64,000 nt of DNA from Rubrivivax sp. (lineage in GTDB: Bacteria; Pseudomonadota; Gammaproteobacteria; Burkholderiales; Burkholderiaceae_C): contig JAHECD010000012.1 of NCBI GenBank assembly GCA_024641945.1, forward strand, positions 1 to 64,000. Direction: 5' to 3'. Below are positions 1 through 64,000 of this stretch, in pieces. A model generated the notes under the pieces. It did not search any database and was not told the origin of the DNA. It worked only from the letters and a program-made list of their open reading frames with translations. Every line of letters starts with the position of its first letter. The stretch's first letter is position 1. The position numbers and the translations under genes were made by a program.

Positions 1-88
1 GGCGCAGTCGGCGCGCCACCATCGCCTGAAGACGGCAGCTGCCGCGGCCACGGGCCGCCGCAGCGGTTGCCCTCGGGAGTGCGACCGC

Positions 89-760
89 ATGCGAATCCTG
101 CTGGCTGAAGACGAACGCGAACTCGCGGCCTGGCTCGTGCGCGCCCTGAACCAGGGCGGCTTCCAGGTCGACTGGGTCGATGACGGTCGCATGGTGCGGC
201 GCAGCCTGAAAGCCACGCTCTACGACGCGCTGATCCTCGACCTCGGCCTGCCGGGCCGCGACGGCCACGACGTGCTGGCGGAACTGCGCGACGCCGGGCA
301 TCGGCTGCCAGTGCTGATCCTGACGGCGCGCGACTCGCTGATCGAGCGTGTCAGCAGCCTGCACCAGGGGGCCGACGACTTCCTCGCCAAGCCCTTCGAA
401 CTGGCCGAGCTCGAGGCGCGGCTGCTGGCACTCATCCGCCGGGCCCGTGGCAGCGAGCACCCGCGCTTCGCCTGCGGCCCGCTGGTCTACGACAGCGCGA
501 GCAAGCAGTTCGTGCTCGGTCACGACACCCTCGTGCTCACGCCGCGCGAACATGCCGCCTTGCGAGCCCTGCTGCAGCACAGCGGCGAGCCGCTGTCGAA
601 GCAGGAGATCCTGGACCGCGTGTTCTCCGACGAGCAGGACGTCAACCCCGAGGCGGTCGAGGTGCTGGTGCACCGGCTGCGCAAGCGGCTGGCCGACAGC
701 GCGGTGCGCATCTCGACGCTGCGCGGCCTGGGCTACGTGCTCGAGTGCACGGCGCCGTGA
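89..760 (+). CDS. tctD: Response regulator, OmpR/PhoB family (TctD-like)
   Basis: Cytoplasmic DNA-binding response regulator of 223 aa. The receiver domain (about residues 1-115) has the acidic pocket near E7/D8, phospho-acceptor D51 in LILDLGLPG, T79 and K101 in LAKPFE. A winged-helix effector domain follows (about 125-220, ending in the typical RGLGYVLE strand). The kinase gene overlaps its stop codon and a TctCBA transporter follows, so it probably activates transporter expression in response to an extracellular tri- or dicarboxylate. A QseB/PmrA-type regulator is possible by sequence alone; the neighbours favour TctD. Confidence 0.9.
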   Translation: MRILLAEDERELAAWLVRALNQGGFQVDWVDDGRMVRRSLKATLYDALILDLGLPGRDGHDVLAELRDAGHRLPVLILTARDSLIERVSSLHQGADDFLAKPFELAELEARLLALIRRARGSEHPRFACGPLVYDSASKQFVLGHDTLVLTPREHAALRALLQHSGEPLSKQEILDRVFSDEQDVNPEAVEVLVHRLRKRLADSAVRISTLRGLGYVLECTAP

Positions 761-2172
761 GGCTGGCGGCGCTGCACGCGCTGAGCCTGCGGCGCACGCT
801 GCTGCTGGTGTTGTTCCCCGGGCTGCTGCTCGGCACCGTCGCGGAGCTCTGGGCGACATGGCGGACCGCCGTCGATGCCGCCAACGCCGCCTACGACCGC
901 TCGCTGCTCGGCGCGATCAAGGCGATGGACGCCAACATTTCCACCGACAGCGGCGGCCTCGGTGTCGAGCTGCCGTACCGCATGCTCGAGTTCTTCGAGC
1001 TCACCGCCAGTGGCCGCGTCTACTACCGCGTCGCGACCGAGGACGGCCTGGTCGAGATCGGCAACGCCGATCTGCCGGCGCCGGCGCGCCAGCTCGCCAC
1101 CGGCAAGCCGCAGTTCAGCGACGCCGCCTACTTCGACGTTCCGGTGCGCGTGGGGTCTTATGCACGGGTGCTGGATCGCGCGCTCGGCGGTGCGCCGGTG
1201 CCGCAACGCGTCGTGATCCAGGTGGCGGAGACGCTGGAGTCGCGTCAGGCGTTCACGCGCACGCTGCTGCTGCAGTCCGTGGCGCGCGACCTGCTGCTCG
1301 TGCTGGCGGCCACCGGGCTGCTGGTCGGTGCGGTGGCCTGGGCGCTGCGTCCGCTGGCGCGCCTGCGCAACGAGGTGCAGGCCCGCTCCGCGTCGGACCT
1401 GACGCCGGTCTCGCCGGTCGGCATCCCGTCCGACGTGCGGCCGCTGGTCGAGGCCATCAACCACCACGTCGCACGCAACCGGCAGCAGGCCGAGGCGCGG
1501 CGCAGGTTCGTCGACGATGCCTCGCACCAGCTGCGCACGCCGTTGACCACGCTGGCCACGCAGGTCGGCTTCGCGCTGCGCGAGACCGATCCGGCCGAGC
1601 AGCGCGCGGCGCTGGTGGCGGTCAAGCTGCAGCTCGACGAGGCGGTGCGGCAGACCAACCAGATGCTGGTGCTGGCGCGCACCGACAGCGCCGAGATCCG
1701 GCCTGAACCGGTGGAGCTGACGCCGCTGGTGGCGGACCTGACGCGCCAATGGTGGAGCGAGGCCCGCGCCCGTGGCATCGATCTCGGCCTGGAAGCGGAC
1801 GCCGGCCCGATCACGGTCCAGGCCCAGCCGGCGCTGCTGCGCGAAGCGGTGTCGAATCTGCTGCACAACGCCATCCGCTATACGCCGCCCGGCGGGCATG
1901 TCACGGTGCTGCTGGCCCGGCTCGACGGCCACGCGCGCATTGCGGTGGTCGATGACGGGCCCGGCATACCGGCGGCAGAACTGGCGCGCGCCGGCGAACG
2001 CTTCTTCCGCGGCAGCAACGTCAGTGTTCCCGGCACCGGACTCGGCCTGGCGATCGTGCGGTCGATCGTCGAACGCCTGGGCGGCGCGCTGCATCTCGGC
2101 CCTGGCGCAGGCGGCCGTGGGTTGCGCGCTGCGGTCGAACTGCCACTGTCCGGCACGACGGATTCGGTCTAG
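757..2172 (+). CDS. tctE: Sensor histidine kinase (TctE-like)
   Basis: Inner-membrane sensor kinase of 471 aa. There are two membrane segments, one near the N-terminus (LLLVLFPGLLLGTVAELW) and one around residues 168-193, flanking a periplasmic sensor region. The dimerisation/phospho-acceptor box contains DDASHQLRTPL, with H257 the likely phosphorylated histidine. HATPase boxes follow: N-box NLLHNAIRYTPPGG, G1 VDDGPGIP and G2 GTGLGLAIV. The chosen GTG start overlaps the response-regulator stop as GTGA; an in-frame GTG 12 bases earlier is an alternative. It presumably phosphorylates the adjacent TctD-like regulator. Confidence 0.88.
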   Translation: MRLAALHALSLRRTLLLVLFPGLLLGTVAELWATWRTAVDAANAAYDRSLLGAIKAMDANISTDSGGLGVELPYRMLEFFELTASGRVYYRVATEDGLVEIGNADLPAPARQLATGKPQFSDAAYFDVPVRVGSYARVLDRALGGAPVPQRVVIQVAETLESRQAFTRTLLLQSVARDLLLVLAATGLLVGAVAWALRPLARLRNEVQARSASDLTPVSPVGIPSDVRPLVEAINHHVARNRQQAEARRRFVDDASHQLRTPLTTLATQVGFALRETDPAEQRAALVAVKLQLDEAVRQTNQMLVLARTDSAEIRPEPVELTPLVADLTRQWWSEARARGIDLGLEADAGPITVQAQPALLREAVSNLLHNAIRYTPPGGHVTVLLARLDGHARIAVVDDGPGIPAAELARAGERFFRGSNVSVPGTGLGLAIVRSIVERLGGALHLGPGAGGRGLRAAVELPLSGTTDSV

Positions 2173-2200
2173 GGTTTCCACCATGGTTTTGGCAATTTCT

Positions 2201-2235
2201 CTGAAAGGCGGCTGAAAGTGGCCGCTCGATAGAGT
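2201..2235 (+). promoter_or_regulatory. Putative response-regulator direct repeat and -10 upstream of tctC
   Basis: CTGAAAG occurs at 2201-2207 and again at 2212-2218, an 11-base repeat distance typical of tandem OmpR/PhoB-family sites. A -10-like TAGAGT lies at 2230-2235, about 11 bases downstream, with no good -35. This arrangement suits an activator-dependent promoter for the transporter operon. Binding by TctD is inferred. Confidence 0.45.
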
Positions 2236-2298
2236 GCCCTCGACCCTGCTGCCGACGATGCATCGGGATCGCTTTGCCAACCCGACGGAGACAACCCG

Positions 2299-3279
2299 AT
2301 GAACTGCAAGAACCCCCTGATCTCGCTCGCGCTCGCCTGTGCCGCCATGGCCGCCGTCGCCGGCCCGCTCGACAAGACCGAGTGCATCGCCCCGGCCAAG
2401 CCCGGTGGCGGCTTCGACCTCACCTGCAAGCTGGCGCAGAGCGCGCTGATGGAAGGCAAGTACATCAGCGACCCGATGCGCATCTCGTACATGCCGGGCG
2501 GCATCGGTGCAGTGGCGTACAACGCCATCATTGCGCAGCGCCCGGCCGAGGCGAATACGATCGTCGCCTTCTCGGGCGGCTCGCTGCTGAACCTGGCGCA
2601 AGGCAAGTTCGGCCGCTACAACGAGAACGACGTGCGCTGGCTGGCCGCGGTGGGCAGCGACTTCGGTGCCATCATCGTGGCCGAGGGCTCGCCGCTGAAG
2701 ACCATGGCCGACCTCGTCGCCGCGGTCAAGGCCGACCCGACCAAGGTGGTGTTCGGTGCCGGCGGCACCGTCGGCAGCCAGGACTGGATGAAGTCGGCCC
2801 TGACGGCGCGCGCCGCCGGGCTGGACCCGAAGTCGATGCGTTTCGTTGCGTTCGAAGGCGGCGGCGAGGCGATCACCGCGCTGCAGGGCGGCCACGTGCA
2901 GGTCTACTCTGGCGACGCCTCCGAGGCCGAGGAGCAGATCAAGGCCGGCGCCAAGATCCGCCTGCTCGCGGTGATGGCCGACAAGCGGCTCGAGGGCAGC
3001 CTGTCCAAGGTGCCGACAGCGAAGGAGCAGGGCTTCGACATCGAGTGGCCGATCATCCGCGGCTACTACGTCGGACCGAAGGTCAGCGACGCCGACTACA
3101 AGATCTGGGTCGACACCTTCAACAAGATGATGGCCACGCCGGCCTATGCCAAGTTGCGCGCCGAACGCGGCCTGTTCCAGTTCAACAAGACCGGTGCGGA
3201 CCTGGACGCCTACATCAAGGGACGGGTCGGCTATTACCGCAAGCTGGCGGCCGACTTCGGCCTGAACGTCGCGAAGTAA
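2299..3279 (+). CDS. tctC: Tripartite tricarboxylate transporter substrate-binding protein (TctC/Bug family)
   Basis: Periplasmic solute receptor of 326 aa with a Sec signal peptide (about residues 1-22, ending near AAVAG). The Bug-family fold is recognisable from APAKPGGGFDLTCKL near the mature N-terminus and YMPGGIGAVAYN about 40 residues later. It delivers a carboxylate to the TctA/TctB channel encoded next. In most Burkholderiales such receptors are orphans; this one is followed by its own membrane subunits. The ligand cannot be read from sequence, but the downstream citrate-lyase-like enzyme argues for citrate or a close analogue. Confidence 0.9.
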   Translation: MNCKNPLISLALACAAMAAVAGPLDKTECIAPAKPGGGFDLTCKLAQSALMEGKYISDPMRISYMPGGIGAVAYNAIIAQRPAEANTIVAFSGGSLLNLAQGKFGRYNENDVRWLAAVGSDFGAIIVAEGSPLKTMADLVAAVKADPTKVVFGAGGTVGSQDWMKSALTARAAGLDPKSMRFVAFEGGGEAITALQGGHVQVYSGDASEAEEQIKAGAKIRLLAVMADKRLEGSLSKVPTAKEQGFDIEWPIIRGYYVGPKVSDADYKIWVDTFNKMMATPAYAKLRAERGLFQFNKTGADLDAYIKGRVGYYRKLAADFGLNVAK

Positions 3280-3334
3280 GCCCGCCACCCGGGTCGGGCG
3301 ATGCCGCCTGGCCCCCCCTCGAGGAGACACCCCC

Positions 3335-3781
3335 ATGAGTGACCGCCTGCTCGGCGCGGTGTGCGTGGTCCTGGCCGCAGGCATGGCCTGGGCCGGCAAG
3401 GATTACGCCGCCCCGATTTCCTATGAACCGGTGGGCCCGCGCGCCTTCCCGCTGCTGCTGTCGGGCTTGCTCGCCGCCGGCGGCGCCTGGCTGGTGCTGC
3501 GGCCCGGCCCGCATGCCAGCGGCCTCGGCCTGGCGTCGATGAAGACGCTCGGGCAGGCGGCGGCCGCGGTGCTCGCCTATGCGCTGCTGTTCGAGACCCT
3601 GGGATTCACCGTGGCCACGGCCCTGATGGCGGTGCCGGTCGGCATGGCCTTTGGCGGACGCTGGACGCAGGCGCTGGCCGGCGGTGTCGGGCTCGGGCTC
3701 ATGCTGTACCTGATGTTCGACAAGCTGCTCGACGTGGTGCTGCCCACCGGCGTGCTGTCGTTTCTGTTCGGGGGGCGCTAG
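3335..3781 (+). CDS. tctB: Tripartite tricarboxylate transporter small membrane subunit TctB
   Basis: Protein of 148 aa with four predicted membrane helices, the size and topology expected for TctB (about 145 aa). A GAGGAG ribosome-binding site lies about 10 bases upstream of the ATG. Its stop codon is immediately followed by the tctA start, so the two are translationally linked. It forms the membrane complex with TctA that accepts substrate from TctC and uses an ion gradient. Confidence 0.88.
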   Translation: MSDRLLGAVCVVLAAGMAWAGKDYAAPISYEPVGPRAFPLLLSGLLAAGGAWLVLRPGPHASGLGLASMKTLGQAAAAVLAYALLFETLGFTVATALMAVPVGMAFGGRWTQALAGGVGLGLMLYLMFDKLLDVVLPTGVLSFLFGGR

Positions 3782-5296
3782 ATGGACACCCTCCAATATC
3801 TGATGAGCGGGTTCGCTGTCGCGCTGACGCCGGCCAACCTCGGGGTCGCCGCACTCGGCGCGCTGATCGGCACCGTGGTCGGCATGCTGCCGGGCCTGGG
3901 GCCGATCAACGGCGTCGCGATCCTGATGCCGCTCGCGTTCGCGCTGAAGCTGCCACCCGAGACGGCGCTGATCCTGCTCGCCGCGGTCTACATGGGCTGC
4001 GAATTCGGCGGCCGCATCTCGTCGATCCTGCTCAACGTGCCGGGCGATGCCGGCGCCATCATGACCGCGATGGACGGCTACCCGATGGCGCGCCAGGGCC
4101 TGGGCGGCGTGGCGCTGTCGATCTCCGCCTGGAGCTCGTTCATCGGCTCGCTGATCGCCACCATCGGCATCGTGCTGTTCGCGCCGTTGCTGGCCCGCTG
4201 GGCGCTGGCCTTCGGGCCGGCCGAGTACTTCGCACTGATGTGCTTCGCCTTCGCCTGCATCACGGGGCTGATGGGCGACGCGCCGATGAAGGCGGCGCTG
4301 GCCGCGGTGCTGGGCCTGTCGCTGTCGACCATCGGGCTGGACTCCAACTCGGGCGTCTACCGCTTCACCGGCGGCGACGTGCACCTGTCGGACGGCATCC
4401 AGTTCATCGTCGTCGTCATCGGCGTGTTCTCGATCAGCGAGATCCTGCTGATGCTCGAGCAGCACCACAGCAGCGAAGGCATCATCAAGACCACCGGCCG
4501 CGCGATGTTCAACATGAAGGAACTGGCGCTGACGTGGTGGGGTACGGTGCGCTCGGGCCTGGTGGGCTTCGTCGTCGGCGTGCTGCCGGGCGCGGGCGCC
4601 ACGATTGCGAGCGCGATGACGTACTCGATGGAAAAGCGCATCGCCGGCCCCAGCGGCCGCTTCGGGGAAGGCGACGTCCGTGGCGTGACGGCGCCTGAGG
4701 CCGCCAACAACGCCTCGGCCGCCGGTTCCTTCGTGCCGATGCTGACGCTCGGCGTGCCGGGCTCGGGCACGACGGCGGTGATGGTGGGGGCGCTGTCGCT
4801 CTACAACATCACGCCGGGGCCGGCGCTGTTCACGCAGAACCCGACGCTGGTGTGGGGCCTGATCGCGTCGCTGTTCGTCGCCAACGTGATGCTGCTGTTC
4901 ATCAACATCCCGCTGGTCGGCGTGTTTACCAAGGTGCTGCAGATGCCCAACTGGGTGCTGGTGCCGGGCATCCTGGCGGTCAGCGCGGTCGGTGTGTACT
5001 CCGTGCACGCCACCACGTTCGACCTGCTGCTGATGACGGGCTTCGGCCTCGTCGGCTTCCTGCTGCGCAAGGCCGGCGTGCCGATGGCGCCGCTGATCCT
5101 GGGCTTCGTGCTCGGCGACATGATGGAGCAGAACCTGCGCCGCGCGCTGTCGATCACGAACGGCGAGCCGGGCATCCTTCTCGAGAGCGCGATCAGCAAG
5201 GGCCTGTGGTTCGCCGCTGCGGCGATGGTCATCGTGCCCCCGCTGCTGCGCCTGCTGGCACGCCGCCGCGCCGCCGCGCCTGCGGCTGCCCACTGA
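3782..5296 (+). CDS. tctA: Tripartite tricarboxylate transporter large membrane subunit TctA
   Basis: Protein of 504 aa, the normal TctA length, with about 10-12 hydrophobic segments. Family motifs are visible in two halves: GTVVGMLPGLGPINGVA near the N-terminus and VGVLPGAGATIASAM near residue 270, followed by EAANNASAAGSFVPMLTLGVPGSG (the last shown here in part as NNASAAGSFVPML). These glycine-rich loops form the translocation path. It begins directly at the tctB stop codon, and the two citrate-lyase-like genes follow after 21 bases in the same orientation. Confidence 0.93.
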   Translation: MDTLQYLMSGFAVALTPANLGVAALGALIGTVVGMLPGLGPINGVAILMPLAFALKLPPETALILLAAVYMGCEFGGRISSILLNVPGDAGAIMTAMDGYPMARQGLGGVALSISAWSSFIGSLIATIGIVLFAPLLARWALAFGPAEYFALMCFAFACITGLMGDAPMKAALAAVLGLSLSTIGLDSNSGVYRFTGGDVHLSDGIQFIVVVIGVFSISEILLMLEQHHSSEGIIKTTGRAMFNMKELALTWWGTVRSGLVGFVVGVLPGAGATIASAMTYSMEKRIAGPSGRFGEGDVRGVTAPEAANNASAAGSFVPMLTLGVPGSGTTAVMVGALSLYNITPGPALFTQNPTLVWGLIASLFVANVMLLFINIPLVGVFTKVLQMPNWVLVPGILAVSAVGVYSVHATTFDLLLMTGFGLVGFLLRKAGVPMAPLILGFVLGDMMEQNLRRALSITNGEPGILLESAISKGLWFAAAAMVIVPPLLRLLARRRAAAPAAAH

Positions 5297-5317
5297 AACC
5301 CACCGGAGAACCCGACC

Positions 5318-6598
5318 ATGCAGATCACCGGACTCTTGTACGGCGCACCGCTGTTGAAGCTGGTGGACTTCCCCTGCGCCGAGGTGCTGGGGCCCGACGC
5401 CTCGGAAGACCTCATCGCGGACCTGATCCGGCGCCACGGCCAGGTCTTCGTCAAGCCGCTGTTCCGCGGCGGCGTCGGCAAGAAGGGCAAGTCCGGGCTG
5501 ATCGGCCGCGCGACCGACCTGGCGCGCGCGCTGGCCGAGAAGGAGCGCCTGTATTTCGCCGAGCACCGGCACGGCAATGCCACCGCCAAGGCCAATGGCG
5601 TCACCTTCGAAGGCGGCGTGCCGGCCGAGTACGAGGTGTACTTCTCGATCACCGACGACACACGCTACCGCGCGCCGACGATGACGCTGACGCACCGCGG
5701 CGGCGTCGAGATCGAGGAACTCGACAAGACCGAGATTGCCACCGTGCCGTTCGACGCGCTGACCGGGCTGAAGGCCTTCGTGGTGGCGAACGCGCTGACC
5801 GACATCGGCGCGCCGCGCGAGATCATCTCGCCGCTCGTGCAGCACCTGCCCAAGCTGTGGGAGCTGATGCACCACTACGGCATGACGACGCTGGAGCTGA
5901 ACCCGATCCGCATGCGGGCCGACAGCGGCGGCCGGCTGACGCCGGTGGCCTGCGACTTCAAGTGCGGCTTCGACCGCGACGACCCGCGCGTGGCACGCCT
6001 GGGCCTGCCCGGGCACCTGTTCGCGGCCGACGTCGGCGCGTTCGAGCAGGAGGTGAACCAGTTGCGCACGCACCAGGGCCAGTCCGACGTGTTCGTCATC
6101 AACGAACGCGGCACGATCCTCGCCCCGACGTTCGGCGGCGGCGCCAACAGCCTGGTCACCGAAGTGCTGGGCGAGGCGGCGAGCATCAGCTCGGACTTCG
6201 GCGGCAACCCGCCCTACGAGAAGATGAAGCAGGTCGCGCGCATCTGCTACCGCCACTTCCTGAAGCAGTCCAACGTGCTGTTCGTGATCGGCGGCAAGTC
6301 CAACAACACCGACATCCACGAGACGCTGCGCGCCATCGGCGACGCGCTGCGCGAGCACTTCTCGACCGCCGGGCCGACGCCGCTGTATGTGGTGGTCGGG
6401 CGCGGCGGGCCGAACCTCGTGCGGGGGTTCGGCGCGCTGGCCGACACCTGCGACGCACTCGGCCTGCCCTACCGCTTCTTCGGCTTCGACAGCGCCATCA
6501 GCGAGGTCGTGAACCACGCCAAGAAGATCGACGACTGGATGCGCGCCGGCGGCCGGGCCGCCATCGCGCGCAGGCTCGGCATCGCCGACGCCGCCTGA
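5318..6598 (+). CDS. ATP-citrate-lyase-like small subunit (ATP-grasp plus citrate-binding-type domain)
   Basis: Protein of 426 aa, close to the size of bacterial AclB. The N-terminal half is an ATP-grasp domain: VFVKPLFRGGVGKKGKSGL (nucleotide-binding strand/loop), the acidic pair in YEVYFSITDD and LELNPIRM (metal-binding strand). The C-terminal half, with NERGTILAPTFGGGANSLV and GGNPPYEKM, resembles the citrate-binding domain of ATP-citrate lyase. With the next gene it would activate a carboxylate with ATP and CoA. It lies in an apparent operon with tctCBA. A divergent succinyl-CoA-synthetase beta-type role is the main alternative. Confidence 0.75.
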   Translation: MQITGLLYGAPLLKLVDFPCAEVLGPDASEDLIADLIRRHGQVFVKPLFRGGVGKKGKSGLIGRATDLARALAEKERLYFAEHRHGNATAKANGVTFEGGVPAEYEVYFSITDDTRYRAPTMTLTHRGGVEIEELDKTEIATVPFDALTGLKAFVVANALTDIGAPREIISPLVQHLPKLWELMHHYGMTTLELNPIRMRADSGGRLTPVACDFKCGFDRDDPRVARLGLPGHLFAADVGAFEQEVNQLRTHQGQSDVFVINERGTILAPTFGGGANSLVTEVLGEAASISSDFGGNPPYEKMKQVARICYRHFLKQSNVLFVIGGKSNNTDIHETLRAIGDALREHFSTAGPTPLYVVVGRGGPNLVRGFGALADTCDALGLPYRFFGFDSAISEVVNHAKKIDDWMRAGGRAAIARRLGIADAA

Positions 6599-6608
6599 GG
6601 AGACGACC

Positions 6609-9320
6609 ATGCACGCCCAAGGCATCACCGGATTTCCCTACTACCTCGGCATCGGCTCGCTCGCCGACATGGCCTCGCGTGGCGACCGCGTCTGCGTGCT
6701 CAACATCCTCGGCGGCGAGTCGCGCCAGGTGACGCCGACCAGCCACGTGTTCTCTGGCGGCAACGTCGTCTTCGGCACGTCGCCGGGGCGTGGCGGCCAG
6801 GCGCTGAAGACAGCGCTCGGCGACATCCCGGTATTCAACAACGTGCGCGAAGGGCTGGACGCCGGCCATGCCTTCGACACCGGCGTCGTCTACCTGCCGC
6901 CGTCGGGCGTGCGCGACGGCGTCGCCGAGCTGATTCGCGTGAACCCGGGGCTGAAGAAGATCGTCATCATCACGGAGAAGGTCGCCGTGCACGACGCACG
7001 CGAGATTCGCGCCATGGCGCAGGGCGCCGGCGTCGACGTGATCGGCGGCAACTGCCTGGGCGTGGCCGATTCCTGGAGCCGCACGCGCATCGGCGGCGCG
7101 CTCGGCGGTGACCACCCGGAGGAGACCCTGCTGCAGGGCACGGTGGCCATCTTCTCCAATTCGGGCGGTTTCACGACCACCATCGCGCAATACCTGTCGA
7201 CCGAAGGCTGGGGGACGACGACCCTGGTGTCCTCGGGCAAGGACGTCTACATCCACTATGGCGCACGCGACTTCGCGCATGCGCTGCGCCACGACGGCCG
7301 CTCGCGCGCCGCGGTCCTGTACTGCGAGCCGGGGGGCTACTACGAACGCGACATCGACTGGAGCAAGCCGGTCGTCGCCTGCGTCGTCGGGCGCTGGAAG
7401 TCGAAGCTCACGCGCGCCGTCGGCCACGCCGGTGCGATGGCCGGTTCGGGCGACAGCGCGCAGGACAAGGAAGATTGGTTCCTTCAGGCCTTCGGCGTCG
7501 ATGCGATCTATACGCCCGACAACCCGGTCGTTTCGGAGAAGGGAGCGGTGGTCACCAACATCGCCCACATCCCGGCGGCGCTGACCGCCGTGATGGCGCG
7601 CAGCGGCGCGGCGCCCGACTTCGCACCCCGCGGCAGCCTGACGCTCAAGCCTTGGTTGAGCAACGACCAGGGGCTGGAACTGCCGCCGGAGCTGGCGCTG
7701 CCGACGGTCACCGCCCCCGAGCCGTACGCCACCCAGCTGGCCGGTCTGGCGCGTCAGGTCGGCGCGGTGATCGCGCGCCAGAACATGAAGGACAAGTCCG
7801 GCGCTTCGGTGATGGACGCGAAGACGCAAGTCACCTCGGTGCACGGGCATTCGGTGCTCGACCTCGCGCTGCAGCCGCTGCAGGCGAATTTCGCGTTGCC
7901 GCTGGTGCACGAGGCGGCGGGCCCGAACGACCGCGCGATGCTCGACATCGCGGTGGCCGCCGAGGTGAACCTGGTCGGCGACCCGATCCTCGTCGCCGCC
8001 GACGCGGCGCGCGAGGCCGGCAACTCGCCCAACACCGTGATGGCCGCGGCCGTTGCCATCGTCGGCCCGAAGCGCGTCGAGCGTGCACTGGCCTGCACGC
8101 GGGCGCTGATCGACCTGTTCGCCGGCTCGGGCCTGAAGGAAGGCCACCACGTCGATTTCGACAGCACCGGCATCTGCGTCGACGCCGCGACACGGGCGCT
8201 GTTCCTGGCCCGCGACGACGAGCGCGACGACCCGCGCGCCGAGGCCATGCTGGCGGCCGTGCGCGCACGGGGCGCGCGGTCGGTATTCCTCGACTTCCTC
8301 GGCCGGCTGGACGGCACGCTGTCGCGCGACGCCGTGCTGGCGGCGATCGCGACGACGATCGCGTGGGGCCCGCTGGTGCGCAAGCGCATCAGCCGCCTGA
8401 CCGCCGAGACGCTGCCGTGGTACCTGCGCCTGTACGGTGTGATGGTCGGCTCGACGATCCCCGGCCACCGCCACCAGAGCGGTTCGCTGTGCGGCATCTC
8501 GCGCGCCGAGCGCTTCGGCAGCTGGACGATGGCAGACCTGTGTTACCTGGCGATGACCGGCAAGAAGCCGACGCCGGAGCAGGCGCTGCCGCTGCAGATC
8601 CTCGTCGGGCTGCTGATCTCGAACGGGCCGGGCGCGATCTCGCTGCAAGGGGCCAAGGGCGCGGTATCGGCCGACGGGCCGCAGACCCCGGGCCGGGTGC
8701 AGATCAACAAGGCCATGGTCGGGTTTCTGACCCACACCGGGTACAGCCATGGCGGCAACGGCTTCGAAGGCATGGCCTTCCTGCTCGAACAGTTCAAGGA
8801 TACGGGCCTGCTCGACCCCACCGACCCGAACCACGGACTCGACCTGAAGGGGATGGCCACCCGATTCGCGCGTGCGTACAAGGCCGAAAAGCGCGCCGCC
8901 CGTGAAGACGGCACCGAGGTGCGGGCGTTGCCCGGCGTGCACCACCCGGTGTTCAAGGGCAAGCCGGTGAACCACGACCCGCGCGAGCGGTTCATCGCGC
9001 GGTTCATGGCCGAACGTGGCAGCACCAATGTCTTCCACGCCTTCTACCGTGAGCTGGTGCAGGCCCTGTACGACGTGGGCGCCACGCCCTACGTGTTTTG
9101 CGTCAATGTCGACGCCGTGATCGCCGCGCTGCTGCTGTCGCTGCTGTGGAACGACCATCGCAGCGGTGCGCTGTCGGTGCGCGACCTCGAAAACGCCGCG
9201 TTCACCGTGTTCCTGTACGGCCGCATGATCGGCGCGGCGGCCGAGATCGACGACCACCTGAACCGCGGACGCAACATGGACACCCGCACGCCCGAGGCGG
9301 CCTGCGCCTACGTGCTCTGA
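6609..9320 (+). CDS. ATP-citrate-lyase-like large subunit (CoA-binding/ligase plus divergent citrate-synthase-like region)
   Basis: Protein of 903 aa, starting 10 bases after the small-subunit gene. Residues 1-340 are a CoA-binding and CoA-ligase module of the succinyl-CoA-synthetase/ACL superfamily; GHAGA places the phospho-histidine at H273. The remaining roughly 555 residues end in a citrate-synthase-like region, with YSHGGNGFEGM and an NHDPRER motif (D790) matching catalytic positions. At the place of the ACL/citrate synthase DHG histidine the protein reads SNGPG, with N672. It is about 300 residues longer than typical AclA. The context supports cleavage of an imported citrate-like acid to acetyl-CoA plus oxaloacetate, but the substitution leaves substrate and activity uncertain. 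Confidence 0.7.
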   Translation: MHAQGITGFPYYLGIGSLADMASRGDRVCVLNILGGESRQVTPTSHVFSGGNVVFGTSPGRGGQALKTALGDIPVFNNVREGLDAGHAFDTGVVYLPPSGVRDGVAELIRVNPGLKKIVIITEKVAVHDAREIRAMAQGAGVDVIGGNCLGVADSWSRTRIGGALGGDHPEETLLQGTVAIFSNSGGFTTTIAQYLSTEGWGTTTLVSSGKDVYIHYGARDFAHALRHDGRSRAAVLYCEPGGYYERDIDWSKPVVACVVGRWKSKLTRAVGHAGAMAGSGDSAQDKEDWFLQAFGVDAIYTPDNPVVSEKGAVVTNIAHIPAALTAVMARSGAAPDFAPRGSLTLKPWLSNDQGLELPPELALPTVTAPEPYATQLAGLARQVGAVIARQNMKDKSGASVMDAKTQVTSVHGHSVLDLALQPLQANFALPLVHEAAGPNDRAMLDIAVAAEVNLVGDPILVAADAAREAGNSPNTVMAAAVAIVGPKRVERALACTRALIDLFAGSGLKEGHHVDFDSTGICVDAATRALFLARDDERDDPRAEAMLAAVRARGARSVFLDFLGRLDGTLSRDAVLAAIATTIAWGPLVRKRISRLTAETLPWYLRLYGVMVGSTIPGHRHQSGSLCGISRAERFGSWTMADLCYLAMTGKKPTPEQALPLQILVGLLISNGPGAISLQGAKGAVSADGPQTPGRVQINKAMVGFLTHTGYSHGGNGFEGMAFLLEQFKDTGLLDPTDPNHGLDLKGMATRFARAYKAEKRAAREDGTEVRALPGVHHPVFKGKPVNHDPRERFIARFMAERGSTNVFHAFYRELVQALYDVGATPYVFCVNVDAVIAALLLSLLWNDHRSGALSVRDLENAAFTVFLYGRMIGAAAEIDDHLNRGRNMDTRTPEAACAYVL

Positions 9321-9370
9321 GCGTGGGCCGGGGCAGGACCCGGCGCTGCGCGGGTGGCGCTTCCTCGCCG

Positions 9371-9397
9371 TCCGCTGTGCGGCACTCTGCTTTTTTT
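9371..9397 (+). terminator. Weak candidate terminator after the citrate-lyase-like operon
   Basis: A short CCGC-TGT-GCGG hairpin (9372-9382) is followed after eight bases by a seven-T run (9391-9397). The hairpin is short and the gap unusual, so this is only a candidate. Confidence 0.25.
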
Positions 9398-9516
9398 GTG
9401 CCTGCCAACCTGCACGACAGCCGAGGTAGGCGGCCTTCGGCTGCGGGCTGCCACCAGCGGCCGCCAGAAGTGGTCGACGGCCACAGCAAACCCGCTGCAA
9501 GGGACTGGCCAGGGCA

Positions 9517-9811
9517 TTTCGTCGTGCTCGGCGCTGTCCTCCACGTGCAGATGCCGGTCGGACACGACCGACTGCATCCGTTTCGTCAGTCGGTCGGCGA
9601 AAGCCTGACCGTCGGCGATGTCGTCGAAAGCGCCCGGGTCGCTTTGCAAGGCCTCCGCGACCTTTGCGCCAGCGGCGGCGTCGACGCAGTGGTCCCGGAT
9701 CTGAACGGCCATGCGAGCGATGACGCGTGTGCGCGTCGCACCATCAAGGGCCTGGGCATGCGCCACATGGAGCAGCGACGCGAGTGCGCGGGTCACAAGA
9801 AGACCGCGCAT
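9517..9811 (-). pseudogene. Remnant of an S41-peptidase/IRBP-like protein, N-terminus only
   Basis: Reading from 9811 downward, a signal-peptide-like start (MRGLLVTRALASLLHVAHA) is followed by about 70 residues that resemble the helical N-terminal domain of interphotoreceptor-retinoid-binding/S41 proteins, including VVSDRHLHVEDS. After about residue 98 the frame continues into arginine-rich, non-protein-like sequence and no protease domain follows. The S41 core with its catalytic Ser/Lys is absent. I read it as a truncated, decayed gene. The stretch 9321-9516 holds no gene I can support. Confidence 0.5.
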
Positions 9812-10000
9812 GGGGGCCTTCGTGGGCGCAGCGGCCGCAACGGCGATACCGATCCAGTTTACCGGCGGGTGTTGCCAATGCCTTGCGGCCCAGGCGACCG
9901 GCCGAAGTCCGAACTTAGGAGGAGTCAGCTTCTCACCAACCGCCGACGGCAGTTTTCGTTCGACCGACCGCGGGTCGATACGAGAGTACTTGGCAGGCGA

Positions 10001-10435
10001 TCAAGCCACCACGCGCCGCTTCAGCCAGCGCATCAACGCACCCAGCAGCGGCAGCTTCTCGTACAGCTCCTCCGCCGCGTCCCAATAGTCGCGGTGCAGT
10101 TCGACACGTCCATCGGCGGCAAAACGCAGGTGAGTGCCGCCGCGTACGCAGAGGCTCTGGGCGTGCCGGCCGCGCAGGCGGAAGGTGAAATCCCAGGTCA
10201 GGAAGGCCTGCGCGCCTTCCGCCATCGCATCGCGCACCACGAAGCGCGGTGCATCGAGGGTCTCGAACATGTGGCGAAAGATCCGCTCGATGGCCGCCTG
10301 GCCCTGTGCGTCGTTGAATGGATCCTTGAATCGCGCGTCGGGCGCGTAGACGGTATCGAGTCGGTCGAGGTCCGCGGGCGCGAGGTGCTCGAAGAAGTCG
10401 ATCACGCGTTGCACACGCGGGTCGGCGTGCGGCAT
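10001..10435 (-). CDS. NTF2-like/SnoaL-family protein
   Basis: Protein of 144 aa starting MPHADPRVQRVIDFFEHLAP. It has the NTF2-like alpha+beta pattern: an N-terminal helix, YAPDARFKDPFND, a central helix (IERIFRHMFETL), and strands GTHLRFAADGRVELHRDYWD. Such domains act as small binding pockets or isomerases, and the substrate cannot be deduced. The start lies 2 bases after the SDR stop, and it is the last gene of the minus-strand lipid operon. The C-terminus is basic (RWLKRRVVA). Confidence 0.75.
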   Translation of the reverse strand: MPHADPRVQRVIDFFEHLAPADLDRLDTVYAPDARFKDPFNDAQGQAAIERIFRHMFETLDAPRFVVRDAMAEGAQAFLTWDFTFRLRGRHAQSLCVRGGTHLRFAADGRVELHRDYWDAAEELYEKLPLLGALMRWLKRRVVA

Positions 10436-10437
10436 GT

Positions 10438-11223
10438 TCAGGTGCCCGTCGAGCGCCGGATCGCGGCGAAATACAGCGTGTCGCTCAGGTGGCGCAGCGC
10501 CTTGAGCGACAGCGTGAAGCGTTTTGGGAAGTGGATCTCGAAGCGGCCCTTGGCCCAGCCGCGCAACATTTCCTCGGCCGCTTCCTCCGGCGTGATGAGT
10601 GCGGGCATGTGGAAATCGTTGCCCGCCGTCAGCGGCGTCTCCACGAAGCCGGGATTGACCACCGACACGCCCAGCCCGCGCGGCTCGAGGTCGAGGTACA
10701 GCGTCTCGGCCAGGTTGATGAGGGCCGCCTTGGTGGGCCCGTACGCCAGCGACTGCGGCAGCCCGCGGTAGCCGGCCACGCTGGAGACGAGGCTCAGGTG
10801 GCCGCCCTGCCCGGCGGCGGCCTGCTGGAGCAACTGGGGCAGCACAGCGTCGAGCAGCACCAGCGCGCCTTCGTAGTTGACCTTGACGTGGCGCAGCGCC
10901 ACGTCGAGGTCGAAGGCGGTGGCTCTCATCGCGGTGTAGGTGCCCGCGCAATACACCACGAGGTCGAGCCGGCCGTCGCGCGCGACGATCTGCTCGACGG
11001 CTGCGCGCATGGCGGCGCGGTCGGTGGCATCGAGCGCGATCGCATGGGCGCCGGGGTGTGCCTGCACGAACTCCTGCAGCGTGGCCTGCGTACGTGCCGA
11101 CACCACCACGCGCGCGCCGGCCGCATGCAGACGGGAAGCCGCAGCGCGGCCGATGCCGGTGGAGGCGCCGACGAGCCAGACGGTGCGACCGTGCCAGTCA
11201 TCGATCCGGGGGTTCAACGCCAT
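10438..11223 (-). CDS. Short-chain dehydrogenase/reductase
   Basis: Classical SDR of 261 aa. The Rossmann glycine motif is GASTGIGRAAA near the N-terminus, then the CAG motif (VVYCAGTY), catalytic Ser in SLVSSVAGYRG and the YGPTKAA active site (Tyr/Lys), followed by VVNPGFVETP. Arg residues in the second strand region (SARTQ) suggest NADP(H). It sits second to last in the operon with Cfa-type and flavoprotein genes, so a lipid or acyl substrate is plausible but not shown. Confidence 0.85.
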   Translation of the reverse strand: MALNPRIDDWHGRTVWLVGASTGIGRAAASRLHAAGARVVVSARTQATLQEFVQAHPGAHAIALDATDRAAMRAAVEQIVARDGRLDLVVYCAGTYTAMRATAFDLDVALRHVKVNYEGALVLLDAVLPQLLQQAAAGQGGHLSLVSSVAGYRGLPQSLAYGPTKAALINLAETLYLDLEPRGLGVSVVNPGFVETPLTAGNDFHMPALITPEEAAEEMLRGWAKGRFEIHFPKRFTLSLKALRHLSDTLYFAAIRRSTGT

Positions 11224-11230
11224 GTGCGGC

Positions 11231-11815
11231 CTACTTTCGCTGGAAGGCGAGCGTGACCTCGCCGAGGTGGATGCCGAACTTGCTCATCTGTGCCTTGTTG
11301 AGCATCACGCGGTCGTCCATCAGGTACATCCAGTCGTCGAACTGGACTTCGATGTCCTTGCCGTCGACCGGCAGCCGCAGCGTGTAGCGCCAGTTGAGCG
11401 CGTTGCCAGCGGCGTGGCCTTCGGCCGTGCCGACCACGTCGCCGGCGCGTCCGAGATAGCGGCCGCCGCCCAGGTCCGTGAGGCGCCAGACACGGTGCTC
11501 CGTCTTGCCGTCGCTGTATGTGAAGCGCTCGTCCAGCGTGCCATCGTTGCCGTCCCAGGTGCCGGTCATGGCCACGGTGAAGCGACGCTGCACCTTGCCC
11601 GCGCGGTCGGTGAACAGGCCGTGCGCCGTGAGTTCGCCGTTGAAATAGGTCTTCAGGTCGAGCACCGGCTTCTCGGCCGCGTAGTCGGCCGGCACCGGTG
11701 CGCTGGCGCATCCGGCGCCCAGCAGGGCGACGGCCATCAGGCACGCGGTCAGCGCGTGGCGCCGGGCGGTCGCACCCGGCCGATGCGCGGCGGGTGTCAA
11801 GCAGGTCGGTTTCAT
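11231..11815 (-). CDS. DUF3833 family lipoprotein
   Basis: Protein of 194 aa with a lipoprotein signal: a hydrophobic stretch ending in LLGAGCASAP, where the Cys is the acylated residue. The mature part matches the DUF3833 pattern (YFNGELTAHGLFTDRAGKVQ, FTYSDGKTEHRVWRL, the closing GEVTLAFQRK). It is probably anchored to the outer or inner membrane on the periplasmic side. Function is unknown, but it recurs in operons with Cfa, DUF1365 and COG2907 flavoproteins. The start codon overlaps the MFS stop by 4 bases, so translation is coupled. Confidence 0.8.
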   Translation of the reverse strand: MKPTCLTPAAHRPGATARRHALTACLMAVALLGAGCASAPVPADYAAEKPVLDLKTYFNGELTAHGLFTDRAGKVQRRFTVAMTGTWDGNDGTLDERFTYSDGKTEHRVWRLTDLGGGRYLGRAGDVVGTAEGHAAGNALNWRYTLRLPVDGKDIEVQFDDWMYLMDDRVMLNKAQMSKFGIHLGEVTLAFQRK

Positions 11816-13128
11816 GAGAGGGGGTTCCGTATCCAGGTCCGGTGGAGCAGGGCTGCGGCCAGCATCTTCAGCACGCAGGGCAGCAGGCAATAGGCCAGCG
11901 TGAGCGCCTGCAAGCCGTCGTCGCTGCGGGTGCCGGGGGTGTAGCCAAAGGCGCCGAGCAACGGCAGGGCGATCCCCGCAGCCAGTGCGAGGTTGAGTTT
12001 GGTGGCGAAGTTCCACCAGCCGAAGTACGCGCCTTCATGCCGCCCGGCATGGCCGTTGCGCTGGACCACACCAGCCAGCATGGCCCCGGGCAGCGAGAGG
12101 TCGGCGCCCAGCGCCGCGCCGCTGGCCACGCAGACGGCCACGAAGGCCGCCACGTCACCGGCACCCAGCAGCGTGGCCCAGGCAAAGGTCGCCACGGCCA
12201 TCAGCATGCCGGCCAGCCAGGCCGGTGCCAGCCCGAACCGCGCGACGGCGCGCACCCACAGGGGCATCGACAGCGCCCCGGCCGCGAAATAGCTTGCCAG
12301 GAACAGCGGCTCATAGGTGGGCGCCTGCAGGCGGTCCCGGATGAAGAACAGCACCAGCGTGGCCGGCACCGCGCTGGCGGTCCCGTTGACCAGGTAGATC
12401 ACCAGCAGGCGCCGGAAGGCCGGTGTGCGCCAAGGCAGCGCCATCGACGGCGTGGCCGAGAGCCGCGCCACGCGCATCGGCCGCGGCGCCCGCGCGAGCA
12501 TCGCAAGCGACACCGCCAAGGCCATCGCGAACACCGCGCTGGCCACGCCCAGGCCCGCGAGCGACGGCAGCACGCTGGCTACCAGCACGCCAGCCAGCGC
12601 CAGCCCCTCGCGCCAGGACACGATGCGCGCCCGCTGCCCGTCGTCGCCGCCCAGACGGGCCCCCCACGCCTGGTGCGCCACGCTCAGCACGCTGTAGGCC
12701 AGATAGGTGACGGCCAGCGCGACCGCGCACCAGACCAGCAGGCCGGTGCCGCTGCGCAGCGGCGGGAAGAAGAGCGCGTGGAAGCCGAGCGCGAGCACGA
12801 CCGCGGCGAAAGCCAGCGCCGCGAGAACCCGCGGCATCGGACGCGTGAATGCATGGTCGGCGAGGCGCCCGATCCAGGGGTCAGCCACCGCATCGAGCAG
12901 CCGCGCACCGAGCAGCAGCGCTCCGAGGGTGGCCAACGGCACGCCGAATTCACTCGCGTAATGGTTGGGCAGCAACACGTACAGCGGCAGCGCCACGAAG
13001 GCCAAGGGAAGGCCCAGAGCACCATAGCCGAGACCATCGCGCCAGCCCCCGCGCCAGCCCGCAGCGGAGGTGTCGCCCGCACGCGAAGCGGCGCGCGGCG
13101 AGATGCCGGGGACCGTCGGCGGGGTCAC
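11812..13128 (-). CDS. MFS transporter, GPH/MelB-like
   Basis: Membrane protein of 438 aa with about 12 hydrophobic segments. The N-terminal half has the sugar:cation-symporter-type signature LLGARLLDAVADPWIGRLADH. It overlaps the chalcone-isomerase-like gene by 4 bases upstream and DUF3833 by 4 bases downstream. In this operon type it may move a lipid or lipid precursor rather than a sugar, but nothing in the sequence fixes the substrate. Confidence 0.8.
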   Translation of the reverse strand: MTPPTVPGISPRAASRAGDTSAAGWRGGWRDGLGYGALGLPLAFVALPLYVLLPNHYASEFGVPLATLGALLLGARLLDAVADPWIGRLADHAFTRPMPRVLAALAFAAVVLALGFHALFFPPLRSGTGLLVWCAVALAVTYLAYSVLSVAHQAWGARLGGDDGQRARIVSWREGLALAGVLVASVLPSLAGLGVASAVFAMALAVSLAMLARAPRPMRVARLSATPSMALPWRTPAFRRLLVIYLVNGTASAVPATLVLFFIRDRLQAPTYEPLFLASYFAAGALSMPLWVRAVARFGLAPAWLAGMLMAVATFAWATLLGAGDVAAFVAVCVASGAALGADLSLPGAMLAGVVQRNGHAGRHEGAYFGWWNFATKLNLALAAGIALPLLGAFGYTPGTRSDDGLQALTLAYCLLPCVLKMLAAALLHRTWIRNPLS

Positions 13129-13685
13129 GACGTACCCAGCAACGACGCACGCAGGGCCGGTTCCGACGTCGCAGGCGCGAGCCAGATGCCGAAGAACCGG
13201 CGCGCGAACTCGGCATCACGCACCTCGCCGCGCAGCTTGCCGTTGTAGAAGAAACGCGCGCCGGTGCCAGGCCGCTGGATGCCGGTGATGCGGTCGCCGG
13301 CCTTCACGTCGGGAAACAACCGCGTCATCGACGAAAGCCAGCGCTCGCTCACATCACTCGCAATCGGCCCGCTGCGCTGCATCTCCTCGAGCGAGCGTTC
13401 GGCGATCAGGCGCCCGACGAGGCTGCGCGCGTAGTCGATCTCCAGCGCGAGGGGCTTGCTGGGCCAGGCGTCGGGTGCCAGCGCGCCACTGTCGGTCCAC
13501 AGGCGAATGTCATAGATCTGGAGTCCGAGAAACCGCAGCCGGCCCTGGCCTTGCAGATGGGGCGCGGCCAACTCGCCGGCCACCTCTTCCGGCACGGGTA
13601 CCTGCGCACCAGCCCAGGGGCACGCCGCCGCAAGCAGCAGGCCCAGGGCGTGCCTGCGGCGGAGGAGCGTGTGGTCGGCATGCAT
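13125..13685 (-). CDS. Chalcone-isomerase-like periplasmic protein
   Basis: Protein of 186 aa with an N-terminal signal peptide (cleavage near AGA|QVP). Mature features include LRFLGLQIYDIRLWT, LALEIDYARSLVGRLIAERSLEEM and FYNGKLRGEVRDAEFARRFFGIWL (each cited in part), typical of bacterial chalcone-isomerase-like proteins. These bind fatty acids or act as uncharacterised periplasmic factors, and true chalcone isomerase activity is unlikely. The start was chosen 11 bases downstream of the Cfa-type stop. Confidence 0.75.
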   Translation of the reverse strand: MHADHTLLRRRHALGLLLAAACPWAGAQVPVPEEVAGELAAPHLQGQGRLRFLGLQIYDIRLWTDSGALAPDAWPSKPLALEIDYARSLVGRLIAERSLEEMQRSGPIASDVSERWLSSMTRLFPDVKAGDRITGIQRPGTGARFFYNGKLRGEVRDAEFARRFFGIWLAPATSEPALRASLLGTS

Positions 13686-13696
13686 GGCGCGCAGGT

Positions 13697-14923
13697 TCAG
13701 TCGCGCCGCAATGTGAACTGCATGACGTTGGTGTTGCCGGTATCGAAGGCCGCCTCGCAATATGCGAGGTAGAACTCCCAGATGCGGATGAAGCGGGTGT
13801 CGAATCCGAGCTGGCGGACCTGGCCGTCCCGCGCCAGAAAGTCGCGGCGCCACCGGCGCAACGTCTCTGCATAGTCGGCACCGAAAGCGATCTCGTTCAC
13901 CACCTGCAGCCCGGCGCGGTGCGCTTCGGCTCGAAACGCGGTGGGGCTCGGAAGGAGCCCGCCCGGAAAAATGTACTGCTGGATGAAATCGGTCGATTTC
14001 ACGTAGCGCTCGAACAGGTCGTCGCGAATCGTGATGGTCTGGATGCAGGCGCGGCCCCCCGGCTTGAGCTGCTTTCGCAACGTCTCGAAGAAGCCGCTCC
14101 AGTACTCGCGCCCGACGGCTTCGAACATCTCGATCGAGGCGACGGCGTCGAACGGGCCGTCATCCAGGTCGCGGTAGTCCTGCAGGCGCAGGTCGACGCG
14201 GTCGGCGACACCGCAGCGTGTCATGCGCGCGCGGGCAAAGTCGAGTTGCTCGTCGGACAGCGTGAGCCCGGTCACGCTGGCGCCCAACCGCGCAGCGGCT
14301 TCCTCGGCCAATGCGCCCCAGCCGCAGCCGATCTCGAGCAGGCGGTCCCCCGGCTTGACGCCGCATTCGGCAAGCGCGCGGCGAACCTTGGCCGACTGCG
14401 CATCGGCCGTCGGGCGCGTCGTGTCGCCTTCGAAAAGCGCGCTCGAGTAGTTCATCGTCTCGTCGAGCCACAGGCGGTAGAAATCGTTGCCGATGTCGTA
14501 GTGCGCATGGATGTTCTTGCGGCTGCCGCGGCGCGAGTTGCGGTTCAAGAGGTGGCGCGCGCGGTACATCAACGAGCCCCAGAACGAGCCGTAGATCATC
14601 GATTCGATGGCATCGCGGTTGGCGATGAACAGGCGCAGCAGCTCGGCCAGATCGGGCGTCGTCCAGTGCCCGTCGATGAAACTCTCTGCAAAACCGATGT
14701 CGCCACTTCGCAGGGCCGCGCCGCAGACCTGCCAGTCCAGCAGACGCAGCGAGGCATGAGGCTCGTTCGCGGCGCCGTTGCCGAAGCGGCGCTGCGCGCC
14801 ATCCGGCATCTGCACGTCGAGCGTGCCTCGCTCCAGGCGGGCCAGCAGGCCGAAGACGGCCCGCGCAGCAGCGGGTGCCGAGCGCGGCAGGGAGAGCGGG
14901 CGGGTGGTGGAGGTCGTGGCCAT
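13697..14923 (-). CDS. cfa: Cyclopropane-fatty-acyl-phospholipid synthase family methyltransferase
   Basis: SAM-dependent methyltransferase of 408 aa acting on unsaturated acyl chains of membrane phospholipids. Visible are the N-terminal lipid-binding region (about residues 1-110), HYDIGNDFYRLWLDETMNYSS before the Rossmann domain, SAM motif LLEIGCGWGALAEEAA, SIEMFEAVG and the C-terminal NEIAFGADYAETLRRWRRDF. The ATG at 14923, 11 bases after the DUF1365 stop, gives a normal N-terminus. In Rhodobacter, Cfa-like proteins in similar operons methylate fatty acids on the route to furan fatty acids, so the product may not be a cyclopropane. Confidence 0.88.
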   Translation of the reverse strand: MATTSTTRPLSLPRSAPAAARAVFGLLARLERGTLDVQMPDGAQRRFGNGAANEPHASLRLLDWQVCGAALRSGDIGFAESFIDGHWTTPDLAELLRLFIANRDAIESMIYGSFWGSLMYRARHLLNRNSRRGSRKNIHAHYDIGNDFYRLWLDETMNYSSALFEGDTTRPTADAQSAKVRRALAECGVKPGDRLLEIGCGWGALAEEAAARLGASVTGLTLSDEQLDFARARMTRCGVADRVDLRLQDYRDLDDGPFDAVASIEMFEAVGREYWSGFFETLRKQLKPGGRACIQTITIRDDLFERYVKSTDFIQQYIFPGGLLPSPTAFRAEAHRAGLQVVNEIAFGADYAETLRRWRRDFLARDGQVRQLGFDTRFIRIWEFYLAYCEAAFDTGNTNVMQFTLRRD

Positions 14924-14934
14924 GGCTTGCGTGG

Positions 14935-15693
14935 TCAGCGGGTGATGAACGCCTGTGGCGGCACAGGCTTGCGGAAATAGGGCACGCGCTTGAGCCAGAG
15001 GCGAAGCGCCTGCCAATGGATCCGCGCGATCACGCCGAGCGTCATCATCGGCATGCTGAAGAATGCGCTGCGCAGGCTCGCGGTATCCAGCGGTCGGAGA
15101 TGCCCCGACACGCTGGTGAGCAGCAGCGGGCCCGATTCGTCGTCGTGGTCCACGCGTGCCAAGGTCCGGTCAGCGGTGCGCATGAAGCGGAAGCGGTAGT
15201 TGCCTGCCACATCGCAGAACGGCGACACATGGAAGACCTTGGATGCGTGGAGTTCGCGCCCGAAGGCCACGTCGTCGCCGGCGAGCAGATAGCAGTGCCG
15301 CTCGCCGAAGGTGTTGTTGACCTCGGCCACCACCGCGGCAAGCGAGCCGTCGGCACGGTGGCAATACCAGAAGCTCACCGGCTTGAACACGTAGCCCAGG
15401 ACGCGGGGGTAGGTGTGCAGCCAGACCTCGCCATCGGCATCGACGACGCCTTCGACACGCAGCAGCGATTCGAGCCACTCCAGGGCGTCGGCCCGGCCGT
15501 CGCCGTGATCGCGGTCGTGGAAACTCAGCCACGCGAAGCGGTTGCGCGGCAGGGCGGCCGACGGGTCGCGGCGCAGCGTGTGCATCGGCAAGAGGAGGAA
15601 ATACGTCGGGTACTCGAAGGCGTGTGCCACCGGGCGCAGGCGCTTGTGCCGGACGATGCCGGTGCCCAGGAGTGGCGTCGGCGCCGCAGCCAT
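14935..15693 (-). CDS. DUF1365 family protein
   Basis: Protein of 252 aa matching DUF1365: GIVRHKRLRPVAHAFEYPTY at the N-terminus, then RVLGYVFKPVSFWYCH, VVAEVNNTFGERHCYLL and KVFHVSPFCDVAGNYRFRF (cited in part). The family almost always accompanies a COG2907 flavoprotein and a Cfa-type methyltransferase, as here. Its reaction is unestablished. Start at MAAAPTPLL chosen because upstream codons are arginine-rich; starts at 15717 or further out are possible. Confidence 0.78.
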   Translation of the reverse strand: MAAAPTPLLGTGIVRHKRLRPVAHAFEYPTYFLLLPMHTLRRDPSAALPRNRFAWLSFHDRDHGDGRADALEWLESLLRVEGVVDADGEVWLHTYPRVLGYVFKPVSFWYCHRADGSLAAVVAEVNNTFGERHCYLLAGDDVAFGRELHASKVFHVSPFCDVAGNYRFRFMRTADRTLARVDHDDESGPLLLTSVSGHLRPLDTASLRSAFFSMPMMTLGVIARIHWQALRLWLKRVPYFRKPVPPQAFITR

Positions 15694-15830
15694 ATCAGCG
15701 ATCCCGCGGCGACGCATGCGCCCCATAGCTTGCCAACGACTGCCACCCTGGGCGCGACGATGCGGCATGTCCGGCCCACCCGCCTGCTCTACTTGGGCGG
15801 GTGCATGTTCCGGGGTGGCGGCGGTTCATC

Positions 15831-17138
15831 TCAGGCCGCCCGCAATGCCGTTTCCGCGCCCAGCCAGCGCGCCTTGAGCGCGTCGGCCACGGCAAGGCCC
15901 GAGGTCAGGCCGTCTTCGTGGAAACCATAGCGGGTCCACGCGCCGCAGAACCAGACATGGGCGTTGCCCTGAAACTCTGCAAGCCGGCGCTGTGCCTCGA
16001 TCGCCGCAAGATCGAAGACCGGGTGGCTGTAGTCGAAACTGGCGATCACCTGGCGGGGGTCGGGGGGCCGCGCCGGGTTGAGCGACACGACGACCGGCGT
16101 GCGCCAAGGCAGCGGTTGCAGGCGATTGAGCCAATAATGCAGGCACACGGCGGCCTGCTCGGTGCCGGCTTGGGCGGCGCGCTCGTAGTTCCACGCTGCC
16201 CAGGCCTTGCGCCGCTGCGGCATGACGCTGGCGTCCGTGTGCAAGACGGCCCGGTTGGGGTGGTAACGGATCGCTGCCAGACACTCGCGCTCGGCCGCCG
16301 TTGCATCCGCCAGCAATGCCAGACTCTGGTCGCTGTGGCAGGCCAGCACGACGTCGTCGAATCGCTCCTCGCCTGCATCCGTGGCCACCCACACGCCGGC
16401 CAAGGCACTGTCGGGCGGCACGCGGCGCACCCGACGCACGGGGGTGCCCAGGCGTGCGTCCGGGATCCGCGGCAGCATCTTGTCGACGTAGTGACGCGCA
16501 CCACCGCGGACGGTGTGCCACTGCGGCCGGTCGGTCACCTGGATGAGGCCGTGGTTGTGGCAGAAGCGAATCATCGTGGCGACGGGAAATCGCAGCATCT
16601 GGTCGGTCGGGCAGGACCAGATGCAGCCGATCATCGGCAGGAAATACCACGCCCGAAACGCGGTGCCAAAACGCTCGCGGTCCAGGAAGTCGCCGATCGA
16701 TTCGGTCATGCCGGCGTCGGCCCCTGAGTGGGCCAGTGCCGTCGTCAACTTGTTGAACCGGACGATGTCACGCAGCATGCCCAGGAACGCAGGGCGCCAC
16801 AGATTGCGCCGCTGGGCGAAGACCGTGTCCAGGTTGTTGCCGCTCCATTCGATGTCATCGTCACGGCATTGGGACGAAAACGACATCTCCGACGGCGCCG
16901 TTTCCACGCCGAGCTCATCGAAGAGCCGTACGAGTTTCGGATAGGTGCGGTGGTTGAACACCAGAAAGCCGGTATCGACGCCATGTGTCACGCCATCGAG
17001 CGTGACGTCGACGGTATTCGTGTGGCCGCCGAAATACGAGCCGGCTTCGAAAAGCGTGACCTGGGCATCGGGCGCCAGTGACCACGCTGCCGACAGGCCC
17101 GAAATCCCCGAGCCGACCACCGCGACGCGGCGGCTCAC
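15831..17138 (-). CDS. FAD-dependent oxidoreductase, COG2907/amine-oxidase-like
   Basis: Flavoprotein of 435 aa, first gene of the minus-strand operon. The N-terminal dinucleotide fold is RRVAVVGSGISGLSAAWSL with E51-region FEAGSYFGGHTNTV; the C-terminal FAD contact is WFCGAWTRYGFHEDGLTSGL (cited in part). Homologues are annotated as NAD/FAD-binding proteins and desaturase-like oxidases next to Cfa. In furan-fatty-acid producers a related flavoprotein acts on the methylated acyl chain, and I infer a similar redox step here. Confidence 0.83.
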   Translation of the reverse strand: MSRRVAVVGSGISGLSAAWSLAPDAQVTLFEAGSYFGGHTNTVDVTLDGVTHGVDTGFLVFNHRTYPKLVRLFDELGVETAPSEMSFSSQCRDDDIEWSGNNLDTVFAQRRNLWRPAFLGMLRDIVRFNKLTTALAHSGADAGMTESIGDFLDRERFGTAFRAWYFLPMIGCIWSCPTDQMLRFPVATMIRFCHNHGLIQVTDRPQWHTVRGGARHYVDKMLPRIPDARLGTPVRRVRRVPPDSALAGVWVATDAGEERFDDVVLACHSDQSLALLADATAAERECLAAIRYHPNRAVLHTDASVMPQRRKAWAAWNYERAAQAGTEQAAVCLHYWLNRLQPLPWRTPVVVSLNPARPPDPRQVIASFDYSHPVFDLAAIEAQRRLAEFQGNAHVWFCGAWTRYGFHEDGLTSGLAVADALKARWLGAETALRAA

Positions 17139-17222
17139 GCGCGCACCCCGCGCACGTCCGGCGAAAAAAAATGGGCACTGCCCACGGCAGCGCCCCGCAC
17201 TGTAAAGACTGCCACGCAGCGC

Positions 17223-17270
17223 CCCCGGGCGAAGGAGGGAGGGAGGGAGGAGGAGGAGAACCGCCCGGGG
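17223..17270. repeat. Inverted repeat enclosing a purine/G-run tract
   Basis: Perfect 8-base arms CCCCGGGC (17223-17230) and GCCCGGGG (17263-17270) enclose 32 bases, of which 17231-17260 are all purines with repeated GGGA/GGA units. The G-runs could form a quadruplex on the plus strand. The element lies in the leader of the minus-strand lipid operon, 85-132 bases before its first start codon. Confidence 0.6.
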
Positions 17271-17425
17271 ATTTCAACCAGACGAACTGGCCGGCTGCGC
17301 GACAGTGAAAACTTGATTGCTGGGACGCCCTTGCGAGAGCAAAGTTCCCAGGCAGACAAAAATTTACGCCCGTCCGATGCGGACGCTTTCGCGGGGTGGA
17401 CTTGCATGTCGACGATCATTGGTAC

Positions 17426-17455
17426 GTTCATTACCGTACAGTATGCATCATGAAC
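17426..17455. promoter_or_regulatory. Candidate operator in divergent promoter region
   Basis: TACCGTACAGTA (17432-17443) is a 12-base near-palindrome matching its reverse complement at 10 of 12 positions. It lies between GTTCAT (17426-17431) and ATGAAC (17450-17455), which are inverted. The site is central in the 433-base gap between the lipid operon (minus) and the di-iron protein gene (plus) and has the size of a TetR-type operator. No TetR gene is present in the window. Apart from this and the purine tract I see nothing firm in 17139-17571. Confidence 0.35.
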
Positions 17456-17571
17456 TCAATAGTCGCAATCTGGAGCTTTTGGTAATCCCGGCGCCGATGC
17501 CCCTCAATACGCCACGCCTGCGGCGATGGATGCAGCGTCCCTAGAATCTGTCTTTACACAGGAACGAAGCC

Positions 17572-18438
17572 ATGCTGTACCCCGAACTCTTCAAGCAACT
17601 CGAATCCGTGCGCTGGAACATGGACACCGATATTCCGTGGGGCCAGTTCGACGCTTCGCGCCTGAGCGACGAGCAGGCCCAGACGGTCAAGATGAACGCC
17701 ATCACAGAATGGGCCGCGTTGCCTGCGACCGAGATGTTCCTCCGCGACAACCGCGACGACAGCGATTTCTCGGCTTTCATGAGCGTGTGGTTCTTCGAGG
17801 AACAGAAGCACTCGCTGGTGCTGATGGAATATCTGCGCCGCTTCCGGCCCGACCTCGTGCCCACCGAAGCCGAACTGCACGAGGTGCGATTCGAATTCGA
17901 CCCGGCGCCGGCGCTGGAGACGCTGATGCTGCATTTCTGCGGCGAGATCCGGCTCAACCATTGGTACCGGCGCGCAGCCGAATGGCATACCGAACCGGTG
18001 ATCAAGGCCATCTACGAGACGCTTGCGCGTGACGAGGCGCGCCACGGTGGCGCCTACCTGCGCTACATGAAGCGCGCGATGACCAAGTTCGGTGACGAGG
18101 CCCGTGTGGCCTTTGCGAAGGTGGGCGTGCTGATGGCCAGTGCACGCCGCACCGCGCAGGCGCTGCACCCGACCAACCTCCACGTGAACGAAAGCCTGTT
18201 CCCGCGCGACACCGTCCAGAGCCGCCTGCCCGACCCGGCCTGGCTCGAGGCGTGGCTCGACAAGCAGATCCAGTTCGACAGCGTATGGGAGAACAAGGTC
18301 GTCGAGCGCATCCTGCACAACATGAGTCTGCTGATGGAGCGCACGTTCACGAGCGTTCAGGAGTTGAACCGCTTTCGCAAGGAGATGGCGTCGGCGGTGG
18401 CCAGCCAGACGGCGCTGCGGCCCGCCGCCGGTGGCTGA
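17572..18438 (+). CDS. Ferritin-like di-iron protein (acyl-ACP-desaturase-like)
   Basis: Protein of 288 aa, predicted alpha-helical. Di-iron ligand motifs are visible: EWAALPATEMFL, FFEEQKHS (E-x-x-H), an acidic residue in CGEIRLNHWYRR and DEARHGGAYLRYM (second E-x-x-H). The pattern and length resemble type 2 fatty-acid desaturase/ferritin-like oxidases rather than iron-storage ferritin. The ribosome-binding site AGGAACG precedes the ATG. It is divergent from the Cfa/flavoprotein operon, so a role in oxidising membrane acyl chains in the same pathway is plausible but inferred. Confidence 0.75.
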   Translation: MLYPELFKQLESVRWNMDTDIPWGQFDASRLSDEQAQTVKMNAITEWAALPATEMFLRDNRDDSDFSAFMSVWFFEEQKHSLVLMEYLRRFRPDLVPTEAELHEVRFEFDPAPALETLMLHFCGEIRLNHWYRRAAEWHTEPVIKAIYETLARDEARHGGAYLRYMKRAMTKFGDEARVAFAKVGVLMASARRTAQALHPTNLHVNESLFPRDTVQSRLPDPAWLEAWLDKQIQFDSVWENKVVERILHNMSLLMERTFTSVQELNRFRKEMASAVASQTALRPAAGG

Positions 18439-18474
18439 CCAGCCCGAGGACGGCGCGGGCAGGGCGTTCCGGCG

Positions 18475-19119
18475 TCAGGTGCGGGCCGCCGCATCGGCCT
18501 TGCGGTCGGCGGTGACCTTCTGCGCGCTCGGGCGCTCGCCAATGAGCTTGAGGTACGGCTTCCAGTCGCAGCCCAGCGCCGCGGGCAGGTCCTCGCCGTA
18601 GATGGCCTTGGTGGCCATCGATACAAGTGGCAGGCTGACCCAGGCCGAGCAGTCCGCGAGCGTGAAGGTGTCACCCGCCACGTAGGGTGAGAATTTCGCG
18701 AGGCGCATGAAGGCCGGGATGTTTTTTTCCAGTTTCTTGCGCACGCGCTCCTTGGTGCCGTCGCTCACCTTGCCGCCGAAGAACGCTTCGGCATAGAGGT
18801 CGCGCACGACCAATTCCAGGTGCAGCTCGATGAAGGTGTTGATCTCGCGCACCTTGGCGGCGGCAAACGGGTCGGCCGGCATGAGCGCGGGCTGCGGATA
18901 GGTGGCCTCCAGCCAGTCGGCGATGACCTGGCTTTCGCACAGCGTTCCCTGCGGTGTGCGGATGAACGGCACCTTGCCCAGCGGCGTGGCCGCCAGCACC
19001 GTCTCGTCCTTCGAGCCGGTGCTCACACGCTCCTCCGTGAAGGGCAGCCCTTTCTCCAGCAGCACCATCTTGACCTTGTTGTAGTAGTTGGACAGCGTGA
19101 TGCCGCACAGCGCGATCAT
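18475..19119 (-). CDS. Glutathione S-transferase family protein
   Basis: Protein of 214 aa with an N-terminal thioredoxin-like domain (ITLSNYYNKVKMVLLEKGLPF, GKVPFIRT and CESQVIADWLEATYPQP carrying the glutathione gamma-glutamyl site E-S) and a C-terminal helical domain with the DxF-type N-capping motif FTLADCSAWVSLPL. It probably conjugates or reduces xenobiotics or lipid peroxides in the cytosol. It is 30 bases upstream, in transcription order, of nothing related; the DMT transporter gene lies just before it on the same strand. Confidence 0.85.
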   Translation of the reverse strand: MIALCGITLSNYYNKVKMVLLEKGLPFTEERVSTGSKDETVLAATPLGKVPFIRTPQGTLCESQVIADWLEATYPQPALMPADPFAAAKVREINTFIELHLELVVRDLYAEAFFGGKVSDGTKERVRKKLEKNIPAFMRLAKFSPYVAGDTFTLADCSAWVSLPLVSMATKAIYGEDLPAALGCDWKPYLKLIGERPSAQKVTADRKADAAART

Positions 19120-19149
19120 GGTTCTTCTCCTTCGGTTGATGGGGTGGAT

Positions 19150-20052
19150 TCAGCGCCGGTTCACGAGCAGCAGGCCGACCGTCACGGCGGCCAGCGCGAG
19201 CGCGAGGCGGAGCGTCAGCGGTTCGGCCAACAGCAGCACGCCGAACGCCAGGCCTGCGACGGGCGTCAGCAGCGTGAACGATGCGATGCGCGTGGCGGCA
19301 TAGTGGCGCACGAGCCAGAACCACGCCAGGTAGCTCGCGAACGTGACGACGAGGGTCTGGAACACCATCGACGCCGCCGACAGCGCCGATACGTGCCGGG
19401 GCAACGCCTCGCCCGCCAACGGCGCCGCGATGCCGAGCAGCAGGCCGGTGGCGGCGAGTTGGTAGACGAGGGTCTTCTCCGGCGACGCATTCGACAGCCG
19501 CGTGGCGCGGATCGTCAGCGTCGTGGCCCCCCAAAGCAGCGCAGCGCCGATGCCCATGGCATCGCCGAGCCATTGGCGTGGCCCGGCGGCCGGTGCGCTG
19601 AAGCCCTCCGCGAAGGCGAACGCCACGCCTGCGAACGCCACCACCAGGCCGACCCACTGCCAGGGTGTCAACCGTTCACCGTGCGCGACGAACGGCATGC
19701 CGAGCGCGACGACGAAGGGAGAGAGGTAGATGAAGACCACCATGCGCGACGCGGTCGTGTACTGCAGGCCGACGAAGATGCAGGCGAACTCTGCGGCAAA
19801 CAGCGTACCGGCCACCACGCCGCTGCCGAGCGTGCCGTCCGCATTGAAGATCGGCACGCCGCGCCAGCGTGACCAGACCAGCACGAGCAACGCCGCCACG
19901 CCGGAACGCGCCGACGCCTGGACGAGTGGCGGAATGTCCACCAGTGCGACCTTGGCAGCCACCTGGTTCAGCCCCCAAAGCGTGCAGCACACCAGCAGCA
20001 CGGCCATCGCCCGGGCATCGAGCGTGGCATGGCGTTCGGCGGCGGCGGTCAT
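19150..20052 (-). CDS. DMT family (EamA) transporter
   Basis: Inner-membrane protein of 300 aa with ten predicted helices in two EamA repeats (first about 15-140, second about 160-298). Recognisable are LLVCCTLWGLNQVAAKVAL at the first helix and the second-repeat ALLWGATTLTIRAT. The ATG overlaps the rhombosortase stop by 4 bases (20049-20052). The family exports metabolites or amino acids; the substrate is not determinable. Confidence 0.85.
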   Translation of the reverse strand: MTAAAERHATLDARAMAVLLVCCTLWGLNQVAAKVALVDIPPLVQASARSGVAALLVLVWSRWRGVPIFNADGTLGSGVVAGTLFAAEFACIFVGLQYTTASRMVVFIYLSPFVVALGMPFVAHGERLTPWQWVGLVVAFAGVAFAFAEGFSAPAAGPRQWLGDAMGIGAALLWGATTLTIRATRLSNASPEKTLVYQLAATGLLLGIAAPLAGEALPRHVSALSAASMVFQTLVVTFASYLAWFWLVRHYAATRIASFTLLTPVAGLAFGVLLLAEPLTLRLALALAAVTVGLLLVNRR

Positions 20053-20690
20053 GGCGCCATTGTCTGTGACCGTGGCGAAGGCGATGTCGCCCAGGCGACC
20101 GCGGCGCAGGCCAGCCCAGCCACCACGCCGGCCAGGTGCGCGCCCGGTGCGATGGGGATGTCCCATCCGGCCCAATGTTGCAGCGGGCCGGCCCACGGTT
20201 GCTCTGCAGCAAGCTTGACGGCCAGGCCGGCAGCGACGGCGAGCCCGATCGCGCGCCGGGCGCCGCCCTGGCGTGCCACGAGGGCGAAGGTGGCAACGGC
20301 CACCCCGGCGTGCAGCACACCCGACAGCCCGCCGAAGTGCGCCAGCGCGGGTTGTGCGAGCAGCGCCAGGTGCGTGAGCGGCCAGGCCACGAGCCACGCC
20401 GCGGTGTCGCGCAGCGACACACGCGCGGCCCACCCATAAGCACCCACCACGCTGCAGCCCGCCAGATTGGCGACGAGGTGGCCCGTGCTCAGGTGAAGGA
20501 GCGCAGCGCTCCACCAGCGCCACGGTTCTTGCCACGCCAGTGCCGGCTGCCAATCGAACTGGTCTGCCGTGACGCCGGTCGCGTCAACGAACGATGGGAC
20601 CGCCAGCGCTCCCAACGCCAGCAAGGCGCTCAGCGCGACCCATGCTGTTTCGGGCCGTTTGAAGCGCTTCAGCCGAAAACCCGATGCCAC
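20049..20690 (-). CDS. rrtA: Rhombosortase (rhomboid-family GlyGly-CTERM protease)
   Basis: Intramembrane serine protease of 213 aa with about six membrane helices. The nucleophile motif is GLSGVLH (Ser123) and the partner His is in PGAHLAGVVAGL (His185); LLHLSTGHLVANLAG (66-78) is the conserved N-terminal H/N helix. Length and motifs fit the rhombosortase subfamily, which cleaves C-terminal GlyGly-CTERM tails before type II secretion. Two subtilases in this window (47-51 kb) carry such tails. The gene overlaps glnE by 22 bases. Confidence 0.78.
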   Translation of the reverse strand: MASGFRLKRFKRPETAWVALSALLALGALAVPSFVDATGVTADQFDWQPALAWQEPWRWWSAALLHLSTGHLVANLAGCSVVGAYGWAARVSLRDTAAWLVAWPLTHLALLAQPALAHFGGLSGVLHAGVAVATFALVARQGGARRAIGLAVAAGLAVKLAAEQPWAGPLQHWAGWDIPIAPGAHLAGVVAGLACAAVAWATSPSPRSQTMAP

Positions 20691-23428
20691 AACGCGAGCA
20701 CGGCGTCGCGCTCGACCGCGTGGCGCTCGGGTTCGAAGTGCGTGGGCTGCTCGTCGAGCCGCGCGCGGTGTTGTGCACGGCGCAGTTCACGGTAGGCGTC
20801 CGCAGCGGCTCGGCCCATGCCCGCGGGCAGCAGGCCCGCGGCCTCGGCGCGCTGCAGCAGCGCGATGTTGCCCGCGTTGTCAAGCATCGACGGGTGAGCG
20901 GCACCGTGTGCCAGTACGAGGTACTGCACCGCGAATTCCACATCCATCATGCCGCCCGCGCTGTGCTTCACGTCGAAGCGGCCGGAGGGCACGGTATGGG
21001 CCGAACGCACTTTCTCGCGCATCGCCCGAATCTCGTCGCGAAGGGCTTCGGCGTCGCGCGGCGCCGTGAGCACGGTGAGGCGCGCGGCATCGAAACGGGT
21101 TGCGATGGGTGGTGCACCGGCACAGAAACGGGCACGGGTGATGGCTTGATGCTCCCAGGTCCACGCCGTATTGCTGCCGCGCCCTTGCTGGTAGCGCTCG
21201 AAGGCGTCGATCGACGTGACGAGCAGGCCGGAATTGCCATTCGGGCGCAGCGCGGTGTCGATGTCGAAGAGCTCGCCCGCCGCCGTGCGCAGCGTGAGCC
21301 AGGTGATGAGCTTGCGCACGTACCCGGTATAGATCTCCTGCGCGCGGTCCTTGTCGGGCTCGTCGGCGTCGTCATAGAGGAAGACGACGTCGAGGTCGCT
21401 GCCGTACCCGAGCTCCTTGCCACCGAGCTTGCCGTACGCAATGACGGCGAGCGCCGGCTGCGGGCGGTGTCGCAGCCGGTACAGGACCCAAGCCCACTGG
21501 ATGGCGGTCTCCAGCGTGGCATCGGCCAGCGCCGACAGGTCGTCGGCCACCTGCTCGACGGTGAGGGCCTCCTCGACGTCGCGAACGAGGGTGCGGAAGA
21601 CCTCGGCGTGATGCGCGCGACGCAAGGTGTCGAGCAGGGATTCCTCGTCGGCCTGGCCCGATCGTTCCCAGGCCGCGTGCCGGTGGTCGAGGTCGCGTTC
21701 GTAGGCCGCGCGGTCGAATCGCTCGTGCAGGAGGCGGTCGTCGGCAAGCTCGTCGATGACCCCCGGATGGCGCATCAGGTACTGCATTGGCCAGCGCGCC
21801 AGCCCGAGCAGCCGCAGCAACCGCTGCTGCACTTCGGGCCGCTCGACGAGCAGTGCCAGGTAACTTTCGCGGCGCAGCAGCGGCTCGACCCAGTCGATGA
21901 AGCGCAACGCCGCGTCCTCGGTGCAATGGCCTTGTGCGATGCAGGCATTCGCACGCTGGATCAGCCGGCCGAGGCGCAGCTTGCTCTCGTCGCGCAAGGC
22001 CGCCACCCGTGGCTGCGTGCTCCAGCCGCGCACGCGATTCGCGAGCGCGGGTGAGAGCTTGTCGAGAAGCGCCTCGTTGTCGATCGCCAGCGGGCCCGTG
22101 CCGCAGGCCCGGCAGCCCTCGTTGGCACCTGGCGTCGGCGCTTGCCCATCGTGCAGCAAGGCATCGAACTCGAGTGCCACCAGTTCGCGGATCTCGCAAA
22201 GGCGGTCGAGCAGTTCGCAGGCGTCGGCTCGGCAGACCAGACCCATGCTGTGTGCGATCCAGGCCAGGTCGGCGTCGCCCGTGGGCAGCAGGTGTGTCTG
22301 CTGATCGTCCAGGTACTGGATGCGGTGCTCCACCCGGCGCAGGAAAACATAGGCATCGGCGAGCTTCTGCGCCGTGGCGGGCTTCATCAGGCCGCCGACC
22401 GTCAGGCGTTGCAGGCCGCGCAGCGTCGACCGTGTCCGGATCTCCGGAAACTGCCCGCCACGTGCCACCAGCATCAGCTGCACGATGAATTCGATTTCGC
22501 GGATGCCGCCGCGCGAGAGCTTGACGTCGTTGGCCCGCTCCGGCCGGCCGGCCGCGCGGCGTTGCGCCTCGTCGCGAATCTTTCGGTGCAGCTGCCGCAG
22601 GCCCTCGAAGACCCCGTAGTCGAGGTATTTGCGGTAGACAAAATGCGTGACCAGCGCACGCAGCGCGAGCGGCCGCCCGCTCACCACCGAGGCGCGCGGC
22701 GCAACGACGCGGCTCTTGAGCCAGGCGAACCGCTCCCACTCGCGGCCCTGGACGAGGAAGTACTCCTCCAGCATCGACAGGCTCACCACCGGCGGGCCCG
22801 AGTTGCCGTTGGGCCGCAGCGCCAGATCGACGCGGAACACAAAGCCATCGTCCGTGGTCTCGCCGATCAGCGTGTACAACTTCCTGGCGACCTGAGAAAA
22901 ATATTCGTGGGCGCTGGTCGGCTGCGGACCGCTGGTCTGGCCGTCGTCCTCATAGACGTAGATCAGGTCGATGTCGGACGAGACGTTGAGCTCGCGCGCA
23001 CCGAGCTTGCCCATGCCCACGATCCAGAAATCGATGCGCTCGCCCTTTTCGTTCAGCGGCGGCCCGAAACGTGTGTCGGCTTCGGTGCAGGCCTGGTCGA
23101 GCGCCGCTTCGAGTGTCACTTCGGCCAGCGTGGTCATCGCCGCGGTGATGTCGTCGAGCGACGCACCGGCTTCGATGTCGAGCACGGCCAGGCGCTCCAG
23201 CACCAGCTGGCGCGTCACGCGCAGCGAGGCGCCGAGATCGTGCCCGCGCTCCCGCAGCGCGGCCATTGCCGCCTGAATCGTCTCGGCACCGGGCAGGCCG
23301 GGCGCCAGCAGGTCGAGCTCGCCTTCATAACGACGCCGAATGCGCTGCACAAAGCGGCTGTGTGTCGCGCTGGCAATGTGTCCGGCGGGTAAAGACGCCG
23401 ACAGTTCGCGGCCGATCTCGGAACCCAT
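20669..23428 (-). CDS. glnE: Bifunctional glutamine synthetase adenylyltransferase/deadenylase
   Basis: Cytosolic enzyme of 919 aa that adds or removes AMP on glutamine synthetase under PII control. It has two nucleotidyltransferase domains: the first near residues 100-330 with GMGKLGARELNVSSDIDL, the second near 640-760 with AYGKLGGKELGYGSDLDVVF (cited in part). The helical linkers and the C-terminal REKVRSAHTVPSGRFDVKH region are present. The size is that of full-length GlnE. It is divergently placed from yhdP, with 68 bases between starts. Confidence 0.95.
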   Translation of the reverse strand: MGSEIGRELSASLPAGHIASATHSRFVQRIRRRYEGELDLLAPGLPGAETIQAAMAALRERGHDLGASLRVTRQLVLERLAVLDIEAGASLDDITAAMTTLAEVTLEAALDQACTEADTRFGPPLNEKGERIDFWIVGMGKLGARELNVSSDIDLIYVYEDDGQTSGPQPTSAHEYFSQVARKLYTLIGETTDDGFVFRVDLALRPNGNSGPPVVSLSMLEEYFLVQGREWERFAWLKSRVVAPRASVVSGRPLALRALVTHFVYRKYLDYGVFEGLRQLHRKIRDEAQRRAAGRPERANDVKLSRGGIREIEFIVQLMLVARGGQFPEIRTRSTLRGLQRLTVGGLMKPATAQKLADAYVFLRRVEHRIQYLDDQQTHLLPTGDADLAWIAHSMGLVCRADACELLDRLCEIRELVALEFDALLHDGQAPTPGANEGCRACGTGPLAIDNEALLDKLSPALANRVRGWSTQPRVAALRDESKLRLGRLIQRANACIAQGHCTEDAALRFIDWVEPLLRRESYLALLVERPEVQQRLLRLLGLARWPMQYLMRHPGVIDELADDRLLHERFDRAAYERDLDHRHAAWERSGQADEESLLDTLRRAHHAEVFRTLVRDVEEALTVEQVADDLSALADATLETAIQWAWVLYRLRHRPQPALAVIAYGKLGGKELGYGSDLDVVFLYDDADEPDKDRAQEIYTGYVRKLITWLTLRTAAGELFDIDTALRPNGNSGLLVTSIDAFERYQQGRGSNTAWTWEHQAITRARFCAGAPPIATRFDAARLTVLTAPRDAEALRDEIRAMREKVRSAHTVPSGRFDVKHSAGGMMDVEFAVQYLVLAHGAAHPSMLDNAGNIALLQRAEAAGLLPAGMGRAAADAYRELRRAQHRARLDEQPTHFEPERHAVERDAVLALWHRVFG

Positions 23429-23496
23429 GGGCTAGGCCAGGCTCTGTGCTAGATTGATCGGCGCCGAGGGTTTGTGCCCCGCAACGTCAGGCGCCG

Positions 23497-26400
23497 ATGG
23501 ACGGCCCGCAGAAGCGATGCCCGGTGGCGCGGCCTGGTACTCGCATGCTTTCACCCTCGACCCCCGATCCTTCGGTACCTACCGCCCTGCGCAAGCCTTT
23601 GTGGCGCCGCGTCACACGGGCCGCCGTGGCACTCGTCTTGTTGGTGTTCAGCGTAGCCGTATTGGCTTGGTTGACGCTGCATTGGGGGATTCTGCCCCGC
23701 ATCGAGCAATGGCGCCCGCAGATCGAGGAACGTGCAGGTGCGGCGGTCGGGCAACCGGTGCGCATCGGCTCCATCGCCGTCAGCAGCAGCGGTTGGGTGC
23801 CGGCCTTCGACTTGCGCAACGTGCAGTTGCTCGATCGGCAGGGCCGGCCGGCCTTGACCCTGGCGCAGGTGCGCGTGGCACTGGCGCCGCAGTCGTTGCT
23901 GGCATTCGAATTGCGCCTGGCGCAGCTCCACGTGGATGGGGTCGAGCTCGACGTGCGGCGTGACTCGCGTGGTCACATCAGTGTGGCCGGTCTCGACATG
24001 CAGGCAGGAACCGCGAGACACGCGGACGACGGCGCCGCCGCCGACTGGCTGCTTGCGCAGCAGGAGATCGTGGTGCGGCGCGGCACCGTGCGCTGGACCG
24101 ACGAACTGCGTGGCGCACCGCCGTTGGAACTGCGCGACGTGCAATTCGTCCTGCGCAACGGCCTGCGCCGCCACGACCTGCGCATCGACGCCACCCCGCC
24201 CGAAGGCTGGGGCGAGCGCTTCTCGGTGCGTGGGCGGTTCACGCAGTGGCTGCTCGCGCGGCGCGGCGACTGGCAACACTGGAGTGGCACGCTCTACGCC
24301 GACCTGCCCAGCGCCGACGTGCATGAGTTGCGTCGGCACGTCGGGCTGCCGTTCGACCTGGACGAGGGCCGGGGCGCCCTGCGTGTCTGGCTCGAGCTCG
24401 AACGTGGACAGTGGCGCGACCTCACGGCCGATGTGGCATTGGCCGATGTGTCGCTGCGGCTGTCCAGCGCGCTGAAACCGCTCACGGTGTCGCAACTGCA
24501 GACACGCCTGCGGGCGCGTCGCGACGCCGGCGCCGTGGCGCTGGCGGCCGACCGGCTGGGCTTCACCACCGGCGATGGCGTCGTCTGGCCGGCGGGCAAC
24601 CTCGCGCTCGAGTGGCAGCAGAAGCAGTCCCTGACGAGTGACGCCGGTGCGGCGTCCGCGCCGGCAGCGCCGGTCACCGGCGGGCGCCTGCGCGCCGACC
24701 GGCTCGATCTGGCCTTGATGGCATCGATCGCCTCGCGCCTGCCCGTGGGCGCGGCGACCGAGCGCCTGTTGGCCGAACTGGCGCCGGCCGGCATGGCATC
24801 GGGCCTGGACGTGCGCTGGCAGGGACCGTTCGACGCGCCACGAAGCTACCGCGCGCAAGGACGTGTCGCCGGACTGACCCTCGCGCCGCAGGCCGCGTCG
24901 CCACCGGCGCCCGCTGCAGGGAACATCGCTGCGTCCAAGTCAGCGGACGCCGCGTCGGCGCCGCAGGCGCGGCCGCCGATCGGTCGGCCCGGACTCGCCG
25001 GTGCCGATATCGAATTCGAGGCCACCGACACCGGCGGCAAGGCGCGCCTGGCCATGAAGGGCGGCACGCTGGTCTTCCCGGGTGTCTTCGAGCAACCCGC
25101 CGTGCCGATGGACATGCTGACGGCCCAGGTGGACTGGCGCATCCTGCAAAAGGCCAATGCGCCTCCGGCCATCGAAGTCAAGGTCAGCGAGGCCCGGTTC
25201 GCCAACGCGGACGCCCAGGGTGACCTCCGTGCCACCTGGCGAACCGGCAAGGCCGACGGCTTTGGCGTCGGCCGCCGCCTGCCCGGCGAGATCGACATCG
25301 CCGGGCACATCGTGCGCGCCCGTGCCGAGCGTGTGGCCGCCTACCTGCCACTCGGCATCCCGTTATCGGCCCGCCGATACGTCTCGCGCGCGGTGCGTGC
25401 AGGCGTGGTGGACAGCGGCACGTTCGCGGCGAAGGGCGATATCTGGCAGTTCCCGTTCCACGGCGTGCGCGACGGCGTGTTCCGTGTCAGCGCCAAGGTG
25501 CGCGACGCACAGGTCGACTACCTGCCCAGCGTTCCGTCGGGAAGCGACGAGGCCGCCTGGGTGTCGCCCTGGCCTGCGTTCGGCGCCGTGCAGGGTGAGA
25601 TGGTCTTCGATCGCAGTTCCATGCAGTTGAACGGCCTGCAGGGGCGGCTCTGGGGCGTCCAGCTGCGCAATGTCCGGGCCCGCATCGACGACTTCGCGCA
25701 GCTGCCGACACTGCACATCGACGCCGAGGCGCGTGGCCCGCTGAGTGACCTGCTGCGCTATGTGGACACCACACCGTTGGGACAGTGGATCGGCGGCGGT
25801 CTCAAGCCGCTGACCGCCACCGGGGTGGGCGATCTGGGCCTGGCCCTTTCGATACCGCTGCACGAGGGTGGGCAGACCAGCGTGCGGGGCAGTGTGGCGC
25901 TGTCGGGCAACGACGTTCGGGTGCGCCCGGGCACGCCCCTGCTGGCGGGTGCGCGGGGGCGCGTCGATTTCACCCAGCGGGGTTTCACTGTCGTGGGGGC
26001 CAGCGCGCGTGTACTGGGAGGCGACGCCACGTTCGAAGGCGGCGTGCAACCCGACGGCACGATGCGATTTACCGCGCAAGGCACTGCCAGCGCCGACGGA
26101 ATGCGCCGCGCCACCGAGCTGGGCATCCTGCCGACGGTGGCGTCGAAGGTGCGCGGCCAGGCCAGCTATCGCCTGGCGCTCGGCCTCGCGCAGGGTTGGC
26201 CCGAGATCACGGTGACGAGCGATCTCGTGGGCGTCGAGTCCGACTGGCCTGCGCCGCTGAACAAGGCCGCTGCCACCCCCTGGCCGCTGCGCTGGCAGTC
26301 GACGATGGTGCCGTCAAGCCTGAAACCGGGCGACAAGCCACGCGACGTGTTGCGCCTGGACGTGGGATCGGTGCTGCAACTGCGGCTGAATCGCGACGTG

Positions 26401-27750
26401 GCGGGCGAGACCACCCGCATCCTGGGCGGTGCCGTGGGCGTGCTCGACGCAGCGCCGGTCGTGCCCACCGGGTCGGCCATGCTCCAGGCAAGGCTCAACC
26501 TGCCCGTGCTCGACCTCGACGCCTGGAGGAAGGCCTGGGACGGCCTGCCCGACGGCCCGAACCTGGCCGCCGTGCCGTTGCCGGCGACGGTGGGCGTGCG
26601 GGCGCAGCAGGTCGTCATGGGGGCGCGCCGCTTCACCGACGCGGCCGTCGAGCTTCACTTCGACCCGACGGCGCCCGATGCACCGTGGCGTGCCGAAGTG
26701 CGGTCGGCACAGGCCACGGGCCGGGTGACCTGGCGCGCACCGCGCGACGATGGCGACGCGGGCCGCCTGACCGCGCGCCTGGCGCGGCTGGACCTGCCGG
26801 CGGTCGAAGGCGTCGACGTGGAACCGCCTGAAAACACAGAGCCGATGAACATGCCCGCGCTCGACGTCGTCGTGGACGACTTCGAGATGCGTGGGCGCAG
26901 GCTGGGCCGGCTCGAGTTGCAGGCGGTGACCCTGTCCGACCCGGGGCGCACCGCTGCGCGCCTGTGGCGCCTCGACAAGCTCGACGTGGCCGTGCCCGAG
27001 GCGCACCTCGTGGCCAGCGGTACCTGGAGCCCGGTGGCCGAGGCCGGCGGCCGGCGGCGCATGTCGCTCGATTTCGGCATCGACCTGGTCGACAGCGGCA
27101 AGCTCGCGAGCCGCTTCGGCTGGGCCGATGCCGTGCGCGGCGGCAAGGGCCGGGTGCAGGGCCGGCTCGCCTGGGATGGCTCGCCTGCCAGCCCGAGCAT
27201 GGCCAGTGTCGAGGGTCAGGTGAACGTGGCGCTCGAGTCCGGCCAGTTCCTGCGTGCCGAGCCCGGCGGCGTGGGCCGGCTGCTTGGCATCCTGAGTCTG
27301 CAGTCGCTGCCGCGGCGGCTGCTGCTGGATTTTCGCGATGTCTTCCAGGAAGGTTTTTCCTTCGACAGCGTGCAGGGCGACGTGGCGCTGAAGGGCGGCC
27401 AGGCGCGGACCGACAATCTGCGCATGCGCGGGATTCAGGCGTCGGTGCTGATGGAAGGCTCGGCCGATCTCGTGCGCGAATCGCAGGACCTGCACGTGGT
27501 GATCGTGCCGGAGTTCAACGCGGGCGCCGCGTCTCTGGCCTATGCTGCGATCAACCCGGCCGTGGCACTGGGCACCTTCGTCGCGCAGCTTGTCTTGCGC
27601 GATCCGTTGCGCGCCGCCGGCACACGTGAATTCCGCGTCACCGGGCCGCTTGGCGACCCCAAGGTCGAGCGCATCGACCGCGCCGCCAGTGCACCGCTGC
27701 CGGCCGCGGATTCCTCGCCGGACACTCGCAGAAAGGACCCGCCCGGATGA
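23497..27750 (+). CDS. yhdP: YhdP family AsmA-like envelope protein
   Basis: Very large protein of 1417 aa. A single N-terminal membrane anchor (AAVALVLLVFSVAVLAWLTL, about residues 43-62) precedes a periplasmic AsmA/DUF3971 region and a C-terminal AsmA-like domain (LSLQSLPRRLLLDFRDVFQEGF, EGSADLVRESQDL). YhdP-type proteins form long beta-groove bridges that carry phospholipids to the outer membrane. The ATG at 23545 (MLSPSTPD) is an equally plausible start. It overlaps the nitrilase gene by 4 bases. Confidence 0.88.
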   Translation: MDGPQKRCPVARPGTRMLSPSTPDPSVPTALRKPLWRRVTRAAVALVLLVFSVAVLAWLTLHWGILPRIEQWRPQIEERAGAAVGQPVRIGSIAVSSSGWVPAFDLRNVQLLDRQGRPALTLAQVRVALAPQSLLAFELRLAQLHVDGVELDVRRDSRGHISVAGLDMQAGTARHADDGAAADWLLAQQEIVVRRGTVRWTDELRGAPPLELRDVQFVLRNGLRRHDLRIDATPPEGWGERFSVRGRFTQWLLARRGDWQHWSGTLYADLPSADVHELRRHVGLPFDLDEGRGALRVWLELERGQWRDLTADVALADVSLRLSSALKPLTVSQLQTRLRARRDAGAVALAADRLGFTTGDGVVWPAGNLALEWQQKQSLTSDAGAASAPAAPVTGGRLRADRLDLALMASIASRLPVGAATERLLAELAPAGMASGLDVRWQGPFDAPRSYRAQGRVAGLTLAPQAASPPAPAAGNIAASKSADAASAPQARPPIGRPGLAGADIEFEATDTGGKARLAMKGGTLVFPGVFEQPAVPMDMLTAQVDWRILQKANAPPAIEVKVSEARFANADAQGDLRATWRTGKADGFGVGRRLPGEIDIAGHIVRARAERVAAYLPLGIPLSARRYVSRAVRAGVVDSGTFAAKGDIWQFPFHGVRDGVFRVSAKVRDAQVDYLPSVPSGSDEAAWVSPWPAFGAVQGEMVFDRSSMQLNGLQGRLWGVQLRNVRARIDDFAQLPTLHIDAEARGPLSDLLRYVDTTPLGQWIGGGLKPLTATGVGDLGLALSIPLHEGGQTSVRGSVALSGNDVRVRPGTPLLAGARGRVDFTQRGFTVVGASARVLGGDATFEGGVQPDGTMRFTAQGTASADGMRRATELGILPTVASKVRGQASYRLALGLAQGWPEITVTSDLVGVESDWPAPLNKAAATPWPLRWQSTMVPSSLKPGDKPRDVLRLDVGSVLQLRLNRDVAGETTRILGGAVGVLDAAPVVPTGSAMLQARLNLPVLDLDAWRKAWDGLPDGPNLAAVPLPATVGVRAQQVVMGARRFTDAAVELHFDPTAPDAPWRAEVRSAQATGRVTWRAPRDDGDAGRLTARLARLDLPAVEGVDVEPPENTEPMNMPALDVVVDDFEMRGRRLGRLELQAVTLSDPGRTAARLWRLDKLDVAVPEAHLVASGTWSPVAEAGGRRRMSLDFGIDLVDSGKLASRFGWADAVRGGKGRVQGRLAWDGSPASPSMASVEGQVNVALESGQFLRAEPGGVGRLLGILSLQSLPRRLLLDFRDVFQEGFSFDSVQGDVALKGGQARTDNLRMRGIQASVLMEGSADLVRESQDLHVVIVPEFNAGAASLAYAAINPAVALGTFVAQLVLRDPLRAAGTREFRVTGPLGDPKVERIDRAASAPLPAADSSPDTRRKDPPG

Positions 27751-28565
27751 AGATCGCTGCTGTTCAGATGGTGTCCACACCCGACGTGAGCCGCAACCTC
27801 GAAGCGGCTGCGCGGCTCGTCGCACGGGCTGCCGGCGACGGTGCGCAGCTCGTGGGGCTGCCCGAGAACTTCTGTTTCCTCGGCAGGCGCGACGTCGACA
27901 AGTTGGCGGTCGCGGAGATGCCCGGTGACGGCCCGATCCAGCGCGCGCTGTCCGAAGCGGCCCGCGCCCATGGTGTTTGGCTGGTCGGCGGCACGTTGCC
28001 GATGCGCATGGATCCGCTGGCCGACCGCGTGCGCAACACCTGTCTCGTCTTCGGGCCGGACGGCGCATTGGCGGCGCGCTACGACAAGATCCATCTGTTC
28101 GCCTTCGACAACGGACGCGAGAAGTACGACGAGGGCCGGGTGTTGGAGCACGGCAGCGAGCCGGTGAGTTTCCTGGCTGGCGCGCTGCGAGTGGGTTTGA
28201 GCGTTTGTTACGACGTGCGCTTTCCCGAGCTGTACCGGGCACTGGCTTTTGCGCCGGGCCAGCCGCCTTGCGACCTGATGTGCGTGCCTTCGGCGTTTAC
28301 GGTCCCGACCGGGCAGGCGCACTGGGAACTGCTGCTGCGCGCACGCGCGGTGGAGAACCAGTGCTACGTCATCGCGCCGGCGCAGGGTGGCGCCCACGAG
28401 AACGGCCGCCGTACCTGGGGCCACACGATGATCGTCGACCCCTGGGGCGACGTGCTCGCGCAGCACGAAGAAGGCGAGGGCATCGTCACGGCCACGATCG
28501 AGGCCGGTCGTCTGACGCAGGTGCGGGCTCAATTGCCGGCGCTCGCACACCGCCGTCTGGGCTGA
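27747..28565 (+). CDS. Carbon-nitrogen hydrolase (Nit-type omega/deaminated-glutathione amidase family)
   Basis: Cytosolic amidase of 272 aa in the nitrilase superfamily. The Glu-Lys-Cys triad is visible: E40 in GLPENFCFLG, Lys in RYDKIHLFAF and Cys in LSVCYDVRFPELYR. The Nit1-like sequence suggests hydrolysis of deaminated glutathione or a similar omega-amide. The start overlaps the yhdP stop as ATGA. In related genomes this pair is often followed by tldD; here an accessory region begins instead. Confidence 0.88.
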   Translation: MKIAAVQMVSTPDVSRNLEAAARLVARAAGDGAQLVGLPENFCFLGRRDVDKLAVAEMPGDGPIQRALSEAARAHGVWLVGGTLPMRMDPLADRVRNTCLVFGPDGALAARYDKIHLFAFDNGREKYDEGRVLEHGSEPVSFLAGALRVGLSVCYDVRFPELYRALAFAPGQPPCDLMCVPSAFTVPTGQAHWELLLRARAVENQCYVIAPAQGGAHENGRRTWGHTMIVDPWGDVLAQHEEGEGIVTATIEAGRLTQVRAQLPALAHRRLG

Positions 28566-28763
28566 GGGCGGGATGGACTCCCGGCGCCGTGATTACGCCG
28601 ATTTGTCGAAGAAAAAGGACCGCAATCGGGGGCTCTCCGGATGACCGATAAGATACCTTGGTACCGGCCTTGTTTCACCTGACATGGTATTCCGGCCTCG
28701 CTTTCACGGGGGTACGCTAGAACATGCGTGCTGGGCTAACGCACCGGACTTATCGGCAAGAAC
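28566..28763. other. Gene-free stretch after the amidase gene
   Basis: 198 bases between the amidase (plus) and the cytochrome c gene (minus), which converge here. No coding sequence, clear terminator or terminal repeat could be supported. Base composition falls toward that of the inserted cassette, so the boundary of acquired DNA probably lies here. Confidence 0.4.
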
Positions 28764-29078
28764 TCAGGGTGCCTCGACCGTCACTTTGACGGCGCTGAAC
28801 CACGCAGCGAGCTGGGCGATTTCCAAGTCCGTCAGTGGCTTGGCAATCATGTTCATGACCTCACTCTGCCGCTTTCCGCTCCGATAATTTTTCAACTGTT
28901 CGCTCAGATAGATGGCCTGTTGTCCAGCGAGGTGCGGAGCGTTTGGAAGTGTGGCTACACCATTGGGGCCGTGACATAGGGCGCAGGCTGCTGCTGCTTT
29001 GAGTCGACCTTCCGCCACATCGTCGGCAAAGCTACGGAACGCCGTGCACATCAAGATCAGAAAAAATAGGCGCTTCAT
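28764..29078 (-). CDS. Small c-type cytochrome (partner of sorbosone-dehydrogenase-like enzyme)
   Basis: Protein of 104 aa with a Sec signal peptide (MKRLFFLILMCTAFRSFA) and one haem site CALCHG; a distal Met (MNMIAKPL) is a candidate sixth ligand. It is a periplasmic class I cytochrome with the YLSEQLKNYRSGKR helix seen in short electron-transfer cytochromes. It lies downstream of a PQQ-type dehydrogenase on the same strand and probably takes its electrons. A homologous cytochrome with the same partner lies at 32281. Confidence 0.8.
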   Translation of the reverse strand: MKRLFFLILMCTAFRSFADDVAEGRLKAAAACALCHGPNGVATLPNAPHLAGQQAIYLSEQLKNYRSGKRQSEVMNMIAKPLTDLEIAQLAAWFSAVKVTVEAP

Positions 29079-29100
29079 GGTGAATCCGTAAAAATGAATC

Positions 29101-29156
29101 GGGGCCCCTTCAGGAGCCCCGCACTGAATACATGCACGGGCGCGTCGCCCGTGCAT
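29101..29156 (-). promoter_or_regulatory. Two hairpins between dehydrogenase and cytochrome genes
   Basis: A perfect 11-base stem (29132-29142 with 29146-29156, loop of 3) is followed on the minus strand by a second 9-base stem with one mismatch (29101-29109 with 29112-29120), and then by a T-rich run (complement of 29085-29096). Together they look like a partial terminator or mRNA-stabilising element that would lower cytochrome relative to dehydrogenase expression. Confidence 0.55.
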
Positions 29157-29165
29157 CGTTCAGAA

Positions 29166-30443
29166 TCAGTTGCCGGTGTAGCTGATTCGGTAGATGGCCC
29201 CAGCATAGTCGTCGGACACCAGGATGGAGCCGTCCGGCAAACTGGCCACGTCTACCGGACGAGCCAAGGCGCGTCCTGTGGTCTTGTCGAGGAAGCCGTC
29301 AGCGAACACTTCAGCCACGCCCGCATTGCCATCGGCCTTGATTGGCACGAAATTGATCAGATAGCCGCTGGGCGTGCTGCGGTTCCACGAACCGTGGGAG
29401 GCCACGAACAAACCGTTCTGGTACTTCGCAGGGAAAGCCTTGCCCGTGTAATGGGCCAAGCCGAGTTGCGCTTGGTGCGCTGGGAACTCCACTTGCGGGT
29501 AGATCGCTCCCGACGGTTCTTTCATGTCCTTCAGGTCAGTCGCTGCAGGGGAACCCGCGACCTTGAAGTGCCCGTTGTAATACGGGAAGCCGAAGTGTTC
29601 TCCCGCCTTGGTGAGTTTGTTCAACTCGCCCGGAGGGATATCGTCACCCAAGCCATCGACCTGATTGTCGGTTGTCCAGATATCGCCTTTGGGCCCGATC
29701 GAAATGCCGGCAGGGTTGCGCATGCCCTTGGAGAAAACCGTACGACCGGTCCCGTCCAGACCGTCGAAACGCAGTACACCACCAATACCCACTTGTTCAT
29801 ACAACGCGACTTTGTCTGCCGGCTGCACGTTGTACGGTTGACCCATTGTGACGAAGATCTTGCCGTCTTTGTCGACCTTGCAGACACGCCCGGTGTGGTT
29901 GAAAGATTGCTCTTCCACGGGGATCAATTTGCCTTCAGGCACGATGACGCCTACCGCGACGTCCGGGCCTTCGTAGAAATACTCGGCAGCCGGGAAATGC
30001 AGGAGGCGATTCGATTCAGCAACGACCAGGAAACCGTCCTTGGTGAAGCACACGCCATTGGGATTGCTGAACTTGATCGACGGCGCGAAGGCCTTGACCT
30101 CGGTGGCCGAATCTCCATTGTTGCGGTTCGTCACGGCCCAGACAGTGGTCTTGCGCGTGCCCACAAACAGCATGTTCGTGGAGGGGGCGACCGCCATGTA
30201 GCGCGCGTCAGGCACCACGGCGTACAGGTCGATCTTGAATCCGTCCGGCAGTTTGACCTTCTTCAGGTTGGCACGGATCGCATCCGCATTCTTGCCTTCC
30301 TGCGGGATCGTCGGAATCGTCATGTTGGTGGCGGTATTGCCCATACGCTGGAGCGTCGACAGGTTGGTGTCCTGTGCATGGGCCGCCGTTGCGACCAATG
30401 ATGCAACCGCGAGAGCGAGGGAAGTCAGCTTGATCTGTTTCAC
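29166..30443 (-). CDS. PQQ-dependent sugar/sorbosone dehydrogenase-like protein
   Basis: Periplasmic protein of 425 aa with a signal peptide (ending ATAAHA). The remainder is a six-bladed beta-propeller of the soluble glucose/sorbosone dehydrogenase family. Visible blade motifs include GVCFTKDGFLVVAES, SKGMRNPAGISIGPKGDIW, TTDNQVDGLGDDIPPGELN, ASHGSWNRSTPSGY and the closing ILVSDDYAGAIYRISY. It would oxidise an aldose or similar alcohol and pass electrons to the cytochrome encoded next. A hand count of one 60-base sample gave about 58% GC, lower than neighbouring genes, suggesting acquisition. Confidence 0.85.
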   Translation of the reverse strand: MKQIKLTSLALAVASLVATAAHAQDTNLSTLQRMGNTATNMTIPTIPQEGKNADAIRANLKKVKLPDGFKIDLYAVVPDARYMAVAPSTNMLFVGTRKTTVWAVTNRNNGDSATEVKAFAPSIKFSNPNGVCFTKDGFLVVAESNRLLHFPAAEYFYEGPDVAVGVIVPEGKLIPVEEQSFNHTGRVCKVDKDGKIFVTMGQPYNVQPADKVALYEQVGIGGVLRFDGLDGTGRTVFSKGMRNPAGISIGPKGDIWTTDNQVDGLGDDIPPGELNKLTKAGEHFGFPYYNGHFKVAGSPAATDLKDMKEPSGAIYPQVEFPAHQAQLGLAHYTGKAFPAKYQNGLFVASHGSWNRSTPSGYLINFVPIKADGNAGVAEVFADGFLDKTTGRALARPVDVASLPDGSILVSDDYAGAIYRISYTGN

Positions 30444-31129
30444 GAGTGTCCTTTTCGTATCTTTTGATGATGGTGGTCGGGCTAGATTTACGATGACGTT
30501 GAAGGGGTGTTGCGAGATGACAACGATGGCCTCTTTCGGCGGGCATCAGCGACAGCGCTGAGTTCCATTGCCGCAAGTGGGCCGAACAACTAAGGAACGT
30601 TGTGGCAACGCGTGGTTGCCCCCACGAGTTCTCAACTGAGCCGGGCCTATCGCCAAGCGTTGATGTCGCCAGCGTGATCAACGTGGCTTCCAGGTGACGT
30701 TTGAAGTTTGCACGTGCGAAATTGCCGATAAATCAGGTTTATCCCGGTGTTCACAGGGCCTCGCGTACAAATACAAATCAAACCATGTCAGGGTGACGAC
30801 GCTGCGCTGTGTTTGCCGTGCGCGGCCTGAACACTGGAGGTCCCGCGACCTGTCTTGCGTGACATCACGCCGTACCGTCGGCCACGCCTGGTTGGCATAG
30901 CGGTCGGCCGCATGCGGAATCTTCTCCAGCGCCGACACACGGAAGTGTTGGTCCTGGCCCAGCATTTGCCCGACGTCGCCCATCTGGAACATCAACGACT
31001 CGAGCACTTCGTAGTCAGCCCTGCAATTCGTCCACATCCCGCATGGGCACTGGCCTTCCGGCGTGAATCTTGCTCTCGTTGCCCCTTGAATTCGATACCC
31101 CGCAAGGCCGATTTCTGAGGGAATTGACG
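30444..31129. other. Intergenic stretch between dehydrogenase gene and transposase remnant
   Basis: About 690 bases with mixed composition. The first part is the leader of the minus-strand dehydrogenase gene. A minus-strand frame covering 30850-31040 reads like protein (for example VLESLMFQMGDVGQML), but I cannot assign it and it has no clean start. No other gene is supported. The stretch may contain debris from the insertion that brought the transposase. Confidence 0.4.
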
Positions 31130-31519
31130 ATGAGCAGGCCGGACTTTTCCGCGTCCCCCCTGCTTGTGATCGATCCGGGGCATCCACTGGCTGTGCTGTC
31201 CAGGCGGTTGCCGCGGGCCTCACTCGAAGCGGCGGTGGCGCCGAAGCTGGCGCGCGACGCCCGACCTGCCAAGCAACTCAGCGGTGAGGACTTGGCCGGT
31301 CGCTTTGAAGGTGAATTCGGGGGCGGCATCAGCCCGGCGGGTCGCCTGCGCATGCCCGTGCGCCTGATGTTCAGCCTGCACTGTCTGAAGAACAGCTTCA
31401 ACCTCAGCGACGAGGAACTCGTCGAGCGCTGGGCTAAGAACGTCCAGTGGAAGTTCGTCAGCGGCATGGACTACGACGAGCCGCGCCTGCCCCGCCACCC
31501 CACTCAGATCGGCCGCTTC
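31130..31519 (+). pseudogene. IS5-family-like transposase remnant (N-terminal part)
   Basis: About 130 residues from MSRPDFSASPLLVID match the N-terminus of IS5-group transposases: DPGHPLAVLSRRLPRASLEA, GRLRMPVRLMFSLHCLKNSF, LSDEELVERWAKNVQWKF, then LPRHPTQIGRF. Right after RF, where the transposase should continue, the sequence switches to a dehydrogenase fragment in another frame. The DDE catalytic domain is missing, so the element is dead and marks a deletion or recombination junction. Confidence 0.75.
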
Positions 31520-31521
31520 AG

Positions 31522-32214
31522 GCACGGGTCTACATCGCGCGCGGGCAGCCGTTCGACGTCACCCCGCCTGAAAAGTCCGACGTCGACCGTAAGGTGGGCA
31601 TCGGCGGCGGCGTCAGCTTCAACCGCGATGGCGGCGACCGCCGTGTCGAGGTGACAGGCGTCCGCAATTCGTCGGGCCTGGCCTTCAACCCGCAGGACAA
31701 GAGCCTGTGGTTCACCGACAACCACGTCGACGGCATGGGTGACGAGACGCCTCCGGGCGAGCTCAACCGCATCCCGAAGCCGGGCATGTGGTTCGGCCAC
31801 CCGTATTACGGCGGCGGCCAGGTGCGCACCGACGAGTACCAGGGCAAGCCTATCCCGAAGGAAATGGCTGACGTCTACGTCAAGCCGCAGGTGGAGATGG
31901 TGGCCCACGCGGCCGACCTGGGCATGATGTTCTATTCGGGCAAGATGTTCCCCGCCAAGTACCAGAACGCTATCTTCAGCGCCCAGCACGGCTCGTGGAA
32001 TGCGGTCAAGCCGCGCGGTGCGCGGGTCATGGTGACCTACCTCGATGACAAAGGCATGGCCACGAAGACCGAGCCGTTTGCCGAGGGCTGGATGAACGCC
32101 GACGGCGTGTACACCGGCCGGCCGGTCGACGTGCAGCAGTATGTCGACGGGTCGATCGTCGTGTCCGACGACAAGGCGGGCGCGATCTACCGCATCTCTT
32201 ACCAAGGCAAGTAG
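31522..32214 (+). pseudogene. C-terminal fragment of a second sorbosone-dehydrogenase-like gene
   Basis: About 230 residues beginning ARVYIARGQPFDVTPPEK align with the C-terminal 55% of the intact enzyme at 29166: VGIGGGVSFN, LWFTDNHVDGMGDETPPGEL, FSAQHGSWNAVKPRG and the closing VVSDDKAGAIYRISYQGK. The signal peptide and first blades are absent, replaced by the transposase remnant. It could only be translated from a start in junction sequence (for example 31447) and would lack export, so I call it a pseudogene. Confidence 0.7.
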
Positions 32215-32280
32215 ACCCAGCGTGGGTCGGCAACGGGTCGGGCCTCCTGCCCGGCCCGTTTCAATATGGGCGACCAGACG

Positions 32281-32619
32281 ATGTTCTCCCTCTACAAGAC
32301 AGGCTTGGCTGCGCTGGGGCTCGCAGCGTCGGACCTCGTCATGCCGGCCGCGGCAGGCGACCTCGTGGCCGGTCGCGTCAAGGCCGGGGCGAAGTGCAGC
32401 AACTGCCACGGCCTGGATGGCATGGCGCCGATGGCCGGAGCGGCCAAGCTGGGTGGGCAGAAGAAGGAGTACCTGCGCGAGCGGCTGCGCAACTTCCGCT
32501 CGGGCAGCCGCCAGAACCCGCAGATGACGTTCATCGCCAAACCACTCGCGGACGCCGACATCGATGATCTTTCCGAGTGGTACTCGGCGATCAAGGTCGC
32601 GGTCGAGATTCCCAAGTGA
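32281..32619 (+). CDS. Small c-type cytochrome, second copy
   Basis: Protein of 112 aa with a signal peptide (MFSLYKTGLAALGLAASDL...) and haem motif CSNCHG; MTFIAKPLAD provides a possible Met ligand. It is clearly related to the cytochrome at 28764 (shared YLRERLRNFRSGSRQNPQM-type helix and a C-terminal SAIKVAVE). An upstream ATG at 32266 is an alternative start. With its dehydrogenase partner truncated, its present role is doubtful. Confidence 0.75.
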   Translation: MFSLYKTGLAALGLAASDLVMPAAAGDLVAGRVKAGAKCSNCHGLDGMAPMAGAAKLGGQKKEYLRERLRNFRSGSRQNPQMTFIAKPLADADIDDLSEWYSAIKVAVEIPK

Positions 32620-32990
32620 GCCTGGCGCCCGGAACGCGCCGGGCTTCCGATCGGGTGCCTGCGCCATGGCGCGGCAGGTTCCGAAGGCGCGTCCGGCACA
32701 CGAGAGCTGGACGTCATGTCCAGCCGCGTTCGGAGTCTGGGGCCGGACTGCGGGTCCCCCCGCCGGCGAGCGGCGATCGATGGCGAGGACGCGGATCGCA
32801 AGTTGACCCGCGTGGCCCTGCGGCTGCTGGTGCTGGGCGTGGCGGCGCCATGGAAATTTTCGGGATGCGTCCCCGGTGCGCGAGCTCATGCAGGACCGGA
32901 CTGTGCAGGACATGCGGCCACGGGTGTTGTGCGGTCCGGCAGCGACGCCGTGGCGCTCTGCCGATGGACCGGCTGCAGCTTCGCGACCCC
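32620..32990. other. Gene-free stretch
   Basis: About 370 GC-rich bases between the second cytochrome gene and the sugar kinase, which converge. Open frames here are arginine-rich and carry no recognisable motif. I see no terminator or repeat. Confidence 0.4.
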
Positions 32991-33914
32991 TCACCCCAGT
33001 TCGGCACGCCGAGGCAGGTCCGCCCCGCGCCGCGAGCAGGTGATCGCCGCCGCACGTGCAGCGAAGTCGACCACCTCATGCAACGCCGTCTCGCCCAGCG
33101 TGCGCAGTGCCTTGGGCGCGAGCAGGCCCCGCTCGGCGAGTGCGGTGAGCATGGCGGCCTGGAACGTATCGCCCGCGCCCACGGTGTCGACCACGTTCAC
33201 CTTGACCGGCGCGGCCACCACGTGGCTTGCGGCGGTCCAGGCCCACGCACCCTCGCCGCCGCGCGTGACCACGACGAGGCTCACGCCCTGCTCGATCCAC
33301 GCGGTGGCGAGCTGGCCGGCATCGACGCCGGGAAAGAGCAGCGACAGGTCCTCGTCGCTCAGCTTCAGCAGGTGGGTGCGCGGCAGCATCCATGCAAGCG
33401 TCTCGTGCCAGCGCTTCAGGTCGGGCTCCACGTTCAGCCGGATATTCGGGTCGTAGGCGATGACGGCGCGCTGGCGCTCGCGCTCCACCAGCGCGCGCTG
33501 CGTAGACGCCACCGGCTCCACCACCATGGCGTACGAACCGAACTGGTACGCCTCGGCCGCCGGCACCAGATCGAGTGCCGCCAGCGGCAACCGACGGTCG
33601 GCCGCGCCGTCGCCATAGAACGCGTAGTTGGGCACGCCGTGGGCATCCAGGCCCACCAGCCCGAGCGTGGACGGCGCGTCGACCCGCACCGTGCAGCCAC
33701 TGTCGATGCCCTCGGTCGTTATGGCCTTGAGCAGCCTGTCGCCCAGGAATCCACTCGACAGCGCGCCGAAGAAGGCCACCGGCTGCGCCAGCCGCGCCAG
33801 CCCGATGGCGACGTTCAGCGGCGAGCCGCCGATGCGCGCGTCGAGCATCACGCCGGTGGGCGTCTCGCCCGTTGCAAAAACGTCCATCAGGGCTTCACCG
33901 CTCACCACGATCAT
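32991..33914 (-). CDS. PfkB-family sugar kinase (fructokinase-like)
   Basis: Cytosolic kinase of 307 aa. PfkB signatures are visible: the N-terminal glycine pair in ARIGGSPLNVAIGLARL and the anion hole/catalytic base in VDTVGAGDTFQAAM, with the Asp as base. It is divergent from a fructose-type ABC transporter operon and shares its operator region, which suggests it phosphorylates the imported sugar (fructose, or possibly another ketose). Substrate specificity is inferred from context. Confidence 0.85.
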   Translation of the reverse strand: MIVVSGEALMDVFATGETPTGVMLDARIGGSPLNVAIGLARLAQPVAFFGALSSGFLGDRLLKAITTEGIDSGCTVRVDAPSTLGLVGLDAHGVPNYAFYGDGAADRRLPLAALDLVPAAEAYQFGSYAMVVEPVASTQRALVERERQRAVIAYDPNIRLNVEPDLKRWHETLAWMLPRTHLLKLSDEDLSLLFPGVDAGQLATAWIEQGVSLVVVTRGGEGAWAWTAASHVVAAPVKVNVVDTVGAGDTFQAAMLTALAERGLLAPKALRTLGETALHEVVDFAARAAAITCSRRGADLPRRAELG

Positions 33915-33996
33915 CTTGGGCCTCCATCATTGGCGCAAGCCGCGCCGCGGATGCAAGCATGGCCGGCATCGAGTGAAAAAAACATGGGGAAAACCA

Positions 33997-34017
33997 TTAA
34001 TCAATCCACTTGATTTA
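33997..34017. promoter_or_regulatory. Operator dyad in divergent kinase/ABC-transporter promoter
   Basis: TTAATCAA (33997-34004) and TTGATTTA (34010-34017) form an inverted repeat with 7 of 8 bases paired around TCCAC, inside an AT-rich island in otherwise GC-rich DNA. TTGATT at 34010 with CACAAT at 34033 (17-base spacing) makes a plausible plus-strand promoter, so a bound repressor would cover the -35. The likely binder is the ROK regulator encoded at 37505. Confidence 0.6.
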
Positions 34018-34102
34018 TTAAAAGGCGTTTTGCACAATTCGATCCATGCCAACCCGCTGCACATGGTGTGCGGCACCAACCACCCGCCAGAGGAGACATT
34101 CG

Positions 34103-35101
34103 ATGTTCAAGAAGACCCCATTCGCCGCCGCCGCCCTGATGCTGGCCGTCGGCACCTCGTTCGCCGCCGGCGAGCCGGTCATCGGCCTGATCACCAAGAC
34201 CGAAACCAACCCCTTCTTCGTGAAGATGAAGGAAGGCGCCTCCGCCGCCGCCAAGGCCAAGGGCGCCAAGCTGCTCTCCGGCGCCGGCAAGACCGATGGC
34301 GACAACGCCGGCCAAGTGACCGCGATGGAGAACATGATCGCTGCCGGTGCCAAGACCATCCTGATCACGCCGAGCGACTCGAAGGCGATCATTCCGTCGA
34401 TCAAGAAGGCGCAGGAGAAGGGCGTGATGATCATCGCGCTGGACAGCCCGACGGACCCGGCTGATGCCACCGACGCGCTGTTCGCCACCGACAACTACAA
34501 GGCCGGCGTGCTGATCGGCCAATACGCCAAGGCCGCGCTCGGCGGCAAGCCCGCCAAGATCGTCACACTCGACCTGTTCCCCGGCCACCCGGTCGGTGCA
34601 CAGCGCCACAACGGCTTCCTCAAGGGCTTCGGCCTGACCGCGCCGGACGCCAAGAGCAACGAACTCGGCACCGACGCCGCCGTCGTCTGCATGGCCGACA
34701 GCTTCGGCGACCGCGCCAAGGGCCAGACCGCGATGGAGAACTGCCTGCAGAAGGCGCCCGACGTGAATATCGTCTACACGATCAACGAACCCGCCGCCGC
34801 CGGTGCCTACAACGCGCTCAAGCGTGCCGGCAAGGAGAAGGGCGTGATCATCGTCTCGGTCGACGGCGGCTGCGAGGGCATCGAGAACGTCGGCAAGGGT
34901 GTGATCGCCGCCACCAGCCAGCAATATCCGCTGAAGATGGCCTCGATGGGCGTCGAGGCCGGCGTCGAGTACGCCAAGAGCGGCAAGAAGGTCAGCGGCT
35001 ACACCGACACGGGCGTGACCCTGATCGCCGCCAAGGCGGTGGCCGGTGTCGACAGCAAGGACGTCAAGACCGGCACCTCGCTGTGCTGGGGCAAGAAGTA
35101 A
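34103..35101 (+). CDS. frcB: Sugar ABC transporter periplasmic binding protein (FrcB-like)
   Basis: Protein of 332 aa with a signal peptide (MFKKTPFAAAALMLAVGTSFA) and the periplasmic-binding-protein type I fold: VIGLITKTETNPFFVKMKEG, AAGAKTILITPSDSKAI, IALDSPTDPADATDALFATDN and the late IIVSVDGGCEGIENV. The start is supported by the GAGGAG site 10 bases upstream. Close similarity of pattern to the fructose/mannose/ribose receptor FrcB guides the name. It binds the sugar and presents it to the permease encoded next. Confidence 0.87.
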   Translation: MFKKTPFAAAALMLAVGTSFAAGEPVIGLITKTETNPFFVKMKEGASAAAKAKGAKLLSGAGKTDGDNAGQVTAMENMIAAGAKTILITPSDSKAIIPSIKKAQEKGVMIIALDSPTDPADATDALFATDNYKAGVLIGQYAKAALGGKPAKIVTLDLFPGHPVGAQRHNGFLKGFGLTAPDAKSNELGTDAAVVCMADSFGDRAKGQTAMENCLQKAPDVNIVYTINEPAAAGAYNALKRAGKEKGVIIVSVDGGCEGIENVGKGVIAATSQQYPLKMASMGVEAGVEYAKSGKKVSGYTDTGVTLIAAKAVAGVDSKDVKTGTSLCWGKK

Positions 35102-35117
35102 GACCAATGCCGTAGAC

Positions 35118-35145
35118 GCGGGTGCCTGCCCGTCGAGGCACCCGC
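35118..35145 (+). promoter_or_regulatory. Intergenic hairpin after binding-protein gene
   Basis: A perfect 10-base stem (35118-35127 with 35136-35145, 8-base loop) lies in the 104-base gap between the binding-protein and permease genes and has no T-run. Such hairpins commonly protect the upstream mRNA segment, giving excess binding protein. Confidence 0.55.
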
Positions 35146-35205
35146 TCGAAGCCGGGGCGCGATGCGTCCCGGTCCTTGTGACCCCGAGCCCGAGGAGCGC
35201 ACCGC

Positions 35206-36165
35206 ATGGACAACCTCAAGAGCAAGTTGCCGCCCATCGGCCAGCTTGGCCCCTTTATCGCGCTGGTCATCGCCTGCACATTCTTCGCCTTCACGACCGA
35301 GCGTTTCTTCAGCGCTCAGAACCTGTCGCTGATCCTGGCGCAGGTCATGGTGGTCGGCGTGATCGCCATCGGACAGACGCTGATCATCCTGACCGCCGGC
35401 ATCGACCTGAGCTGCGGGATGATCATGGCGCTGGGCAGTATCGTGATGACCAAGTTTGCGGCCGACTTCGGGCTGCCGTGGCCAATCGCGGTGGCGTGCG
35501 GCATCGCCGTGACCGCGCTGTTCGGTTTGCTCAACGGGCTGCTCGTTACACGCGTCAAATTGCCGCCGTTCATCGTCACGCTGGGCATGTTCAACATCGC
35601 CTTCGCGATCACGCAGCTGTACTCCGCGGCGCAGACGGTGACCGATATTCCCGAGGGAATGATCTGGCTCGGCAACACCTTTGGCTTGGGTGGCGCCAGG
35701 GTCTCCTACGGCGTGGTGCTGATGATCCTTCTGTACCTCGGGATGTGGTTCTGGCTTCGCGAAACAGGCGCCGGTCGCCACGTCTACGCCGTCGGCAACA
35801 ACCCCGAAGCCACCCGGCTGGTCGGCATCCCGACGGAGCGTGTGCTGCTCGGCGTGTACGTACTCTCCGGCGTGTTCTACGGCATCGCGTCGCTGTTGTC
35901 GGTGGCACGTACCGGTGTCGGCGACCCCAACGCCGGCCAGACCGAAGCACTGGACGCGATCACTGCGGTCGTGCTCGGAGGCACCAGCCTGTTCGGCGGG
36001 CGGGGAATCATCCTCGGCTCCCTGGCGGGCGCGGTCGTTGTCGGCGTTCTGCGCAACGGGCTGACGCTGATGGGCGTGTCCTCCGTATACCAGGTCCTAG
36101 TGACCGGCATTCTGGTCATCCTGGCGGTGACCGTTGACCAAATGTCGCGCAAGGCTGCGCGCTGA
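35206..36165 (+). CDS. frcC: Sugar ABC transporter permease (FrcC-like)
   Basis: Inner-membrane permease of 319 aa with eight to ten hydrophobic segments. Ribose/fructose-type permease motifs are TAGIDLSCGMIMALGSIV near residue 70, VGNNPEATRLVGIPTERVLLGVYVLSG (cited in part) and GGTSLFGGRGIILGSLAGA near 265. It follows the receptor gene and precedes the ATPase gene by 17 bases, giving the standard B-C-A order of frc loci. Confidence 0.9.
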   Translation: MDNLKSKLPPIGQLGPFIALVIACTFFAFTTERFFSAQNLSLILAQVMVVGVIAIGQTLIILTAGIDLSCGMIMALGSIVMTKFAADFGLPWPIAVACGIAVTALFGLLNGLLVTRVKLPPFIVTLGMFNIAFAITQLYSAAQTVTDIPEGMIWLGNTFGLGGARVSYGVVLMILLYLGMWFWLRETGAGRHVYAVGNNPEATRLVGIPTERVLLGVYVLSGVFYGIASLLSVARTGVGDPNAGQTEALDAITAVVLGGTSLFGGRGIILGSLAGAVVVGVLRNGLTLMGVSSVYQVLVTGILVILAVTVDQMSRKAAR

Positions 36166-36182
36166 CACCTGGAGGCAATGAC

Positions 36183-36971
<789 letters not shown>

Positions 36972-36984
36972 GCCATGGCCTGTG

Positions 36985-37007
36985 CCGGGCCGCCGCGGGC
37001 GGCCCGG
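36985..37007 (+). promoter_or_regulatory. Strong hairpin between ATPase gene and FucU-like gene
   Basis: A 10-base perfect GC stem (36985-36994 with 36998-37007) with a 3-base loop and no T-run lies in the 64-base gap. It probably partitions or stabilises the polycistronic transcript. Confidence 0.5.
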
Positions 37008-37035
37008 TGCGTGGCCGACTGACGACGGAGTTCCC

Positions 37036-37491
37036 ATGCTGAAGGGCATCGACCCCCTGCTCACGCCCGAGTTGCTGAAGGTGCTCGCCGAAATGGGCCA
37101 TGGTGACGCGATCGTGATCGCCGACGCCAATTTCACGGCCACCACGCTGGGGGTGGGCAAGCCGCTCGTGCGCATGCCCGGCGTGGGTGCGCTGCGCACT
37201 GCGCAAGCGGTGTTGTCGCTGCTGCCGCTCGATGCAGGCGTGGCCTGCCCGGCCAGCTACATGCAGGTGAGCGATTCGCCGATCGGTTACCGCAGCGCGG
37301 TGCAGCGCACGCTCATTGCGGCGCTCGATGCGGACGGGCTGGCGCACGATGCGCAGTTCGAGGCCGTGGAGCGATTCGCCTTCTATGACCGGGTGCGCGC
37401 CGCGTATGCCATCGTGCACACAGGCGAGATGCAGCCGTACGCCAACTTCATCTTCGTCAAGGGGGTGCTGTCCGACCCCCTCGAAGGCTGA
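37036..37491 (+). CDS. RbsD/FucU family sugar mutarotase
   Basis: Protein of 151 aa of the RbsD/FucU fold, which interconverts sugar anomers as a decamer. Motifs: GIDPLLTPELLKVLAEMGHGD (active-site His region, cited in part), IVIADANFTA and the C-terminal YANFIFVKGVL. Length and the terminal motif fit FucU slightly better than RbsD. In this operon it would supply the anomer used by the kinase. The ATG at 37036 is chosen because it starts at MLKGIDP, the conserved N-terminus. Confidence 0.82.
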   Translation: MLKGIDPLLTPELLKVLAEMGHGDAIVIADANFTATTLGVGKPLVRMPGVGALRTAQAVLSLLPLDAGVACPASYMQVSDSPIGYRSAVQRTLIAALDADGLAHDAQFEAVERFAFYDRVRAAYAIVHTGEMQPYANFIFVKGVLSDPLEG

Positions 37492-37504
37492 CCGTCCGCC
37501 GCGT

Positions 37505-38758
37505 GTGAACCCGCCCGCCAAACATCTCCACGCGGCAGACCCGAATGATCGCGTTCGCCTGCAGCCGCGCGGCTCCAGTCAGGGCGGCCTGCGTCAGTAC
37601 AACGAGCGCGTCGTGCTGCAGGCGATCCGTCTCCATGGGGCGATGCCCGGCGCCGACATCGCGCGCCTGACCCACCTGACGGCGCAGACCATCTCGCTCA
37701 TCACCAAGCGGTTGCTCGACGACGGCCTGCTGCTCAAGGGCGAGCCCGTGCGTGGCAAGGTCGGGCAACCTTCGGTGCCGCTGTCGCTCAACCCTGACGG
37801 AGCGTTTGCCATCGGCATCAAGGTCGGCCGGCGCAGTCTGGACACGCTGCTCGTCGATTTCACCGGCCAGCCGCGCCAGCGCTGGCAGTTCGACTATGCC
37901 TATGCCGATCCGGACGACATCGTGGCCGAGATCGCGCAGCGGCTGAAGGACGTGCGGCGCAAGCTCGGGCCCGCACAGCGCGAGCGTATGCAGGGGGTGG
38001 GCATCGCGGCGCCGCTCGCCATGGGCGGTTGGCAGCAGTTGCTCGGTTTCCCGCCCGAAGTGGCCGAGAAATGGCAACGCATCGACCTGGCTGCCGAGGT
38101 GTCGCGCCTCACCGATTGGCCGGTCGAACTGATCAAGGACACCGCAGCCGCCTGCGTGGCAGAACTCGTGGCCGGGCGTGGCCGCAGCGTGAAGAGCTTT
38201 CTCTACTTCTTCGTCGATACGTTCATCGGTGGCGGCCTCGTGCTCGACAGCCACTTGCGCGGCGGCGTCACCGGCAACGCCGGCGCGGTGGGTTCGCTGC
38301 CGTTGTGGTTGGCACGTGCCGAGGGGCATGGGGGCAAGCCGCCGGCGCAGTTGCTCAGCGTGGCGTCGCTCGTCAGCCTCGAACGTGCCTATGCCGCAGC
38401 CGGGCTCGACGCGACCGCCGTGTCCGATCCTCGCGCCCTGCAGTCGCCATGGTTGCCGCATACAAAGGCCTGGCTGGCCGACGCGAGCGCAGCCATCGCC
38501 CAGGCCATCAATTCCGCGGCCTGCCTGCTCGACCTCGAAGGTGTCATCCTCGACGGCTCCTTCAGCCGCGAATTGCTGACGGCGCTGCTTGCCGAGACGC
38601 TCGGCGCGCTGGCGCGCTACAACTGGGAAGGCGTGGCGCAGCCGCTGCTGATGGCGGGCACCATCGGATCGGACGCCCGCGCGCTGGGCGGGGCGTTGCT
38701 GCCCCTTTACGCCAATTTCGCACCCGATCGCGACCTGTTCCTGAAGGTCGGCGCGTAG
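37505..38758 (+). CDS. ROK family transcriptional regulator (FrcR-like)
   Basis: Protein of 417 aa. The N-terminal winged helix-turn-helix (about 25-85: QYNERVVLQAIRLHGAMPGADIARLTHL, cited in part) is followed by a ROK sugar-kinase-like domain with GVGIAAPL and a modified phosphate loop. The zinc-binding cysteine cluster usual in ROK proteins (CxCGxxGCxE) is absent, with GSLPLWLARAEG at that place. GTG start inferred, 13 bases after the FucU-like stop. It probably represses the sugar operon through the dyad at 33997 until sugar binds. Confidence 0.83.
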   Translation: MNPPAKHLHAADPNDRVRLQPRGSSQGGLRQYNERVVLQAIRLHGAMPGADIARLTHLTAQTISLITKRLLDDGLLLKGEPVRGKVGQPSVPLSLNPDGAFAIGIKVGRRSLDTLLVDFTGQPRQRWQFDYAYADPDDIVAEIAQRLKDVRRKLGPAQRERMQGVGIAAPLAMGGWQQLLGFPPEVAEKWQRIDLAAEVSRLTDWPVELIKDTAAACVAELVAGRGRSVKSFLYFFVDTFIGGGLVLDSHLRGGVTGNAGAVGSLPLWLARAEGHGGKPPAQLLSVASLVSLERAYAAAGLDATAVSDPRALQSPWLPHTKAWLADASAAIAQAINSAACLLDLEGVILDGSFSRELLTALLAETLGALARYNWEGVAQPLLMAGTIGSDARALGGALLPLYANFAPDRDLFLKVGA

Positions 38759-38779
38759 GCGGCGCCGCGTGCCGGCGGT

Positions 38780-39982
38780 TCAGCGCCGGCCGAACATCAT
38801 CTGGCGCGCCAGCGCCGACTTCAGCGGCCCGGACGCCTGCAACGCAGCCAACCCGAGCCCGCGTGCCGCGGCCAGCCCGGGCCAACGCCAGGTGAAGCTG
38901 CGCGCCAGGAAGTCGGTGACCGCAATCGTGCCCCAACGGTCGGGCGCACGTTGGCGCTCCACCCGGCGCAATGCAGCGTCGACATCGGCCCCCGATCGAA
39001 GCGCTTGCACCAGCACGTGCGCATCGCGCAGCCCCAGGTTCAGGCCCTGGCCCGCGACCGGGTGCAGCGTCTGCGCCGCGTTCCCGATGCGCACCTGGCG
39101 GCCGTTCACGAGCCTGCGCTCCGCGTTCAGGCCAAGTGCAAATGGCTTGAGCGGCGACACACCGACGACGCGACCGGCGTCGGCGGGAAAGATGGTGTTG
39201 AGCACCGCCGCGCGCTGCGCGTCGTCGAGTTCGCGTACCGGGTCGTCGGTGGCGTCTACGCACCACACCAGCGCGGCGCGTGATGCGCCGTCGCTCGCCG
39301 GCAGAAGCGGCAGCAGCGCGGCGGGACCTTGGCGAGTGAAGCGCTCGAACGCCATGCCGGGCGTCGCACCCTCGAGCACGACACTGCCGACCCAGGCCGT
39401 CTGCACGTAGTCGTGTGTCAGGGACTTGCGGGTCTGGTCCGAAAATACGCCGCCTTCGGCGATGACGGCGAGATCGAACGTCTCGGCGATGCCGGCGTCC
39501 GCCTCCACGCCCCCTGGCACATCCTTCAGCGCGGACACCGGCGTGCCCAGCCGCAGGTGCAGGCGCTGCGGCTCGGCGTCCACCGCGCCCTGCCAGGCGC
39601 GCTGCAGCGTGCTCACCAATGGCCCGTACGGCAATACGGCGCCGAGCAGCGGCACGCCCAGCTCGGCGGCCGTGATGTGCACGGCCGCCCGGCCGAATGC
39701 GCCCAACGTCGGCGGGGCCTGGGAGACGTGGACCGCCACGATTGGCTGAGCGGCGTCGTCGGGCCAGGCACCCAGCCGACGCAGCCACTGCACGCTGCCC
39801 AGCGACAGCGCCAATGTGCGTGGATCCCTGAAGACATCGCGCTCCGGGGGACGGGCGTCGTAGACGGTGATTTGCGCATCGGGCAGCGAGCGCGCGGCAT
39901 GCACCGCCAGCGCCAGTCCGGCCGGCCCGGCACCCACGATGGCGATGCGCAAGGCAAACGAATGCACCATCCCGGTCGTCAT
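38780..39982 (-). CDS. UbiH/COQ6 family FAD monooxygenase
   Basis: Flavoprotein hydroxylase of 400 aa. FAD-binding motifs: GAGPAGLALAVHAA near the N-terminus and GNAAQTLHPVAGQGLNLGLRD near residue 310. Family members hydroxylate the ubiquinone ring at the inner membrane. The second motif has A-A-Q instead of the more usual G-D-A-A-H, a mild divergence. The start overlaps the diguanylate-cyclase stop by 4 bases. UbiH, UbiF or UbiL function cannot be separated here. Confidence 0.82.
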   Translation of the reverse strand: MTTGMVHSFALRIAIVGAGPAGLALAVHAARSLPDAQITVYDARPPERDVFRDPRTLALSLGSVQWLRRLGAWPDDAAQPIVAVHVSQAPPTLGAFGRAAVHITAAELGVPLLGAVLPYGPLVSTLQRAWQGAVDAEPQRLHLRLGTPVSALKDVPGGVEADAGIAETFDLAVIAEGGVFSDQTRKSLTHDYVQTAWVGSVVLEGATPGMAFERFTRQGPAALLPLLPASDGASRAALVWCVDATDDPVRELDDAQRAAVLNTIFPADAGRVVGVSPLKPFALGLNAERRLVNGRQVRIGNAAQTLHPVAGQGLNLGLRDAHVLVQALRSGADVDAALRRVERQRAPDRWGTIAVTDFLARSFTWRWPGLAAARGLGLAALQASGPLKSALARQMMFGRR

Positions 39983-41319
39983 GCAAACTCCACGCGATTG
40001 CGCCCGCCCTGCTTGGCACGGTACAGCGCCTGATCGGCGGCGCGCAACAAGGTGGCCTCCTCCCGCGGTGCGCCGGCGCTGACAGCGGCCACGCCGATGC
40101 TCAGCGTGATGTGCGGCGCGACGGGCGACCGCCCGTGCGGGATGGCTTCCCGCTCGATGGCTGCACGGCACCGCTCGGCCTGCACACGTGCACCGGCCAG
40201 GTCGGTGTGCGGCAACAGCAGCGTGAATTCCTCGCCGCCGTAGCGGGCCACCAGGTCGGCTGGGCGACGCGCGCAAGCCACGAGCAGCCGCGCAATGTCG
40301 CCCAGGCAGCGATCACCCGCCTGATGGCCATGCCGATCGTTGTAGAGCTTGAAGTGGTCCACATCCACCAGCATCAGCGCCAGGGGTACGCCGTGGCGTG
40401 CGAGGCGCGACCATTCCTCGGCGAGGCGGCGGTCGAAGTGGCGCCGATTGGCAATGCCGGTGAGTCCGTCGGTTTCGGACATCACCTCGAGCTGCAGGTT
40501 CAGTGCGTCGAGTTTCTGGTTCAGCTCCGTGAGTTGCTGCTCTCGTCGCACGAGGTCGGTCACGTCGGTGCGCACGCCGGCCACGCCGCCGTCGCGCGTC
40601 ATGCGCTCGTCGATGCGCATCCAGCGGTTGCCCGGCAGCTCCTGCAGCAGCGGCGGTCCGGGGCGACGGTGGCGCTCCAGCCGCTCCTCGAGCCACGTGT
40701 CTTCGTGGCCGGCCGCCTGGGGGTACTGGCCGTGATTCAAGCCGTGGCGCAGGATGTCCACGAACCTGGCACCCAGATTCATCGCAGGTGCCGATTCGGC
40801 ATAGATCTGGCGATAGCGTTCGTTGAACGCGACGAGGCGGTCGTCGGCGCCGTAAAGCGCAAAGCCGTCGGGCAGGGCCTCGATGGCGTCACGCAGCTGG
40901 CGCGTCGCCAGCGCCTGCGCGCGCTGGGCCTCGTCCGCGGCGGCGCGCTGCTCCATCAACTCGGTGATGTCGACGCTGAAGGCGACGGTACTCCCGTCGT
41001 CGAGGCGTGTCTCGGTGATGCGGCGCCAGCGGCCGTCGGCCATCTGGCGCACGATGGGCCCCTGCGGGTCGGCGTGCTCGCGCAGTCTCGCGGCAATCCA
41101 GGCCTCGGCGTCGACGGCCTCGGGCATCAAGCCTCGGGCGATCGCGGCGCGCAACAGGTCTTCGAAGCGTTGCCCTGGAACGATCAGGTCTGCCATCGGC
41201 GCGTAGAGCGCGAGGAAGTCGCGGTTGCACAGCGCCAGCCGATCGTCGTTGTCGTAGGCGACCAGGCCGCACGGCAGCGCATCGAGCAGCGGTTGGAGGG
41301 ACGACCAGCCGTTTTTCAT
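39979..41319 (-). CDS. Diguanylate cyclase with two PAS domains
   Basis: Cytoplasmic signalling enzyme of 446 aa. There are two PAS-like domains (about residues 8-120 and 145-265, each with a D-G/N-D-R-L strand and a terminal DVTDL/DITEL linker), a coiled linker, then a GGDEF domain (about 285-445). The active loop is GGEEF and an RxxD inhibitory site (RPAD) lies five residues before it, so cyclic-di-GMP synthesis with product inhibition is expected. No membrane segment is seen. Translation is coupled to the monooxygenase downstream. Confidence 0.9.
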   Translation of the reverse strand: MKNGWSSLQPLLDALPCGLVAYDNDDRLALCNRDFLALYAPMADLIVPGQRFEDLLRAAIARGLMPEAVDAEAWIAARLREHADPQGPIVRQMADGRWRRITETRLDDGSTVAFSVDITELMEQRAAADEAQRAQALATRQLRDAIEALPDGFALYGADDRLVAFNERYRQIYAESAPAMNLGARFVDILRHGLNHGQYPQAAGHEDTWLEERLERHRRPGPPLLQELPGNRWMRIDERMTRDGGVAGVRTDVTDLVRREQQLTELNQKLDALNLQLEVMSETDGLTGIANRRHFDRRLAEEWSRLARHGVPLALMLVDVDHFKLYNDRHGHQAGDRCLGDIARLLVACARRPADLVARYGGEEFTLLLPHTDLAGARVQAERCRAAIEREAIPHGRSPVAPHITLSIGVAAVSAGAPREEATLLRAADQALYRAKQGGRNRVEFA

Positions 41320-41329
41320 GGCCCGCTCG

Positions 41330-42025
41330 TCATTCGGCCACTGTGGCGTTCGCGTGCGCGAGGCGTTCCGCCGTGCCCACGTCCGTCCAAGGGCCGTGCC
41401 AGCGCTCGGCGCCCAGCCGCCGGGCGTCGACCGCGCTCTCGAGCAACGGGCGCAGCGGCATGGGTTGCCCGGCGGCGATGCCTGCAAACATCTCGGCGCG
41501 GAATAGCCCCACGCTGGCCCAGGTGAGACGCATGTCGGCGTCACGCACGGCCAGCCCTTGCGGGTCGATTCCAAAGTCACCGCCGGGGTGGTGTGGCGCA
41601 TTCGGCACCAGCCACAGGCGGGCGAGTTCTTGGCCCAGGGTGAAGCGCTCCACGGCCTCCGGTGCAAAGTCGAACCCCGGCAGGAACACGTCGCCCGAGA
41701 CCACCCAGAACACCGGCCCGAGCCGCGGCAGTGCCGTGGCGATGCCACCCGCCGTCTCGAGTGCGCCGCCATGGTCCCTGCCTTCGTGCGACCAATGGAT
41801 GGTCAGGCCGAAGCGTGCGCCGTCGCCGAGCGCGGGCTCGAATTGCTCCCCGAGCCACGCCGTGTTGATGACGACGTCGGATATCCCGGCCCGCGCCAGG
41901 GCGTCGAGATGCCATTCGATCAAGGGCTTGCCGCGCACTTTGAGCAGCGGTTTGGGGGTGCGGTCGGTGAGGGGCCGCATGCGCACGCCGCGGCCAGCGG
42001 CGAGGATCATGGCCTTGGGCTTCAT
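41330..42025 (-). CDS. Nucleotidyltransferase (MurU-like)
   Basis: Protein of 231 aa, sugar-phosphate nucleotidyltransferase fold. The N-terminal nucleotide motif is MILAAGRGVRMRPLTDRTPKPLL, here cited in two parts as LAAGRGVRMRPLT and PKPLL; metal/sugar-binding VVSGDVF follows and WTDVGTAERL closes. Length and motifs match N-acetylmuramate-1-phosphate uridylyltransferase of the cell-wall recycling route; the usual kinase partner AmgK is not in the window. The ATG at 42025 starts directly at MKPKAMILA. Confidence 0.8.
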   Translation of the reverse strand: MKPKAMILAAGRGVRMRPLTDRTPKPLLKVRGKPLIEWHLDALARAGISDVVINTAWLGEQFEPALGDGARFGLTIHWSHEGRDHGGALETAGGIATALPRLGPVFWVVSGDVFLPGFDFAPEAVERFTLGQELARLWLVPNAPHHPGGDFGIDPQGLAVRDADMRLTWASVGLFRAEMFAGIAAGQPMPLRPLLESAVDARRLGAERWHGPWTDVGTAERLAHANATVAE

Positions 42026-42093
42026 GGCGGACCAGTGTATGCGGCGCGCCGGGCCACGCGCCGTGCCCCACGGGGCTCCACCAGGGGCCTGAA

Positions 42094-42669
42094 TCAACCC
42101 AGGCCCACGGGGGCTGGCGCCGTCATCACGATCTTGCGGAACAGCGGGCGGTAGCCCTCCTCGGGCTCATGCCCGGTGAGCGGGTCGCGGTTCGCCTCGA
42201 AGGCCTTGTCGAGCGCCGCCCAGTCGTCGGCGCTGAAATGCTTCTGCGCGGCCGGCAGGATGTCGCGCTCCTCGACGGCCATGTGCTCGAGGTAGCCGCG
42301 GGTGTACTGGTCGAGCGCGCGCTCGAACGCCATGCGGCGCGCCTCGCCCATTACTTCGAAGGCGAGCAGCGCGTGCTCCAGTTCGCGGATCGCATGTTCG
42401 CCGCGCGTGTGGTCCTGCTCCAGGCGGTCGAGCACCGGTGCCAGTTCGGGGGCGCGCTCGCGCACGCGCGGGAAAAGCAGCTCGCTTTCCTTCGTGTGGT
42501 GCAGCTTCTCGGGGAATTCGTCGACATAGAAGAGCATCGAGCGCAGCACGTCGAAATCCGGCAGGTGCCCTTCTCGGTGCGACTGCGAAAGCAGCATCGC
42601 CATCGACCGCAGCATCGCCGACAGGGCCTGGTGCTCGTCGCGGATCACGCGCAGGGACAGGGGTTGCAT
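42094..42669 (-). CDS. Hemerythrin-domain protein
   Basis: Four-helix di-iron protein of 191 aa. Ligand motifs: RDEHQAL (first His), KLHHTKESELLFP (H-H-x-x-x-E), LEQDHTRGEHAIREL and GYLEHMAVEERDILP (H-x-x-x-E). It binds O2 or NO and probably senses or detoxifies them in the cytosol. The FNR-type box upstream (42731) suggests induction under low oxygen. Start chosen at MQPLSLRVI. Confidence 0.87.
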   Translation of the reverse strand: MQPLSLRVIRDEHQALSAMLRSMAMLLSQSHREGHLPDFDVLRSMLFYVDEFPEKLHHTKESELLFPRVRERAPELAPVLDRLEQDHTRGEHAIRELEHALLAFEVMGEARRMAFERALDQYTRGYLEHMAVEERDILPAAQKHFSADDWAALDKAFEANRDPLTGHEPEEGYRPLFRKIVMTAPAPVGLG

Positions 42670-42727
42670 GAGGTTGTCTCCAGAGTTCCTTGGATGGAGC
42701 GAGCCTCCCACGGGCGCCCTGTCGCGG

Positions 42728-42747
42728 GGCTTGAGGCAGATCAAGCC
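42728..42747 (-). promoter_or_regulatory. FNR/Anr-type box upstream of hemerythrin gene
   Basis: TTGAGGCAGATCAA at 42731-42744 matches the FNR/Anr consensus TTGAT-N4-ATCAA at 9 of 10 defined bases, and the dyad extends to 7-base arms (42728-42734 and 42741-42747). It lies 62-75 bases upstream of the hemerythrin start. It could also affect tkt on the other strand, 124 bases away. Confidence 0.6.
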
Positions 42748-42772
42748 GCGTGCGGTCGTGTGCGCAAGGCGC

Positions 42773-42784
42773 CCTGACGTCAGG
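42773..42784. promoter_or_regulatory. Perfect 12-base palindrome upstream of tkt, with -10-like element
   Basis: CCTGACGTCAGG is a perfect palindrome located 15 bases before a TAAAAT -10-like hexamer (42800-42805) in the tkt leader. Its position over the -35 region suggests an operator. The binding protein is unknown. Confidence 0.4.
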
Positions 42785-42867
42785 CCGCGGGGCGGCCGCT
42801 AAAATCGGGGATCCGGGCGGCACCGCGTGGCCCGGCCCCTCTCTCACTGCCGGATTGCCGCCAGCCC

Positions 42868-44891
42868 ATGCCGTCACAGACCCCGAAAAACACCGTCTTG
42901 ATGGCCAATGCCATCCGTGCCCTCGCGATGGACGCCGTCCAGCAGGCCAATTCAGGGCACCCCGGCGCGCCCATGGGCATGGCCGAGATCGCGGTCGCGT
43001 TGTGGAGCCGGCACCTGCGCCACAACCCGGCCGACCCGCATTGGGCCGACCGCGACCGCTTCGTGCTCAGCAACGGCCACGGTTCGATGCTGCTGTACGC
43101 GCTGCTGCATCTGAGCGGTTATGCGCTGCCGATGGACGAACTGCGGCACTTCCGCCAGTTGCACAGCAAGACGCCCGGCCACCCCGAGGTGGACGTGACA
43201 CCGGGTGTCGAGACCACCACCGGCCCGCTCGGCCAGGGCGTCAGCAACGCCGTCGGCATGGCGCTGGCCGAGAAACTGCTCGCCGCCGAGTTCAACCGCC
43301 CCGGCCACACGCTCGTCGATCACCGCACGTATGCGTTTCTCGGTGACGGTTGCCTGATGGAAGGCATCAGCCACGAGGCCTGTGCGCTGGCCGGCGCGTG
43401 GAAGCTGAACAAGCTCGTCGCGCTGTACGACGACAACGGCATCAGCATCGACGGGCCCGTCAAGCCCTGGTACGTGGACGACGTGCGCAAGCGCTTCGAG
43501 GGCTACACGTGGAACGTCATCGGGCCCATCGACGGCCATGACGTCGATGCCGTCGACGCTGCCTTGGCCGACGCGAAACAGTCCGCCACGAAGCCCACGC
43601 TGGTGATCTGCAAGACCACCATCGGCAAGGGCTCGCCCAACCGTGCCGGCACGGCCAAGGCCCACGGCGAGGCGCTCGGCGCCGACGAGATCAAGCTCAC
43701 ACGCGAGGCGCTGCACTGGCCGTACGAGCCATTTGTGATTCCGCCTGAAGCCTATGCCGCCTGGGACGCCAAGGCGCGGGGTGCCGGCGAGCAGGCCTGT
43801 TGGGCCGAGGGTCTTGCGGCCTACCGCGCGGCGTTTCCCGATCTTGCGGCGGCGTTCGAGCGCCGCATGAGCGGTGCGCTGCCCGCCGACTTCGCCCAAG
43901 TGGCGGTGGATGCGGCGATTGCCGCGCACGCCAAGGCCGAGACCGTGGCGAGCCGCAAGGCGAGCCAGATGGCGCTGGAGGCGTTCACGAAGGCGCTGCC
44001 CGAACTGTTGGGCGGCTCAGCCGACCTTACCGGCTCGAACCTCACGAATACGACGTCGACACCGGCGCTGCGTTTCGACGCCGACGGCGCGCCGAACGGC
44101 GGACGCCACATCAACTACGGCGTGCGTGAGTTCGGCATGGCCGCGGTGATGAACGGCATCACGCTGCACGGCGGCTTCATTCCCTACGGCGGCACGTTCC
44201 TCACCTTCAGCGACTACAGCCGCAATGCGATCCGCATGGCCGCGCTGATGAAGCGGCGCGTGATCCACGTGTTCACGCACGACTCCATCGGCCTCGGTGA
44301 AGACGGCCCCACGCACCAGAGCGTGGAGCACGCGGCGAGCCTGCGCCTGATCCCGAACCTGGATGTCTGGCGCCCCGCCGATACCGCCGAGACGGTGGTC
44401 GCCTGGACGATGGCGATCGGCAACGCGACACGGCCGAGCGCGCTGCTGCTGAGCCGTCAGAACCTGCCCTACCTGCCCAAGGCCGCGCTGGACGAGATCA
44501 GCAAGGGCGCCTACGTGCTGGCCGAGCCGGCCGAGGTGGGCCTGACGAAGAAGGCGCAGGCCGTCATCGTCGGCACCGGCAGCGAAGTGCAGCTCGCGCT
44601 GCATGCGCAGGCCGAGCTTGCGAAGGCGGGCATCGCGGTGCGGGTGGTGAGCATGCCCAGCACGACCGTCTTCGACCGCCAGTCCACGGCGTACAAGTCG
44701 AGCGTGCTGCCGGCCGGCGTGCCGCGCATCGCGGTCGAGGCGGGTGTCACCGATGGCTGGTGGAAATACGGCTGCGCCGCCGTCGTCGGCATCGACAGTT
44801 ACGGCGAGAGCGCGCCGGCAGGGGCACTCTTCAAGCATTTCCACCTCACGCTGGACAACCTCGTCGCAACGGTGCGCGCGGTGCTGCGGCG

Positions 44892-44895
<4 letters not shown>
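42868..44895 (+). CDS. tkt: Transketolase
   Basis: Cytosolic thiamine-diphosphate enzyme of 675 aa linking the pentose-phosphate/Calvin cycle and glycolysis. Motifs: N-terminal [23 protein letters not shown] (cited in part), the TPP/Mg motif [18 protein letters not shown] with DDNGISIDG, and the pyrimidine-domain [20 protein letters not shown] and [13 protein letters not shown]. It is full length. It is followed, with a 4-base overlap, by a periplasmic repeat protein and then gap, so tkt and gap may be co-transcribed. Confidence 0.95.
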
Positions 44896-46941
<2,046 letters not shown>

Positions 46942-46972
46942 CGGCGCGGCGCGTGCCGGCCGCCGTGACAGG

Positions 46973-46997
46973 AAAGCCCGCTTCGGCGGGCTTTTTT
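46973..46997 (+). terminator. Rho-independent terminator after gap
   Basis: A 9-base perfect stem, AAAGCCCGC (46973-46981) and GCGGGCTTT (46986-46994), has a TTCG tetraloop and a run of six T. It ends the tkt-gap transcript. Confidence 0.9.
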
Positions 46998-47075
46998 GTG
47001 CAGGGTCCGTTCGGCGGGCGGTGCCGGCATGCACTGCAACAAGCCGGCAATGAACCGATACCTACACTGCGCGCC

Positions 47076-49115
47076 ATGCGATCCCACCCACTCCGCTCCT
47101 TCGGTCTTTCATTGCTCCTGCCCCTGGCGATCGCAGCGACCGCCGCGGCCGCCGAGCGCCAACCGGCGCCGCGCGCCGCGCCACAGGGGTCGCTGGATGC
47201 GCGTGTCATCGTGGCCTACCGGGCTGCGGCACCCCTCGTGCGCGAGCAGGCGCTGGCGGTCGGCGCCAGCCGCGCGCAGGTGGTGGCCACGTACCAGCAC
47301 CGTGCCGATGTGCTGGCGCGGCGGGCCGGCGTGCCGCTGAAGGTGGGCCGTGCCATCGGAACGCAGGCCCACGTGGTGACCGCCACGGGGCTGTCGTCGT
47401 CGGCACTCGCCGCGCAATTGCGGGCGGATCCGAATGTGGAATACGCCGTGGTCGACCAACGCCGCCGCGCCCTGATGGTGCCCAGCGATCCGCTGTACGC
47501 GGCGGGTCCCGCGGTGAACCTTGCCGCGCAGACCGGCGGGCCGGCAGCGGGCCAGTGGTACCTGCGCGCGCCGACCGACCTTTTCAAATCGGCGATCAAC
47601 GCCGAGGCCGCCTGGGACGTCACGACCGGCTCGCCCGACATCGTCGTGGCCGTGCTCGATACCGGCGTGCGCTACGACCACGTGGACCTGCAAGGTCGCC
47701 TGCTGTCGGGCTACGACTTCATCAGCGATGCCGCCACCGCCAACGACGGCGGGGCGCGCGATGCCGATGCCAACGACCCGGGCGACTGGATCACCGCGGC
47801 CGAGGACGCGAGCGGGCCTTTCAAGGGGTGCGGCGTCGAAGACAGCTCGTGGCATGGCACCCAGACGTCGGCGCTCATCGGCGCGGCCACCAACAACGGC
47901 CTGGGCATGGCCGGCATCGCGCACGGCGCACGCCTCTTGCCGGTGCGCGTGCTCGGCAAGTGCGGCGGCTATGACTCCGACATCCTGGCCGGCATGCTCT
48001 GGGCAGCCGGCATCGACCAGGCGGGGCTCGTCGGCAGCCGCACGCCGGCCCGGGTGCTCAATATGAGCCTGGGCGGCGACGGCGCGTGTTCGGCGGCGTA
48101 CGCCGATGCGGTCGCCCAGGTCACCGCCAGGGGCGCCGTCGTGGTGGCGGCGGCCGGCAACAGCGCCGGCCACGCGGTCGGTACACCGGCCAACTGCGCC
48201 GGCGTGATCGGCGTCGCCGGGCTGCGCCACGCCGGCACCAAGGTCGGCTTCTCGGATCTGGGCCCGGAGATCACCATCGGCGCGCCAGGGGGCAACTGCG
48301 TCAACGTGGGCGTGGGCGATGCGTGCCTCTACCCGATCCTCACGGCGTCCAACAGCGGCACGCGCGGACCCAATGCCGGCGGGTCGATCTATACGGACGG
48401 CTTCGACATCAGCGTCGGGACGAGCTTCTCAGCGCCCATCGTCTCCGGCACGCTGGCACTGATGCTGTCGGCCCGGCCCGAACTGACACCGGCCGAGTTG
48501 ACGGCGGCGTTGAAGGCGAGTGCGCGTCCGTATCCGACGTCGGGTGCGGACAACGGGCCGGGCGACCCGACGCCGGTCACGCCCTGTTTGCCACCGACCG
48601 GCGCGGACCAGTTGCAGTGCTACTGCACGACGGCGCTCTGTGGTGCCGGCATGGTCGACGCCGCGGGCGCGTTGGCGGCCGTGACGACCGGCCTGTATCC
48701 CCGCATCGCGGTGTCGCCGGCGGCGCCCGTGGCGGGCTCCGACGTGCAGCTTTCCGGCGCGGGCACCTTGGTGGGCGCGCACCGCAGCGTCGCCACCTGG
48801 GCCTGGACGCTCGTGAATGGCGGCGGCATCGTCACGGCCTTCAGCGGCGCCACGAATGCGTCCACCGTCACCCTGCAGCCTGTGGCACCCGGAACGGTGT
48901 CCGTCCGCCTCGCGGTCACGGACGACCTGGGCGCGACCGCCAGCACCGACATCGCCGTGACCGTGGCGGCCGTGCCGGTGGTCGCGCCGCCGTCCACCGG
49001 CAGCGGAAGCGGCGGCGGCGCCGTGTCATGGGCGTGGCTGGGCGCACTGGCGCTGGCGGCCGCCGCACTGCAACGTGTCAAAGTACGCCCGGGGCCGGGA
49101 CACGCCGGTCGATAA
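47076..49115 (+). CDS. S8 family serine peptidase with GlyGly-CTERM-like tail (1)
   Basis: Secreted subtilase of 679 aa: signal peptide (to about residue 27, ATAAAA), an I9-like propeptide, then the catalytic domain with D195 (VAVLDTGVRYDH), H260 (SSWHGTQTSALI) and S450 (GTSFSAPIVSG). A PKD-like domain follows (SVATWAWTLVNGGG...VSVRLAVTDDLGA). The tail has a Gly-rich linker (STGSGSGGGA), a hydrophobic helix (WAWLGALALAAAAL) and basic residues, the GlyGly-CTERM layout recognised by rhombosortase. Expected route: Sec export, tail cleavage, type II secretion. Tandem with the next gene. Confidence 0.87.
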   Translation: MRSHPLRSFGLSLLLPLAIAATAAAAERQPAPRAAPQGSLDARVIVAYRAAAPLVREQALAVGASRAQVVATYQHRADVLARRAGVPLKVGRAIGTQAHVVTATGLSSSALAAQLRADPNVEYAVVDQRRRALMVPSDPLYAAGPAVNLAAQTGGPAAGQWYLRAPTDLFKSAINAEAAWDVTTGSPDIVVAVLDTGVRYDHVDLQGRLLSGYDFISDAATANDGGARDADANDPGDWITAAEDASGPFKGCGVEDSSWHGTQTSALIGAATNNGLGMAGIAHGARLLPVRVLGKCGGYDSDILAGMLWAAGIDQAGLVGSRTPARVLNMSLGGDGACSAAYADAVAQVTARGAVVVAAAGNSAGHAVGTPANCAGVIGVAGLRHAGTKVGFSDLGPEITIGAPGGNCVNVGVGDACLYPILTASNSGTRGPNAGGSIYTDGFDISVGTSFSAPIVSGTLALMLSARPELTPAELTAALKASARPYPTSGADNGPGDPTPVTPCLPPTGADQLQCYCTTALCGAGMVDAAGALAAVTTGLYPRIAVSPAAPVAGSDVQLSGAGTLVGAHRSVATWAWTLVNGGGIVTAFSGATNASTVTLQPVAPGTVSVRLAVTDDLGATASTDIAVTVAAVPVVAPPSTGSGSGGGAVSWAWLGALALAAAALQRVKVRPGPGHAGR

Positions 49116-49145
49116 TTGCCGCGATTTCCCCGGAGAACCCTGCGC

Positions 49146-50957
49146 ATGTCCACCCCTGATCTTTTTCGCGGCGCGATGTCCGCTGCCGCTGCGGCGGTGG
49201 CCCTCGTGCTGGCAGCGCCCGCGGCCGCTGCCGACCCTGCGCCGGTGCGCGGCCTCATCGTCCGCCTGAAGGATGCACCGGCCAACGTCGCGCTGGCCGC
49301 GGCACCGGGTGCCAGCGCGCGTGAGCGTGCGCAGTCCGTCGCGGCCGCCGATCACGAGCGCGGCCGCTGGCAGCGCGTGATCGCCGAATCGGGCCTTGGC
49401 GGTGCCTCCGGTCGTGTGGCGCCCACGATGCGGCCGGTCGGCCGGGATCAACAACTGCTGTCGTTCGAGCAGCCGATGTCGACGGTCGAGGCGCAGGCGT
49501 TGATGGCGCGCCTGGCTGCCCGGCCCGACGTGGCCTGGGTCGAGCCGAACGTGCGCGAGCGCCGGCTGCAGGCCGTGCCGAACGATCCCTTCTTCGGCGT
49601 CGGTGGGCAGTGGTGGCTCTTGCCGGCCACCGGCTCCGACCTCAACGTGATGTCAGATCGCAGGCGTGGCGCGCCCGGTTTCCAGAATGCGTGGTTGCGT
49701 GCCGGCACGGGTGCGCCGACGGCGGTGGTGGCCGTTCTCGACACCGGTATCACGTCGCACCCTGACCTTTCCGGCCACGTGCTCGCTGGGTACGATTTTG
49801 TCAGCGACGTCAAGTTCGCCAACGACGGCAGCGGCCGTGATGCCGACCCGTCCGACCCGGGCGACTTCGTCAGCAGCGCCGATCTGGCCGATGCGCATTA
49901 CAGCGGGTGTGTGGTCGAGAACAGCACCTGGCACGGCACCGTCATCGCGGGCATCGTGGCCGCGGCCACCGACAACGCCACGGGCGTGGCCGGGATCAAC
50001 TGGAATGGCCGCGTGGTGCCCGTGCGCGTGGCGGGCAAGTGCGGCGCGGACGTGGTCGACATCGTCGACGGCATGCGCTGGGCCGGCGGTTTGGCGGTGA
50101 CCGGCGCGCCGGCCAATCTCAACCCGGCACGGGTCATCAACATCAGCTTCGGCGGCAGCAGCGCCTGCGGATCCGCGTACCAGACTGCAGTGAACGAGCT
50201 CAAGGCCGCCGGCGTGGTGGTCGTGGCCGCCGCCGGCAACGAACATGGCGCCCCCACGCGCCCGGCCAGTTGCGCCGGCGTCGTCGGCGTGGTGGCGCTC
50301 AACCGCGACGGGTTCAAGACCAACTATTCCAATTTCGGCAACGTGCTCACGGGATCCGGCCTCGCCACGGTGGGCGGCGACGACGCCTCGGACCCCGCGG
50401 CGCGCTGGAACGCCCTCGCCGATCCGGGCATCCTGACGGTCGTGAACCACGGCGCGCAGGCCCCGGGCGTGCCGGGGTATGCCTACCAGTGGGGAACGAG
50501 CTTCTCCGCACCGGTCGTATCGGGCACCGTGAGCCTGATGCTGAGCGTGAACCCGTCGCTCACGTATGCACAGATCGTCGACGGGCTGCGTCGCAGCGCG
50601 CGACCGCACGTCACGTCGCCGCGCATCGCCGCGTGCTCGGATGCCAATCCGGGCCGCTGCCTGTGCACCACATCGACCTGCGGCGCCGGCATCCTCGACG
50701 CGGAGCAGGCCGTTCTGTTCGCAACCAACCCGGCGGCCTACGTGGCACCGGCGCTCAGCGCGGCCATCATCGACAACGCCGATGTTGCAGCGGCTGCGGC
50801 GCTCGGGCCCGATCGTGCCGCCAACGTGGTCGTCGACCCGCCCACCAGCTCGGGCGGTGGCGGTGGCGGTGCCATGTCCGCCGGCTGGCTGCTCGGCCTG
50901 GCGGCGGCCGCGATCGCGCTGTCAGCGGACCGACGGCGCCGCTTGCCGGGACGCTGA
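49146..50957 (+). CDS. S8 family serine peptidase with GlyGly-CTERM-like tail (2)
   Basis: Secreted subtilase of 603 aa, 30 bases after the first. Signal peptide (to about AAAAADP), propeptide, catalytic triad D199 (VAVLDTGITSHPD), H263 (STWHGTVIAGIV) and S452 (GTSFSAPVVSG). There is no PKD domain. The tail is textbook GlyGly-CTERM: SSGGGGGGAM, helix SAGWLLGLAAAAIAL, then SADRRRRLPGR. An in-frame ATG 30 bases earlier is less likely because it gives an arginine-rich extension before the signal peptide. Duplication with divergence from the upstream gene is likely. Confidence 0.88.
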   Translation: MSTPDLFRGAMSAAAAAVALVLAAPAAAADPAPVRGLIVRLKDAPANVALAAAPGASARERAQSVAAADHERGRWQRVIAESGLGGASGRVAPTMRPVGRDQQLLSFEQPMSTVEAQALMARLAARPDVAWVEPNVRERRLQAVPNDPFFGVGGQWWLLPATGSDLNVMSDRRRGAPGFQNAWLRAGTGAPTAVVAVLDTGITSHPDLSGHVLAGYDFVSDVKFANDGSGRDADPSDPGDFVSSADLADAHYSGCVVENSTWHGTVIAGIVAAATDNATGVAGINWNGRVVPVRVAGKCGADVVDIVDGMRWAGGLAVTGAPANLNPARVINISFGGSSACGSAYQTAVNELKAAGVVVVAAAGNEHGAPTRPASCAGVVGVVALNRDGFKTNYSNFGNVLTGSGLATVGGDDASDPAARWNALADPGILTVVNHGAQAPGVPGYAYQWGTSFSAPVVSGTVSLMLSVNPSLTYAQIVDGLRRSARPHVTSPRIAACSDANPGRCLCTTSTCGAGILDAEQAVLFATNPAAYVAPALSAAIIDNADVAAAAALGPDRAANVVVDPPTSSGGGGGGAMSAGWLLGLAAAAIALSADRRRRLPGR

Positions 50958-51245
50958 GGCTGCCGGCACCGGCTGGGCCGCACGGGCCGCAGAAGCCGCG
51001 GAGGCGGCACGCCGCTCGGCGTCGGCGGCCTCGGCGTTGCGCGCGGCCGCATCCGCCTGTCGCGCCTGGGTCACTGCCTTCGGCCCCAATACCGTCACCG
51101 ATTCGGGTCGGACCTGCTGGCGCATGCGATCCGGCTCCCGCTCCGACGACAACGGCGGCTGCGCCAGCGGCGCCAGCCAGCCCTGCGTCCAAGCGAAAAA
51201 GACCACGTTGGCCGCCAGCAGCAGCACCACGATTGCTCTCAGCAA
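50922..51245 (-). CDS. Small membrane-anchored hypothetical protein downstream of birA
   Basis: Protein of 107 aa: one N-terminal membrane helix (LRAIVVLLLAANVVFFAWTQGWL) followed by an Ala/Arg-rich, probably disordered or coiled tail. In many Burkholderiales the gene after birA encodes a SPOR-domain protein with the same type of anchor; here no SPOR domain is visible, so it may be a shortened version. It overlaps birA by 7 bases and the convergent subtilase gene by 36 bases. Confidence 0.65.
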   Translation of the reverse strand: MLRAIVVLLLAANVVFFAWTQGWLAPLAQPPLSSEREPDRMRQQVRPESVTVLGPKAVTQARQADAAARNAEAADAERRAASAASAARAAQPVPAASASRQAAPSVR

Positions 51246-52162
51246 GGCGCGGCTCCGGCCGCGGCCGGCCGCACGCTGACCTCGCCGCTGACGAGCGTGT
51301 GCACCGTGCCACCCGCAGCCACGCGCAGGGCGCCGCGAGAGTCCACGCCTTCGGCCGTGCCTTGCGGTACGTCCGCGAGCGACGTCACGACGCTGCGGCC
51401 TTGCAGCAGGTCGCGTGACCGGAAGGCGGCCTCGAACGCAGCAAAGCCTTCACGCTCGAACCTGCGCAGGGCGCGCACGAGCGGAGGGGCCACCGCGGCC
51501 AGGGCCGCCGGCGCACTGGCGGCAGGGTCGATCTCCTGCAGGCAGGCGTATCCCGTGGACACGTCGTCCATCGCCTGCGGCAGCACATTCAGGCCGACGC
51601 CGACGACGCACATGCGGCCATCGCCGACCGGCACGGTCTCGATGAGCACGCCGCCGAGCTTGCGTCCGCCCAGGGGGGCATCGGCGTCGACCAGCCAGAG
51701 GTCGTTCGGCCACTTGATCTGCAGGCGCGGCGCGGCCGTCATGGGCAGCGGCTCGAGGCCTTCGGCCAGTGCCACGCCGACGGCCAGCGACAGGCCCGAC
51801 CAGTCGACAGGCGACAACGGCAGCGCGAGCGAGAACGTGAGCGAAGCGCCCGCCGTGGATTGCCACGTGCGGCCCATTCGCCCACGCCCGCGGGTCTGGT
51901 GCTCGGCCACGAGCAGGCAGGGCTGGCGGTCGCCCGAGCGCCGGCCGTGCGGCGTGCGTGGCGCACCGAACGGGTCGAATTCACCGGGACGGCTGACCGG
52001 CGCATCGCGTTGCCCCGCCAGCTGGCGCGCACGTTCGATCAGCGTCGAATTGGTCGACTCGGCACGAGCGACGATTTCGACGCTGATGCCGGGGAGCAGC
52101 GGGTCCAGACGTTCCCAGAGCGTCTCGGCGCCCCAGGACAGATGGGTCGTGGTCAAGGACAA
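51239..52162 (-). CDS. birA: Biotin-[acetyl-CoA-carboxylase] ligase
   Basis: Enzyme of 307 aa that attaches biotin to the carboxyl carrier protein. Catalytic-domain motifs: STNSTL, GRGRMGRTWQSTAGASL (biotinyl-AMP loop), KWPNDLWL and the C-terminal SH3-like domain (GVDSRGALRVAAGGTVHTLVSGEVSVR, cited in part). The N-terminal DNA-binding helix-turn-helix of E. coli BirA is missing, so it is a ligase without repressor function. Confidence 0.92.
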   Translation of the reverse strand: MSLTTTHLSWGAETLWERLDPLLPGISVEIVARAESTNSTLIERARQLAGQRDAPVSRPGEFDPFGAPRTPHGRRSGDRQPCLLVAEHQTRGRGRMGRTWQSTAGASLTFSLALPLSPVDWSGLSLAVGVALAEGLEPLPMTAAPRLQIKWPNDLWLVDADAPLGGRKLGGVLIETVPVGDGRMCVVGVGLNVLPQAMDDVSTGYACLQEIDPAASAPAALAAVAPPLVRALRRFEREGFAAFEAAFRSRDLLQGRSVVTSLADVPQGTAEGVDSRGALRVAAGGTVHTLVSGEVSVRPAAAGAAPC

Positions 52163-52171
52163 GGCGGGCCT

Positions 52172-52675
52172 TCAGCGCTTGGGTGCGAGCATCGTGCGCC
52201 GGCAGATGGGGCTGCCGCATCGGCATTCGTACTGCTTCTTCAGCTTCGGCGTGTAGCGTTCGTCGATGACGAGCCCGTAGTCATAGAACAGTTCTTCGCC
52301 GGGATGCAGGTCGCGCAGCGCCTTGATGAAGATGCGGCCCTCGACTTCGTCGGCCTCGCAGTTGGGTTCGCAGGAGTGGTTGATCCAGCGCGCCGCGTTG
52401 CCGCCGACCTTGGCGTCGATCACGTGTTTGTCATCGACATGGAAGTAGAAGGTATGGTGCGGGTCGTGCGGGTCGTGCGGGTGCCGGCGCAGCGCCTCCG
52501 GCCAGGATATGACCTCGCCCTTGTATTCGATCAGCGTTTCGCCCGCGGGGATCGCCTGCAGGGCATAGACCCCCTTGCCGTGGACGCCGGAGCGCCGTAC
52601 CTGGATGCGCCGGCCGGCAACGGCCTTGTGGTTTTTTGGGGCGGAGGCGGGGGCGGCTTGCACGGAGGCTTTCAT
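52172..52675 (-). CDS. SET-domain protein-lysine methyltransferase
   Basis: Protein of 167 aa. SET motifs: GVHGKGVYALQAIPAGETLIEY (N-SET, cited in part), ARWINHSCEPNCEA (SAM/pseudoknot), GEELFYDYG, and a post-SET cysteine cluster CRCGSPICRR that binds zinc with an upstream Cys. Bacterial members methylate unknown proteins. The start is uncertain (52675, 52684 or 52693). A 9-base tandem repeat inside the gene encodes H-D-P repeats. Confidence 0.82.
   Translation of the reverse strand: MKASVQAAPASAPKNHKAVAGRRIQVRRSGVHGKGVYALQAIPAGETLIEYKGEVISWPEALRRHPHDPHDPHHTFYFHVDDKHVIDAKVGGNAARWINHSCEPNCEADEVEGRIFIKALRDLHPGEELFYDYGLVIDERYTPKLKKQYECRCGSPICRRTMLAPKR
52457..52483. repeat. Three tandem 9-base repeats within SET gene
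   Basis: GTGCGGGTC occurs twice and is followed by GTGCGGGTG (52457-52483). On the coding strand this gives the HDPHDPHH stretch in the SET domain. It is in frame and so could vary in copy number without disrupting the gene. Confidence 0.7.
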
Positions 52676-52767
52676 TGGGTACATTGAAACCATGGGCGCG
52701 CGCGTGTACGTGCGCGCGAGGAGCCGGATTGTAGGCAAGGCCCGCCAGGCGGGCCGGCAAAGGACCG

Positions 52768-55368
52768 ATGAGCAAGACGATCATCATTGCGGAGAAGCCC
52801 AGCGTCGCACAGGACATCGTGCGCGCGCTGACCCCGGTGGCAGGCAAGTTCGAGAAACTGGCCGACCACTTCGAGAACGACCAGTACGTGGTCACTTCGG
52901 CTGTCGGCCACCTCGTGGAGATCAAGGCGCCGGAGGAATACGACGTGAAGCGCGGCAAGTGGAGCTTTGCGCACCTGCCGGTGGTGCCGCCGCATTTCGA
53001 CCTCGCGCCGATCGACAAGGCCAAGAGCCGGCTCAATGCCGTGGTCAAGCTGGTCAAGCGCAAGGACGTGACGGCGCTCGTCAACGCCTGCGACGCCGGG
53101 CGCGAAGGCGAGTTGATCTTTCGCCTCATCGTCCAGTACGCCGCCGGCGCCAAGGGCAAGATGGACAAGCCCGTCAAGCGCCTTTGGCTGCAGAGCATGA
53201 CGCCACAGGCCATCCGCGACGGCTTCGCGCACCTGCGCAGCGACGAGCAGATGCTCGGCCTGGCCGACGCGGCGCGCAGCCGCTCCGAGGCCGACTGGCT
53301 CGTCGGCATCAACGGCACACGCGCGATGACGGCCTTCAATTCGCGCGACGGCGGTTTCTTTCTCACCACCGTCGGTCGGGTGCAGACACCCACGCTGAGC
53401 ATCGTGGTCGAGCGCGAGGAGAAGATCCGCAAGCACGTTTCGCGGCCCTACTGGGAGATCAAGGCCACCTTCGACGCCCAGGCGGGCCAATACGAAGGCA
53501 AGTGGTTCGACCCCGCGTGGAAGAAGAACGACGACCTCGAGCGGCGTGCCGACCGCGTGTGGAACGAGGCCGACGCACAAGCCATCGCGCAGGCCGTTCG
53601 TGGCCAGCCGGCGAGCGTGACCGAAGAAGCCAAGCCGAGCACCCAGAGCAGCCCGTTGCTGTACGACCTGACGACGTTGCAGCGCGAAGCGAATTCGCGC
53701 TTCGGCTTCAGCGCCAAGACCACGCTGTCGATCGCGCAGGCCCTGTACGAGAAACACAAGGTGCTGACCTATCCACGCACCGATTCGCGCGCGCTGCCCG
53801 AGGACTACCTGGGCGTGGTCAAGGACACCTTCAAGATGATCGCCGAGGACGATCTGCCCGGCCCGCTGCGCGACCTGGCGGTGCACGCGAAGAAGGGTCT
53901 TGCCGACGGCTACGTGAAACCGACCAAGCGCGTGTTCGACAACACCAAGGTGTCGGACCACTTCGCCATCATTCCCACCACGCTGGCGCCGCGCAGCCTG
54001 ACCGAGGTCGAGGCGAAGCTGTACGACATGGTCGTCAAGCGCTTCATCGCGGTGTTCTATCCGGCGGCCGAATTCATGGTCACGACGCGCATCTCCACCG
54101 TCAAGGCGGGGGCGGGCGAGCACCGCTTCCAGACCAACGGCAAGGTGCTGGTGAACCCGGGCTGGCTCGCGGTCTACGGCAAGGAGGCGCAGGACGAGGA
54201 CGCCAACCTCGTTCCGGTGACGCAGGGCGAGCTCGTGCGCACGCAGAGCGTGGACGTGAATGCGCTGAAGACCAAGCCGCCGGCGCGCTATACCGAGGCC
54301 ACGCTGCTGAGCGCCATGGAGGGTGCGGGCAAGTTGATCGACGACGACGAGTTGCGCGAGGCGATGGCCGAAAAGGGCCTGGGCACACCGGCCACGCGTG
54401 CGCAGGTGATCGAAGGCCTGATCCTCGAGAAGTACATGTACCGCGACGGGCGCGAACTCGTGCCCACGGCCAAGGCCTTCCAGCTGATGACGTTGCTGCG
54501 CGGGCTGGCGATCGAGGACCTGACCAAACCCGAGCTCACCGGCAACTGGGAGTTCCAGCTCGCCGAGATGGAGCACGGCCGCCTGAAGCGCGAAGACTTC
54601 ATGAGCGAGATCGCCAAGATGGCCGAGCGCATCGTGCGCAAGGCCAAGGAGTACGACCGCGACACGATCCCCGGCGATTACGCCACGCTCGCGGTGCCGT
54701 GCCCCAATTGCGGCGGGGTGGTGAAGGAGAACTACCGCCGCTTCACCTGCACCGGTGCCGAAGGCGCCAGCGAGGGCTGTGGTTTCAGCATCACCAAGAT
54801 CCCTGCGGGCCGCGCCTTCGAGACGGCCGAGGTCGAGGCCTTCATTCGCGACAAGAAGATCGGCCCGCTGGAGGGCTTCCGCTCCAAGGCGGGCTGGCCC
54901 TTCACGGCCGAGATGAAGCTGGCCTACGACGACGAAATCAAGAACTGGAAGCTCGAATTCGACTTCGGCGACGACGCGAAGAACGCTGAGGGCGATGGCG
55001 AGCCGGTCGATTTCTCGGGCCAGCAGTCGCTCGGCGCATGCCCCAAATGCCAGGGCCATGTGTACGAACACGGCACCTCGTACGTGTGCGAGCACGCGGT
55101 GGGTGCCCATGTCACGTGCGATTTCAAGAGCGGCAAGATCATCCTGCAGCAACCGGTGCCGCGCGAGGAGATGACCCGCCTGCTCGCCACGGGCAAGACG
55201 GCGCTGCTGGAGAACTTCGTCTCCAACAAGACGCGCCGAAAGTTCAAGGCGTTCCTGGCCTACGACAAGAAGGAAGGCAAGGTGTCATTCGAGTTCGAGC
55301 CGCGCCCGGAACGTGCTGCGGGGAAGGCGCCGGCGAAGAAGGCAGCCGCCAAGAAGACGTCCGCCTGA
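52768..55368 (+). CDS. topB: DNA topoisomerase III
   Basis: Type IA topoisomerase of 866 aa. TOPRIM domain at the N-terminus (IIIAEKPSVAQDIVRALTP; DAGREGELIFRL), active-site Tyr in LTYPRTDSRALPED, and two C-terminal zinc-ribbon-like modules (CPNCGG...CTG...GCGF and CPKCQG...CEH). The end is Lys/Ala-rich (APAKKAAAKKTSA), giving non-specific DNA contact. It decatenates and relaxes DNA with nicks or single strands. Confidence 0.94.
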   Translation: MSKTIIIAEKPSVAQDIVRALTPVAGKFEKLADHFENDQYVVTSAVGHLVEIKAPEEYDVKRGKWSFAHLPVVPPHFDLAPIDKAKSRLNAVVKLVKRKDVTALVNACDAGREGELIFRLIVQYAAGAKGKMDKPVKRLWLQSMTPQAIRDGFAHLRSDEQMLGLADAARSRSEADWLVGINGTRAMTAFNSRDGGFFLTTVGRVQTPTLSIVVEREEKIRKHVSRPYWEIKATFDAQAGQYEGKWFDPAWKKNDDLERRADRVWNEADAQAIAQAVRGQPASVTEEAKPSTQSSPLLYDLTTLQREANSRFGFSAKTTLSIAQALYEKHKVLTYPRTDSRALPEDYLGVVKDTFKMIAEDDLPGPLRDLAVHAKKGLADGYVKPTKRVFDNTKVSDHFAIIPTTLAPRSLTEVEAKLYDMVVKRFIAVFYPAAEFMVTTRISTVKAGAGEHRFQTNGKVLVNPGWLAVYGKEAQDEDANLVPVTQGELVRTQSVDVNALKTKPPARYTEATLLSAMEGAGKLIDDDELREAMAEKGLGTPATRAQVIEGLILEKYMYRDGRELVPTAKAFQLMTLLRGLAIEDLTKPELTGNWEFQLAEMEHGRLKREDFMSEIAKMAERIVRKAKEYDRDTIPGDYATLAVPCPNCGGVVKENYRRFTCTGAEGASEGCGFSITKIPAGRAFETAEVEAFIRDKKIGPLEGFRSKAGWPFTAEMKLAYDDEIKNWKLEFDFGDDAKNAEGDGEPVDFSGQQSLGACPKCQGHVYEHGTSYVCEHAVGAHVTCDFKSGKIILQQPVPREEMTRLLATGKTALLENFVSNKTRRKFKAFLAYDKKEGKVSFEFEPRPERAAGKAPAKKAAAKKTSA

Positions 55369-55384
55369 GTGCGCGGAATTGCGC

Positions 55385-55729
55385 ATGCCGACACCCTTGC
55401 CTGCGCGCACCGCTTCGGTTGCTGCCTGGCCTTGCCTGAGTGCCCGCGACGACGGGGCGCTGCTGCGCGTGGCGGTGCAGCCCGGTGCGCGCCGCACGGG
55501 TGCCGACGGACTGCACGACGGCGACCTGCGCATCCGTCTCGTCGCCCCGCCGGTGGACGGCAAGGCGAACGAGGCGCTCGTCGCCTGGCTTGCGGGCGAA
55601 TTGCGCTGCCCGCGGCGCGCGGTACGGGTCGCGCGCGGTGCCATGTCGCGCCGCAAGGGGCTGGAGATCGACCTGCCTCCGGCCGAGGTGTCGCGCTGGC
55701 TCGACGGGCTCCTGGGCGCGCCGCGGTGA
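55385..55729 (+). CDS. DUF167 (YggU) family protein
   Basis: Protein of 114 aa. Family motifs: LLRVAVQPGARRTGADGLHDGDLRIRLVAPPVDGKANEALVAWLA (cited for its start, VQPGARRTG, and PPVDGKANEAL) and the basic GAMSRRKGLEID. It is a cytosolic protein of unknown function. It begins 16 bases after topB; the AEC transporter follows 67 bases later. Confidence 0.8.
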   Translation: MPTPLPARTASVAAWPCLSARDDGALLRVAVQPGARRTGADGLHDGDLRIRLVAPPVDGKANEALVAWLAGELRCPRRAVRVARGAMSRRKGLEIDLPPAEVSRWLDGLLGAPR

Positions 55730-55796
55730 GCGCCGCGCGCTGCGGGGGGCCATTGCCTGGGGTGGCGTCTGGCAGGCCGATGGCGCAGACCTGCCG

Positions 55797-56765
55797 ATGA
55801 CGCTCGACATCGTCTACAAGCTGCTCGCGATCTTTGCCACCATCGCGATCGGCTGGACGGCGATCCGCCTGCGCTGGTTCGGCGGTGCGGCCGACGGCGC
55901 CGATCCGTCGCGCATGCTCGGCAACGTATCGATGATGATCTTCGTGCCGGCACTGTTGTTCCGCACCATGGCGCGCATCGACCTTTCGCACATGCCGTGG
56001 CAGGCCGCGCAGGCGTATTTCCTGCCCGTCATCGCGTGGACGGTGGTGTTCTACCTGTGGCAGCGGCGCCAGCCGCACGCCGGCCAACCCGCGGCGCCCG
56101 CCACACGCGCCATCACCGCGATCTACGGCAACGGCGTGCAACTCGGCATCCCGATGGCGGCCGCGCTGTTCGGCGAGAAGGGCCTGGCCATCCACATCGC
56201 ACTCGTCAGCGTGCACGGCGTGCTGCTGCTCACGTTGTTGACCGTGCTGGTCGAACTCGACATTGCGCGCCACGACCACAGCGCCACGCTGGCGCGCACG
56301 GTGCGCACCACGCTGCGCAATACGCTGGTCCATCCGGTCGTGTTGCCCGTGCTCGTCGGCGTGGTCTGGAACCTGGCGGGTTTCGGGCTGCACCCGGTGG
56401 CCGACCAGGCACTGGCCAGTCTGGGCAGCGCGGTGGTGCCCGTCTGCCTGCTGATGATCGGCATGACACTCGGTGTCTACGGTGTCGAAGGCCAGGTGCG
56501 CAATGCGCTCACGCTCAGCGCGCTGAAGCTGTTGCTGATGCCGGCCATGGTGCTGGCCGTCGCCCATTGGGGCTTCGGGCTGGATGGCGTGGCGCTGAAA
56601 GTCTGCGTGATGATGGCCGCCTTGCCCACTGGCGTGAACGCGCTGATCTTCGGCCAGCGTTACCGCACGGGCGAGCACGAGGCGACGTCGACGATCGTCG
56701 TGTCGACGGCCGGCTTCGCCCTCACCGCGACCCTCTGGCTGGCGCTGCTGTCGACCGTCGCCTGA
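55797..56765 (+). CDS. AEC family transporter
   Basis: Inner-membrane auxin-efflux-carrier-type protein of 322 aa with ten helices in two halves. Typical features are AIYGNGVQLGIPMAAALFGEKG mid-protein (cited in part) and the C-terminal MMAALPTGVNALIFGQRY. It probably exports or takes up a dicarboxylate or similar organic acid. Start at MTLDIVYKLLAIF chosen because upstream sequence is not membrane-like. Confidence 0.85.
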   Translation: MTLDIVYKLLAIFATIAIGWTAIRLRWFGGAADGADPSRMLGNVSMMIFVPALLFRTMARIDLSHMPWQAAQAYFLPVIAWTVVFYLWQRRQPHAGQPAAPATRAITAIYGNGVQLGIPMAAALFGEKGLAIHIALVSVHGVLLLTLLTVLVELDIARHDHSATLARTVRTTLRNTLVHPVVLPVLVGVVWNLAGFGLHPVADQALASLGSAVVPVCLLMIGMTLGVYGVEGQVRNALTLSALKLLLMPAMVLAVAHWGFGLDGVALKVCVMMAALPTGVNALIFGQRYRTGEHEATSTIVVSTAGFALTATLWLALLSTVA

Positions 56766-56840
56766 ATCTGCAGGCGCGGTTGCGTGACCCGACCTGCCGT
56801 GTGGATTCCTTCCAGGCGTGCGATTTGGGACAATCGGGGC

Positions 56841-58121
56841 ATGCAGATCGACGACATCCCCGCCTATATGGCCCACGTGGGTGCCGCCGCGCGCGCCGCG
56901 TCCACCACGATGGCGGCCGCCTCCACGGCGGCCAAGAACGCTGCGCTCGACGCGCTGGCGCGCCGCCTGCGATCCGAAGGCGCGGCGCTGGCGCAGGCCA
57001 ACGCGCTCGATATCGCGGCCGCGCAGGCCGCGGGTCTGGCCGTGCCGCTGGTCGACCGCCTGAAGCTCACGCCCAAGGTGATCGACACGGTGGCCGAAGG
57101 CTGCGAGCAGCTGGCCGCGATGCCCGACCCGGTGGGCGAGATCAGCGACGTGAAGCGCCGCCCGAGCGGCATCAGCGTCGGGCGCATGCGTGTGCCGCTC
57201 GGTGTCTTCGGCATGATCTTCGAGAGCCGGCCGAACGTGACCATCGAGGCCGCGTCGCTCGCCATCAAGAGCGGAAACGCCTGCATCCTTCGCGGCGGCT
57301 CCGAAGCGATCCATTCCAACCTCGCGCTCTGGCGCCTGGTGCAGGCGGCGCTGTCCGACGCCGGTCTGCCGCCCGAGGCGGTGCAACTCGTCGAGACGAC
57401 CGACCGCGCCGCCGTCGGGCGCCTGATCACGATGCCCGAGCATGTGGACGTGGTCATCCCGCGCGGCGGCAAGTCGCTCATCGAGCGCATCAGCGCCGAG
57501 GCCCGTGTGCCGGTCATCAAGCATCTCGACGGCAACTGCCATGTCTACGTCGACGCCGAGGTCGATCTCGACCTCGCGGTGAAGGTCACCGACAACGCCA
57601 AGACGCAGAAATACAGCCCCTGCAACGCGGCCGAATCGCTGCTCGTGCACGAGCAGCAGGCGGCGGCGTTCCTGCCGCGCATCGGTGCGGTGTTCGTGGC
57701 CAAGGGCGTGCAGATGCGCTGCGACGAGGCATCACGCCGGCTCCTGGCGCAGTTGCCCGGCGCCGATGTCGTGGCCGCGCAGGAATCCGACTGGAGCGAG
57801 GAGTACCTCGCCCCCGTCATCAGCATCAAGGTGGTCGGCAGCGTCGACGAGGCCATCGCCCATGTCAACCGGTATGGCTCGCACCACACCGACGCGATCC
57901 TGACCAACCACCACCCGAACGCCATGCGCTTCCTGCGCGAAGTCGATTCGGCCAGCGTGATGGTCAACGCCAGCACCCGTTTCGCCGATGGTTTCGAATA
58001 CGGGCTCGGCGCCGAGATCGGCATCAGCACCGACAAGTTCCATGCGCGCGGGCCGGTGGGCCTGGAAGGGCTCACGTCGCTCAAGTGGGTCGTGCTCGGG
58101 CAAGGCGAGGTGCGCGTCTGA
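56841..58121 (+). CDS. proA: Glutamate-5-semialdehyde dehydrogenase
   Basis: Proline-biosynthesis enzyme of 426 aa that reduces gamma-glutamyl phosphate with NADPH. Motifs: [21 protein letters not shown] (cited in part), [19 protein letters not shown], catalytic Cys in [14 protein letters not shown] and the C-terminal [19 protein letters not shown]. Start at [10 protein letters not shown] gives the normal family N-terminus; 56784 is a longer alternative. Confidence 0.93.
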
Positions 58122-58140
58122 CCGGCGCCGGGGCGACGCC

Positions 58141-58686
58141 GTGAACCACGGGCAGATCGCCGGCCTCGTGCTGGCCGGCGTGGTGGCGTTCTGGATGATC
58201 GGCGCCTACAACCGCCTCGTGCGGTTGCGCAACGCCATCGCGGCCGCATGGGCGCATTTCGACACCCAGTTGCAGCGCCGCGCCGTCGCGCTCCCTGCGC
58301 TGCTGGCGGCGCTCGAAGGCCCGATGGCCGCCGAGCAGCGCACCTTCGAATTGGTGGCTGCGGCGCAGCGCCAGGTCGAGGGCGCCGCCGATGCCTTTCG
58401 CGCCACGCCGGTCGATCCGGGCGCTGCGGCGTCGTTGATGGCGTCGCTCGCCCAGTTCGACGCGACGCGGGCGCGGCTGCTGGCGCTGCTCGACCAGCAC
58501 GCCGCGCTGCGCCAGGCGGACCTGGTGGCCGCGCCATTGCGCGAATTGGGCGACGTGGACACCCGCCTGGCCTTCGCGCGCCAACTCTTCAACGACGCCG
58601 TGCAGGACTACAACCAGGCGCTGGACCAGTTGCCGACACGGCTGCTGGCGGGCTTCTACCGCTTCAGGCCGGCCGGCCGCCTGTGA
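58141..58686 (+). CDS. LemA-like membrane-anchored protein
   Basis: Protein of 181 aa with an N-terminal helix (AGLVLAGVVAFWMIGAYN) and a helical bundle. LemA features: YNRLVRLRNAIAAAWAHFDTQLQRRAVALPAL (cited in part), and near the end FARQLFNDAVQDYNQALDQLPTRL. The GTG start directly follows proA (19-base gap). Function unclear; LemA proteins are tied to envelope stress in some bacteria. It is shorter and more divergent than canonical LemA. Confidence 0.7.
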   Translation: MNHGQIAGLVLAGVVAFWMIGAYNRLVRLRNAIAAAWAHFDTQLQRRAVALPALLAALEGPMAAEQRTFELVAAAQRQVEGAADAFRATPVDPGAAASLMASLAQFDATRARLLALLDQHAALRQADLVAAPLRELGDVDTRLAFARQLFNDAVQDYNQALDQLPTRLLAGFYRFRPAGRL

Positions 58687-58794
58687 CCCTGTCGCCCAGG
58701 GCGCCGGTCCGTCGGATCTGGCGCGGCGCGGGCATCGTCATGTGGATCGATGGTCTTGGTGGACGGGCCGGCGGCCCAGACGTCCGCGAACGCG

Positions 58795-59241
58795 TCAACT
58801 GCGCGCGGGGCCGCGTGGCGTGAGGCGCCCGTCGGGCGCGCCGTCGACCTCATGGTCGATCTCGAAGGCGATCTGTGTGCACACCGCGCGGCACAGCGTG
58901 GCGGCGCGCTCGCTCTCGATGCGGTAGTAGATCTGGGTGGCGTCGCGCCGCTTGCCCAGCACGCCGGCGCGGTACAGGGTGGACAGATGCTGGCTCATGT
59001 TCGGCTGCGTCGTCTCGATGTCTCCGAGCAGTTGTGACACGTTCTTTTCGCCGTGGCACAGCGAGCTGATGATCTTCAGGCGGATCGGCGTGGACAACAG
59101 GCTGAACAATTCCGCCGCCGTGGAGAAGACCTCATCGGACTTGATCGACTCGTCGCTCGGCTCGACGGGCGTGGGAGCCGCAGGCCCGGGCTTGGCCGCA
59201 GTGTCGGATTTCATGATTTGGCGCCGCATGGTGGTTCGCAT
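58795..59241 (-). CDS. ArsR-family repressor, possibly sulfur/redox-responsive
   Basis: Winged-helix regulator of 148 aa. A disordered N-terminus (1-36) precedes the ArsR domain: LFSLLSTPIRLKIISSL, recognition helix TTQPNMSQHLSTLYRAGVL and wing GKRRDATQIYYRIE. Cysteines C62 (SSLCHGEK) and C117/C121 (TLCRAVC) lie in helices where persulfide-sensing BigR/SqrR-type repressors carry their Cys pair. No classical metal-site ELCVCDL box is seen. It is last in a minus-strand cluster of sulfur/redox genes and is likely their regulator. Start at 59241 chosen for the GAGAAGA site upstream. Confidence 0.8.
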   Translation of the reverse strand: MRTTMRRQIMKSDTAAKPGPAAPTPVEPSDESIKSDEVFSTAAELFSLLSTPIRLKIISSLCHGEKNVSQLLGDIETTQPNMSQHLSTLYRAGVLGKRRDATQIYYRIESERAATLCRAVCTQIAFEIDHEVDGAPDGRLTPRGPARS

Positions 59242-59261
59242 TCTTCTCGTGCAACGAGCGA

Positions 59262-59615
59262 TTACTTCTTTGGCGGGGCTGCCGGTGCCGGTGTGGCGCC
59301 GAAGTGGTAATGGTCGCGCTGGAGCACGGCGGCCACGGCGGTGACCTCTTCCGGGAAGAGGCCCAGGTTGAGCTCGGTGCTGCAATAGTCGACCATGCCG
59401 CGCAGCGCGCCGGGGGTGTTGATGCGACCGGCCGGCCGGTAGATCGCCGACCCGTCACCGCCCACCTTTCGCGCGTGGCATTCCGCGCACTTGCTTTCCT
59501 TGAACAGGCGTTCGCCGAGCGCCAGGTCGGCGCCGCGGAAGATCTCGGGCACGGGCTGCGCCAGGGCGGCGCTTGAGAGCGCCAGGGCGGCAAGGGACAA
59601 GGGTAAGCGCATCAT
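59262..59615 (-). CDS. Periplasmic c-type cytochrome
   Basis: Protein of 117 aa with a signal peptide (MMRLPLSLAALALSSAALA) and a single haem site CAECHA. A candidate distal Met is in LRGMVDYC. The Pro/Ala/Lys C-terminus (ATPAPAAPPKK) is disordered. It lies between a thioredoxin-like gene and the ArsR regulator, and probably accepts electrons from periplasmic sulfur-compound oxidation. Confidence 0.82.
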   Translation of the reverse strand: MMRLPLSLAALALSSAALAQPVPEIFRGADLALGERLFKESKCAECHARKVGGDGSAIYRPAGRINTPGALRGMVDYCSTELNLGLFPEEVTAVAAVLQRDHYHFGATPAPAAPPKK

Positions 59616-59630
59616 GGTCGGACCTCCGCG

Positions 59631-60125
59631 TCAGCCTGCGAGACCCGCCAATTCAAGCACATCGGCCTCGAACATCTCGCCCGGGATCACCTGCTTCAGA
59701 TGCCCGGCGCGGTCGACCGTCACCGTGAGCGGGATCATGCGCCGTGGCGACAGCGCCGCCGCCATCGGTTCGGCGTCGAGCGTGACGGCGAACCGGTGGC
59801 CGGCAGCCGTCATGTAGCGCTGCACGGCCTGCACATCGCGCTCGCGCGCCACGGTCAACAGTTGCAGCGGCAGCCCCGCCACGGCCCCCTGCAGCCGCGA
59901 CACGTGCACCAGGTGGCGGCGGCAGAACGGGCAGGTCGTCGACCAGAACACCACGACGACCGCCTGGCCCGCCGCATCGGCGGGGCCCCAATGCGTGCCG
60001 TCGAGCAGCGTCACCTCCGGCCACACGACCCGCTCTCCCGGCGCCGGCGCGGCCCACGCGGTGGCCAGCGCACCCGGTGCCGAGGCAAGCAGTGCCACGG
60101 CCTGGCGGCGGTTGGGGCGTTTCAT
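59631..60125 (-). CDS. Thioredoxin-like (TlpA/redoxin) periplasmic protein
   Basis: Protein of 164 aa with a Sec/Tat-like N-terminus (MKRPNRRQAVALLASAPGALATAWA) and a thioredoxin fold. The active-site CxxC is in FWSTTCPFCRRH and the cis-Pro in RRMIPLTVTV. It probably acts as a periplasmic reductase, like SoxW/TlpA proteins that keep sulfur-oxidation components reduced. The start overlaps the metallo-hydrolase stop by 4 bases. Confidence 0.85.
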   Translation of the reverse strand: MKRPNRRQAVALLASAPGALATAWAAPAPGERVVWPEVTLLDGTHWGPADAAGQAVVVVFWSTTCPFCRRHLVHVSRLQGAVAGLPLQLLTVARERDVQAVQRYMTAAGHRFAVTLDAEPMAAALSPRRMIPLTVTVDRAGHLKQVIPGEMFEADVLELAGLAG

Positions 60126-61081
60126 TTGGCGGACTGCTCCATCAGCAGGTACGTGTTGTACGCGTTGATGCGGTTGGCCGCACGGAACAACGGCAGCCTC
60201 TCGAAGCGCGACCAGTCGGTGTGCGCATAGGCCTCCTCGAAGGGGTCCATGTTGCGTGCCGCCTCGCCCATGCTCTGGCGCAGGAAGACCAGGTAGTCGT
60301 GCGTGAGCTGCAGGTCCTCGCGCGCGCTCGTGGAGACCGGCCCGTGTCCGGGCACGATGACCTGCGCGTCGAAGGCGAGCAGGGTCCTGAGCGACTCGAT
60401 CCAGTGCCCGCTGTCGGCCTGTCCGACGAACGGGATCCGCGCACGAAAGACGATGTCGCCCGCCAGCAGCAGTTTGCGGTCCGGCAGGTAGACCACCAGG
60501 TCCTCGGGGGTGTGGGCCGGGCCGGCAGGCCGCAGGAGGAAGTCGACGCCCCCGACCGTGAGGGTGGTGGGCCCGTCGATCCAGCGGTCGGCCGGCACGA
60601 GGCGGGTGTGCTCGTCGATCCACGGGAAGAGTTCCTCGCGGCTGGCCTTCAGGCGCAGCGCGGCGGTTTCGGAGTTGAGGTACAGCTGGCCGCCCCGGTG
60701 CGCGATGACCGTCGCCCCGGCGTCCTTGAACACCTGGAGGCCGTAGATGTGATCGGCGTGGTAGTGGCTCACGATCACGTGGGTCACCGGCTTGGGCGTG
60801 ATGCGCGCGATCTCGGCTTGCAGTTCCCTGGCCAGTTCGGGCGAGCCCAGGGCGTCGAAGAGCACCACGCCGTCGCGTGTCACCACGAAGGCCGCATTGG
60901 AGATGAAGTTGCGATTCGCCGCCGATCCGAGCGCCGACAGGCCCTGCACCATCCACGTGTCGGGTGCGACCTGCACCGCGTGCGGACGGTCGGTCTGCGC
61001 ATTCACTGGCGGCGCCGCCGCGACGACGCAGCCGACCCATGCAGCCAGTGCTGCCCGGCGCAAGCATTTGAACATCAGCAT
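60122..61081 (-). CDS. Periplasmic metallo-beta-lactamase-fold hydrolase (SoxH-like)
   Basis: Protein of 319 aa with a signal peptide (to about AAPPVNA). Zinc ligands: H106/H108/D110/H111 in SHYHADH, His in GPAHTPEDLVVYLP, Asp in LLLAGDIVF and His in IVPGHGP. The sequence style matches SoxH and quinoprotein-relay zinc hydrolases found beside sulfur oxidation or PQQ genes. A thiol or persulfide ester substrate is plausible. First gene of the minus-strand cluster; ATG at 61075 is an alternative start. Confidence 0.82.
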   Translation of the reverse strand: MLMFKCLRRAALAAWVGCVVAAAPPVNAQTDRPHAVQVAPDTWMVQGLSALGSAANRNFISNAAFVVTRDGVVLFDALGSPELARELQAEIARITPKPVTHVIVSHYHADHIYGLQVFKDAGATVIAHRGGQLYLNSETAALRLKASREELFPWIDEHTRLVPADRWIDGPTTLTVGGVDFLLRPAGPAHTPEDLVVYLPDRKLLLAGDIVFRARIPFVGQADSGHWIESLRTLLAFDAQVIVPGHGPVSTSAREDLQLTHDYLVFLRQSMGEAARNMDPFEEAYAHTDWSRFERLPLFRAANRINAYNTYLLMEQSAK

Positions 61082-61083
61082 GT

Positions 61084-61106
61084 GGTCATATTACGCCGAT
61101 GTGACC
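61084..61106. promoter_or_regulatory. Inverted repeat in divergent promoter of sulfur cluster
   Basis: GGTCATAT (61084-61091) and ATGTGACC (61099-61106) pair at 7 of 8 positions around 7 bases. The dyad abuts the metallo-hydrolase start and lies 133-155 bases upstream of the divergent cytochrome/flavoprotein genes. A minus-strand TAATAT -10-like hexamer falls inside it. It is a candidate operator for the ArsR-family repressor. Confidence 0.5.
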
Positions 61107-61238
61107 GTAAAGGGGAGTGGGGCGAACGCGGGGGGCGTGCCGACCGCATGGGCGCGGTCGTGCGGTGCGGGCGGCGGCCAGCGTGCAGAATCGGTGCGGT
61201 CTCGTGTGCGACGCACACCGCCAGACGAGGAGATCACG

Positions 61239-61568
61239 ATGAAAACAGCCTTGTGCCAGGCGACGCTCCTGGCCACCCTGCTGGCCACCGCCGGCGCGAC
61301 CGGCGCACAGGATGCACGCCAGGCGCGAAGCCTGGCCGCCACCTGTGCCACCTGCCACGGGATCGACGGTCATGCCCGCGCGGACATGAAGCCGCTTGCC
61401 GGCATGCCGGCCGACAAGATCGCCGGGCTGGTGGCGGATTTCCGCAGCGGTGCGCGGCCGGCCACGCTGATGCACCAGATCGCCAAGGGTTATACCGACG
61501 CGCAGATCCGGCTCGTCGCCGCCTATTTCGCCGCGCAGCCGGCGCTGCCGGGAAGGGACGCACCATGA
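61239..61568 (+). CDS. c-type cytochrome subunit of sulfide dehydrogenase (FccA-like)
   Basis: Periplasmic monohaem cytochrome of 109 aa: signal peptide (to about GATGA), haem site CATCHG, and Met in MHQIAKGYTD as likely sixth ligand. It overlaps the flavoprotein gene by 4 bases, the arrangement of flavocytochrome c sulfide dehydrogenase (FccAB/SoxEF). AGGAGA precedes the ATG. It would pass electrons from sulfide oxidation to the respiratory chain. Confidence 0.85.
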   Translation: MKTALCQATLLATLLATAGATGAQDARQARSLAATCATCHGIDGHARADMKPLAGMPADKIAGLVADFRSGARPATLMHQIAKGYTDAQIRLVAAYFAAQPALPGRDAP

Positions 61569-62842
61569 CACAACGGCTCCTTTCCCGGCGGCACGTGCTG
61601 CGCACAGGCGCCGCCGTGGCGGCCGCGTCGCTGGGAGGCTGCGCGGGTCTCGGCCGCACGCCATCGGGCGGGCGCGTGGTGGTCGTCGGCGGCGGATTCG
61701 GCGGGGCCACGGCGGCGCGTTATCTGCGCCTCTGGGGCGGCGACATCGATGTCACGCTGGTCGAGCGCAACGCCGAATTCGTCTCGTGCCCGATGAGCAA
61801 CCTCGTGCTTGGCGGCTACCGCTCGATGGCCGGCATCACGCGCGGTTACGGCGGCCTGGCCGCGGCCGGCGTGCGGGTCGTGCAGGGGGAGGTCGTCGCC
61901 ATCGACGGCGTGGCGCGCAAGGTCCGCCTTGCCGAAGGCACCGAACTGGCCTACGACCGGCTGGTCGTCGCGCCGGGCATCGACTTCATCACCGGCCCGA
62001 TCGGCGGCCTGCAGGCAGCGCTCGACAGCGGCCGGGCCGTGCACGCTTGGAAGGCCGGACCGCAGACGATCGCTCTGCGCCGGCAGATCGAGGGCATGCC
62101 CGATGGCGGCGTCGTTGCGCTGTCGATTCCGCCCACGCCCTACCGGTGCCCGCCCGCCCCGTACGAGCGTGCATGCATGGTGGCCAGCTACCTGAAGGCG
62201 GCCAAACCGCGCTCCAAGCTGCTGCTGCTCGACGCCAACCCGGAGATCCAGTCGAAGAAGGCCCTCTTCGAGCGCGCCTTCGAGGAGCACTACAAGGGGC
62301 TGCTGGAATACCGCCCGAATACCGAACTGCGCGAGGTGTCGGGCGGCGTGCTGAAGTTCGATTTCGAGGACGTGAAGGCGGACGTGCTGAACGTCGTGCC
62401 GCCGCAGCGCGCTGCCGACATCGCGCGCACCGCCGGGCTCGTCAACATCAACGCGCGCTGGGCCGGTGTGCACTGGCTGACGCTGGAGTCGACGGCCGTG
62501 CCCGGCATCCACGTGCTCGGCGACGCCGCGTTTCCAGGGCCGGCCATGCCCAAGTCGGGGCACATGGCCAACCAGCACGGCAAGGTGGCCGCCGCGGCCA
62601 TCATCCAGTTGTTGAAGGGCGAGCCCGTGAACGACGCGCCCATGGCGCTGAATACCTGCTACAGCTTCGTCACCCCGACCGAGGCGGTCCACGTGGCATC
62701 GGTGCACGAATACGACCCTGTGGAGAAGACGTTCAAGGCCGTGCACGGCGCAGGCGGCCTCTCGGCTGCTGCGAGCGTGGCCGAAGGCCGTTACGCGCTC
62801 AGCTGGGCCGACAACATCTGGGCCGATACGCTGGGGCTCTGA
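61565..62842 (+). CDS. fccB: Flavocytochrome c sulfide dehydrogenase flavoprotein subunit (FccB/SoxF-like)
   Basis: Periplasmic flavoprotein of 425 aa. A twin-arginine signal (LSRRHVLRTGA) indicates export after folding. The FAD fold is VVVVGGGFGGATAARYLR; NAEFVSCPMSNLVLGG follows with a Cys at the flavin-attachment position. Cysteines in PYRCPPAPYERACM and LNTCYSFV correspond to the redox-active pair of the family. The C-terminal FCSD domain is present. It oxidises sulfide to elemental or poly-sulfur with the cytochrome subunit encoded just before. Confidence 0.9.
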   Translation: MTQRLLSRRHVLRTGAAVAAASLGGCAGLGRTPSGGRVVVVGGGFGGATAARYLRLWGGDIDVTLVERNAEFVSCPMSNLVLGGYRSMAGITRGYGGLAAAGVRVVQGEVVAIDGVARKVRLAEGTELAYDRLVVAPGIDFITGPIGGLQAALDSGRAVHAWKAGPQTIALRRQIEGMPDGGVVALSIPPTPYRCPPAPYERACMVASYLKAAKPRSKLLLLDANPEIQSKKALFERAFEEHYKGLLEYRPNTELREVSGGVLKFDFEDVKADVLNVVPPQRAADIARTAGLVNINARWAGVHWLTLESTAVPGIHVLGDAAFPGPAMPKSGHMANQHGKVAAAAIIQLLKGEPVNDAPMALNTCYSFVTPTEAVHVASVHEYDPVEKTFKAVHGAGGLSAAASVAEGRYALSWADNIWADTLGL

Positions 62843-62901
62843 AAGCCTGCGACGGCGCGCATCCGCGCGCATCGTCTCGGCGTCTTCGGGCGGCCAACAC
62901 C

Positions 62902-63621
62902 TTACAACCGCACGTACGCCCAACCTTGCTGCATGCGCAGCACGATCTCGTCGAGCGCCGAGGTCGCGACCCGCGTGCCGGGCAGAAGCCGAACCTCGAC
63001 ACCGGCATCCTGCAATTTCTGCAGGGTCTGCCCGCACGCCACCAACGCCAGTGGCGGGTACGCCGTGCGCAGGGACTCGAGACGCTGCGCGTACGGCGAG
63101 TCGGAGGCCCGCAGCAGGTCCAGGCCCGGCCCGTTGGCAACGATCTCGATCGCCACCGTGCGCCCCGATCCGCGGGTGGCGTCGATCAGCCCCTGCGTGC
63201 GCTCGAGCGCGGCCTGCCATTGCCGGGGGTCGTTGTGGCTGACATGCACCACGACGTGGCTGGTCTCGCTGGCAGGCGCCTGCGTGTCGACGCGGGCCGA
63301 CGTCCATGCCGTGGGCCCGACGGCGCCCTCGCGCGCCATCCACCCCGCGACCAGGCCGCCGGCAAAGAGCACCAGCGCCGCGGCGGCCAGGCGTGCACGC
63401 GGGCGGGGCGCAGCCGAATGTTGCGGCGGGGTCGGCGCCACGCCGGCATACGCATGCTGCACCAGTTCCTTGGCAAGGCGCAGCTGGCCGATGCGATCGC
63501 GCAGCGCGGGCTCGGCGGACCATTGCTCGAGCAGCGCCGCGGCGTCGGCGGGCGACAACTCGCCATCGACCAGTGCATTCAGTTGCTCGTCGGACCAGCG
63601 GTGCGGCCGTTCGGTCGTCAT
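62902..63621 (-). CDS. Transmembrane anti-sigma factor fused to a DsrE-like periplasmic domain
   Basis: Protein of 239 aa in three parts: a cytoplasmic N-terminus (about 1-60, WSDEQLNALVDGELSPADAA, typical of anti-sigma factors, no zinc motif), one membrane helix (about 77-95) and a periplasmic domain (about 122-239). That domain has the DsrE/DsrF pattern: HVVVHVSHNDPRQWQAALE, IEIVANGPGLDLL, VACGQTLQKL with C196, and the closing VLRMQQGWAYVRL. The start overlaps the sigma-factor stop by 4 bases. It probably releases the sigma factor when a sulfur species modifies C196; this mechanism is inferred. Confidence 0.75.
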   Translation of the reverse strand: MTTERPHRWSDEQLNALVDGELSPADAAALLEQWSAEPALRDRIGQLRLAKELVQHAYAGVAPTPPQHSAAPRPRARLAAAALVLFAGGLVAGWMAREGAVGPTAWTSARVDTQAPASETSHVVVHVSHNDPRQWQAALERTQGLIDATRGSGRTVAIEIVANGPGLDLLRASDSPYAQRLESLRTAYPPLALVACGQTLQKLQDAGVEVRLLPGTRVATSALDEIVLRMQQGWAYVRL

Positions 63622-64000
63622 TTCACCCGCCTCAATGGGGTGGCGTCGGCGCGTTCGCTGGCCAGCGGGGGCGATAGCGCCTGGCGCAAGGCCGCACGCC
63701 CTCGGCAAAGGCGGCTCATCACCGTGCCCATCGGGATCGCCAGGATTTCAGCCGCCTCGGCGTAGCTGCATTCCTCGAGGTCGACCAACGCGAGCACCTC
63801 GCGTTGGCCGAGCGGCAGCTGCTCGATCGCACTGCGCACACGCGTTGCGAGCTCGGTCCGGCTGGCCGCGTGCTCGGGGGTGTGGTCGACCGCGAGCAGG
63901 CGCTCCTCGATGCTGTCGATGTCTTCGGTCGGCCGCTGCGCGCGCAGGTGGTCGCGCCAGCAATTGACCAGGATGCCGTACAGCCAGCTGCGCATGCGCG
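63618..64000 (-). CDS. ECF RNA polymerase sigma factor (partial, N-terminus beyond the window edge)
   Basis: The visible 127 or so residues contain the end of region 2 (RSWLYGILVNCWRDHLR) and region 4 (AIEQLPLGQREVLALVDLEECSYAEAAEILAIPMGTVMSRLCRGR, cited in part). The frame stays open to the right edge, and the first visible Met is internal to region 2, so the start lies outside. It is co-translated with the anti-sigma gene. It is placed next to sulfide-oxidation genes, which may be its targets. Confidence 0.88.
   Translation of the reverse strand, partial: RMRSWLYGILVNCWRDHLRAQRPTEDIDSIEERLLAVDHTPEHAASRTELATRVRSAIEQLPLGQREVLALVDLEECSYAEAAEILAIPMGTVMSRLCRGRAALRQALSPPLASERADATPLRRVK

Follow-up and report, generated by a model that had tools for sequence, protein, structure and literature searches.

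The end of a 64,000-nucleotide stretch of a Rubrivivax sp. contig (hereafter, the whole stretch is referred to as the window) raises the question of what a gene joining an anti-sigma-like domain to a DsrE-type, i.e., sulfur-handling, fold might be doing directly beside an ECF sigma factor gene. The initial annotation had proposed that its product is a membrane switch, sensing reduced sulfur outside of the cell and freeing the sigma factor inside, next to a sulfide dehydrogenase; as detailed below, this interpretation is partly supported. The question is of some general relevance, given that the sensing of external sulfur by regulators is called poorly understood in the consulted part of a 2024 paper on Sox regulation (PMC11582611).

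Architecture of the fusion protein

The presence of an anti-sigma/DsrE fusion gene at 62902–63621 was confirmed, and its start overlaps the stop of the ECF sigma factor gene by 4 bases. The features relevant for the arguments that follow are:

62902..63621, minus strand: anti-sigma/DsrE fusion protein P0002, whole gene, 239 aa (confirmed in the sequence and by homologues)
63442..63621, minus strand: N-terminal anti-sigma-like helical domain, approximately residues 1–60, three predicted helices, presumed cytoplasmic
63325..63396, minus strand: single hydrophobic helix, residues 76–99, presumed membrane segment (helix in the model, hydrophobicity by eye)
62905..63267, minus strand: DsrE-fold domain, residues 119–239, presumed periplasmic (predicted structure and fold matches)
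63034..63036, minus strand: codon of the invariant cysteine C196 (conservation among fusions and DsrE-only relatives)
63618..64000, minus strand: C-terminal part of the ECF sigma factor gene (186 aa), which runs to C164:64178 outside the window
C164:64187-64213, minus strand, beyond the window end: promoter motif toward the sigma operon
C164:64256-64282, plus strand, beyond the window end: promoter motif toward the divergent DsrE gene
L003:6339-6776 (= C164:64338-64775), plus strand, beyond the window: divergent DsrE gene, 145 aa

A structure search with the N-terminal domain placed anti-sigma domains (those of ChrR, DdvA, RslA, RsiW and MucA, as well as a SigK partner, among them) in 16 of the 17 best Foldseek rows, at weak E-values of 0.89–4.9, and the Pfam matches to zf-HC2 and RseA_N were both below cut-off, with no match for P0002 in NCBIfam. 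The sigma gene lies directly upstream in 66 of the 68 fusion units, the two exceptions (L037 and L044) apparently being the same contig fetched twice, where the sigma gene is ~350 bases upstream. The reading of P0002 as an anti-sigma-like protein adjoining an ECF sigma gene is supported, the matches of the N-terminal domain themselves being weak. Two loci, L116 (genome G523, 8572–11505) and L065 (G407), have two tandem sigma/fusion pairs, which suggests duplicated sensors.

RseA, MucA, RsiW, RslA and RskA are membrane anti-sigma factors, with which P0002 shares the gene order, the one hydrophobic helix (lying between its two domains and flanked on both sides by linkers of low confidence in the structure model) and the helical N-terminal domain, whereas their known sensory domains are other than DsrE. 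The hallmark of the zinc-binding redox anti-sigma (ZAS) proteins, a cytoplasmic H-x3-C-x2-C zinc motif, is absent from P0002, whose sole cysteine is C196.

The DsrE-fold domain and its cysteine

The predicted structure of residues 119–239, when compared with known folds, has the DsrE fold, as the initial annotation had expected of this domain. C196 ends a strand (residues 191–196) in the model, aligns with a cysteine of MTH1491 and is kept in 66/66 fusions, as is its equivalent in 74/74 DsrE-only relatives, which supports it as an invariant cysteine; the initial annotation had singled out this residue. As for Pfam PF02635, P0002 has no match at an E-value of 10, such matches were obtained for nine of the 18 aligned relatives (at E-values of up to 0.1), and the DsrE-like protein of L205 had none. 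Known DsrE/TusD/YchN/MTH1491 members are soluble, and several of them are sulfurtransferases; the domain of P0002 has the fold in common with them, but differs in being the tethered part of a regulator.

The DsrE domain might, of course, be merely structural or anchoring, with the sensing carried out by regulated proteolysis of a linker or by the cytoplasmic domain. The linkers flanking the helix, modelled with low confidence, would suit such a view, as would the cysteine found at the position of G45 in 58 of the 66 homologues; however, the window protein itself has no N-terminal cysteine, and C196, G166 and E159 are invariant over the 18 aligned fusions and DsrE-only relatives. This explanation seems very improbable.

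The promoter motif and the divergent DsrE gene

A motif of the form GGAATA-N15/16-CGTC(T/A/G) was found upstream of the sigma gene in 41 of the 48 units (L103, apparently the same contig as L037, having been left out of this count), as compared to 1 of 2400 dinucleotide shuffles, with the remaining 7/48 units having no motif before sigma. An ECF-type promoter motif thus precedes the operon, and autoregulation is predicted. In the 5.0 Mb genome to which the window belongs, the N16/17 form with CGTCT occurs twice, both occurrences being the divergent sites of this very locus (one occurrence in the reversed control), and no motif within one mismatch is present in the window, just past the end of which both of these sites lie. 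The N15/16 search of the same genome gave two more matches, in C167 and C213; both N15 matches are within open reading frames and were taken as chance rather than real sites.

Across the sigma gene, separated by a short intergenic region, lies the divergent gene for a 145-aa protein, which carries a signal peptide (signal peptides and several gene names having been assigned by eye), is 33% identical to the anti-sigma C-terminal domain (4.9e-8) and matches PF02635 at 3.4e-4, just under the curated cut-off. A DsrE gene is divergent and no more than 1.5 kb away in 35 of the 48 units, and a divergent copy of the motif is present in 24/48 units and in 20 of those 35.

Such an arrangement invites an explanation whereby the sensor reads a protein rather than a small molecule, i.e., its DsrE domain would associate with the secreted DsrE or some other sulfur carrier in a complex, and a sulfur-loaded or absent partner would set the switch. 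The frequency of a DsrE paralogue within 1.5 kb, often sharing the motif, is in line with this, as are the structure matches of the P0002 domain, which include DsrEFH (2hy5) and TusBCD (2d1p), hetero-oligomers according to their titles, and the fixed differences between the fusions and the DsrE-only relatives at residues 163 (N in 62/66 vs. Y/F in 68/74) and 126 (H in 60/66 vs. Q in 65/74). Yet 13 of the 48 units lack a divergent DsrE gene over those 1.5 kb, and we consider this explanation rather unlikely; it overlaps with the relay considered best below, and is therefore not a clean alternative to it. H126 and N163 of the sensor domains are a possible signature of a sensing role, as far as alignments can tell.

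Motif sites and the putative regulon in related genomes

The sox genes of the window's own genome are spread over several contigs, and no sox gene was seen under the motif there: three SoxY-like loci gave no motif, nor does the soxB contig contain one at up to one mismatch, although the head of the sox operon is unseen in this genome because that contig begins inside the operon. In 35 chosen fusion genomes (these, along with the 40 regions examined, being the author's choice), 140 exact CGTCT sites were found, as compared to 45 in the reversed control; 46 of these are at most 2.5 kb upstream of a fusion and 94 elsewhere, and chance is expected to give about half of the latter (94 vs. 45 in the control). 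Forty-three of the 94 out-of-locus sites, picked by eye for likeness to the in-locus motif, were examined.

Seven of these sites in six genomes (G464, G905, G378 with two, G533, G419 and G630) head sox operons or soxB, the sox genes there having been named through similarity to representatives, on which NCBIfam confirms SoxA, B, Y and Z, as well as SoxX at the G464 site. Four further sites (L172, L173, L191 and L201) head DsrE genes as identified by profile, and single ones head a PF02635 protein (L183), a Sulf_transp protein (L198), a PF03601 protein (L182) and a further sigma-like gene (L193), while, by eye, some head binding-protein-like genes and three (L178, L187 and L194) precede thioredoxin-like ones; many of the 43, in turn, head non-sulfur genes or nothing recognisable. 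By hand, a motif no more than ~2.6 kb upstream of the listed soxB on the same strand was found in 5 of the 17 class genomes with the fusion, whereas 35 chosen out of the 86 soxB genomes without a counted fusion had no motif near the listed soxB and 36 motif sites altogether vs. 37 in the control. That the regulon in related genomes is sulfur-related is thus supported at the level of predicted sites, the motif heading sox, soxB, DsrE and sulfur-transport genes, and the possibility of a regulon unrelated to sulfur, against which the initial proposal was to be judged, does not describe what was found in the relatives.

The same sites bear on whether this might be a general anti-sigma factor for periplasmic thiol oxidation or envelope stress, with an indirect link to sulfur, given that this kind of stress is met by sulfur oxidizers. 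Oxidation of a single exposed cysteine is indeed conceivable, and the thioredoxin-like genes named by eye would fit; sox, soxB, DsrE and sulfur-transport genes being headed by the motif nevertheless speaks against it, as does the soxB content of the fusion genomes described below, and such a role seems quite improbable.

Several observations concern the genes around the motif sites and fusions. In two genomes (L178 and L187), the motif stands directly before a large thioredoxin-domain-like protein, as judged by eye. A solute-binding-type protein, likewise assigned by eye, is encoded directly 3' of the fusion in L038 (4903–5931), L039 (2010–3014), L041 (6858–7895) and L104 (8595–9632, minus strand), and a relative of it heads the motif site at L179.

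Sulfide dehydrogenase as a neighbour

The initial annotation had drawn its link to sulfur from the sulfide dehydrogenase genes next door, and had called for a survey of the fusion with FccAB. These genes, fccAB, do occupy 61239–62842 on the plus strand, with FCSD domains at 9e-38 and 2.2e-22, and their being next door would favour a sulfide switch for FccAB. However, fccAB and the anti-sigma gene are convergent, no motif within one mismatch is present in the window, and no relatives of FccA or FccB (phmmer, E-value of 1e-6) were found in the other 47 loci (3.2–20 kb, one a duplicate), i.e., FccAB is near the fusion in 1/48 loci only and was rejected as a conserved partner. This version of the switch thus appears highly improbable, and the conserved link, as seen in the predicted sites and gene content, is with Sox plus DsrE genes, not with FccAB.

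A second sulfur-type block (58795–61081, minus strand) is divergent from fccAB and comprises genes for an ArsR-type repressor (BigR match below cut-off), a SoxH-like metallohydrolase (match below cut-off), and a small CxxCH protein and a TlpA-like protein (by eye); fccAB may be under the control of the ArsR-type protein.

Distribution of the fusion and its co-occurrence with soxB

Nine loci were obtained when named genomes were scanned, of which seven are near full-length and belong to MAGs named Rubrivivax, Leptothrix, Xanthomonadales (two), Porticoccaceae, Geobacteraceae and Gammaproteobacteria. The fusion in L039, a contig labelled Geobacteraceae, seems near to the one carried by a Xanthomonadales MAG (L040), a likeness that may be due to either transfer or misbinning. 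In the class, 136 of the 369 genomes were matched by profile, as were 117 of the 399 in the order, many through the DsrE part alone; among the matches listed, a near full-length fusion (E < 1e-29, counted by hand, with partial or split matches such as those in G388, G520, G555, G560 and G359 left out) is present in 65/369 class genomes of 40 families. Within the family to which the window belongs, matches were obtained for 62 of 299 genomes, mostly through the DsrE part and some through the anti-sigma part only, and none of the 29 own-family loci besides that of the window gave a full-length profile match. No relative of the fusion was found in viral contigs, and the seven plasmid records matched, all from Azospirillum, have the DsrE part only.

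The co-occurrence with soxB (TIGR04486), evaluated for the 369 class genomes with the order genomes left out, is close to complete, as soxB is present in 64 of the 65 fusion genomes (among the matches listed) vs. 86 of the 304 others (Fisher p 1.9e-28), G353 being the fusion genome without a soxB match. Counted by family, with the total of 182 families taken from genome labels, soxB is found in 39/40 of those with the fusion (among the matches listed) vs. 38/142 (Fisher p 4.8e-17), relatedness being accounted for in these tests through the family count only. The soxB threshold of E < 1e-110 gave 150 genomes, 148 of which exceed the curated cut-off (G397 being a fragment at a contig end), and weaker SoxB matches were not counted because 10 of the 14 control genomes give them too, none above the cut-off.

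Closer to the fusion, within flanks of up to 10 kb in 46 loci (L103 and L085 left out), a SoxB relative is present in 11 and a porin-like gene, the representative of which matches PF07396, in 24, the latter mostly divergent, 1.9–2.9 kb upstream and beside the DsrE gene. The sigma, fusion and sox genes follow one another on one strand in L131 (G998, ~5997–9978, minus) and L119 (G453, 3620–9121, minus), and a DsbC-like gene (by eye) just upstream in L131 has its own motif.

Proposed mechanism and relation to known systems

With a probability of roughly 0.6, we favour the reading that a membrane anti-sigma factor holds its ECF sigma factor until the outward DsrE domain detects reduced sulfur, upon which sigma-driven transcription would follow. 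The basis for this, as far as sequences and predicted structures go, is the co-encoded sigma gene, the one hydrophobic helix, the DsrE fold with its invariant cysteine, the motif before sigma and at the sox/DsrE genes of relatives, and the near-constant co-occurrence with soxB. In such a scheme, the N-terminal domain would bind its own sigma factor and keep it in the cytoplasm, with the DsrE domain presumably facing the periplasm, where C196 would take up sulfane sulfur from polysulfide, from thiosulfate-derived sulfur or from a carrier such as the secreted DsrE; sulfur loading, rather than unloading, would then free sigma, be it directly or via proteolysis. Transcription by the freed sigma would cover its own operon and the gene of the secreted DsrE protein (which may be a carrier or a feedback partner), to which several relatives would add the Sox genes for thiosulfate oxidation. 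More tentatively, and at somewhat less than even odds, the chain might be a new class of transmembrane sulfur sensor, a periplasmic relay spread over ~40 sampled families of one class of bacteria, with sulfane sulfur handed from the secreted DsrE to the tethered DsrE cysteine, leading then to the release of the ECF sigma and, finally, to Sox being turned on.

Parts of such a scheme have counterparts. In the parts of the report consulted, the Arcobacter butzleri ECF sigma-2/anti-sigma-2 pair activates the sox operon and is likewise an ECF sigma/anti-sigma pair tied to sox, with a broad energy-metabolism regulon; "DsrE" occurs 0 times in the main text (PMC3445524). Sinorhizobium meliloti RpoE1/RpoE4 (ECF26), according to the portions consulted, control the sulfite dehydrogenase SorT, are activated on the metabolism of thiosulfate or taurine and, as here, are sulfur-tied ECF sigmas regulating few genes, including their own operons; unlike for P0002, those portions describe no DsrE sensor (PMC3511301). 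SoxR/SqrR/BigR, as presented in the consulted sections, are ArsR-type repressors with the SoxT membrane protein as a signal unit, and have the sulfur-responsive control of sox genes in common with the proposed switch, which, in contrast, would pair a sigma factor with one membrane protein that itself carries a sulfur-type domain on the outside (PMC10451225, PMC11582611). In the open-licence literature, among the matches listed, no anti-sigma factor bearing a DsrE domain was found, and "DsrE" is absent from the main text of PMC7406223.

Judging by their genes, many sulfur-oxidizing bacteria thus have a membrane protein resembling a switch by which a dedicated transcription factor would be turned on and off. 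DsrE would be a new kind of sensory domain added to ECF signalling, and an outward sulfur-handling fold on an anti-sigma factor would be a direct and testable answer to how external sulfur is sensed in many sulfur oxidizers, with the motif providing a precise handle for finding the regulon. The sensing step itself is still only proposed; if it is true, the cell would switch on its sulfur-burning genes upon encountering external reduced sulfur, and, as the fusion family is widespread and conserved, a result obtained in one culturable relative would speak for many.
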